Shown: in pieces, positions 1 through 40,060 of the stretch
Layout: each line of letters begins with the position of its first letter
How positions within the stretch are numbered: position 1 is the stretch's first letter
Assembly (NCBI GenBank): GCA_003223555.1
Contig: QHVM01000007.1
Span: forward strand, 1 to 40,060
Length of the DNA: 40,060 nt
From: Acidobacteriota bacterium
Lineage (GTDB): Bacteria > Acidobacteriota > Vicinamibacteria > Fen-336
Direction: 5' to 3'
Position numbers and translations under genes: made by a program
The notes under the pieces: generated by a model
Told to the model about the DNA's origin: nothing
What the model saw: only the letters and a program-made list of their open reading frames with translations
The model's database searches: none

Positions 1-500
1 GCGCGCGCCGAACGCTCCGAATGCGGCGCGCTCCGCTCCGCGGTAGACGTCGTCAAACGCACACGGCCGGGGTGAACCCATCCGTGTGCGATAGGGGAAA
101 CGCTCCGCTGCGCGCGCCGAACGCTCATGCCGAACCGTCCGAATGCGGCGCGCTCCGCTCCGCGGTAGACGTCGTCAAACGCCCACGGCCGGGGTGAACC
201 CGTCCGTGTGCGGCAGGGGAAACGGCTCCGCTGCGCGCGCCGAACGCTCCGAATGCGGCGCGCTCCGCTCCGCGGTAGACGTCGTCAAACGCCCACGGCC
301 GGGATGAACCCGTCCGTGGGCGGCAGGGGAAACGGCTCCGCTGCGCGCGCCGAACGCTCATGCCGAACCATCCGAATGCGGCGCGCTCCGCTCCGCGGTA
401 GACCGTCATCAAACGCACACGGCCGGGATGAACCCGTCCGTGTGCAACAGGGGAAACGCTCCGCTGCGCGCGCCGAACGCTCATGCCGAACGTTTCATGC
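1..500. repeat. Tandem array of about 4.3 hairpin-bearing GC-rich repeats
   Basis: Four units begin at 1, 110, 233 and 343, with a partial fifth at 466. Lengths alternate 109, 123, 110 and 123; the long units carry an extra ATGCCGAACC-type insert after CGAACGCTC. Each unit has an inverted repeat (58-66/82-90 in unit 1; 290-298/314-322 in unit 3) around an inner GGG-rTGAA-CCC hairpin. The arms differ between units in a matched way: ACAC/GTGT in units 1 and 4, CCAC/GTGG in unit 3, and one mismatch in unit 2. No gene is credible in this stretch; the frames through it are repeats of themselves. Confidence 0.9.
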
Positions 501-581
501 GCGCGCGGACGCGCCGGCGGAGCGTCCGCTATACTGCCGCGGCGAGTGGGCGCGCCGGAGGCCGCCCGAGGAGCGTCCGAG

Positions 582-2160
582 ATGACCCGGCGCGCGCGGG
601 ACCTGCGGTTCGTGGCCGCCTCCGCGGCCGCCCTGGCGATCCTGACCAGCGTCCCCTACGTCGCCGCCCACGCGCTCGACGACCGTGACTCCCGGTTCCT
701 GGACACGCTGGTCTTCGAGCAGGACTTCAACTCGTACTGCGCCTTCGTGCGCCAGTCCGCGGAAGGGGCCTGGCTCTTCGACAACCCGTTCACCCCCGAG
801 CCCCACCGAGCCTCGTTCCTGAACCTGGAGTTCCTCGTCACCGGCCGGCTGGCCGGGCTGCTGCGGCTGGAAGCCGGGCGGGCGTTGCAGATCCAACGCG
901 TCGCCGCGGGGACTCTCCTCGCGTTCGGGCTCTGGGGCCTCGGCGCGCAGCTCATCGCCGCGCCGACCCTGCGGCGAGTCTTCTTCATCGCGGCGCTCAC
1001 CGGAGGCGGGTTCGGGTGGATGCGGGTCCTGCCCGGGCTCGGGCGCGCCGTCGAGCGCATGCGGCCCGTCGACCTCTACGCCGGCGTACATCCGTTCTTC
1101 TGGCTCTTCCTGCATCCCCACTTCGTGGCCGGGGAGGCGATGGTCGTGCTTGCGCTCGGTGCGCTGCTGGCCGGCGAGCGCACGGGGCGTGGGGCGTTCC
1201 ACTTGGCGGCCGGGACGCTGGCCGCGCTTGTCGGCCTCGTGCGTCCCTACGACATGCTGTTCCTGCAGGTCACGGCCGTGCTGTACGCGGCCGCCGTCGC
1301 CCTCCAGGAGCGACGAGCCGAGAAGGCGCCGGCCGCACGTCGCTTGCTGCCGGCGGTGATGCCGCTACCGGTCCTCGCCTACTCGTTGTGGCTCTTCCGT
1401 TTCGACCCCGTCTTCCGCTGGTGGGGACGCCAGGGCGTGAACGGCCCCCCGCCCGCCCGGTCGATGCTGGCCGGCCTCGGCCTGCTGCCCGTACTCCTCG
1501 CGGCGGCTCTCGTCGCGTCGCGGCGCCGGCCCTGGACGCGGGGCGAGACCCTGATGGCGTGCGCCGTCGCGACGAGCCTGCTCCTCGTCTATTCGTACCC
1601 GTGGCTGAGCTTCAGCTTCCAGTTCGTCACGACTCTCGTCGTCCCCGCCCTGCTCCTCGCCCTGTCGCGCCTGGAGGTCGACCTCCTCCCGCTCGGGGCC
1701 ACCCGCCGCGGCGCGGTCCTGGCTGCGCTCGTCCTCGCCATGAACGCGCTCAGCTCGGCCGCGCTGTGGGCGATCAAGCTGGCCGAGGCGCAGGGGGCCG
1801 AGTTCCGGATCGCGGGCAGCGAGCGGGCGGCCCTGGCCTGGCTCCGGGCCCACTCGCGCGCGCGGGACGTGGTGCTGGCGGGGCGCCGCACGTCGAACCG
1901 GGTGCCTCGCTACACGGACGACGCGGTGGTGGCGGGGTACGAGTTCTCCACGGTGCGCTTCGCGGAGAAGCTGGAGCGGGTCCAGCGGTTCTTCCGCGCC
2001 TCGACCGCGGACGCCTTCCGGGAGCGCCTGCTCGCCCAGCTCGGCGTGCGTTACGTGGTCCACGGCTCCGAGGAGCGCCAGCTCGGCGGCTATGATCCCG
2101 CCCGCTCCGCCTTCTTGGGGGAGGCCTTTCGCGACGGAGACATGGCCGTCTACGAGGTGA
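582..2160 (+). CDS. GT-C-like polytopic membrane protein (3' end uncertain)
   Basis: Large integral membrane protein that resembles lipid-linked-sugar GT-C glycosyltransferases in layout; the substrate cannot be read from sequence. An N-terminal helix (about residues 8-28) is followed by an acidic loop (HALDDRDSRFLDT), then roughly ten hydrophobic segments with H and RPYD loops, and a soluble C-terminal domain (about 420-526) with LRAHSRARDVV and LGVRYVVHG, a tail often seen in this class. ATG at 582 is chosen because upstream in-frame codons run into the repeat array. The frame does not stop near 2160: it continues to 2714 antisense to the next gene, with low-complexity shadow composition. 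A TGA lies one frame away at 2158-2160, just where the protein would be expected to end, so a one-base loss or error is likely. Confidence 0.62.
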
Positions 2161-2162
2161 GG

Positions 2163-3703
2163 CTAGGGAGCGATGCGCTGGTCGGCGAGGACGACCACGC
2201 GGGAGTCGAGGGCCAGCGTGCGGGGGACGAGGAAGCGGCCGCCGCCGTGAGCCGCGGGAAGCGGGCGCGCCCAGCGGACCAGGCGGTAGTGGCTCCGCAA
2301 GCTCACGGCGACCGCCCGCGCCTGCTCGGGGGTGAGGAACCCGTTGGCTACCGCATAGGCGATCACGTTCCGGTGGCCGGAAGCTTGGGGCCAGGGATCC
2401 CACTCGATCACTCGGGCCTCCGCGGACCGGAGCATCTGCGCGAGGTCGGGGTTCAGCCAGCGGTTGAAGGCGGGCTCGCGCAGATAGCAGTACCACCAAG
2501 CGTTCCAGAGCCGCCATGCGTTGGCGGCCTTGATGGGATGGAAGGGCGCGACGCAGGCCACGGGGCCGCCACCCGCCGCGTCCTTCAGCCAGTCGACCAG
2601 GGCCAGCTCCGAGCCGAGCGTCGACGGCACGGTACGCACGACACCGGCGCCCAGCAGCGGAGCCACGCCCAGCAGGCCGAGCGCGACCGCGTACAACCGC
2701 TGGGAGACCGGTGAGGCCGGCGACGGCGTGGCGTGCGAGGCGAGCGCGGCGGCCAGGACGAGGGAGAGGGCGAGCCAGGGGCCGAGAGCGTAGTTCAGCG
2801 TGAAGGGAACGAGGACGGCGAGGGCGGTCGACGCGGCCCAGAATGCCGACAGGCCTGCCGCTCCCGGGGACCTCGGCCGGCGCAGCGCGAACGCGGCTCC
2901 GGCCACCCCGAGCAGGAGCAGCAACCTCGGGAACGGCACCCCCAGGCCCTCGGCCGGGATCCAGCTCTCGCGCACGACGAACGTCCAGTTCCAGTACCAG
3001 ATCGCACCGAGCGAGTCGCGCGTGGCCACGTAGAGGAGGCTGGGGAGCGACCCCAGGGCCATACCGGCCCCCGCGCGCGCGAGGTCGGCCCGGCGGCAGG
3101 AGCGCGGCGCGAGCCAGACGAGGATGGCCATCGCCGCGGGCAGCAGGAGGAGCCGCCGATGGCTGATCGAGGCCGCGAGGGTGAGCAAGACGAAGGCGCC
3201 GCCGACCGTCGATCCGCGGGACCACCGGGAAGGCGGCGCGACGAGCAGCGCGATCCCGAGCAGCACGGCAGCGCCCGCGAGCTGCTCGGGGCGAAGCAGG
3301 GCCGCTTCGGCCCCGGTGGCGAGTCGAAGGCGGAGGCGGACTGCCTGCGCGCGAGGCAGACGGCGACGATCGCGCCGACGAGGGCGACGATCGCCATGGC
3401 GACGCGGCCCGCCACGAGCGTGGCCGACGGCGGCCACGGGGGGAGGAGGAAGGGCCGGAGGACGAGGTACCTCATCGGCAGCGCGCCGGAGGTCTCGCCG
3501 CTTCGCGCGGCCCAGCTGTCGGCGAGGTAGAAGACCTCGTCGTCGTTCAACGACGTCCGGAACGCCTCGAGCAGCAGCGCGGCCCCGGCCAGCGCCCAGG
3601 CCACCACGGCGACCACCGGGCGGCGCTCGCCCTTCGCGTCGAATACCAGGCGGGGGGCCAGCCCGATCAGCAGGCCGGCGACGAGCGGCCAGGGCTCAGC
3701 CAC
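2163..3703 (-). pseudogene. GT-C-like membrane glycosyltransferase, frame-disrupted
   Basis: Two minus-strand frames make one protein. The 5' part starts at a GTG (3703) and encodes helices plus SLNDDEVFYLADSWAARSG, the acidic first loop typical of GT39/PMT-like proteins. It is sensible to about 3340 (MAIVALVGAIVAVCLARR). The 3' part is in another frame from about 3310 (RPEQLAGAAVLLGIALLVAP) to the stop at 2163, with more helices (LLLLPAAMAILVWLAP) and a soluble tail ending VVVLADQRIAP. Some core between the two parts seems missing, so this looks like an out-of-frame deletion rather than a one-base slip; that is inference. The start overlaps the SGNH gene's end by 8 nt, so the two were probably co-transcribed. 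Confidence 0.65.
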
Positions 3704-4904
3704 GGCAGGGGAGCCAGGACCTCACCACGGGCGCGATGGTCCGGGCGGCCACCGCGTTGCCCGACGCCGTCCAGTGCACGTCGCGCGTGTAATAGGCGGG
3801 GGCGCCGGCGGACTCCTGCCGGCGCAGCTCGGCCCGCGGGTCGGCGAAGGGGATCCCCAGCTCCTGGCAGACCGAGGCCAGCCGCAAGGCGACCGCATCG
3901 CGGTCCCAGCGCCGCCCCATGCGGTAGCGCTGGCGGCTCAGGTCCCACACCGCGTCGTTCACCTCGAAGCGCACTGGCACGTAGAGCACCGCCAGGCGAG
4001 CCGCGTGAGACTCGGCCTCGGCCTTCAGCGCGGCGAGGATCGACCGCGTCCGCTCCCACATGTCGTTCACCTCACGCGGGTGGTCGCGGCCGAACGGCCA
4101 GTACTCCCTCGGCGCTTCGGGCGAGACCGGCTCGACGAGGCCGAGCCGCGCGAGCAGCCGGTGCAGCCCCGGGCTCGAGTCCACCGTCCGGTTGGACAGC
4201 AGCCGCAGCGCGACCGAGCCGTGCCAGGGCCGGGGCGGCGGGATCCCGGGCTCCTGGCGGTTCAGGAGCCCCCTGGTCGGAGCCGGCACCGGCGAGTTGC
4301 GGAGGGCCAGCCGTCCGTCCTCCACCTCGAAGTACGGCTTGGCCTCGCCACCGGGCCCGAGGGGGCTCGCGTTGTAGTAGAGGTCGTTGTAATAGAAGAG
4401 CAGCACCACCGCTTCGGCGCCGTAGCGCTGGCCCTCGGCGCGATAGAAGAGGTATTCCTGGTCGGTGCTGTAGGCGATCGTGCCTCCGTTGATGACCTCC
4501 CAGCGCCCGCAGCCGTCCCGATCGAGCAGGTCCTCGAGGACGGCGCGCACCGTCTGCTCCTCCTGGACGTAGTACCCCTCGGCGAACGAGTCACCCAGCA
4601 GCAGGACGCGGTGCGTCCCCCGGGGCCGCGCGTAGTCGCGCTCCGGTCCCCGCAGGCCCTTGGAGTTGAACTTCAGCGTGATCTGGAACTCGGGGCGGCG
4701 CACGGTCTGCTCGGCCCCCGGCGTCTTCTCCCAGCCGAGGACGTCGTGGTATCGGCTGAGTGGCCGGGCCGCAGCCTCGCGCTGGGCGCGGGCCAGGCTG
4801 GCGTGGACCCACGCCCGGGCGGCGCCTTCGATGGCGAGCGCTCCGGCCAGGAGCGAGACCGACGCGAGGCCGGCGTTGGCGACGGCGCTCCGCGCGCGGC
4901 TCAC
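3696..4904 (-). CDS. Membrane-anchored SGNH/GDSL-family hydrolase
   Basis: About 402 residues. An N-terminal hydrophobic segment (residues 8-30) likely anchors it in the inner membrane facing the periplasm. SGNH block I is VLLLGDSFAEGYY (about residues 100-112) with the nucleophile Ser. Block II Gly is in INGGTIAYS. The catalytic Asp-His pair is in RDVHWTASGN near the C-terminus. This arrangement is that of AlgX/AlgJ-like acyl esterases or acetyltransferases acting on sugars, but the exact substrate is unknown. It lies between GT-C-like membrane proteins and overlaps the downstream one by 8 nt, which supports a role in decorating a surface glycan (inference). Confidence 0.8.
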   Translation of the reverse strand: MSRARSAVANAGLASVSLLAGALAIEGAARAWVHASLARAQREAAARPLSRYHDVLGWEKTPGAEQTVRRPEFQITLKFNSKGLRGPERDYARPRGTHRVLLLGDSFAEGYYVQEEQTVRAVLEDLLDRDGCGRWEVINGGTIAYSTDQEYLFYRAEGQRYGAEAVVLLFYYNDLYYNASPLGPGGEAKPYFEVEDGRLALRNSPVPAPTRGLLNRQEPGIPPPRPWHGSVALRLLSNRTVDSSPGLHRLLARLGLVEPVSPEAPREYWPFGRDHPREVNDMWERTRSILAALKAEAESHAARLAVLYVPVRFEVNDAVWDLSRQRYRMGRRWDRDAVALRLASVCQELGIPFADPRAELRRQESAGAPAYYTRDVHWTASGNAVAARTIAPVVRSWLPCRG

Positions 4905-4941
4905 GGGGCGCTACCTTAGCACGGCCCTCCGCCGTCCCTGC

Positions 4942-6501
4942 TCAGCGGCCGGGACAGCTCGCGTCGAGGTTCCGGTAGAGCGTGCCGATGGGCGTCGAAG
5001 CGAGCGGGGCCAGGTCCAGGGACAGCCAGTCCGCGACGGTGATGCGGACGCGGCCGGGCGTGATCCGCGTGAGGGTCGGCTGGCCGAGAGACCAGCGCTC
5101 GGGGTGCTCGGCGTCGAGGAGCACGTACTGGGAGCGAAGCCGGGGCGGCGAGACGGCCGGGGGCCCGAAGAGCATCGTGACTCCGATCCCCGGCGGAAGG
5201 CCGACCATCTCGGGATGGAAGTAGGGAGGGTTCACGGACACCAGCGTGTTGCACCAGGGATCCTGGCCCGCATCGAAGACGACGGCCCCCCGCGCGGCCT
5301 GGCCGAACACGTCGATGCGTCCCGCGTCGTAGCGGAAGGACCCGCGCAGACCCGGGAAGCCCGCGATGAAGCTGCCGAGGCTGGCGAGCTGCGCGAGCAG
5401 GACGAGCACCGCGAGCCGGCGGGGCACGGTGGCCCGTGAGCCGGCCAGGAGCAGGGTCGTGAGCAGCAGCGGCGCGCTCAGGACGCGGTAATCGGCCCAC
5501 CGCCCGAAGGAGTACGTGAAGAGCGTGGCGAGGAGGATGCTGCCCAGGTTGTAGGCCTGGAAGGCCAGCTCGCGCCGCGGCCGCGCGCGAAGGGCGAGCC
5601 CGGCGCTCGAGAGCGCGAGGGCGAGCGCGAGGAACCGGCTGCGGATCTCGAGGGCCATCCCGGCCTGGATGAAGCGCCTGGCGTTCAGGGCCGCCCGGGC
5701 GGCCAGGGCCGAGACGGTCTCCTGCAATCGTGCCGCCTTCACGAAGAAGAACTCCTCGCGCCCGAAGGGAGCGGCCGTGCCGGCGAAAAGGGCGACCAGG
5801 CCCGCGCCCACGAGCAGGCCCGCCGTCGCGGGGACGACGCCCCGGCGCCAGGACGTGGCGCCGGAGAGCAACCCGAAGGCAGCCGGTAACAGCAGCGCCC
5901 AGCTCGGTCGAATGAGGCTGGCCAGGACGAGGATCGCCAGGACGCAGGCGCGCATGGCCCTCGGGAGCGGATCGCCGTCGAGCAGCGCGCGAAATGCCGG
6001 CGCCAGCAGGATGGCCAGGGCCATGTGAAGCCCCTCTTGCAGGCTGGTCGGCAAGAGGAACAGCAGGGGCCAGAAGCTCCCCAGGCAGAGAACGGTCAAG
6101 GCGCGGCCGCGGCGATCGAGGGGCGTGCGCCGGGCGAAGAACAGGAGGGCCGCGGTCACGAACCCGACGTGAAAGACGGGGATGGAGCAGGGATGCCAGC
6201 CGAGGACGCGACCCAGCGCGCCGTGGAGCATCGGGAACAAAGGCCCGTGCGAGCCGAAGTGCACGAACGACACGGGGGCCGGCCTCTCGTCGATCGTGAA
6301 GTAGCCGCCCTCGAATCCGGCGCGGGTGAAGGCCCGCGCCTCCAGCCAGTAATCGACGGCATCGTTGACGATGGCCGGCGTGTGGTCGAGCAGCGTCCGT
6401 CCGAAGAAGGCGGCCAGCAGCACGCTCGTCTCCAGCGCCGGCAGGGCGGCGAGCGCCACCGCCCAGGACCAGGCCCCGAGTCCGCCGCCCTCATGCCTCA
6501 T
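4942..6501 (-). CDS. GT-C-like polytopic membrane protein
   Basis: 519 residues with about ten hydrophobic segments. It begins with a helix (AWSWAVALAALPALETSVLLA is broken only by polar ends) and a first periplasmic loop with NDAVDYWLEARAF and FVHFGSHGPLFP, resembling the acidic and aromatic loop of GT-C enzymes. The C-terminal 120 residues are soluble (VVFDAGQDPWCNT, SQYVLLDAEHPERW) and probably periplasmic. The reading frame is intact, unlike the two similar genes to the left. It stands 37 nt upstream of the SGNH gene on the same strand, so co-transcription is likely. Family assignment is by architecture only; no catalytic residues can be named. Confidence 0.7.
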   Translation of the reverse strand: MRHEGGGLGAWSWAVALAALPALETSVLLAAFFGRTLLDHTPAIVNDAVDYWLEARAFTRAGFEGGYFTIDERPAPVSFVHFGSHGPLFPMLHGALGRVLGWHPCSIPVFHVGFVTAALLFFARRTPLDRRGRALTVLCLGSFWPLLFLLPTSLQEGLHMALAILLAPAFRALLDGDPLPRAMRACVLAILVLASLIRPSWALLLPAAFGLLSGATSWRRGVVPATAGLLVGAGLVALFAGTAAPFGREEFFFVKAARLQETVSALAARAALNARRFIQAGMALEIRSRFLALALALSSAGLALRARPRRELAFQAYNLGSILLATLFTYSFGRWADYRVLSAPLLLTTLLLAGSRATVPRRLAVLVLLAQLASLGSFIAGFPGLRGSFRYDAGRIDVFGQAARGAVVFDAGQDPWCNTLVSVNPPYFHPEMVGLPPGIGVTMLFGPPAVSPPRLRSQYVLLDAEHPERWSLGQPTLTRITPGRVRITVADWLSLDLAPLASTPIGTLYRNLDASCPGR

Positions 6502-6518
6502 GACGGCGACACCGTAGC

Positions 6519-7883
6519 ATGGGACTCTCGCGCGACTCCGGCCGTATGATCGCCGCGCGCCGCATGACCGGACCGGCCTCCCTCCACGGTTCCGCGCCGA
6601 ACCCGTCCCGGCTCGTCCGCGCCATCGGCCGCTGGGACCTGGCCGCGTCGGTCGTCAACAGCGTCATCGGCAGCGCGATCTTCGGCTTGCCCGCCGTCCT
6701 GGCCGGGCTCACCGGCGCCTGGAGCCCGGTGGCCTACCTCCTGGCCGGCACCGGCATCCTGGCCATCGTCCTGTGCCACGCCGAGGTGGCCAGCCGGTTC
6801 ACGGAGCCCGGTGGTCCGTACCTCTACACCCGCGAGGCGTTCGGGTCCTTCCTGGGCGTGCAGGCGGGCTGGCTGAGCTTCTGCATCCGCGTGACCTCGA
6901 TGGGAGCGAACCTCAGCATCTTCGCCGACTATTTGGCGCAGATCCTGCCCGGCGTGGAGCGGGGCGGGGGACGGATGCTCACGCTCCTCGCGGTGGCCGC
7001 CCTCGTCACGGCGATCAACGTCTTCGGCGTGCGCACCGGCGCCCGCACCGTCGACCTTTTCGTGGTGGCCAAGGTGCTGCCGCTGGCGCTCCTCGCCGTC
7101 CTGGGCCTGCCGCGCCTCAGCTCCGGGGTCGTCGCGTCGCAGCGCGTGGCCGAGGCGAACTGGACGCAGGCCATCCTCCTGCTCGTCTTCGCCTACGGCG
7201 GCTTCGAGGCGGCGCTCATTCCGGCGGGCGAGATGAAGGACCCCCGGCGCGACACCGCCTTCGCCCTCCTGGCCGGCATCGGCGTGGTGGCGGCCGTCTA
7301 CATGCTCGTGCAGATCGCGGTCGTGGGCGTCCTGCCCCACGCGGCGGGCACCCGGGCGCCGGTAGCCGCGGCCTACCGCGTGCTGCTCGGCACGCCCGGG
7401 GTGACGCTGGCCAGCGTCGCCGCGATGGTGTCGACCTACGGATGGGCGGTCGGCTCCGTGCTGAACTCGCCGCGCATCCTCTATTCCATGGGCGAGAGGA
7501 GCGAGCTGCCCCCCGTCCTCGCTCGCGTCCATCCCCGCTTCCGCACGCCGTACGTCGCCATCGTCGTCTACGCCGCGGCCGGGCTGGCCTTCGCCGCCTA
7601 CGGAGGCTTCGCCGCCAACGCGACCCTGGGCGCCATCGTGAGGCTGGTGACCTACGGCCTGGTGGCGGCGGCCCTGCTCGTGTTCCGGCGGCGGAAGGCC
7701 GAGCCGCCGGGCTTTCGTCTGCCGCTCGCCGGCCTCATCGCCCCCGCGGCCATCGGCTTCTGCCTGTGGCTCCTCAGCACGCGGACCTTCACCCAGGCCT
7801 GGGTCCTCCTGGCGATGATCGCGATCGGCGTCCTGCTGTGGTGGTCCGCGGGTCGCCCTCGCGAAGCCGCGGGGACGGTTTGA
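6519..7883 (+). CDS. APC-family amino acid/polyamine permease
   Basis: About 454 residues with 12 predicted membrane helices, the usual size for the amino acid-polyamine-organocation superfamily. Helix 1 carries the unwound Gly-rich motif SVVNSVIGSAIFGLPA, which binds the substrate's amino and carboxyl groups in family members. Also visible are the conserved EPGGPYLYTREAFG loop after helix 2 and a helix 6 stretch FAYGGFEAALIPAGEMKDP. Substrate is not predictable. The start is ambiguous: ATG at 6519, 6549 or 6564; only the last gives an N-terminus of usual length. The gene is divergent from the GT-C-like gene, with only 17 bp between starts, so promoters must overlap the coding ends. Confidence 0.9.
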   Translation: MGLSRDSGRMIAARRMTGPASLHGSAPNPSRLVRAIGRWDLAASVVNSVIGSAIFGLPAVLAGLTGAWSPVAYLLAGTGILAIVLCHAEVASRFTEPGGPYLYTREAFGSFLGVQAGWLSFCIRVTSMGANLSIFADYLAQILPGVERGGGRMLTLLAVAALVTAINVFGVRTGARTVDLFVVAKVLPLALLAVLGLPRLSSGVVASQRVAEANWTQAILLLVFAYGGFEAALIPAGEMKDPRRDTAFALLAGIGVVAAVYMLVQIAVVGVLPHAAGTRAPVAAAYRVLLGTPGVTLASVAAMVSTYGWAVGSVLNSPRILYSMGERSELPPVLARVHPRFRTPYVAIVVYAAAGLAFAAYGGFAANATLGAIVRLVTYGLVAAALLVFRRRKAEPPGFRLPLAGLIAPAAIGFCLWLLSTRTFTQAWVLLAMIAIGVLLWWSAGRPREAAGTV

Positions 7884-7919
7884 CTTCGGCGGGGCCGGCC
7901 TCAAAATGTTCCCCGCCCC

Positions 7920-9167
7920 ATGAAGCTCCCCACCTATCGAGAGGTGGAATCCGGCGTCGGCGCGATCCTGCGGGAGCAGAGCGGCATCGGCGCCGTCCTC
8001 ATCGACCTCGGCTCGCTGGCGCGCATCGAGCGCAGCTTCGGCGAGAAGGCGTACCAGGCGCTGCGGGAGCAGATCGAGCCGGTCCTGACCGAGGTCAAGG
8101 ACCGGGTCCGGGAGGGCGACCTGCTCGTCCGCGACCCCGACGGCGACCGGTTCGTGCTCTTCCTCAGCCGCCGGCGCGACGGAAGGAACGCGCTGTCGGC
8201 GAAGGACCTCCAGAAGCTGGCCGACCGGGTCGAGGACCACCTCCGGCCGCGGGTGGCCCGGCTCACGATGCCGTACCTGCGCGAGCGGCCCGCGGTGGAC
8301 GTCGGCTACGGCTTCGTCATCCACAGCCCGCTCGAGAGCGACGACCGCCAGGTCCAGCGGGTGATCGAGGAATGCCGGGCCTCCGCCGAGCTGCGGCGGC
8401 AGATCCGGGAGCGCGACGAGCACGAGGGCCTCATCGAGATCATCCACAACCGGCAGCTATGGACCGCGTTCCAGCCGATCGTGGAGCTGGAGACCCGGCG
8501 GGTGGTCGGCCACGAGGGACTCTCCCGCGGTCCCCGCGGGACGGAGCTGGAGTCGCCGGGCGCCTTGTTCGGGGCGGCCGGCCGGCACAGCCTGACCGAG
8601 GAGCTGGAGCGCGCCTGCCGGCGGCAGGCCTTCGTGGACTGGGAGGTCTTCGGCGCCGCCGGGCGGCTGTTCATCAACACCGTGCCCGCCACCGTGCGGG
8701 ACACGAGCTTCCTCGGCCGGGGCGTCCTCGACTACCTGGGGCCGCGGCTCTCCCCCCGCGACGTGACCCTGGAGATCACCGAGCAGCGCGTCATCGAGAA
8801 CCTCAACCTGTACCGGGAGGCGATGCATTCGTTCATGGACCTCGGCTTCTCCTTCGCCATCGACGACGTCGGCGCCGGCTACTCGGGCCTGGAGACGATG
8901 GCCACTCTCGGGGCGGCCTATTTGAAGATCGACATGGCGCTCGTGCGCGACGTCCACCACAAGCGGGTGAGCCAGCAGGTCGTGAAGGCGATCCTCGACA
9001 TGGGCGCCGGCGCCGACGCCGTCGTCATCGCGGAAGGCATCGAGACGCAGGAGGAGTCCGAGGCGCTGGTGGGCCTGGGCGTGCGCTGGGGCCAGGGCTA
9101 CTTCTTCGGCCGCCCCCAGGACCCCTACGCGCCCGGCTTCCGCCCCGCCCCCCGCCCGGCGACGTAG
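7920..9167 (+). CDS. Degenerate GGDEF plus EAL-domain c-di-GMP phosphodiesterase
   Basis: 415 residues. The N-terminal half (about 20-165) has the GGDEF fold's outline but its active-site motif is replaced by DPDGDRFVLFL, so it should not make c-di-GMP. The C-terminal half is an EAL domain with EGLSR in place of EAL, Asn in FINTVP, Glu in LEITEQ, the double Asp in AIDDVGAGYSGLE, Lys in LKIDM, Glu in EGIET and Gln in GQGYFFGRP. All main metal and catalytic positions are kept, so phosphodiesterase activity is plausible. No membrane segment or signal peptide: it is cytoplasmic. It starts 36 nt after the permease and ends four bases before a convergent gene. Confidence 0.9.
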   Translation: MKLPTYREVESGVGAILREQSGIGAVLIDLGSLARIERSFGEKAYQALREQIEPVLTEVKDRVREGDLLVRDPDGDRFVLFLSRRRDGRNALSAKDLQKLADRVEDHLRPRVARLTMPYLRERPAVDVGYGFVIHSPLESDDRQVQRVIEECRASAELRRQIRERDEHEGLIEIIHNRQLWTAFQPIVELETRRVVGHEGLSRGPRGTELESPGALFGAAGRHSLTEELERACRRQAFVDWEVFGAAGRLFINTVPATVRDTSFLGRGVLDYLGPRLSPRDVTLEITEQRVIENLNLYREAMHSFMDLGFSFAIDDVGAGYSGLETMATLGAAYLKIDMALVRDVHHKRVSQQVVKAILDMGAGADAVVIAEGIETQEESEALVGLGVRWGQGYFFGRPQDPYAPGFRPAPRPAT

Positions 9168-9171
9168 GGCT

Positions 9172-9576
9172 TCAGCGCTCGCGGGGAAGCTCCTTGACGG
9201 CCCCGCCGACCTCCAGCCGGAGCAGGCGCGGCTCCTTGAGCTTCGCGTCGTCTTCCATCGTCTTGCGGAACGTCACGCCGCCGCCGTCGATGGATACGAT
9301 CTCGCCGTCGAGGAACCATCTGTAGGTGGCCGGCACCTGGTAGGTCGTCTTGCAGGCCGTCTCCTCGAACAGGGCCACGTAGCCGCGCGGCGATTTCACG
9401 ATCCCCCGGAGCACCACGTCGCTCAACCGCAGGCCGCCGCGGTAGCCGATGCAGTAGCTGGGACGCGTCGGGCGGGCCTTGTGGCTGCCGAACGGATCGC
9501 GGGCCGGACGTCCCTGGTACGCACCGCCCGGGACGGCGAGGGCGGCGACGGCGAGCCACGCCGGAGCGGGCCACAT
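9172..9576 (-). CDS. PilP-like small secreted protein
   Basis: 134 residues from ATG at 9576. An N-terminal signal sequence (MWPAPAWLAVAALAVPGGAY) suggests export. It then shows RPARDPF, LSDVVLRGIVKSPRGYVALFE and LDGEIVSIDGGGVTFRK, matching the pattern of PilP, the periplasmic beta protein of type IV pilus/type II secretion (DPF, then a hydrophobic strand with GI, then a short loop and a V-x-IDxxGVxF strand). No other pilus genes are nearby, so the role may differ. One Cys pair (SYCIGY, ETACKTT) could form a disulfide. It converges on the EAL gene with four bases between stop codons. Confidence 0.6.
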   Translation of the reverse strand: MWPAPAWLAVAALAVPGGAYQGRPARDPFGSHKARPTRPSYCIGYRGGLRLSDVVLRGIVKSPRGYVALFEETACKTTYQVPATYRWFLDGEIVSIDGGGVTFRKTMEDDAKLKEPRLLRLEVGGAVKELPRER

Positions 9577-9727
9577 TGCTGGCTGGGGCCTCCTGACGGC
9601 TCCCGATTCTACGCCCTTCGCCCGCGCCGGTCGCGATTCACCGGGCCGGCCAGGAGACGAGTGTATGCTGTCGGCCGACAAGAGCGCGATGCAGGAGCCA
9701 TTCCCACCGGGCCCGGCTCCGCCTCCG

Positions 9728-10714
9728 ATGCAGGTCCGCATCCTTATTGAGCAGGAGATACGCGGGCTCATCGGCCCGTCGGCCGCGCTGTCCGCGGTCC
9801 GGGACGCCTTCGCCGCGCTGGCCCGGGGAGAGGCCACCCTGCCGGGCGTGATCGGCTTCGACGTCCCCGACCACCGCGGGGAGGTCCACGTCAAGGGCGC
9901 GTACCTGCACGCTCAGCCGTTCTTCTCGGTCAAGGAGGCGGCCGGCTTCTACGCCAACGCGGAGAAGGGGCTGCCGATCGGCAGCGGCCTGGTCCTCGTG
10001 TTCGACGCCACGACCGGAGCACCCGCCGCGGTCCTGTTCGACAACGGGTACCTGACCGAGCTGCGCACCGGCGCGGCGGGGGCGCTGGCCGCCGACCTCC
10101 TGGCCCGCCCGCGCCTCCGGCGGGTTGGGATGGTGGGGGCGGGCAGCCAGGCCCGGTTCCAGCTCGAGTCGCTCTGCCTCGTCCGTCGGCCGGAGGCGGT
10201 GGCCGTCTTCGGCCGTACCCCCGCCCGCGCGGCGGCCTGCGCCGCCGAGATGCAGGCCCGGTTCGGAGTGCCGGTGGCGCCGGTGGCGTCGGCCCGCGAA
10301 GCCGTCGAGGGCTCGGACGTCGTGATCACGGCCACGCCGGCGCGCGCGCCGATCGTGAAGGCGGAGTGGCTGGGCGAGGGCACCCACGTGACCGCGGTCG
10401 GGGCCGACGGACCGGACAAGCAGGAGCTGGAGTCGGCCGTGCTGCGCCGAGCCGACAAGGTCGTGGTCGACCGCCTCGAGCAGTGCCTCCGCCTCGGCGA
10501 GCTGCATCATGCCGTCGAAGCGGGCGTGCTCGCTCCCGCCGACGTGTGGGCGGAGCTGGGGGAGCTGGCCGCGGGAATGAAGCCGGGGCGGGAGTCGGAG
10601 GACGAGATCACCGTCGCCGACCTCACCGGCGTCGGGATCCAGGACGCGGCGGTCGCCAACGTCGTCGTGGCGGAGGCGGCGCGTCGCGGGGCGGGCCGGA
10701 CGATCGGAATCTAG
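9728..10714 (+). CDS. Ornithine cyclodeaminase / mu-crystallin family dehydrogenase
   Basis: 328 residues, the usual family length, from ATG at 9728 (MQVRILIEQEI). An ATG at 9665 in the same frame would add 21 residues unlike the family. The Rossmann NAD(P)-binding loop is VGMVGAGSQARFQLESL (about 135-150), with a preceding dimer-contact LTELRTGAAGALAADLLA. The C-terminal DLTGVGIQDAAVANVV segment is the conserved family ending. Members include ornithine cyclodeaminase, ketimine reductases and alanine or lysine dehydrogenases; the substrate cannot be settled here. The stop codon TAG shares a CTAG with the stop of the convergent subtilase gene. Confidence 0.9.
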   Translation: MQVRILIEQEIRGLIGPSAALSAVRDAFAALARGEATLPGVIGFDVPDHRGEVHVKGAYLHAQPFFSVKEAAGFYANAEKGLPIGSGLVLVFDATTGAPAAVLFDNGYLTELRTGAAGALAADLLARPRLRRVGMVGAGSQARFQLESLCLVRRPEAVAVFGRTPARAAACAAEMQARFGVPVAPVASAREAVEGSDVVITATPARAPIVKAEWLGEGTHVTAVGADGPDKQELESAVLRRADKVVVDRLEQCLRLGELHHAVEAGVLAPADVWAELGELAAGMKPGRESEDEITVADLTGVGIQDAAVANVVVAEAARRGAGRTIGI

Positions 10715-12160
10715 CGCGATGCGGCGGCCGGGAGCCAGCCGAGGGCGGCGGCGCGGGCGTTGACGAGGCCCCACCCCAGCAGGTTGTCGGGGGCGGAGGC
10801 CTGGCTGGCCGTCGCGCGCAGCACGCCGGCCACGTCGTCGACGCCGGCGCCCGGGTTGATCTCGATCAGCAGCGCCACCACGCCGGCGGTGAGCGGACAC
10901 GAGAACGACGTCCCGCTGGCCGTCCCGTAGCGGTTCACGGTGCCCGGAAAGGCGACCTTCGTCGGCGCTGGGGCCCACCGAGCTGAAGGACGCCCGCGTC
11001 CCGCTGGGCCCGACGGCGGCGACGGCCAGCACGTGCGGGCCATCGGCGGGCGCGCCCAGCGTGTTGTGGGTCGCGTCGAAGCCGGAGTTGCCGGCCGAGT
11101 TCACGACCGCCACCCCGCGATCGGCGGCCATCTCCGCCGCCCGGGTGCTGATCGCGGTCTGGCCGTTCATGTCGCGGAAGCTGTAGCTCGGGAAGGGGCT
11201 GTCGAAGTCGAGGTAGCCGAGCGAGCTGCTGATGACGTCGGCGCCCAGCGACTCGGCCCACTCCGCCGCCGCCGCCCAGTTGTCCTCCTCCACCGGCGTC
11301 TCGCTGTCGGTGTTCTCGGTCTTGGCGAGGATGAAGTCGGCGGCGAAGGCGGGGCCGACGAGCTGGCCTTCCTGCAGGCCCCCGAGCACGGACAGGGTCA
11401 TCGTGCCGTGGCCGCCCTCGCCCTGGTCGGCGCCATCGGCGACGTCGTCGTCGCCGTTGACGAAGTCGTGGGCGGCCACGATGCGCAGGGACGAGAACAC
11501 CTCGTGGTTCAGGTTGCTGAAGCCGGCGTCGAAGACCGCCACCACCACGCCCTCGCCGTGGAAGCCCAGGTCGTGTACGGCGGGCACGCCGATCTGCGCC
11601 AACTGGCCGAGCGAGGTGCCGTAGTCGAGCGCGAAAGTGGACCTCGCCCGGGCGGCCGAGGCCGGGGACGACCCGCGAGCGGCTCGCTCCGGCTCGGCCT
11701 GTACCGGCTCACTCGCGCGCCGCCGGTAGCGGCGGACGAGGTCGAGCCGCGCCACGAAGGGCAGCGTCTCCACCGCCTCGAGCTGGACGGCAGTCGCCTC
11801 GACGCTCACGGCGTTCAGCCACCGCGAGCGCTGGCGGACACGCCCGACCATGGCCGCGACCCGATCGACGTAGGCGGCGACCACGGGCAGGTCTTCGACC
11901 GTGGCCGAGGCGACGCGGCCGCGTACCTGGCGCCGCGAAGCGGCACGCGGCGTCATGAGGCCCCGGGCCTGGACCGCCCGCGCCTCGGCCGAGACGCCCT
12001 TGTCCGTGAAGAACACCCACGCGACGAGCCTTCCTCCGGCCGGCGCTGCCGCCAGGGCTTCGGCCAGGGCCGGGCTGCGCTTGGCCACATCCTGCGGAGG
12101 CGCCAGGGGGGTCGCGGCCAGGAGCAAGAGGCCGAGGAGGGCCGCCAGCGCACGTCTCAT
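10711..12160 (-). pseudogene. Secreted subtilisin-like (S8) serine protease, frame-disrupted
   Basis: The N-terminus is a signal peptide (MRRALAALLGLLLLAATPLA) and a propeptide-like region to about residue 180. The catalytic domain shows the Asp box VVVAVFDAGFSNLNHE, the His box GEGGHGTMTLSVLGG and the oxyanion Asn in VVNSAGNSG. All are in one frame to about position 10970 (SFSSVGPSADE). The Ser box GTASGTSFSCPLTAG and the end of the protein lie in another frame, closing at 10711. The usual stretch between FSSVGP and FPGTVNRYG (normally with a KPDVAAPG-like run) is missing, so this is an out-of-frame deletion, not a lone base slip. Uninterrupted translation of the first frame runs on to 9638 as antisense shadow. 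Confidence 0.75.
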
Positions 12161-12264
12161 GTGGCCTCCATGGTCTCACGATAGAGGTCGGTCGCGGGAG
12201 CGGACTCCGCCTGTGACGAGGCGCACCCTCCACCGGCGATACAATCGCCCGGGGATTGCGCGGC

Positions 12265-12720
12265 ATGACGTCGGCGGCGGGTGCGGCGCGTCGTGGTCGG
12301 GCCGGCATCCTGCTGGCGCTGCTCGGGTGGGCCGTCGCGGCCTCGGGCGAGGAGCGCGTCTACAAGGTCGTCGTGAACGCCACCAACCCGGTGAGCGAGA
12401 TCAAGCGAGAGCAGTTGGCGACGCTGTTCCTGAACCGCAGCAGCCGATGGAGCCACGGCCCCGCCGCCGCACCCGTCGACCAGTCCCTGAACTCGCCGGT
12501 CCGCACCGCCTTCTGCAAGGAGGTTCTGCGCCTCTCGAGCTCCGGCGTGCAGAGCTACTGGCAGAACCGGATCCGCACGGACCGCGAGATCCCTCCGCCG
12601 GTGAAGTCCTCGGACGACGAGGTCATCGCCCACGCGGAGAAGAACAAGGGGGCGGTCGGGTACGTCTCCGCGGCCGCGTCGCTTCCGGCATCGGTCAAGG
12701 TGCTGGCCATCGTCGAATGA
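12265..12720 (+). CDS. Small PstS-like secreted substrate-binding domain protein
   Basis: 151 residues. The N-terminus has a basic stretch and a hydrophobic core ending VAASGEE, a probable signal peptide. The mature part shows VVVNATNPVSEIKREQLATLF, FLNRSSRWSHG, PVDQSLNSPVRTAF and a final GAVGYVSAAASLPASVKVL. This order matches the short phosphate-binding (PstS-like) domain proteins found alone in many proteobacteria and acidobacteria, about half the length of a full PstS. No ABC transporter is next to it, so it may bind a ligand without transport. An in-frame TTG at 12256 is a possible alternative start; ATG is preferred because of the signal peptide. Confidence 0.75.
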   Translation: MTSAAGAARRGRAGILLALLGWAVAASGEERVYKVVVNATNPVSEIKREQLATLFLNRSSRWSHGPAAAPVDQSLNSPVRTAFCKEVLRLSSSGVQSYWQNRIRTDREIPPPVKSSDDEVIAHAEKNKGAVGYVSAAASLPASVKVLAIVE

Positions 12721-12740
12721 AGCGGCCCTGACCGCGCGTC

Positions 12741-13016
12741 CTAGCGGCCCCGGAGCGCCTCCCGGGCCGTGATCGCCCGGCCCTGCCGGAAGAACTGCAT
12801 CTTCCCCTTCATGAGAAGCGCGACCCTCTCCGGCAGGGGCAGGGCTTCGAAGTCCGCCAGCGTCAGATGGCGCACGCCCCCATCGGGGAGGGGGACGCGG
12901 ATCTCGTCGTATCCTGCCGGCGCCGGCGCCGTCGGCGCCGCGGGCGCCGGCCCCCCTGCCGAAGTCAAGCCCGGCGGGCTCTCGGTCAGTCCGATCGACT
13001 TGGCGAACACGGCCAT
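12741..13016 (-). CDS. Small hypothetical protein, 91 residues
   Basis: From ATG at 13016 the protein is MAVFAKSIGLTESPPG, then a Pro/Ala-rich linker, then a compact region with IRVPLPDGGVRHLTLADFEALPLPERVALLM and a basic end. I do not recognise it. No signal peptide or helix long enough for the membrane. It begins 22 nt downstream of the membrane-sensor-like gene on the same strand and is likely co-transcribed with it. A longer in-frame start at 13097 would overlap that gene and add shadow-like Arg-rich residues, so it is not used. Confidence 0.5.
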   Translation of the reverse strand: MAVFAKSIGLTESPPGLTSAGGPAPAAPTAPAPAGYDEIRVPLPDGGVRHLTLADFEALPLPERVALLMKGKMQFFRQGRAITAREALRGR

Positions 13017-13038
13017 GGCGGTCTCCCTCGACCCGCGG

Positions 13039-13749
13039 TCAGGAGACCGCCGCCTCTTCGGCCGCGCGCTCGAGCACCGAAGAGTTCCGCCATTCACCCT
13101 CGGACAGGGCCTCCAGCTCCGCTCCCCGCTCGGCCGCCACCCGCATGTCCTTCAGGCTCGCCAGGCAGGACCGGATCAGGACCGCGACGCTGAAGACCAC
13201 CCAGAAGGCGTGCTCCAGGAAGCGCCACCACTCCGGGTTGACGATCCCGTAGACCGACTCCGGCCAGAGGAGCCCGCGGACCAGGTGATCGCCGGCCACC
13301 ACCACCGTGGCCGTCACGAGCACGGGCCAGTCGCGGTAGGCGGCCAGGAAGCCCAGCGAGCCGAACACGTGGAAATGGGTCTCGATGCGGCCGCCGGTGA
13401 GATGGATGAGCAGGGCCGACCACAGCATCTGGGCGCCGGCGATGACGTGCCGCGTGACCACCCAGCCCGGGCGCAGGAACGCGAGGGCCACCGGCAGGCT
13501 GCTGATCGCGGCCCCGAGGAAGATCGCGATCCAGACGTGCATGTGCACGACCTGTGTCTTCCCCTCCCATCCGTAGGGCGAGAAGGTGAGGGCGATGACG
13601 ATCCCGAAGATCCATTGTCCGATCATGAGCCAGGCGAACATGCGGTCGGTCGACTTCAGGACCTCGTCCCGGCGGGCGTTGAACCGGTCGTGCGCCCGCC
13701 GGACGATCGCCGTGGCGGCGTCCTGAGCGTCTCGCTCTGCCATCTTCAT
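13039..13749 (-). CDS. Membrane protein like the N-terminal sensor module of signalling kinases, no output domain
   Basis: 236 residues from ATG at 13749 (MKMAERDAQD). A short cytoplasmic start is followed by about six hydrophobic segments (MFAWLMIGQWIFGIVIALTF, VVHMHVWIAIFLGAAISSLP, and so on). The stretch HLTGGRIETHFHVFGSLGFL and AAYRDWPVLVTATVVVAGDH is characteristic of membrane sensor modules that usually precede histidine-kinase or GGDEF domains in acidobacterial and planctomycete proteins. Here the chain stops about 40 residues after the last helix, in a charged tail, so the output domain is absent. The ATG overlaps the stop of the RedB-like remnant (TGATG), indicating translational coupling. 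Identity is from pattern recall, not a search. Confidence 0.6.
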   Translation of the reverse strand: MKMAERDAQDAATAIVRRAHDRFNARRDEVLKSTDRMFAWLMIGQWIFGIVIALTFSPYGWEGKTQVVHMHVWIAIFLGAAISSLPVALAFLRPGWVVTRHVIAGAQMLWSALLIHLTGGRIETHFHVFGSLGFLAAYRDWPVLVTATVVVAGDHLVRGLLWPESVYGIVNPEWWRFLEHAFWVVFSVAVLIRSCLASLKDMRVAAERGAELEALSEGEWRNSSVLERAAEEAAVS

Positions 13750-14248
13750 CACTGGTCCTCCAGGTCTGCCGCGCGCGGCCGATCCGAGTGGCCGAGCGCG
13801 CACCCGAACACCGGGCTGTCGGTACGATCGGCGGTCCCCGTGGTCAGCAGGGAGATGATCCGCCGGCGGCCGAAGCTGTCCCCTTCGTGCCCGCGGGAAG
13901 AGGTGAGGCCGCCCTGGAACAGCAGCCGGCCTCGGGGGTCATAGACCAGGGTCAGGCCGGAGGTCAGCGCATGGAAGCGCTCCGCCTCGACACCCTCGTC
14001 ATCGCGAAGGACGGTCGTGCCCGGGATCGCCGCCGCGCTGGCCCACAGATCCGTTCCGTCCCAGTCCGGCGACACGTCGTGGGGCCGCAGGAAGAGCACG
14101 TACGCCACCAGCGGTTGGGGCCGGCGGGCCATGAGACGCGCCAGCTCGCTGATGCTGGCGTCGCTCGCGAGGCGATGGGATCCGGCTCTCGGCGGGCCAC
14201 TGGCGGGGAGCGCGACCGTCGGCGGCGCTGGGGGTGCTCTTGCGACCG
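13749..14248 (-). pseudogene. RedB-like thioredoxin-fold remnant lacking its Cys motif
   Basis: The C-terminal part reads clearly: ISELARLMARR, VAYVLFLRPHDVSPDWDGT, DLWASAAAIPGTTVLRDD, then LVYDPRGRLLFQGGLTSSRGH and TDSPVFGCALG. This matches my recollection of RedB-like thioredoxin-fold proteins. In those, a signal segment and a Cys-Pro-Cys-type redox motif come just before the helix that here begins ISELARL. Upstream in frame there is only a Pro/Ala-rich run and SDASISEL; the Cys motif and a start codon are missing. The first ATG is at 14132, inside the domain, giving 127 residues. The gene lies directly behind the M20 stop (14249) and overlaps the membrane protein gene. Confidence 0.55.
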
Positions 14249-15850
14249 TCAGGGGTGCCGCTGGACCGTCGGGTAGGCGATGCCGAGCTGCTCGAGGTAG
14301 GTGCGGTAGCGCGCAGGGTCGAAATAGTACTTCCGCATCTCCGGCCGGTAGCGGTCCATGGTCTCTCGGTTCCTCTCGATGGCGGGAGCGTCGCCGGGGC
14401 CGATGAGCGGCGTGTACTTCGTCTGCCGGGTCTGGACGTCGCGGAAGTAGGTCCACGCCTGCGCCACCAGCTCCGGCCGCAGCAGCAGGTCGAGGACGGT
14501 CATGGCCTGGACCTTCGCCCCCGCTGTCACGCCCTGGTGGGCGATGGGCGTGGCCATGGCCACCGCGTTGGCCCAGTGATGGCCGGGGAGGCCGGGGATG
14601 TTCGCGGGATAGAGCAGCGTCACCGTCGGCACGTTCCAGCTCACGTCGCCGATGTCGTCCGAGCCGCCGCCCTTGGGCTGCCCGGGCGGGGGCTCGAGCT
14701 TGGCCACCTGCGTCTCCAGGCCCTTCTCCTCGCCCTTCAGCTCCCGCTGCAGGCCCTTGGCCAGCGTCTGGTCGGCGTCGCTCCAGGCCGGCATGCCCAC
14801 CGCCGCCATGTTCTCGTGCATGGCCTCCGCCACCGGCCGGTTGAAGTGCTGGGGCCAGGCCGCGCCCTGGATGTGCCACTCGACGGTGGTCTCGGTCATG
14901 GCCGCGGCGGCCTTGGCGATTGCGTTGCCGGCCTCGAACATGGACTGGATGTGCGGATAGTCCAGCTCGCGGAAGTAGTACCAGACCGAGGCGAGCGAGG
15001 GCACGACGTTGGGCTGGTCGCCTCCCCGGGTGATGACATAGTGGGAGCGCTGCTCGGGGCGGAGGTGCTCGCGCCGGTAGTTCCAGCCCGCGTCCATCAG
15101 CTCCACCGCGTCGAGGGCGGATCGGCCGCGCCAGGGCGCGACACCGGCGTGGGCGGGCTCGCCGTGGAAGGTGTACTCCACCGAGACCAGGCCGCTCCCG
15201 TCGCCCTGGCCCCAGGTCACCTTCATGTCGCTGTCGACGTGAGAGAAGAGCACGACGTCGGCGTCCTTGAAGAGGCCCTCGCGGACGAAGTAGGCCTTGG
15301 TGCCGAGCAGCTCCTCGGCCACGCCCGGCCACAGCACGAGCGTGCCGGACAGGTGCTCGCGCTCCATGATCTTCTTCACGGCGATGGCGGCGGTGATGTT
15401 GACGGCCTGGCCGGAGTTGTGGCCCTCGCCGTGCCCGGGCGCCCCCTCTACGAGCGGCGCGTGCCACGCGACGCCCGGCTTCTGGGACGCCTTCGGGATG
15501 CCGTCGAGATCGCTGCCGAGGGAGATGACGGGCTTGCCGCTGCCCCAGGCGGCGACCCACGCCGTCGGGACGCCGGCGTAGCCTTCCCGGACCTGGAAGC
15601 CGTTGTCACGCAGGGCGGCCACGAGGTAGCGCGAGGTCTCGACCTCCTGGAAGCCCAGCTCGCCGAAGCTGAAGAGGGAGTCGACCATGCGCTGGCTGAA
15701 TCCCTGCATCTTCTCGACCTCGGCCGCGGCCTCGCGCTTGAGCGCCGGCAGGCGCCGGCCGGCCGGAGCGGGCCGGGTCGCGGCGCCGAGACGTGCGGCG
15801 AGCGATGCCGCGAGCACGAGGCCAACGGCGGCGCGCAAGCTGCGAGACAT
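14249..15850 (-). CDS. Secreted M20-family amidohydrolase, AbgB-like
   Basis: 533 residues with a signal peptide (SLRAAVGLVLAASLAARLGA), so periplasmic. The M20 fold is shown by FSFGELGFQEVETSRYLV, ISLGSDLDGIP (metal-ligand region), GAPGHGEGHNSGQAVN with the conserved His, the catalytic Glu pair in WPGVAEELLGTKAYF, and HGEPAHAGVAPWRGRSALDA in the lid domain. Length and motifs match aminobenzoyl-glutamate utilisation subunit B-like amidohydrolases rather than ArgE/DapE. Probable reaction: hydrolysis of an N-acyl amino acid; substrate unknown. It stands alone in transcription from 15850, divergent from the YihY gene; the remnant behind it follows immediately. Confidence 0.88.
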   Translation of the reverse strand: MSRSLRAAVGLVLAASLAARLGAATRPAPAGRRLPALKREAAAEVEKMQGFSQRMVDSLFSFGELGFQEVETSRYLVAALRDNGFQVREGYAGVPTAWVAAWGSGKPVISLGSDLDGIPKASQKPGVAWHAPLVEGAPGHGEGHNSGQAVNITAAIAVKKIMEREHLSGTLVLWPGVAEELLGTKAYFVREGLFKDADVVLFSHVDSDMKVTWGQGDGSGLVSVEYTFHGEPAHAGVAPWRGRSALDAVELMDAGWNYRREHLRPEQRSHYVITRGGDQPNVVPSLASVWYYFRELDYPHIQSMFEAGNAIAKAAAAMTETTVEWHIQGAAWPQHFNRPVAEAMHENMAAVGMPAWSDADQTLAKGLQRELKGEEKGLETQVAKLEPPPGQPKGGGSDDIGDVSWNVPTVTLLYPANIPGLPGHHWANAVAMATPIAHQGVTAGAKVQAMTVLDLLLRPELVAQAWTYFRDVQTRQTKYTPLIGPGDAPAIERNRETMDRYRPEMRKYYFDPARYRTYLEQLGIAYPTVQRHP

Positions 15851-15910
15851 CGGGATCCGATTCTATTTCAAGAGCCGCGCCGGCCGCTCGCCGGATGCTA
15901 GCCTGGGATC

Positions 15911-16858
15911 ATGCGCTGCGGCTCGGTCCGCTCGCTCTTGAAGCAGACCTACGAGGAGTGGAGCCACGACCAGATCCCGCGGCTGGCCGCGGCCCTGGCC
16001 TATTACACCGCCTTCTCCATCGCCCCCGTCCTCGTGGTCGTCATCGCGGTGGCCGGCCTGGCCTTCGGGGCGGCCAAGGTCCAGACCGCGATCATCGACC
16101 AGCTGCGCGGCCTGCTCGGGGAGCAGGGGGCGAGCCTGGTGGGCACGATGATCGCAAGCGCCCTGCGCCCGCGGGACAGCCGCCTCGCCATGCTCCTGGG
16201 CCTCGGGGCGGTGCTGCTCGGCGCCTCGGGCCTGTTCGCGCAGCTCCAGGACGCCCTCAACACCGTCTGGGAGGTGAAGCCGCGGCCCGGCCGTGGCGTG
16301 TGGGGCATGCTGAAGGACCGCGGCGTCTCGTTCGCCATGGTCCTCGCCGTGGGCTTCTTCCTCCTCGTCACCCTGGTCGTGAGCGCCGCCCTGGCCGGCC
16401 TGCGGGGCTTCGTCGATGCCCGCCTCGGCGGGGCGGCCTTCGTCCTCACGACGCTGGGCTTGGTCGCCGACTTCGCTCTTACCACGCTGCTCATCGGCCT
16501 CCTCCTGAAGTACCTGCCCGACGTCCGACTGCGCTGGCGGCACGTCCTTCCCGGCGCCGCGGTGACGTCGCTGCTCTTCGCGGTGGGGAAGCTCGCGATC
16601 GGCGCCTACCTGGGACGGGCGGCCGTGGGCTCGGCCTTCGGAGCCGCGGGCTCGCTGGCGATCGTGCTGCTGTGGGTCTACTACTCGGCGCAGATCCTGC
16701 TGCTGGGCGCCGAGCTGACGCAAGTCTGGACGCGGCGGCAAGGCGCCTCGATCGAGGCCAAGCCCAACGCCGAGTCCCATCGCCGGCCCGAGGGAAAGTG
16801 CGCGCCCGTGCCGGCGGCGGCGAGAGCCGAGCCGGCACTTGTTGCCGAGTCGCGATAA
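15911..16858 (+). CDS. YihY/BrkB-family inner membrane protein
   Basis: 315 residues with about six membrane helices. The N-terminus (LKQTYEEWSHDQIPRLAAAL then AYYTAFSIAPVLVVVIAVAG) is the family hallmark, as are VWEVKPRPGRG and the C-terminal YYSAQILLLGAELTQVW. Once annotated as RNase BN, the family is now regarded as a membrane protein of uncertain function, with roles suggested in envelope or lipid transport. A short polar tail rich in Ala and Glu follows the last helix. Divergent from the AbgB-like gene with 60 bp between starts. Confidence 0.92.
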   Translation: MRCGSVRSLLKQTYEEWSHDQIPRLAAALAYYTAFSIAPVLVVVIAVAGLAFGAAKVQTAIIDQLRGLLGEQGASLVGTMIASALRPRDSRLAMLLGLGAVLLGASGLFAQLQDALNTVWEVKPRPGRGVWGMLKDRGVSFAMVLAVGFFLLVTLVVSAALAGLRGFVDARLGGAAFVLTTLGLVADFALTTLLIGLLLKYLPDVRLRWRHVLPGAAVTSLLFAVGKLAIGAYLGRAAVGSAFGAAGSLAIVLLWVYYSAQILLLGAELTQVWTRRQGASIEAKPNAESHRRPEGKCAPVPAAARAEPALVAESR

Positions 16859-16908
16859 CCGGTAGCCAGATCCGCTTCCGCGGCGTCTAATACGGTTACA
16901 GGTCCATC

Positions 16909-18171
16909 GTGACCGGGAGCCTGCCCTTCTCGAACAGATGGCTGGACGTCGGGCGCGGAGCGGCTCGAACCCTCGCCGCCACGCCGGCGCGGCGGCTCGC
17001 GGTCGTCGGCGCTCTTCTCGTGCTGGGTTGGGGAGCCGCCGCTCGCGGCCGCGGAAACGGCGCGGCACCGACGGAGACCGCGGGCACCGCGACCACCGAG
17101 CGCCGGACCTTCACGCGCAGCTTGAGGCTTCACGGGATCGTCGAAGCGATCCGGTCCTACACCGTGGCCGCCCCCCGGCTGGCCGGCCCGGGCCTGAACT
17201 CGCTGGTCATCACGAAGCTCGTGCCGTCGGGATCCCAGGTCAAGAAGGGCGATCTGCTCGTCGAGTTCGACCGCCAGGCCCAGATCAAGACCTCCCTCGA
17301 CCGGCAGGCGGAGTATCGGGACCTCCTCGAGCAGATCCGGAAGAAGGAGGCCGAGCAGGGCGCCGCCCGCGCGCGCGACGAGACCGAGCTGCAGCAGGCC
17401 GAGAACGACATGGAGGCCGCCCGCCTCGAGATGCGCAAGAACGAGGTGCTCTCGCGCATCGACGCCGAGAAGAACGCCCAGGCCCTCGAGGAGGCGGAAG
17501 CGCGGCTGGCCCAGCTCCGGGAGACGTTCGCCCTGAAGCGCCGCGCCGCGGAGGCCGAGGTCCGCATCCTGCAGATCCAGCGCGACCGGGCCTCCGGCGC
17601 GATGCGGCACGCGGACGAGAACGCCGGCAAGATGTCGATCCGGTCGCCCATCGACGGCCTCGTGGTCCTGAACACGATCTGGAAGGGCGGGCAGATGGGC
17701 GAGGTCAACGAGGGCGACGAGGTGCGGGCCGGCGTCCCTTTCCTCCAGGTGGTCAACCCCGAGGCCATGCAGGTCCGGGCCCGCGTGAACCAGGCCGACG
17801 TGCCGCACCTCGTCCAGGGCCAGAAGGTGACGGTCCGGCTCGACGCCTATCCCCAGGCCGTGTTCGCCGGACGGCTGAAGCAGGTGGCCGCCATCGGGGT
17901 GACCAGCGGGCTCTCGCAGAAGGTGCGGACCTTCGCCGCCACGTTCTCCATCGAGGGCGGCGACGCCAAGCTCATGCCCGACCTGTCGGCGGCGGTGGAC
18001 GTGGAGCTGCTCCGGCTCCCCGACGCCCTGGTGATCCCGCGTGACGCGCTGATGTTCGAGGCCGGGCAGGCCTACGTCCAGGTGAGGAGCGGCGGCGGGT
18101 TCTCCAGTCGGGCCTGGCGGCCGGGAACGTCGTGCTGCGGCGCGCACGCGCCGGGGGGGCGGGGGCGTGAG
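16909..18171 (+). pseudogene. HlyD-type periplasmic adaptor 1, 3' end frame-disrupted
   Basis: GTG start at 16909; an N-terminal helix (RLAVVGALLVLGWGAAA) anchors it. A lipoyl half-domain, a long coiled coil (about 115-225, rich in Glu, Arg, Ala and Gln), the second lipoyl half (KMSIRSPIDGLVVLNTIWKG) and beta-barrel sequences follow to VIPRDALMFEAGQAYVQVRS near 18095. Then the frame turns to nonsense. The expected ending (SGLAAGNVVLRRARAGGAGA and TGA at 18169) is one frame over, and about 15-20 residues of the membrane-proximal domain are missing. In the unshifted frame there is no stop before 20715, so it appears to fuse with adaptor 3 through the antiphase of adaptor 2. Its true stop overlaps the next GTG (GTGA). 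Confidence 0.75.
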
Positions 18172-19414
18172 GCTTCACCGCGGCGGCCGGCTACGGTGGC
18201 CCACGATCGGTCTCGCCGCCGTCGTCGGGATCGGCGTCCTGTGGCACGGCCGGGCGGCGCCCGCGCTGCCGACGGCCGAGGTCAAGACCGGCGAGCTGGT
18301 GGACTTCGTCGAGCTGAGGGGCGAGGTGAAGGCCGTCAAGTCGGTGACCCTGAACGCCCCCTCCTCGACCGACGGGGACCTCCAGATCATCTCGATCCTC
18401 AAGAACGGGACGGGGGTCAAGACCGGGGAGAACGTGGTGCAGCTGGACACGGTGAAGCTGCAGCGCACCCGCGAGCAGCAGCAGTCGGACCTCAAGCGCG
18501 CCGAGGCCGAGATCGAGGGCGCGCAGGCGCAGGCCCGCCTCCAGGAGGAGCAGAACCGCACCGAGCTGATGCAGGCCCGCTACGACGTGGAGCGGGCGCG
18601 GCTCGACGTCCAGAAGCAGGAGATCCTGTCTGCCATCGAGGCCGGGAAGACGAAGCTGCGCCTGGCCACCGCCGAGCAGCGCGCGCGGGAGGCCGAGCAG
18701 AAGCTCCGCGCGGGGCGCGCGGCCGCCGCCGCGGACATCGAGAGCAAGAAGCAGAAGCGGGCCAAGGCGCTCTTCGAGGTCCAGAGGGCGCAGCGCGGCA
18801 TCGAGTCGATGACGCTCAAGGCGCCGGTGGACGGCATGGTGACGATCCTCCCCAACTGGCGCGGGCGCTTCTTCGGAGCCAACGCCCCCGAGTTCAAGGA
18901 GGGCGACCGCGTCTGGCCGGGCGCCCCCCTGGTCGAGCTGCCCGACCTCAGCGCCGTGCGGGTGGCCGCGCGCGTGGACGAGGCCGAGCGCGGGCAGCTG
19001 AGCCTCGGCCAGACCGCGGTCGTGCGGGTGGACGCCGTGCCCGACAAGGAGTTCACGGGCACGGTGAGCGACATCAGCGCCCTGGCCAAGATCGACTTCT
19101 CGACCTGGCCGCCGCCCAAGAACTTCGACCTCGCGCTCCGGGTCGCCCAGAGCGATCCCCGCCTGCGGCCGGGGATGAGCGCGACCGCGCGGGTGGCCAT
19201 CGATCGCGTGCCGGGAGCCCTCCTGATCCCGGTCGCGGCTTCCTTCCAGAAGGGAGGCCGCACCGTGTCCTACGTCCTGCGCGGCGCGCGGTTCGAGGAA
19301 CGGACGATCGAGATCGCGCGGCGCAACCGGGAGCAGATCGCGGTGGCCAGGGGGCTCCGCGCCGGGGAGAAGGTCGCCCTCCGGGACCCGACCGAGGAGG
19401 CGTCACGACGCTGA
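18167..19414 (+). CDS. HlyD-type periplasmic adaptor 2
   Basis: 415 residues from GTG at 18167, overlapping the previous stop. A short N-terminal helix (WPTIGLAAVVGIGVLWHG) anchors it to the inner membrane with the rest in the periplasm. The biotinyl-lipoyl halves are around LNAPSSTDGDLQIISILKNG and MTLKAPVDGMVTILPN, separated by a long coiled coil (about 100-205). Beta-barrel strands (VRVAARVDEAERGQLSLGQ, VRVDAVPDKEFTGTV) and a membrane-proximal domain (VSYVLRGARFEERTIEI) complete the MFP layout. Three such adaptors in a row suggest a heteromeric adaptor ring or paralogue expansion (inference). Confidence 0.9.
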   Translation: MRLHRGGRLRWPTIGLAAVVGIGVLWHGRAAPALPTAEVKTGELVDFVELRGEVKAVKSVTLNAPSSTDGDLQIISILKNGTGVKTGENVVQLDTVKLQRTREQQQSDLKRAEAEIEGAQAQARLQEEQNRTELMQARYDVERARLDVQKQEILSAIEAGKTKLRLATAEQRAREAEQKLRAGRAAAAADIESKKQKRAKALFEVQRAQRGIESMTLKAPVDGMVTILPNWRGRFFGANAPEFKEGDRVWPGAPLVELPDLSAVRVAARVDEAERGQLSLGQTAVVRVDAVPDKEFTGTVSDISALAKIDFSTWPPPKNFDLALRVAQSDPRLRPGMSATARVAIDRVPGALLIPVAASFQKGGRTVSYVLRGARFEERTIEIARRNREQIAVARGLRAGEKVALRDPTEEASRR

Positions 19415-19434
19415 AGGGACGCCGGAAGCTGACC

Positions 19435-20715
19435 GTGGCCGCCGCCCTGGCGCTGGCTCTCGCGGCGGGCGCCGTGACGGCCGCCCGGCAGGCCGGCCGC
19501 GCGGGGCCCCGCGAGGTTCCGACCACCCACGTCAGGCGCGGCCGCCTGGAGCTGCACGCGTACGCCACGGGCGAGCTGCGCCCCAGCCGGTCGGGGATGC
19601 TGGTGGCCCCGTCGGTGGCCGGCACGCTGCAGATCGTCCGGCTGGCCCAGACCGGGACCCGCGTCCAGCCGGGGGAGGTGGTCTGCGAGTTCGACCCCTC
19701 CGAGCAGGAGTACAACCTCGAGCAGAGCCGTTCCGAGCTGCTCCAGGCCGAGCAGGAGGGCGTCAAGATCAAGGCCGACGCCGCCGTGCAGGCGGCGCAG
19801 GACCAGGTGGCGCTGCTCGCCGCCCGGTTCGCCCTGCGCCGGGCCGAGCTGGAGGTCAGCCGAAACGAGCTGGTGAGCGCCATCGACGCGCAGAAGAACC
19901 TGCTCTCGCTGGAGGAGGCGAAGCGGCGCCTGGAGCAGCTCGGGCAGGACGTGCGCTCGCGGCAGGCCAGCAGCGTGGCCTCGCTGGCGGTGGCGGACGA
20001 GAAGCGCAAGCGGGCCCGCCTCGGCCTGCAGCAGGCCCAGCAGAACATCGAGAACATGACGCTCCGCGCGCCCATCGGCGGCCTGGTGTCGCTCAAGGAG
20101 AACATGGACTCGACGGGCGGCTTCTTCACCACGGGGATGGTGCTGCCCGAGTACCGGGAGGGCGACCTGGTCCAGCCCGGCCGGATGGTGGCCGAGGTCC
20201 TGGCCACCGAGGACATGGAGATCCTGGCCAAGATCAACGAGAACGACCGCGCGAACCTGGACCCTGGGCAGCCGGTCGAGGTGCAGGTGGACGCAGTCCC
20301 CGGCAAGCGCTTCACCGGCAAGATCAAGACCGTGGCCGGCCTGGCCGCCCGGCGGTTCTGGGGCGGGGACGGGGCCAAGAAGTTCGACGTGACCTTCTCG
20401 ATCGACCGGCCCGACTCGGCCATCCGGCCCGGCGCCACCGCCCAGGTCACGATCGCGGGCCAGGCGGTCAAGGACGCCCTGTACGTGCCGAGACAGGCGC
20501 TGTTCGAGAAGGAGGGCAAGCCGATCGTCTACGTCCGGGAGGGCGCGGCGTTCCAGCCCCGGGAGGTCAAGATCGTCCACCGCACCGAGAGCCACGCCGT
20601 CGTGGATGGCCTCCGCGAGGGGACCGAAGTCGCCCTCGTCAGCCCCGAGGAGGCGGAGAAGAAGCCGGCGGCGACTTCCGGCCCGCCCGGCCCGGCGATG
20701 GGGGGCGCGCGGTGA
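19435..20715 (+). CDS. HlyD-type periplasmic adaptor 3
   Basis: 426 residues from GTG at 19435, the first usual start codon in frame; a CTG at 19411 overlapping the previous stop (CTGA) would be a rarer start. The signal anchor is AAALALALAAGAVTAARQAG. Lipoyl halves lie at LVAPSVAGTLQIVRLAQTG and NMTLRAPIGGLVSLKEN, with a coiled coil of about 110 residues between. Beta-barrel strands include VEVQVDAVPGKRFTGKI, and the end domain has YVREGAAFQPREVKIV, the very part that adaptor 1 has lost. It ends with a Pro/Gly tail (GPPGPAMGGAR) whose stop overlaps the permease start by GTGA. Confidence 0.88.
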   Translation: MAAALALALAAGAVTAARQAGRAGPREVPTTHVRRGRLELHAYATGELRPSRSGMLVAPSVAGTLQIVRLAQTGTRVQPGEVVCEFDPSEQEYNLEQSRSELLQAEQEGVKIKADAAVQAAQDQVALLAARFALRRAELEVSRNELVSAIDAQKNLLSLEEAKRRLEQLGQDVRSRQASSVASLAVADEKRKRARLGLQQAQQNIENMTLRAPIGGLVSLKENMDSTGGFFTTGMVLPEYREGDLVQPGRMVAEVLATEDMEILAKINENDRANLDPGQPVEVQVDAVPGKRFTGKIKTVAGLAARRFWGGDGAKKFDVTFSIDRPDSAIRPGATAQVTIAGQAVKDALYVPRQALFEKEGKPIVYVREGAAFQPREVKIVHRTESHAVVDGLREGTEVALVSPEEAEKKPAATSGPPGPAMGGAR

Positions 20716-21983
20716 GGCTGGGCAGCCGCCGCGCGTGGGTGCAGTACGTCCCCGACCTCTGGCTGGGGCTCGACAACCTGAAGCAGCACCGGCTGCGCTC
20801 GCTTCTGACCATGATGGGGATGATCTTCGGCGTGGCGGCCGTCGTGTCGATGCTGTCGATCGGCGCGGGGGCGCAGCAGCAGGTGATGGCCTTCATCGAG
20901 CAGCTCGGCGTGCGCAACCTGATCGTCGAGGCCAAGGAGGCCACCGACTGGCAGCAGAACCGCAAGGTCCGCCAGCTCTCCCCCGGGCTCACCTTCCAGG
21001 ACATGCGCATCATCCAGGCCAACGTGGGCGCGGTCGTGGAATCCACGGCCCGGAAGCGCTTCGCCCCCTCGAAGATGATCCCCAGGCCGCAGCGGGAGAT
21101 GCCGACCGTGTACGGAGTCAGTCCGAGCTACGAGCGGATCGGGGGCCTGAGGATCACCGGAGGGCGCTTCTTCGACGAGAGCGAGAACGAGCGCGCCGCC
21201 CCGGTGTGCGTCCTGGGTGAAGGGACCCGGGCCAGCCTGTTCGCCGGCAACGACGCCCTCGGCGAGTACGTCAAGGTCAACGAGCAGTGGTTCCGCGTCA
21301 TCGGGGTGGTCGGCCCGCAGCTCAGCCCGCAGACGGAGCTGGCGGGCATCCCCGCCCTCGACCGCAACAACCTGATCTACGTGCCCCTCTCCGCGGCGAT
21401 CTTCCGCCTCGAGGACACCTACAGCGAGATGAGGGACGAGATCGACGGGGTCTACCTGCAGCTCGAGACCCCCGGCGACACGGTGCCCACGGCCGAGGTC
21501 GTCCGCGGCGTCCTGAACGCCACTCACCGCAAGGCGGGCGACTTCAGCGTGGTCGTCCCTTACGAGCTGCTCGCGGAGCAGCGGCGCACGCAGCGCATCT
21601 TCGACGCGGTGATGGTGGCGATCGCTTCGATCTCCCTGCTGGTGGGCGGCATCGGGATCATGAACATCATGCTCGCGAGCATCCTGGAGCGGACGCGGGA
21701 GATCGGCGTCCGGCGGGCGGTGGGCGCCCGCCGGGCCGACATCATGCGGCAGTTCCTGATCGAGGCCATGCTGATCTCGCTGGTGGGAGGCGTCATCGGG
21801 ATCGGCTTCGGCTCCGGGATCTCCCGCCTCATCGCGTGGCTGGCCGGATGGTCCACGATCGTGACCCTGGCCTCGATCCTGCTGGCCTTCCTGGTCTCGG
21901 TGTCGGTGGGGCTCGCCTCGGGTCTTTATCCGGCCCTCCAGGCCGCACGCCTCGACCCCATCGAGGCCATCCGCTACGAGTAG
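20712..21983 (+). CDS. MacB/FtsX-type ABC transporter permease without its ATPase
   Basis: 423 residues from GTG at 20712. Layout: one helix (RSLLTMMGMIFGVAAVVSML), a large periplasmic MacB core domain (about 50-285, with VYGVSPSYERIGGLRITGG and RFFDESE), then three helices in the FtsX part (SISLLVGGIGIMNIMLASIL; LISLVGGVIGIGFGSG; ILLAFLVSVSVGLASGLYP) with the family motif REIGVRRAVGAR and a PIEAIRY end. MacB normally carries its ATPase N-terminal or next door; neither is present in the window. With the adaptors and TolC it would form a tripartite pump for a macrolide-, peptide- or lipid-like substrate, powered by an ATPase encoded elsewhere (inference). Confidence 0.92.
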   Translation: MRLGSRRAWVQYVPDLWLGLDNLKQHRLRSLLTMMGMIFGVAAVVSMLSIGAGAQQQVMAFIEQLGVRNLIVEAKEATDWQQNRKVRQLSPGLTFQDMRIIQANVGAVVESTARKRFAPSKMIPRPQREMPTVYGVSPSYERIGGLRITGGRFFDESENERAAPVCVLGEGTRASLFAGNDALGEYVKVNEQWFRVIGVVGPQLSPQTELAGIPALDRNNLIYVPLSAAIFRLEDTYSEMRDEIDGVYLQLETPGDTVPTAEVVRGVLNATHRKAGDFSVVVPYELLAEQRRTQRIFDAVMVAIASISLLVGGIGIMNIMLASILERTREIGVRRAVGARRADIMRQFLIEAMLISLVGGVIGIGFGSGISRLIAWLAGWSTIVTLASILLAFLVSVSVGLASGLYPALQAARLDPIEAIRYE

Positions 21984-22036
21984 CTCAGCCCCGGCCCGAC
22001 CGAGGTGGCGGCTCGCTGCTCATCCGAGGTGAAGCC

Positions 22037-23626
22037 ATGAGAGCCACGAGTGCGCTGCTGGCCGGCTGCGTGCTGGCCTTCCTTCCCGCCGCCGCCCGGG
22101 CGCAGTACGACCTCCCGCCCCCGGAAGGCCTGGCCGAGCACGCCCGCGAGGGAAAGCTGAGGCTCGCCGTCCCCGACGTGGTCCGCCTCACCCTGCTCAA
22201 CGACGCGACGGTGAGCATCGACCGGCTGCGCCACGAGGAGAACGAGCACGCCGTCAAGCGCGCCCACCAGCCCTTCGACCCGGTGGTCTCCGCCAGCGTC
22301 AACTCCACCCGTTCGACCTCGCCCACCGCCTCCCAGCTCCAGGGGGCCCCGACCCTGAGCGACCTCAACCAGCAGGGCCGCCTGAGCCTCGACCAGACCC
22401 TGGGGACGGGCACCCGGTACGCGATGTCCTTCACCGCGGGCAAGAGCCGGACCAACAGCGTGTTCGCCACCTTCAACCCCTCCTTCTCCTCGAGCCTCGG
22501 CCTCTCCCTGACCCAGCCGCTGCTCCGCAACTTCGGGCGCTTCCCCAACCGCGCGCCGATCCTGATCGCCGAGCGCGGGCTCGCCCAGTCGCGGGCCAAC
22601 CTCGAGGCCGAGCTCAGCGACGCCGTCGCCCGGGCGGTGAACCAGTACTGGGACGTCGTCCAGGCGCGGGAGAGCCTCGGGGTGCTGCGGAAGTCGCTCG
22701 ACCTGGCCGAGGCCACCTACCAGCAGAACAAGCGCGCCCTGGAGCTGGGAGCGCTGCCGCCCCTCGACATCTACCGCTCCCAGCAGCAGGTGGCGAGCCG
22801 CCGCGTGCAGGCCATCCAGGCCGAGTACGACCTGAGGCGGCTGGAGGACCAGCTCCGCCGCACGATCGGCGCCGACCTGGACCCGGCGGTCCACGGCCTC
22901 GCGCTCGACCTCACCGACGCGCCCTCACCCTCCGGTGACCTGCTGGCGGTGGACGAGCAGGACGCGTTGCGGAAGGCGCTCGACGCGCGGCCGGAGCTGG
23001 AGGCGGTGCGGCAGCGGCTGGCCATCGACGACGCCAACATCCGGCTGGCCCGGAACGACCTCCGTCCCGACCTCGGCCTCACCGGGTTCTATTCCTACGG
23101 CGGGCTCGGCGGCACCCAGCTCGATCCCGGCGTGAGTCCGCCGGCCGTCATCTCGCGGGGAGGCCTGGGCGACGCGCTCGACCAGGTGCGCGGGCGCGAC
23201 TTTCCGACCTACGGCCTGGCCCTGCAGCTGCGCCTGCCCCTGCGCAACCGGGGGGCGGAAGCGCAGCTGGCGATCGCGCAGGTGGTCCGGCAGGAGGGCC
23301 TCTATGCGCTCCGGCAGCAGGTCCAGGAGATCACGCTTCAAGTGCGAAGCGCCGTCCAGCAGCTCGAGCAGGCCAAGGAGTCGATGGGGGCCGCCCGCCT
23401 CGCCCGCGACCTGGGCCAGAAGAACCTGGAGGCGGAGCAGCGCAAGTACGAGCTGGGCGCGCAGACGATCTTCTTCGTGCTCGAGGCCCAGACGCAGCTC
23501 GCCCAGTCGGAGGTCAGCCTGCTCCAGGCCGAGATCGGCTACCAGCGCGCGGTGACCGGGCTCCAGCGCGCCACGGGCGAGCTGCTCGTCCGGCACCAGG
23601 TGGAGATCGCCGAGGCGCGCCGGTGA
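22037..23626 (+). CDS. TolC-family outer-membrane efflux protein
   Basis: 529 residues from ATG at 22037, preceded by a good Shine-Dalgarno (GAGGTGA). Signal peptide MRATSALLAGCVLAFLPAAARA. Two OEP repeats are visible: the first with LSLTQPLLRNFG (a common OEP strand motif) and LEAELSDAVARAVNQYWDVV; the second with LRLPLRNRGAEAQLA and helical hairpins ending QRKYELGAQTIFFVLEAQ. Coiled helices rich in Gln, Ala and Glu form the periplasmic barrel. It closes the efflux operon, 53 nt after the permease stop, and stops nine bases before a convergent gene. Confidence 0.92.
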   Translation: MRATSALLAGCVLAFLPAAARAQYDLPPPEGLAEHAREGKLRLAVPDVVRLTLLNDATVSIDRLRHEENEHAVKRAHQPFDPVVSASVNSTRSTSPTASQLQGAPTLSDLNQQGRLSLDQTLGTGTRYAMSFTAGKSRTNSVFATFNPSFSSSLGLSLTQPLLRNFGRFPNRAPILIAERGLAQSRANLEAELSDAVARAVNQYWDVVQARESLGVLRKSLDLAEATYQQNKRALELGALPPLDIYRSQQQVASRRVQAIQAEYDLRRLEDQLRRTIGADLDPAVHGLALDLTDAPSPSGDLLAVDEQDALRKALDARPELEAVRQRLAIDDANIRLARNDLRPDLGLTGFYSYGGLGGTQLDPGVSPPAVISRGGLGDALDQVRGRDFPTYGLALQLRLPLRNRGAEAQLAIAQVVRQEGLYALRQQVQEITLQVRSAVQQLEQAKESMGAARLARDLGQKNLEAEQRKYELGAQTIFFVLEAQTQLAQSEVSLLQAEIGYQRAVTGLQRATGELLVRHQVEIAEARR

Positions 23627-23635
23627 GGCTTCGCT

Positions 23636-24169
23636 TCAGGGCTGGGGAAGGCGGCCGCGCCGCCGCCGTCCCAGCTCGCGCAGCGCCTCTTCGTGCGTGG
23701 CCAGGAAGAGCTGGTCCTTGGGGCGGCCCACGGCGGCCTTGGAGGCGACAATGTCCTTGAGGCTCGCCACGGGAACGTCGATGCCCTCGATCGAGAAGAC
23801 CCGCCGTCGCGACCAGACCTCGTCGAAGGTGAAGCCGGCCATGACCGGCGTGAGGTCGATCAGCAGTCCGTGGCCGTCGGCGCGCACGAGCGCCCGGCGC
23901 GCCACGACCTCCCGCGCGAGGAGTTCGTCGAGGGGCTTGCCGAGCGGCTCATCGGCGCACCAGAGCCGGAAGCCCTGCGCCTCGCAGGCGAGCCAGGCCT
24001 TCAGCTCGTTGGCGGGATCGGCAGGAAGGAAGAGGTCACGGTCCTCGGTGTTGAAGTGGGTGGAGCCGGAGCCGTAGTAGTTCACGCCCCAGACGCCGAT
24101 CACGACGAACCGGACCCGCTCGCGGTTCAGCGCCGCCATGAGCGCGGCGAAGGGTTTCCGGCGCTTCAA
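23636..24169 (-). CDS. Nucleotidyltransferase-fold protein (AbiEii/DUF6036-like)
   Basis: 177 residues if it starts at TTG 24169, whose TTGA overlaps the stop of the preceding small gene; ATG at 24139 would give 167. The N-terminus carries VRFVVIGVWGVNYYGSGS and THFNTEDRDLFLPAD: a G-x-G-like loop then TEDRDL where the family has T-x-D-x-D, the metal-binding pair. ISLTP-like strand LLIDLTPVMAGFTFDEVW and a SLKDIVASKAAVGRPKDQ helix complete the fold. Members include type IV toxins and small house-keeping nucleotidyltransferases. With the 73-residue partner it could be a toxin-antitoxin-like pair, but this is not established. Confidence 0.65.
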   Translation of the reverse strand: MKRRKPFAALMAALNRERVRFVVIGVWGVNYYGSGSTHFNTEDRDLFLPADPANELKAWLACEAQGFRLWCADEPLGKPLDELLAREVVARRALVRADGHGLLIDLTPVMAGFTFDEVWSRRRVFSIEGIDVPVASLKDIVASKAAVGRPKDQLFLATHEEALRELGRRRRGRLPQP

Positions 24170-24387
24170 CGCGACCGTCGGACGCGGGCGAAATACTCCC
24201 GAGACTCGCGCAACACGGTTTCCACCCACGTCTTGTCCGCCCCGGACTGGTTCTCGGGCGCGGACTCGACCTCCTCGACCATGCGCAGGTACTCGTCGCT
24301 GAGCGGCACCGGCCCCGTCTCGATCCGCATGCGCCGGTAGGGCTCCAGGATGCGGACCAGCTCGTCGTACTCCGGGTCGTCGTCCAC
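24166..24387 (-). CDS. Small hypothetical protein, 73 residues, partner of the nucleotidyltransferase
   Basis: Acidic N-terminus (MDDDPEYDELVRILEPYRRM) then a helical stretch with IETGPVPLSDEYLRMVEEVE and a basic end (RESREYFARVRRSR). No membrane segment. The composition is that of a real protein, unlike the Arg/Ala-rich frame that overlaps it. Its stop overlaps the nucleotidyltransferase's TTG start (TTGA), so the two should be translated together. Small acidic partners before a nucleotidyltransferase are a common toxin-antitoxin layout, but I do not recognise a family. Confidence 0.6.
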   Translation of the reverse strand: MDDDPEYDELVRILEPYRRMRIETGPVPLSDEYLRMVEEVESAPENQSGADKTWVETVLRESREYFARVRRSR

Positions 24388-24682
24388 GGATCTGATGATA
24401 ACGCGGGAGACCCGTCTGGCGCCGTTCGGGCCGCGCTCTCTCGAGCTGCGCGATCAGTCGACGGCAGACAAGCAGCGGGACGCAGCCGATCACGCCGAAA
24501 GCGCAATCGATCAGCCGCCCGGAGCCGGGGATTCCCCGGACCGTTCCCGCCACCAGGGCGAACGGGACGACGAGCCCGCACGCGGTGATGCCGACGTCGA
24601 CGACCCACGGGTAGCGAACGGATCGCGCCATGCCCCCACGAAAGCCACCGCGATCACCAAATGGCCGAAGGGGTGCCGCGCG
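24388..24682 (-). pseudogene. Remnant of a small membrane protein
   Basis: Between the radical SAM stop and the 73-residue gene, two minus frames contain hydrophobic pieces: HPFGHLVIAVAFVGAWRDP (about 24620-24680) in one, and from ATG 24631 VRYPWVVDVGITACGLVV and IDCAFGVIGCVPLLVCRRL in another. They would join as a three-helix protein if shifted near 24630. The second frame has no stop here and runs into the nucleotidyltransferase frame at 23636 through Arg/Gly-rich shadow sequence, so a real 331-residue fusion is unlikely but not excluded. Confidence 0.4.
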
Positions 24683-26110
24683 CTATGCCACGTCCCGCTC
24701 GGTTCCTTCACCTCGCCCGGTCTTCGCGGATCCCCGCTCATCCGCGGGATGCCGGCCGAACCCGGACAGGACGCTCTCGAGCACCGGCCGCAGCCGGCAC
24801 ACGCGGCGGCTCTTGATGACGAGGTCCCAGAGCGGCTCGAATTTCCTCCATCCGCCGGCATAGGCCACGTGGCGCAGCCGCCCGCCGGCGGTGTCCTTGG
24901 TCCGGGCCCCGCGGAAGATGGCGCGCCAGCGGTAGAAATCGCGATAGGCGCGCCGGTATCCCGACTCGAGGGTCTCGGCCGTCATCCGCCGGGTGCGGAA
25001 GACGACGTGGCGGGTGTCGTAGAGGTCCCAGTTGCGATGCAGGATCCGGCCTTCGGCCTCCATCCTCTGGAAGAGGGCCGTCCCCGGATAGGGCGTCAGG
25101 ACATGGAACGTCGCGGTCTCGACGCCGTTCTCGATCGCCCACTCCACCGTGCGATCGAAGACGGAGTCGTCGTCCTCGTCCATGCCGAAGACGAAGCTGC
25201 CGTTGACCATCACGCCGAGGTCGTGCAGGCGGCGGATCGCGGCCCCGTAGTCGCGATGCAGGTTCTGGGCCTTGCGCTGGGCGCGCAGGGCCTCGGGGTT
25301 CAGCGTCTCGAACCCCACGAACAGGCTGCGGAGCCCGCAGGCCGCGGCGCTTTCCAGCAGACGAGGCCGGAGAACGGAAGAGACGGTTCCCGCGGCCTGC
25401 CACAACCGCCCCATGCCGCGCATGCCGGCGAAGAGGGCCGCCGCGAAGCGGGCGTCGCCGAGGAGGTGGTCGTCGAGGAAGTAGAGATGCCGCCCGGGCA
25501 GGCGCTCGATCTCCGCCAGCGCGGCGTCGACCTTCTGGGTGTAGAAGCCGCGCCCGCCGTCGAAGAAGGCGACCTTGTAGCAGAAGTCGCAGACGTGCGG
25601 GCAGCCGCGGGAGACCACGATCGAGTTGGGCACCAGGTACAGGTGACGCTTGATCAGGTCGCGCCGGACGGGCGGAAGCCCCTCCAGGGTGCGCACGCGC
25701 GACTCGTATCGCGCCCGCGGCCGTCCGGCGCGCAGGTCGGCCAGGAACGCGGGCCACGTGTCCTCGCCCGGTCCCCGGAAGATCGTGTCGGCGTGCCGCG
25801 CCGCCTCCTCGGGGAGGGAAGTCACGTGGAGCCCGCCCAGGCACACGTGGGCCCCTCGCTTCCGGTAGTGATCGGCCAGGCGGTAGGCGCGCGACGCCGA
25901 TGTGATGTACACCTGGATGACGACGAGATCGGGCGTGTCGTCCAGGATGAGCTTCTCGACGTGCTCGTCCTGCAGCTCCACCTGATCGTCGGGGCCGAGA
26001 TAGCCGGCCAGGGTGGCGAGGCCGAGGGGCGGGAACAGCGAGTACTTGATCGGGCGGAAGTACGGGCTCAGGGCCTCGGTGAGCGCGGGCAGGACCATCT
26101 TGACCCTCAT
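24683..26110 (-). CDS. B12-binding-domain radical SAM protein
   Basis: 475 residues from ATG 26110. An N-terminal cobalamin-binding-like domain (LFPPLGLATLAGYLGPDDQV, VYITSASRAYRLADHYRKRG, CLGGLHVTSLPEEA) is followed by the radical SAM cluster in SRGCPHVCDFCYKVAFF (CxxxCxxC, about residue 190), then SAM-barrel strands (YFLDDHLLGDARF, SLFVGFETLNPEAL, NGSFVFGMDEDDDSVFDRT, HVLTPYPGTALF). A C-terminal extension (about 375-475) contains RWRAIFRGART and GGWRKFEPLWDLVIKSRR. Such proteins methylate or rearrange unreactive carbons in lipids, hopanoids or natural products; the substrate is unknown. It overlaps the YjbQ gene by ATGA. Confidence 0.88.
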   Translation of the reverse strand: MRVKMVLPALTEALSPYFRPIKYSLFPPLGLATLAGYLGPDDQVELQDEHVEKLILDDTPDLVVIQVYITSASRAYRLADHYRKRGAHVCLGGLHVTSLPEEAARHADTIFRGPGEDTWPAFLADLRAGRPRARYESRVRTLEGLPPVRRDLIKRHLYLVPNSIVVSRGCPHVCDFCYKVAFFDGGRGFYTQKVDAALAEIERLPGRHLYFLDDHLLGDARFAAALFAGMRGMGRLWQAAGTVSSVLRPRLLESAAACGLRSLFVGFETLNPEALRAQRKAQNLHRDYGAAIRRLHDLGVMVNGSFVFGMDEDDDSVFDRTVEWAIENGVETATFHVLTPYPGTALFQRMEAEGRILHRNWDLYDTRHVVFRTRRMTAETLESGYRRAYRDFYRWRAIFRGARTKDTAGGRLRHVAYAGGWRKFEPLWDLVIKSRRVCRLRPVLESVLSGFGRHPADERGSAKTGRGEGTERDVA

Positions 26111-26553
26111 CGTGGGAGTCCTATCACCACGACCGAGACCGTGCGCGGCCGCGGGCCGTCCAGCTCCACGAGGAGCACCCGCTGCCACCGGCCGAGCTGG
26201 AGGGCGCCGCCCACGACCGCCAGCGTCTCCGAGCTGCCGAGCAGCAGGGCCCGGCAATGGGCGTCTCCGTTCCGGCTCTCGTCCGGCGCGGCGTCCCGCC
26301 GCCGATGCAGCTCGTTGTGGCCGTAGAGGGCGTTCCGCGGCGCCAGCCGCTCGAGCATGCGCTTGGCGTCTTCGATGAGGAGCGGCTCGTTCTCGTTCAC
26401 GATCACCGCGGTCGTCGTGTGCCGGCTCTGCACGCAGACCAGACCGTGGCCGACGCCCGAGCGCCGGACCCGCTCCGCAACCAGCTCGGTCACGTCGACG
26501 AACTGGACCCGCTCCTGCGTCCTCAGCTCGACGAGGTCGCTGAAGACAGTCAT
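26107..26553 (-). CDS. yjbQ: YjbQ-family (UPF0047) protein
   Basis: 148 residues from ATG 26553, close to the usual 130-140. Conserved features: GVGHGLVCVQSRHTTTAVI (with the His-Thr-Thr-Thr motif), VNENEPLLIEDAKRML, GHNELHRRRDAAPDESRNGDAH with the invariant His residues, LLLGSSETLAVVGG and LGRWQRVLLVELDGPR. The family is reported to have weak thiamine-phosphate synthase activity and its true role is uncertain. Just upstream of ATG 26553 stands a perfect GC hairpin and no Shine-Dalgarno. A longer in-frame ATG at 26673 has a good one (GGGAGG at 26678-26683) and would read through a repeat, adding 40 residues. Its stop overlaps the radical SAM start. Confidence 0.9.
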   Translation of the reverse strand: MTVFSDLVELRTQERVQFVDVTELVAERVRRSGVGHGLVCVQSRHTTTAVIVNENEPLLIEDAKRMLERLAPRNALYGHNELHRRRDAAPDESRNGDAHCRALLLGSSETLAVVGGALQLGRWQRVLLVELDGPRPRTVSVVVIGLPR

Positions 26554-26630
26554 TGGGCTGGGGGGCGCTAGCGGCGCGCCCCCCAGACCCCCCGCTCGCT
26601 GCGCGGGAGTGAATCCCGCTCCGCTCGCAG
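26554..26630. repeat. Dispersed GTGAA-loop hairpin element, copy A
   Basis: Two hairpins in series. The first is a perfect 10-bp stem (26558-26567 with 26577-26586, CTGGGGGGCG/CGCCCCCCAG) next to the yjbQ ATG. The second is GCGGGA-GTGAA-TCCCGC (26603-26619). Almost the same sequence occurs at 35262-35340. On the yjbQ strand the element is open in frame with yjbQ from an upstream ATG (26673). Confidence 0.85.
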
Positions 26631-26677
26631 CCGTTGCCCGCTGCTCTTCCCGCCGGAACAGCCTCGTGGCCATGCTT

Positions 26678-26683
26678 CCTCCC
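26678..26683 (-). promoter_or_regulatory. Ribosome binding site of a longer yjbQ start
   Basis: GGGAGG on the minus strand four bases before an ATG at 26673, in frame with yjbQ through repeat copy A. The shorter ATG at 26553 has no such site. Confidence 0.5.
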
Positions 26684-27049
26684 GCTGGTTCGGGAAGGTA
26701 GCGTCCGAGACCGCGTTTGAAATGCGGGAGAGATGAGCGACGGGTGAGGGTCGCATGAGGGCCCTCCGGCTCGTTCGATTGTCGAACGCAGCCCACCAGG
26801 CTCGCCGCGATTCCGCTTCTCCGGGCGCTCGCCGCCTGTCACTCCTCGCCGACGGCTCCGAGCCAGCGCTGCCGGCGCTACCCGCTGCGTTACACCGAGG
26901 ACGGTGCCGCCGGGAATCGCATGCTCTCTGGCGTGCGGCTCGACTGCTACGCGGCTGGCGCCCATAGCTCCTGGCGGTACGCGAGCCTGAGCGATTTCGT
27001 CCCCGAGGGGCAGGTGCCCAACCTGGAGGGAAGGGTCGAGCTGCTCCTA
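26684..27049. other. Gene-poor stretch with one protein-like plus-strand frame
   Basis: No clear gene. One plus-strand frame from about 26800 to 27015 reads unlike a shadow: it has PLLRALAACHSSP (which could be a lipoprotein-type signal end), then CRRYPLRYTEDGAAGNRM and LDCYAAGAHSSWRYASLSDF. There is no good start codon (an ATT or the ATG near 26920 only) and the frame runs on antisense into the next gene. It may be a remnant or a small secreted protein. Confidence 0.3.
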
Positions 27050-27928
27050 CTACTGCTTCTTCGCGGCGCCCTTCGGGGCTTCCTCCTTTGCCGTCCTGCT
27101 GGCCGCCACCGGCTTGGGCCGCCAGAAGTCGGGCGCGGCGGCGACGATCGGCTCCGCGGGGTTGCTCCAATCTGGCCGCAAGCGGCTGAGGGTCGACTCG
27201 GTGGTCAACACGGCTTCCGAGGAAGCCTTGAGGAACGTCGCGTAGCCCTCTTCACCCAGCAGCTTGGCCAGGGGCGTGGCGGTGTCGATCTCGCCGAGCG
27301 ATTTCCGGAACGTGGTGACGTAATAGACGGTGCCGGTCTGGCCGGCGACCGCTTGCGACACCAGGACCGTCACCTTCGTGGCCGCCTTCTCGTTGGCGGC
27401 CTTGACGGCCCGCATCTGCTCCTCGACCTTCTGCCCCTGCCCCGGACGCGCGTGCACGATGGTGGTCTGGACCCAGCGCGCCTCGCCGATCATCGTGGCC
27501 ATCGCCCCGGCATTGGCCGGCACGTTGGAGCTCAGCTCCCAGCGCCTCCGCCGGATCTCGCTCTGCGTGCTCACCAAGCAACTGTCGACGTCGTGGAAGA
27601 TCTGCTCGGCCGCCGCCTTGCCGTAGGCCTTGTTCATCGCGGCCATGAACGCCTGGCCGGACTCTTCAATGGCGGCAAAGGTCGGGCGCGTGCTGACGAA
27701 GCGCACCGTGTAGCCTTGGCCGTACTCCTGCGCGAGCGCGATCCAGTCGCTGCCCTTGTTCTGCCGATTGGCGGTGACGATCTTCTTGCTCAGGGCATCG
27801 AACTGCGCCATCTTGTCCGGCTTGACCTGTACGGTGAACACGTCCAGAAGGTCGTTCTCCATTTGTGCGGCGGCCGGCGCCGCGAAGAGTGCGCAAGCGG
27901 CCGGCACCCATAGAGCCCCGCGCAACAT
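27050..27928 (-). CDS. Secreted protein with two alpha-beta-barrel-like halves
   Basis: 292 residues from ATG 27928. Signal peptide (ALWVPAACALFAAPAAAQ). Two stretches look alike in pattern: VFTVQVKPDKMAQFDALSKK (about 30-50) and WVQTTIVHARPGQGQKVEEQ (about 150-170); each is a strand followed by an amphipathic helix, as in dimeric alpha-beta-barrel or ABM-like domains. The C-terminal 30 residues are Pro, Ala and Lys-rich. I do not recognise a named family. It is probably a single gene: a strong Shine-Dalgarno precedes it and its neighbours are on other transcripts. Confidence 0.7.
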   Translation of the reverse strand: MLRGALWVPAACALFAAPAAAQMENDLLDVFTVQVKPDKMAQFDALSKKIVTANRQNKGSDWIALAQEYGQGYTVRFVSTRPTFAAIEESGQAFMAAMNKAYGKAAAEQIFHDVDSCLVSTQSEIRRRRWELSSNVPANAGAMATMIGEARWVQTTIVHARPGQGQKVEEQMRAVKAANEKAATKVTVLVSQAVAGQTGTVYYVTTFRKSLGEIDTATPLAKLLGEEGYATFLKASSEAVLTTESTLSRLRPDWSNPAEPIVAAAPDFWRPKPVAASRTAKEEAPKGAAKKQ

Positions 27929-27933
27929 AAGCG

Positions 27934-27940
27934 CCTCCTT
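27934..27940 (-). promoter_or_regulatory. Strong Shine-Dalgarno of the secreted protein gene
   Basis: AAGGAGG on the minus strand, five bases before the ATG at 27928. It is the best ribosome binding site in this part of the window and fixes that start. Confidence 0.8.
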
Positions 27941-28020
27941 GTGGGTTTGGATCGAGGCGAGCCTACGCCCCCGCCTGCGCTCGCGTCAAGGATCGATCGC
28001 CGGTGGGCGCGTCCGGCCGG

Positions 28021-28608
28021 TCAGCGCGACGGCGGGCCGGGCACTATCCCGTGCTCCTGCTTCAGCCGCTCCAGGGCGGCGATGCGCACGGGACGGCGCA
28101 CGTCGTGATCGGTCGGTCGGTAGCCGGGCCCGTACTCGCCGAGCTTGGCCCGCTCCATGAGGCGGTCGCGGTCGATGATCAGCTCCGCCCGGCTCGTGCC
28201 CACGAGGTCGTTCTCCCGGCTCATGAAGATCGCTTCTTCCGGGCAGGCGTCGACGCAGAAGCCACAGTAGACGCAGCGCAGGAGGTCGATCTCGAAGCGC
28301 GTGGGGTACTTCTCGATCGTCGCCTCGGGCCGCTCGCCGGCCTCGATGTAGATGCACTCGGCCGGGCAGGCCGTGGCGCACATGTAACAGGCCACGCACT
28401 TGGGCGTGCCGTCCTCGCGCTGGGTGAGGATGTGGATGCCGCGGTAGCGGCCGGAGGTGTTGCGCTTCTGCTCGGGGAACTGGATGGTGGCCGCGCTCCT
28501 GCCGAACATGGTCTTGACCATGTTCTTGAGCGTGATCCCCATGCCGACGAGGATCGGGTAGACGCCCGGCTTCGTGTCCCGGTTGACCGTGACGACGCGG
28601 GCGGCCAT
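28021..28608 (-). CDS. nuoI: NADH-quinone oxidoreductase subunit I
   Basis: 195 residues from ATG 28608, overlapping the nuoG stop (TGATG). Two [4Fe-4S] motifs, [12 protein letters not shown] (about residues 74-85) and [18 protein letters not shown] (about 113-130), carry clusters N6a and N6b that pass electrons towards NuoB in the peripheral arm. The N-terminal amphipathic region [16 protein letters not shown] fits the membrane-facing start of NuoI. A tail of about 60 residues follows the clusters. It is the last gene of the nuoB-CD-G-I operon. Another NuoI-like gene is at the right edge of the window. Confidence 0.95.
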
Positions 28609-30200
28609 CAGGCCCGAGCCTCCTGTGTCGCCACCTCGTCCGGACGCCGGGGCAGCACGCGGCCGGTCGGGCCGACGGCCTGGTGGTCCAGGCCGGCGAA
28701 ATCGGGGACCGTCCCGGCCAGGAGCGTGAAGACCTCCCGCGCCGAGCTGGCCGCCAGCGGCGACTGTAGCCGCTTCAACACGCCGGCCGCCAGCTCCCAG
28801 CGGGGGACCGCGGCGCCCGGCGCCCGGAACGCGCGCCGTATCCGCTGCACGCGGCGCTGGTAGTTCGTGAACGTCCCGTCCACCTCGGCCCACATCGCCG
28901 CGGGAAGCACCAGGTGCGCGCGGTCCAGCGCGGGCTCTTCGTGGGTGGCCATCACGGCCACGAAGGGGACCTTGCCGAGGGCGTCGGCCACCTCCGGCCG
29001 CCGCAGCAGCTCCGGTCCCTCCAATACCAGGGCCTTGACCCCTCCCGCCGCGCACGCGTTCACGATCTCGGCCACCCCCGCCCGGCCCAGGCCCTGGACG
29101 AGGCACCCCTGGGTGTTCGGGTTGCGGTCGGCCCGGAGGAGCACGTTGTCCTCGCGGACCTGGACCTTGTCCTGGGGATCGCCCACCCGGAAGTCGAGCA
29201 TCCCGCCCACGCGCTCGGCCAGCGCGCGGAAGGCGAGCAGGTCCTCGTTGGTGGCCTGGGGCGTGGCCAGGAACGCGGAAGCGGGGCCCGCTTCGCGCAG
29301 GCGGTCGGCGAGGAGGTCGAGCGCGGTGGCGTTGCTCGTGCCCTCCCAGCCCGACGCGCTCCTCCGGCGCGCGCCCGTGACGCGGGTGTCGAGGGCGACC
29401 TCCTTGTACTGCCGCCGGCCGATGTCGCACATCCAGGACTTGTTCACCTCCACGTTCCGGCGCGGGCGCAGGCGCTGGGCCTCGCCGTCGCGGTGGTCGA
29501 TGAAGACGTTGCAGCCGGTGGAGCACCCGGGGCAGACGGACTCGGTCGCCTCCAGGAACCACACCCGCATCTTGAAGCGGAAGTCGTGGGAGAGGAGCGC
29601 CCCCACCGGGCAGACGTCGGCCAGGTTGCCGGCGTAGTTGTGCTCGATGGGCCGGTTCTGGAAGGTGGCGATCTGCGTGTGGTCGCCGCGGTTGACGAAC
29701 TCGAAGCTGTTGGTGCCGGTGACGTGGGCTTCGTACCGGAGGCAGCGCGAGCAGAGCACGCACCGCTCGGCGTCGAGCATGATGGGGCCGAGGTCGACGA
29801 CCTTGCGCTTCCTGACCTTCTCCTCGGGCTCCACCTTGGAGTCGTGGAGCCCGTGCTCCATGTACTGGTCCTGCAGGTAGCACTCGCCGGCCTGGTCGCA
29901 CACCGGGCAGTCGATGGGGTGGTTCACGAGCAGGAACTCCAGCGTGGTGCGGTGGGCCTGGACCGCCTTCTCGCTGTTCGTGCGCACCACCATGCCGTCG
30001 CTGACCACCGTGTTGCAGGCGATCTGCAGCTTGGGCATCTTCTCGATCTCGACCAGGCACATCCGGCAGTTGCCGTCCACCGGCAGGTCGGGGTGCCAGC
30101 AGAAGTGCGGGATCTCGATGCCGACCATGAGGCCGGCCTGGATGACGGTGGTTCCCGCCGGGACCTCAAGTTCCCTCCCGTCGATCGTGCACTTGGGCAT
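28608..30200 (-). CDS. nuoG: NADH-quinone oxidoreductase subunit G (short form)
   Basis: 530 residues, shorter than typical NuoG (700-900), with the C-terminal molybdopterin-like part cut down. The N-terminal [2Fe-2S] ferredoxin domain has Cys at about 34, 45, 48 and 62 ([17 protein letters not shown]). Next come the His/Cys cluster region in [14 protein letters not shown], then CVLCSRC with CPVGAL, and an additional cluster in CPGCSTGC with WMCD. It passes electrons from NuoF to NuoI when NuoEF are present, but nuoE and nuoF are not in the window. Starts three bases after the nuoCD stop. Confidence 0.93.
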
Positions 30201-30203
30201 GCT

Positions 30204-31908
30204 CTATCGGTCCAGCTCGCCGGCGATGATGTTGAGGCCGCCGATGATGGCCACCGCGTCGGCCAGCAGGTGGCCCTTGATCATCTCCGGGTACGGCTGG
30301 TAGATGTTGAAGGACGGCGGCCGCACCTTCACCCGGCGCGGGTACTTCCTTCCGTCGCTCACGATGTAGTAGCCCAGCTCGCGGTTGGCGGCCTCGGTGT
30401 AGCCGTAGACCTCGCCGGCCGGGGCCAGGATGCCCTCGTAGACGAGCTTGAAGTGGTTCATCAGGGCTTCGATGTTCGAGTAGACCTGCGCCTTGGGCGG
30501 CAGGGCCACCCGCTTGTCGTCCACGATCACCGGCCCGCCGGGGAGCCTGGCCACCGCCTGCTCGACAATGCGCAGGCTCTGCCGGATCTCCTCCAGGCGG
30601 ACGAGGTAGCGGTCGTAGCAGTCGCCCACCGTGCCGACCGGCACGTCGAAGTCGTACTGGTCGTAGCCGGAGTAGGGATGGTCCTTGCGGATGTCATAGG
30701 GCACGCCCGAGCCGCGGAGGCACGGACCCACCCAGCCCCAGTCGAGGGCCTCGTCGGCGCCCAACGCGCCCACGTCCTTGAAGCGCCGGGCGAAGATGAC
30801 GTTGCGCGTGAGGAGCCGGTCCGTCTCGTCGGTGTATTTCCGGACGCTCTCGACGAGGCGGCGGCAGCGGTCGGAGAAGTCCGGGGGCACGTCCTGGGCC
30901 AGGCCCCCGATGCGGACGTAGGAGACCGTGAGCCGCGCGCCGCAGCACGCTTCGAGCAGGTCGTAGATCTCCTCCCGCACCCGGAAGAGATAGAAGAACG
31001 GCGTGATCGCGCCCAGGTCCACGACGTTGGTGCCGATGCAGACGAAGTGGTCCATGATCCGCGAGAACTCGGAGAGGATCACCCGCACCGCTTCCGCCCG
31101 GGGCGGGGCGTGGATCCCCATGAGCTTCTCCACCGCCAGGGCCCAGCCGTGGCCGTTCATGAAGGAGGAGCAGTAGTTCAGCCGGTCGGTGTAGGGGATG
31201 ATCTGCCAGTAGCTCCTCACCTCCGACATCTTCTCGAAGTTCCGGTGCATGTAGCCGATCTCGGCTGCAGCGTCGACGATCGTCTCCCCGTCCATCAGCG
31301 CCTGGACCCGGAAGGTCCCGTGCATGGCCGGATGCGAGGGGCCGATGTTGACCACGACGTGCTCGGAGCCGGCGGGCACGGGCAGCAGCCACCGCTGGGG
31401 CTCGTGCAGCACGTGGCGCTGGGCGGTCGGGTAGTCCTTGCGCATCGGGTGGCCGACGAAATCCTGATGGGTGAGGATGCGGGTGAGGTTCGGGTGGCCC
31501 TCGAAGACGATGCCGTAGAGGTCCCACGCCTCCCGCTCGAACCAGTTGGCGCCGCGGTACACGCCGGTGAGCGTCGGCAGCCTGGGCTCGCGCTCGGGAA
31601 GCGCGGCCTTCAGGCGGACGTGGTGCTTGCCGGAGAGCGAGTAGACGTGGAGCACGACCTCGAACCGCTCCGGACGTCCTTCGTCGTCCAGGTGATCGAC
31701 GGCGCACAGGTCCAGGAAGAGCTTGAAGTCCAGCTCGGGCAGCGTCTTGAGGGCGGTGGCGGCGCGCACCCAGCCCTGCGGGGACACCGTGACTGCGAGG
31801 TCGCCCCGGAACTCCTCCACCTTGAGCACCCCCTCGCCCAGCTCGTCCTTCAGCGCGCGGGCGATCGGGCTCGTCGCCTCCGCGGGGGCGGGAGGCGTCT
31901 GGGTGGCG

Positions 31909-31916
<8 letters not shown>
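30204..31916 (-). CDS. nuoCD: NADH-quinone oxidoreductase subunits C and D fused
   Basis: 570 residues from ATG 31916. Residues about 20-170 are NuoC (30-kDa subunit; VHVYSLSGKHHVRLKAALP-type strand with the ERE loop and ANWFEREAWDLYGIVFEGHP signature). Residues about 195-570 are NuoD (49-kDa subunit; NIGPSHPAMHGTFRVQ, EIGYMHRNFEKMSE, YTDRLNYCSSFMNGHG), which helps form the quinone site. The family's conserved C-terminal GGLNIIAGELDR end is present. The fusion is common in gammaproteobacteria and some other phyla. It overlaps nuoB by eight bases. Confidence 0.95.
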
Positions 31917-32604
<688 letters not shown>

Positions 32605-32630
32605 GGGCGAAGTCCGATCATAACCTAGAG

Positions 32631-32814
32631 AGTTCGGGGGGGTACAACCAACGACAGCACCCCCCCGCGCGCATGCGCGCTCCCCCCCAGGTCGCTCGCG
32701 GCGGAGTGAATCCGCCGCATATATTAGGCAGTTCGGGGGGCACCCAACGACAGCACCCCCCCGCGCGCATACGCGCTCCCCCCCAGGTCGCTCGCGGCGG
32801 AGTGAATCCGCCGC
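32631..32814. repeat. Two dispersed hairpin elements, copies C and D, upstream of nuoB
   Basis: Copy C (32631-32718) and copy D (32730-32814) are near-identical direct repeats. Each has a G-rich/C-rich pair (G6 then C7), a GCGCGC(A/T)TGCGCGC-like short palindrome in C, and a perfect 8-bp hairpin GCGGCGGA-GTGAA-TCCGCCGC (32698-32718 and 32794-32814). On the minus strand both lie in the leader of nuoB, about 25-210 bases before its ATG. No gene is visible here. Confidence 0.85.
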
Positions 32815-32839
32815 TCACTGCTTTGCTGCTCTTGCTCAA

Positions 32840-33730
32840 TCAGGGCGTGGCGGTGCGCGGGGCGAAGCTCACCACGAGCGACACGTTGAAGGTCGTGTCG
32901 ACGGTGGCCGCGCGGGCGGCGACGTTCAGCCCGGTCGGGACGCCGGCCTCGGCGAACAGCGGCAGCTCGACCAGCGAAGGCTGGTGGTCGTAGAGGAGCA
33001 GGAGGCCGACCTGCAGGGCCAGCCGCCGGTTCATGGACACCGCGAGGGCGTTGCCGAAGCGCACGCGCAGGTCGGCGGTGTCCTGCAGGTTCTCGTCCAC
33101 GACCAGCCCGCCCACGTAGGAGCTGTTCGCGCCGAACTTGCGCTCGGCGTCCGCGCTGAGGCGCAGGCCCGCGAACGTGTCCTTGGCGGCGGGGTCCTCC
33201 ACCACCTCCGTCTGATGGGTGATGGTCGCGGCCAGCCCCGACTTGAACGTGAACTCCTTGCGGTTGGCGAAGAGATAGCTGACGCCGGCCAGGCCGAGCG
33301 TGCGACCCTCGATCCCGGAGAACCGGTCGCGGTCGAACTCCGCTCCCACCTCCCAACCGAAGCGGTCGGTCAGCCGGCGGTCGAAGACGGCCGCCGCGTT
33401 GTATTTCGCCGCCTTCAGGACGCGGGACCCGGTCTCGATCCGGAAGTCGGTGGGAGTGCCGACCGCGAGCCGAGCCGGATCGTTGGCGTCGGCGCGGACG
33501 CCGGAGCCGGCCAGGCTGAACGTGGCCCGCGGCCACAGCCGCTTCAGCTCCGCCTTGAACCCCAGCGTCGAGGCCCGTGAGTTGCCCGCGGCCATGACGA
33601 AGCTCAAGCCGCTCGTCGAGTACCAGCCCGGCGGCGGCGGCGCGTCCGCTCCCCGGCCCGGCCCGGCGGCGCCGACGCACAGGCCGGCGACAAGGAGCGC
33701 GGTTCGCGGGACGCGGGACATCGCTCCCAT
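32840..33730 (-). CDS. DUF481-family outer-membrane beta-barrel protein
   Basis: 296 residues with a signal peptide (SRVPRTALLVAGLCVGAAG, then GADAPPPPGW). Alternating strands: GLSFVMAAGNSRASTLGFK, ATFSLAGSGVRADAN, and a last strand NVSLVVSFAPRTATP. This pattern and length match DUF481 (YdiY-like) proteins, predicted outer-membrane barrels of unknown role. An in-frame ATG at 33721 would be an equal start. It is the last gene before the repeats in front of nuoB. Confidence 0.75.
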   Translation of the reverse strand: MGAMSRVPRTALLVAGLCVGAAGPGRGADAPPPPGWYSTSGLSFVMAAGNSRASTLGFKAELKRLWPRATFSLAGSGVRADANDPARLAVGTPTDFRIETGSRVLKAAKYNAAAVFDRRLTDRFGWEVGAEFDRDRFSGIEGRTLGLAGVSYLFANRKEFTFKSGLAATITHQTEVVEDPAAKDTFAGLRLSADAERKFGANSSYVGGLVVDENLQDTADLRVRFGNALAVSMNRRLALQVGLLLLYDHQPSLVELPLFAEAGVPTGLNVAARAATVDTTFNVSLVVSFAPRTATP

Positions 33731-33772
33731 CGTACTCTGGCCTCGGAAGGCGCGCAGGGGGCCGGCGACGAT

Positions 33773-35080
33773 TCAGCCGCACCACTCCAGGGCCGCGGCC
33801 AGGTAGACCTCGGCCGTCCGGAGGATCGAGTCCACGTAGACGTACTCGTTGGCGTTGTGGCTGCCCGCCCCGCGCGGACCGAAGAGGAGCGTGGGGATGC
33901 CGAACTCGCGCTGCACGAGGAACGCGTCGCAGGGCCACTCGGAGGCGGAGAGGCGGGTCCGCGCGCCCAGCACCCGGGCGGCCGCCCCGTGCAGGCACCT
34001 CGTCCAGGGATGGTCGGCCGGCAGCTCGTGGCCCAGCAGCGGAGGGTGCACGAGCGGTTCGATCTTCACCGGGTGGCGGCGGAAGAACGGGTCCTTCCGG
34101 CAGAAGGCGCGCAGGGAGGCCTCGATGTCGCGCACCCGGGCGCCCACGTCCTCGTGGGGCAGGAACTGGAAGTAGACGCGCAGCCGGGCCACCAGGGGCA
34201 CGCTCCAGGGCACGTCGCGATCGAAGCGGTTGGCCTCCACCGCCAGCACCTGGACGGGCGCCGGATCGGGGAAGTCGCGGTAGGTGCCGCCGCGACGCAC
34301 CTTCTGCCGGCGCCGCGCCCAGCCGTCGACCCACCCCAGCAGCCGGCCGGCCGGGACGGCCGGACTGACCACCTCCTTCTTGGAGAAGTAGGCCATCGGG
34401 TCGCCGGCCCGGCACGTCACATCGAAGAAGTGCCCGCCGCGGGTGGCGCGGACGACCTCGTGGTTGGTCCCCTCGGCGATGGCGCAGGCGTCGGCGTTGT
34501 CGCCCCGCAGCCGTCCGGCCAGCGTCCCTCCGCACCCCGCGAACTCCTCGTCGACGACGGACTCGCAGAGCACGTCGCCGCCCAGCCGGACTCCGGCCCT
34601 GGCCAGGGCCATGGCCACCGCGAACTGGGCGGCCAGGCCGCCCTTCATGTCCCAGCTTCCCCGGCCATGCAGCCGGCCCTTGCGCACGGCACCCGACCAG
34701 GGGCTGATCCGCCAGGGGTCGCGTCCCACGGGAACGGTGTCGACGTGGCCGCTCAGGAGCAGGCTGCGCCCGCGGCCTTGTCCCGGCAGCCGCGCGATCA
34801 GGTTGTGGCGGCCGGCGTAGCGGCGGTCGCGGCGCACGTAGGGATGCCGCGAGCGCTCCAGGAAGCCGGTGTCGTACATCTCGACGTCGAGCCGGTAGGG
34901 TTTGAGGAGCCCCCGCAGCACGAGCTGGGCCGCCGTCTCGTGGCCGCCGGGCGGTACGGCGACGCTGTCCACCCGGACGAGAGCCCGGGCCAGGCGGACG
35001 ATCTCGGCCTCGAGGGGACGCAGCAGCCGCCGCGCGTCCCGCGCGGCGCCGGACGGTCGAGCGGCGGGCCGAGGTTTCAA
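33773..35080 (-). CDS. M20-family metallopeptidase (ArgE/DapE-like)
   Basis: 435 residues from TTG 35080, whose TTGA overlaps the stop of the small membrane gene. Metal ligands and catalytic residues as in the family: RSLLLSGHVDTVPVG (His, Asp), GRGSWDMKGGLAAQ (Asp), DEEFAGCGGT (catalytic Glu and ligand Glu), EGTNHEV and a C-terminal His in GSHNANEYVYVD. The dimerisation domain lies between (about 190-320). It would hydrolyse N-acyl amino acids or dipeptides in the cytoplasm; no signal peptide. It follows a symporter and small membrane protein, so the symporter may supply its substrate (inference). Confidence 0.9.
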   Translation of the reverse strand: MKPRPAARPSGAARDARRLLRPLEAEIVRLARALVRVDSVAVPPGGHETAAQLVLRGLLKPYRLDVEMYDTGFLERSRHPYVRRDRRYAGRHNLIARLPGQGRGRSLLLSGHVDTVPVGRDPWRISPWSGAVRKGRLHGRGSWDMKGGLAAQFAVAMALARAGVRLGGDVLCESVVDEEFAGCGGTLAGRLRGDNADACAIAEGTNHEVVRATRGGHFFDVTCRAGDPMAYFSKKEVVSPAVPAGRLLGWVDGWARRRQKVRRGGTYRDFPDPAPVQVLAVEANRFDRDVPWSVPLVARLRVYFQFLPHEDVGARVRDIEASLRAFCRKDPFFRRHPVKIEPLVHPPLLGHELPADHPWTRCLHGAAARVLGARTRLSASEWPCDAFLVQREFGIPTLLFGPRGAGSHNANEYVYVDSILRTAEVYLAAALEWCG

Positions 35081-35256
35081 TCGCCCTCGTCGCCGGGACG
35101 GCGAGCCCGGCCGCCCTCGTCCGCGGGCGGCGGGACGGGCGCCTGGAAGAGCGCGCGGACCTCTCCGTAGCCGCGCACCGCCACCAGGGCCGAGATCACC
35201 ACGAACGCCCCGAAGGCGCCGAAGAAGACGATCGTCCAGAGGTGCAGCCAGCTCAT
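35077..35256 (-). CDS. Small single-helix membrane protein beside the symporter
   Basis: 59 residues from ATG 35256: MSWLHLWTIVFFGAFG begins a helix of about 22 residues, then a cytoplasmic stretch RGYGEVRALFQAPVPPP and an acidic/basic tail. Such one-helix proteins often accompany sodium:solute symporters, but I do not recall a family name with confidence. It lies 19 bases after the symporter stop, behind a hairpin of the repeat; only a weak AAGAAG stands before the ATG. It overlaps the M20 TTG start by TTGA. Confidence 0.7.
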   Translation of the reverse strand: MSWLHLWTIVFFGAFGAFVVISALVAVRGYGEVRALFQAPVPPPADEGGRARRPGDEGD

Positions 35257-35261
35257 CTTCT

Positions 35262-35340
35262 TGAGCTGGGGGGCGCTAGCGACGCGCCCCCAGACCCCCC
35301 CTCGCTGCGCGGGAGTGAATCCCGCTCCGCTCGTGGCCTT
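35262..35340. repeat. Dispersed GTGAA-loop hairpin element, copy B
   Basis: Near-identical to copy A at 26554-26630. G-rich stem CTGGGGGGCG (35266-35275) pairs with CGCCCCCAG (35285-35293, one C shorter), and GCGGGA-GTGAA-TCCCGC lies at 35309-35325. The symporter's last ~20 codons and stop (TAG in GCTAGC, 35276) are inside the element. Confidence 0.85.
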
Positions 35341-37006
35341 GGCGGTCGGGCCGGACCAGCGATCCCGCCACCAGGCCCAACAGGGCCAGCCCCCAGCTCA
35401 GGTTCCCCGCGGTGGCGACGTCGAGGCCGAAGGCGGGCACCAGGTACCCGAGGGAAGCCGCGGCGCCCAGCACGTAGGCCAGCCCGGCGCCCGTCGAGGA
35501 CGAGCGGCGCCAGTAGAGGCCGGCCGCGATCGTGACCAGCGTGGGAGCCATGAACAGGTTCGCGGTGACCTGCAGGTAGAAGAACGCGGGTCCCGGCACG
35601 TGGTAGACGAGGCTCCAGACCATGATGAACGCGGTGAGGGCCACGATCGTGGCGCGCGTGAGGCGCAGCTTGCCGGCGGTGGACAGCTCCCGGCCGAGCA
35701 GCGGGCTCACCACGTCCTGGGAGATGACCGCGCTCCAGCCGAGGAAGTAGCCGGCGTAGGTCGAGACGGAAGCGGCCAGCATGCCCGCCATCACCAGGCC
35801 CAGCCAGCCGGTGGGGATGAGGGCCGCCACCATCCACGGCATCGCGACCATGCCCAGCTCCTCCCGCATCGATTGCGCGCGCCGCGCCGGGCCCTCCGCG
35901 GCCGCCGCCTGCTCGGCCGAGACGGGGCCCGCGGGCCGCCGCGCCCGCAGCTCGCCCTGCGCCAGGACGTCCAGCCGTTCCACCTGGGGCAGCAGGGACG
36001 CCACCCGGCCCTCCTCGAGCTGCCGCGTGAAGCCGCGGGCGAGGCTCTCGTCCATGCGCGCCATCTCTGCCCGCGGCGTCTCGCCCGGGAGCGGCGCGAC
36101 CGGGGACGCCCTCGCGGTGAAGAAGGCCAGGGCGGCGATGCCCCAGGCCATCGGCAGCACGGCCCGGCCCAGGAAGAGGCCGCTCGTGAGCATGAAGAGC
36201 TTGCGGCCGGTGGCGGTGTCGCGGGCCGAGAAAGACCGCATCGCCACGGACTGCCACACGGTCATGAGCGCGGTCCAGAGGAGCACCTGCCACAGGATGA
36301 AGGCCGGACCCACGCCGAGGTCGGCGAAGGGGTCGAAGCCGCGGCCGTGCAGGCTGGTGGCGACCGCGCGCGTCATCGCCGTCCAGCCGATGCGGTACAG
36401 GCAGGCGCTCGTTATGACGACCGTGCCGGCGGCCAGCAGGACGTACTGGAGGTAGTTGGTGACCATCAAGGAGAGCATGCCGCCCAGGGCGGTGTAGAGG
36501 AGCGCGGTCAGGAGCAGGACCGCCATCGTCCACGTGACGTACCGCGGGGGGATGCCGGTGGTGATGGTCAGGAAGCGGGCCTCGATGAGCGGGAAGATGC
36601 CGAGGTTCAGGGAGCCGCCGAGGGCCATCATCGATCCGGCCAGGACGCGCACGCTCCGGCTGTAGCGCCGCTCGAGGTATTCCGGCACCGTCATCACTTC
36701 CATCTCGCGCAGCCGCGTCATCACGAAGCCCGTCTTGCCCACGAAGAAGCAGACGGCGATCGTGATGAGTCCCACCACGAAGGCGGAGAAGCCGGCCAGG
36801 AAGCCGAACTGCGCCTGGTACATGTAGGTGATGATGCCGATCTCGGTGGAGACGAGCGAGGCCGTGCCGACGTAGACGCCCATCCCCCGGTTGGCCACCA
36901 GGTAGTCCTCGATGCGTCCCACGAGGCGTCGCGTGCGCAGGCCCAGCCCGACCGTCACCAGCAGCGAGAGCACGGTGATCGCCCAGTCGAGCGCGCCGAA
37001 GTGCAC
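35276..37006 (-). CDS. Sodium:solute symporter (SSS family), C-terminus encoded by a repeat
   Basis: 576 residues from GTG 37006 (MHFGALDW) with about 13 helices. Family features: a first helix followed by RIEDYLVANRGMGVYVG, TASLVSTEIGIITYMYQAQF (helix 2-3 region), MEVMTVPEYLERRYSR, and a helix VTNYLQYVLLAAGTVV. A polar insert of about 80 residues (PGETPRAEMARMDE... QSMREELG) lies between helices 8 and 9. The substrate may be a carboxylate, sugar or amino acid. The last residues GHERSGIHSRAARG and following come from repeat copy B, so the natural C-terminus is probably lost. It follows nuoN by 57 bases. Confidence 0.88.
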   Translation of the reverse strand: MHFGALDWAITVLSLLVTVGLGLRTRRLVGRIEDYLVANRGMGVYVGTASLVSTEIGIITYMYQAQFGFLAGFSAFVVGLITIAVCFFVGKTGFVMTRLREMEVMTVPEYLERRYSRSVRVLAGSMMALGGSLNLGIFPLIEARFLTITTGIPPRYVTWTMAVLLLTALLYTALGGMLSLMVTNYLQYVLLAAGTVVITSACLYRIGWTAMTRAVATSLHGRGFDPFADLGVGPAFILWQVLLWTALMTVWQSVAMRSFSARDTATGRKLFMLTSGLFLGRAVLPMAWGIAALAFFTARASPVAPLPGETPRAEMARMDESLARGFTRQLEEGRVASLLPQVERLDVLAQGELRARRPAGPVSAEQAAAAEGPARRAQSMREELGMVAMPWMVAALIPTGWLGLVMAGMLAASVSTYAGYFLGWSAVISQDVVSPLLGRELSTAGKLRLTRATIVALTAFIMVWSLVYHVPGPAFFYLQVTANLFMAPTLVTIAAGLYWRRSSSTGAGLAYVLGAAASLGYLVPAFGLDVATAGNLSWGLALLGLVAGSLVRPDRQGHERSGIHSRAARGGLGARR

Positions 37007-37062
37007 GAGAGGTCAGGGAGGCGGGCGGGCGGGGGCAGTCTCTCTTGGCGAGGCCCGGAACA

Positions 37063-38544
37063 CTACCGTCCCGCGTAGAGGCTCAGCGAGGCCTCGATCC
37101 GCGCCCACCAGAGGAGGGGGAGGACGTTGGCGGCGAGCAGCAGCGAGACCCACGTCGCGTCCGCGAAGGCCAGCCGCAGGGGCGGCTTCTCGGCCGGCGG
37201 CGTGTCGATGATCATCGTCTTCAGGATGCGGGCGTAGTAGTAGGCGGCGATCGCCGCGTTCACCGCGCCGACCGCCGCGTACCAGAAATACGAAGGTCCC
37301 CGCTCCACGATCGCGGCGAACACGTAGAGCTTGCCCATGAAGCCGACGAGGGGCGGGATGCCCATCAGCGAGAGCAGGAACACGGCCATGGCCAGGGTGA
37401 GGAAGGGCGAGCGGCGGTACAGGCCCGGATAGTCCCGCAGGTCGAACGTCCCCTCGTGGAGGTGGACGAGGGTGACGACCAGGAACGCGCCCAGGTTCAT
37501 GACCAGGTAGGCGAGGAGGTAGATCATGAGCGCCCGGGCCCCGTTCTGCGATAGGGCCACGACGCCCATCATGATGTAGCCGGCGTGGGCGATCGAGGAA
37601 TAGGCGAGCAGCCGCTTCATGTTCGTCTGGGTGAGGGCGGCCACGTTGCCCACCGTCATGGTCAGCACCGAGACGAGGATCAGCACCCGCGCCCAGTCGA
37701 TGGTGCCGACCAGGTCCCACGGGCCCGCGCGGGGCGTGGCCAGGCCCTGGTAGAAGAAGCGCATCATGATCGCGAAGCCAGCCGCCTTGGGGGCGACGGA
37801 GAGGAAGGCGGTGACCGGGGTCGGGGCGCCCTGGTACACGTCGGGGCACCAGAAGTGGAAGGGCACCGCGGCGGTCTTGAAGCCGAAGCCGGCGAACACG
37901 AGCAGCGCGATGGCATAGACGGCGAGGCGGTTGGCGTCGGTGAGACCGGCGGCCAGGAAATCGCGGATCGCGGGCAGGCTGGTGTTCCCGGTCAGGCCGT
38001 AGAGCAGGGACAGCCCGTAGAGCATCGTCCCCGTCGAGACGGCGCCGAAGAGGATGTACTTCAGCGAGGCTTCGTTCGACATCCGGTCGCCCTTCATGTA
38101 CGCCACCATCACGTACGAGGTGATGGAGACCATCTCCAGGGCCAGGTAGAGCATGGCCAGGTCGTTGGCGGTGGCCATGAGCACGTTCGAGATGGTCACC
38201 GCGAGCATGAGGGCGTAGAACTCGCCCTGGCCGAGCCCGTGCAGCTCGCGGGAGTTGCGGAAGGTGAAGGCCAGGATGACGAGCAGGGAGGCCCCGATCA
38301 GCAGCGCCTTGAAGAAGGAGGCCAGCGGGTCGACGACGGCCATGCCGGAGAAGATCTCGCCCGACACGCCGCGCAGCTCCACCACGCGCACCAGGGCCAG
38401 CAGCAGCCCGCCCACGGTGAGGACGCGGGCGGCGACGTTGCGCCAGGCGGCCAGGGTCGAGTCCACCAGGACCACCAGGAGGAGGACGCCGGTGAGGATC
38501 AGCTCCGGCTCGAACCACTTCACGCTGGTGAGGACGTCTTGCAT
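37063..38544 (-). CDS. nuoN: NADH-quinone oxidoreductase subunit N
   Basis: 493 residues with 14 helices, one of the antiporter-like proton-pumping subunits in the membrane arm. Recognisable parts: EFYALMLAVTISNVLMATAN, LEMVSITSYVMVAYMKGD, EASLKYILFGAVSTGTML, FKTAAVPFHFWCPDVYQGAP (a Lys in the conserved half-helix), LTQTNMKRLLAYSSIAHAGY (Lys) and a last HL FM region. ATG 38544 is just downstream of the palindromic spacer. It is followed by the SSS symporter, so the spacer separates it from nuoK. Confidence 0.95.
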   Translation of the reverse strand: MQDVLTSVKWFEPELILTGVLLLVVLVDSTLAAWRNVAARVLTVGGLLLALVRVVELRGVSGEIFSGMAVVDPLASFFKALLIGASLLVILAFTFRNSRELHGLGQGEFYALMLAVTISNVLMATANDLAMLYLALEMVSITSYVMVAYMKGDRMSNEASLKYILFGAVSTGTMLYGLSLLYGLTGNTSLPAIRDFLAAGLTDANRLAVYAIALLVFAGFGFKTAAVPFHFWCPDVYQGAPTPVTAFLSVAPKAAGFAIMMRFFYQGLATPRAGPWDLVGTIDWARVLILVSVLTMTVGNVAALTQTNMKRLLAYSSIAHAGYIMMGVVALSQNGARALMIYLLAYLVMNLGAFLVVTLVHLHEGTFDLRDYPGLYRRSPFLTLAMAVFLLSLMGIPPLVGFMGKLYVFAAIVERGPSYFWYAAVGAVNAAIAAYYYARILKTMIIDTPPAEKPPLRLAFADATWVSLLLAANVLPLLWWARIEASLSLYAGR

Positions 38545-38560
38545 TCCTGGCTAGCCTTTC

Positions 38561-38674
38561 AACGCAGAGGCCGCAGAGGAAACGGAGAGGTCGCGGAGTG
38601 ATGAACGTATTCCCTGTCTGCCTGATTCATCTCTGCGTCCTCTTCGTTCGTTCTCCGCGTCCTCTGCGTTTTAG
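38561..38674. repeat. Inverted-repeat spacer between nuoK and nuoN
   Basis: Left arm AACGCAGAGGCCGCAGAGG from 38561 and right arm to CCTCTGCGTTTT near 38674 are imperfect inverted copies (about 35-40 bases each), with a 40-base centre. The CGCAGAGG/CCTCTGCG unit is repeated inside each arm. This sequence style is known from intergenic palindromes of several soil phyla. No gene lies in it; nuoL and nuoM would normally be here. Confidence 0.85.
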
Positions 38675-38681
38675 AGCCGGT

Positions 38682-38987
38682 CTAGCCTCGCAGGATGTCC
38701 GCCTCGTCGAGGTTGGGCGTGCGGCGCAGGCGGTAGAGGGTGAGGACGATCGCCAGGGCCACCGCGACCTCGGCGGCCGCGATCACGATCACGAACACCG
38801 CGAAGAGCTGGCCCTGGAGGTTCCCCGGGCCGAAGCGGGAGAAGGCGACCAGGTTGAGGTTGGCCGAGTTCAGGACCAGCTCCACGCCCATCAGCACGTT
38901 CACCGCGTTGCGCCGGGTCAGGATGCCGAGCATGCCGAGGGAGAACAGCACCGCGGACACCGCCAGGTAGTGCTGCAGCGCGATCAT
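38682..38987 (-). CDS. nuoK: NADH-quinone oxidoreductase subunit K
   Basis: 101 residues, three helices: HYLAVSAVLFSLGMLGIL, VNVLMGVELVLNSANLNLVA and FAVFVIVIAAAEVAVALAI. The conserved Glu in GVELVLN and the second Glu in AAAEVAVALA lie in the proton path through the membrane arm. ATG 38987 overlaps the nuoJ stop (ATGA). Confidence 0.96.
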   Translation of the reverse strand: MIALQHYLAVSAVLFSLGMLGILTRRNAVNVLMGVELVLNSANLNLVAFSRFGPGNLQGQLFAVFVIVIAAAEVAVALAIVLTLYRLRRTPNLDEADILRG

Positions 38988-39514
38988 GCGTCCTTCCTGC
39001 GTCTGACGATCATCGCGGCTCCCATCAGCGCCACCAGGAGCAGGATCGATGCGGCCTCGAAGGGCAGCAGGTAGCGGCCCATGAAGAGCTGCCCGATCTC
39101 GGCCGTGGTGGCGGCGGGCGGGCGGCCGGCGCCGACCGCCCACTGCGTCCGGAACATCAGCCCCCTCAGGTCGAGCGGCCACCTCACCGGCGAGGCCAGG
39201 ATCAGGATGAGGCCCGTGGCGACGATGATCCCGGGCAGGAACTGGGTCACCTCGCTGCGCAGATCCAGGTCGTAGAGCTTGTGGGTGAGCATCACGCCGA
39301 AGAGCAGCAGGACGAGGATGCCGCCCACGTAGATGAGGAGCTGGGTGGCGGCCAGGAAGTCGGCCCCGAGAAGCACGTAGAGCCCGGCCACGCCGAAGAA
39401 GGTGAACAGCAGCGCGAAGGCGCTGTAGATGAGGCTGCGGGCGAGCACGACCACCGCCCCCGACGCCACGGTGACGGCCGCGAAGAGATAGAAGACGGCC
39501 GCTTCTGCGCTCAT
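38984..39514 (-). CDS. nuoJ: NADH-quinone oxidoreductase subunit J
   Basis: 176 residues with five helices. Helix 1 AAVFYLFAAVTVASGAVVVL, then ALLFTFFGVAGLYVLLGADF, LLIYVGGILVLLLFGVMLTH (helix 3 with the pi-bulge Tyr-Val-Gly-Gly typical of NuoJ) and a last helix AASILLLVALMGAAMIVRRR. It is a core part of the proton channel in the membrane arm. Starts four bases after the stop of the NuoI-like gene upstream. Confidence 0.96.
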   Translation of the reverse strand: MSAEAAVFYLFAAVTVASGAVVVLARSLIYSAFALLFTFFGVAGLYVLLGADFLAATQLLIYVGGILVLLLFGVMLTHKLYDLDLRSEVTQFLPGIIVATGLILILASPVRWPLDLRGLMFRTQWAVGAGRPPAATTAEIGQLFMGRYLLPFEAASILLLVALMGAAMIVRRRKDA

Positions 39515-39518
39515 CGGC

Positions 39519-40060
39519 TCACGCCTTGCCCGGCTCGACCGGCGGCTCCGGCAGCGGACCGGCCCCGGGCTCGGGCAACGGGCCGGCCTTGGGCGGCTGG
39601 GGCGGCAGCTTCGGCTCCGGGTTGTTGGCCGCGCCGACCGGAGGCCCCGGCGGGTCCTGCTCGCGCGCGGTGCCGGGCGAAGGGGCGGCCGGCGCGGGCG
39701 CGCCGGGAGCAGCGGAGGCGGGCGTGTTGACGACCGGCCGGGGCGGGGCGGCCACGGCGGGAGGAGCCGGCTGGACGGCTGCGGCGGGGGCCGCCGGCCT
39801 GGCCGCCGCCGGCGGGGCGGGCTTCGCCGCGGCCTTGGGATTCACGGTCAGGAACTTCGCGTTGGGCTTGGCGAAGTGGTAGAGGTGGTTGGTGAGCTGC
39901 GTGCTGGCGAACTCGTACTCCGGCGTCATGTAGATGCAATTGGTCGGGCAGGGATACGTGCACAGGTTGCAGTAGCAGCACAGCGACATGTCGATGTCGA
40001 AGACATGGACGTCGAGCTTGATCGGCGTCCCGTCGGCGGCGTAGATGGACTGGGCGGTGC
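39519..40060 (-). CDS. nuoI: NuoI-like ferredoxin subunit with long Pro/Ala-rich tail (5' end cut by window)
   Basis: Partial: the 5' end lies beyond 40060. The frame reads upstream as AADGTPIKLDVHVFDIDMSL and then the [4Fe-4S] motif LCCYCNLCTYPCPTNCIYM (CxxCxxCxxxCP), followed by TPEYEFASTQLTNHLYHFAK. This is the second cluster motif of NuoI (N6b); the first would lie upstream. After it comes a tail of about 100 residues of Pro and Ala (for example KPAPPAAARPAAPAAA), which normal NuoI lacks. nuoJ and nuoK follow it, as after nuoI in standard operons. A complete nuoI is also present at 28021-28608. Confidence 0.85.
   Translation of the reverse strand, partial: TAQSIYAADGTPIKLDVHVFDIDMSLCCYCNLCTYPCPTNCIYMTPEYEFASTQLTNHLYHFAKPNAKFLTVNPKAAAKPAPPAAARPAAPAAAVQPAPPAVAAPPRPVVNTPASAAPGAPAPAAPSPGTAREQDPPGPPVGAANNPEPKLPPQPPKAGPLPEPGAGPLPEPPVEPGKA

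What the first reader, a model, noticed from the sequence alone, without database searches (positions are those of the whole stretch)
35262..35345. Repeat copy B supplies the C-terminus and stop codon of the symporter
The symporter frame runs into the element and ends at a TAG inside its GCTAGC. The last 20 or so residues (RSGIHSRAARG and on) come from repeat DNA, so the element sits inside a coding region and has replaced the natural end.
Basis: seen in the sequence. Interest (0 to 1): 0.6.

Follow-up and report, generated by a model that had tools for sequence, protein, structure and literature searches.

The report
Dispersed DNA hairpin ends transporter gene
In this soil acidobacterium a small hairpin-forming DNA repeat, present in at least 148 copies across the genome, has landed at the very end of a transporter gene and now encodes the protein's last ~20 amino acids and its stop signal, something already known for similar repeats in other bacteria.

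Summary
The SSS-family symporter (35276-37006, minus strand) reads into the repeat at 35259-35338 and stops at the TAG inside its GCTAGC. Orthologues in two relatives lack the repeat. In the relatives the symporter stop overlaps by 4 nt the start of a small membrane ORF; here the repeat separates them. So the repeat replaced the last ~10 codons and the stop.

The element is one of at least 148 copies in this acidobacterial genome. It has two hairpins with strong compensatory base changes. It lies mostly 3' of genes (24 convergent against 3 divergent junctions). In 11 of 35 neighbouring opposite-strand genes its TTGAG terminus supplies the TGA stop. In four of 67 sampled sites it supplies a C-terminal tail; a second case has an empty orthologous site.

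It behaves like a REP/BIME-type repeat, but carries neither a GTAG nor a CGTC tag. No RAYT (Y1) transposase was found in this genome or in most carriers. REPs that supply stop codons and C-termini are already described (PMC3733652). The family looks undescribed; the phenomenon is not new. Mobilisation and any effect on symporter function or operon expression remain untested.

The parts
35276..37006 (-). SSS-family sodium/solute symporter, 576 aa; residues ~557-576 and the TAG stop come from the repeat
   Evidence: PF00474 1.7e-22; TIGR00813 1.9e-30, below its cut-off; orthologue alignment stops at ~555
35259..35338 (-). Repeat copy B (element as covariance-model match; most conserved core 35262-35333)
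   Evidence: blast-type and CM matches
35302..35333 (-). Hairpin 1: inner stem GCGGGA/TCCCGC with TTCAC loop (35309-35325), GNA x GNA internal loop, short outer stem
   Evidence: compensatory pairs counted
35266..35293 (-). Hairpin 2: CTGGGGGCGC ... GCGCCCCCCAG; its loop side carries GCTAGC and the symporter's TAG stop (35276-35278)
   Evidence: compensatory pairs
35077..35256 (-). Small ORF, 59 aa, one likely TM segment (MSWLHLWTIVFF...), conserved directly after the symporter in relatives; its start overlaps the symporter stop there, but here the element separates them
   Evidence: no Pfam or NCBIfam family
33773..35080 (-). M20-family peptidase/deacylase, third gene of the conserved cassette
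   Evidence: PF01546 9.9e-28; same order in G001
26551..26632 (-). Repeat copy A, directly upstream of a YjbQ-like gene; the element's terminal CAATGA holds that gene's likely ATG, and an in-frame upstream ATG would make the element an N-terminal extension

Best explanation
Copy B is a REP-like, non-autonomous dispersed repeat (about 75-85 bp, two hairpins) that inserted at the junction between the symporter gene and the small ORF that used to overlap it. The insertion removed the last ~10 symporter codons and its stop. The reading frame now continues into the repeat and stops at the TAG in the loop side of hairpin 2, giving a ~20-residue arginine-rich tail. SHOWN: the repeat, the replaced tail, the empty orthologous sites, the copy number, hairpin covariation and the bias to gene 3' ends. 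INFERRED: the insertion is tolerated because the SSS C-terminal tail is not conserved; at RNA level the hairpins act like other 3'-end REPs (stabilising upstream mRNA or uncoupling the small ORF from symporter translation); spread is by an unidentified machinery, supplied in trans or now lost.
For: Orthologues in G001 and G009 lack the repeat, end at different residues and show a 4-nt stop/start overlap with the small ORF. The G001 cassette has the same order: symporter, small ORF, M20. At least 148 CM matches in the own genome and 150 in G001, with lists capped at 150. Covariation: 9 of 21 pairs have changes on both sides, 96.7% of cells paired against 35-54% in slid controls. Junction counts: convergent 24, same-direction 17 + 13, divergent 3; convergent against divergent binomial p = 2.5e-5. 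TGA stop exactly at the TTGAG terminus in 11 of 35 opposite-strand neighbours. Second proven case: locus L089 gene ends VTDLQPSWGVLAAHPPDPPLAPRE*, while the empty-site orthologue in G001 ends VTDLPAPP*. Precedent for REPs giving stops and C-termini: PMC3733652.
Against: Only one genome carries this particular insertion, and it is a draft assembly in 151 contigs. Loss from the relatives cannot be formally excluded, though two independent losses with restored overlap would be needed. No expression or protein data. Folding energy alone is not unusual for such GC-rich DNA (z about -0.9). No mobilising enzyme was found, so 'insertion' as a process is inferred from empty sites.
Confidence: 0.88

Rival explanations
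1. The tail is ancestral: the symporter always ended in this sequence and the resemblance to the repeat is a coincidence or the source of the repeat.
For: The repeat has stop-free frames, so coding use is possible in principle.
Against: Four homologues end differently and lack the sequence. At least 148 copies sit mostly between genes. Other unrelated genes carry repeat-derived tails on the opposite strand.
Confidence: 0.02
2. Assembly artefact: a repeat collapsed or mis-joined in a draft assembly.
For: Repeats are typical breakpoints; the genome is in 151 contigs.
Against: The element is only ~80 bp, shorter than typical reads or read pairs. The symporter, small ORF and M20 order across it is the same in G001, so the flanks belong together.
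Confidence: 0.05
3. The hairpin was selected at this spot as a regulatory element between the symporter and its small partner (attenuator, mRNA stabiliser or uncoupler), not merely tolerated.
For: It sits in an operon between two conserved partner genes and replaces the stop/start overlap. REPs in operons are known to affect mRNA (own knowledge; listed as hypothesis in PMC3733652).
Against: Same-genus G001 and same-family G009 do without it. No intrinsic terminator is found here. The same element is scattered at at least 148 places.
Confidence: 0.15
4. The repeat is a classical RAYT-mobilised GTAG REP.
For: Hairpin structure, gene-3'-end location and stop-codon donation match REPs.
Against: No GTAG or CGTC tag at the termini in the alignments. 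No Y1_Tnp in the own genome or in G001, G003, G007, G010; among 14 family members only two have one, and they have 0-1 element copies.
Confidence: 0.1

Closest known systems
GTAG- and CGTC-tagged REPs / BIMEs (PMC3733652)
   Same: Small palindromic repeats in high copy number, intergenic, next to gene 3' ends, mostly convergent or same-direction junctions, often in groups; termini donate stop codons; some lie at the C-terminal end of ORFs. CGTC REPs also have no known dedicated transposase.
   Different: Longer unit (~75-85 bp) with two different hairpins in fixed order, head-to-tail tandems, no GTAG/CGTC tag, TTGAG terminus donating TGA, no RAYT gene in most carriers.
Rickettsia palindromic elements (RPE)
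   Same: Palindromic repeats that become part of host proteins.
   Different: RPEs are often inserted in frame inside ORFs; here all four coding cases are C-terminal tails and most copies are non-coding.
MITE-type repeats (ERIC, Correia/NEMIS, RUP)
   Same: Small, non-autonomous repeats that can fuse to ORFs (PMC2229807).
   Different: No clear terminal inverted repeats or target-site duplication seen here.

Membership tests
REP/BIME (general sense: small extragenic palindromic repeat) | High copy number (>100), dispersed | tested here: met
   at least 148 matches in 5.39 Mb
REP/BIME (general sense: small extragenic palindromic repeat) | Conserved palindromic (hairpin) structure | tested here: met
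   covariation in both hairpins
REP/BIME (general sense: small extragenic palindromic repeat) | Extragenic, biased to gene 3' ends | tested here: met
   24 convergent against 3 divergent junctions; 4 of 67 blocks coding for a tail
GTAG-REP superfamily | GTAG tetranucleotide at one end | tested here: not met
   termini read roughly AGCAACAGCTGCG... and ...CAGCTCAATGA
GTAG-REP superfamily | Associated RAYT (Y1) transposase gene | tested here: not met
   no PF01797 match in own genome (98% complete) or in G001, G003, G007, G010
CGTC-REP superfamily | CGTC tetranucleotide at one end | tested here: not met
   terminus logos
MITE | Terminal inverted repeats and target-site duplication | tested here: inconclusive
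   none apparent in terminus alignments; only a few empty sites compared
Rfam RNA family | Match to a curated covariance model | tested here: not met
   nothing near threshold in 26000-36500
SSS symporter (host gene) | PF00474 domain above cut-off | tested here: met
   80.3 bits against 22.8

The most novel reading that the evidence does not exclude
An acidobacterial repeat family, spread by a machinery other than RAYT/Y1 transposases, that preferentially lands on stop codons: its TTGAG terminus becomes the TGA stop of the neighbouring gene, so that it systematically re-writes gene ends.
Probability: 0.15. Interest if true: 0.6.

Novelty: new variant of a known kind. Interest (0 to 1): 0.36.

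Why it matters
It gives a clean before/after example, with same-genus and same-family outgroups, of a REP-like repeat rewriting a protein's C-terminus and breaking an overlapping stop/start junction in an operon. It also describes a repeat family with no tag of the known REP superfamilies and no detectable RAYT, so what moves such repeats becomes a testable question. For annotation, C-termini at these repeats should not be read as conserved protein sequence.

Tried and rejected
RAYT mobilisation: no Y1_Tnp found. IS605-type TnpB zinc-ribbon domain: none in own genome. Intrinsic terminator: none found at this copy. Folding energy as proof of structure: not significant against shuffles, so covariation was used instead. 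Known RNA family: none. A third case (L030, tail ...EAASGAGLTPAERAGGPGGAAQHPPARRR*) could not be tested because no orthologue was found. The first alignment of copies mixed strands and was replaced. The genome-contig search for the symporter returned only the same two relatives, which gave their identity (Acidobacteria MAGs). Literature searches found no description of this family.

Full report
Observation. The minus-strand ORF 37006-35276 encodes a 576-aa SSS-family symporter (PF00474). Its last codons lie in a repeat and its TAG is inside GCTAGC, exactly as described. The window is one whole contig (C105) of a 5.39-Mb, 151-contig assembly. The closest named relatives are Acidobacteria metagenome-assembled genomes.

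Is it a repeat beyond chance? The 84-nt stretch finds 59 places in its own genome at E <= 0.001, itself included. A covariance model built from 34 copies finds at least 148 in this genome and at least 150 in a same-genus genome (both near the reporting cap). It finds 27, 14, 9, 6, 1 and 1 in six other members of the same family, and none in the remaining six. A plain DNA search saw it also in three genomes of the same order but in none of the more distant class members.

Does homology stop at the element? Yes. The two orthologues (80% and 74% identity) align to RPGR/FPDR at residue ~555 and then end LLRPGRASRATARGAA* and LVFPDRAAKEVTS*. Two more distant homologues end differently again. In both orthologues the stop overlaps the start of a ~50-aa membrane ORF (ATGA or GTGA), followed in G001 by the same M20 peptidase gene. 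In the window that small ORF (35077-35256) is still present, but the element now lies between it and the symporter. The repeat therefore replaced about ten codons, the stop and the overlap. Because G009 (other genus) and G001 (same genus) both lack it, insertion in this lineage is the simplest history.

What the element is. Across copies it has two hairpins in fixed order. Hairpin 1 has a nearly constant TTCAC loop closed by A-T on a variable 5-bp stem, a 3x3 internal loop of the form GNA/GNA, and a short outer stem. Hairpin 2 is a long G-run/C-run stem. Nine of 21 pairs show changes on both sides; 96.7% of cells pair, against 35-54% when partners are slid. One-sided changes are rare: 37 two-sided cells against 3 one-sided. 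That would fit a hairpin recognised or copied as DNA, as proposed for REPs, but this is an inference. Thermodynamic stability alone is not unusual.

Where it sits. In 67 sampled blocks, junctions with both neighbours identified were 24 convergent, 30 same-direction and 3 divergent. Convergent and divergent junctions must be about equal in number in any genome, so this is a real bias (p = 2.5e-5). The element hugs its neighbours. In 11 of 35 opposite-strand genes near its 3' end, the TGA stop is exactly the TCA of its CAGCTCA terminus. Gene calls were made with a codon-usage scorer trained on the window, not with a standard gene finder, so individual starts are uncertain; stops are not.

The symporter is not alone. 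Repeat-encoded tails occur in four of 67 blocks: the symporter, L030, L088 and L089. L089 is proven by an empty site: the G001 orthologue ends VTDLPAPP*, while here the gene ends VTDLQPSWGVLAAHPPDPPLAPRE*. At another locus (L009) the element is shared with G001 but absent from G003 and G009, where the neighbouring protein keeps a few further residues. So some insertions predate the split of the two species and others followed it.

Comparison. [quoted passage not shown]). The phenomenon is therefore known. This family lacks the GTAG and CGTC tags that define the two REP superfamilies, and no Y1 transposase was found in this genome or in most carriers. It works like a REP but is not a member of either named superfamily. 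It has no Rfam match and no description was found in the searched literature.

Mechanism. Most likely the insertion is tolerated because the SSS tail is unconserved. The consequences are a 20-residue arginine-rich C-terminus and loss of the stop/start overlap with the small ORF. Whether expression changes is untested. Mobilisation is unknown.

Noticed in passing
window 32639-32814: Two tandem copies (95% identical) of a different dispersed repeat family sharing the GGATTCACTCC hairpin core; 40 matching pieces in this genome, 27 in the same-genus genome and 1 in G009. Probably a sister family of the element.
   Followed up: partly
window 26551-26796: Copy A lies just upstream of a YjbQ-like gene. 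The element's CAATGA end holds the gene's likely ATG, and an upstream in-frame ATG/GTG would make the element part of the N-terminus.
   Followed up: partly
window 33773-37006: The symporter, small ORF and M20 cassette sits between a NuoN-like gene and genes resembling nuoB/nuoCD here, whereas in G001 it follows an oxidoreductase-like gene; the cassette appears to have moved relative to the nuo cluster.
   Followed up: no
window 7-471: Four copies of a 110-nt direct repeat in tandem at the contig's left end.
   Followed up: no
L018, L019, L020, L021, L029, L099: The element is often followed by a third hairpin module (GCGGCGGCGAATTCACTTCGCCGCCGC) with the same TTCAC loop, making mosaic arrays.
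   Followed up: no
L088 and L089: Two unrelated genes end with nearly the same repeat-encoded tail (RPPGPPLAPRE / HPPDPPLAPRE) read from the opposite strand of the element.
   Followed up: partly
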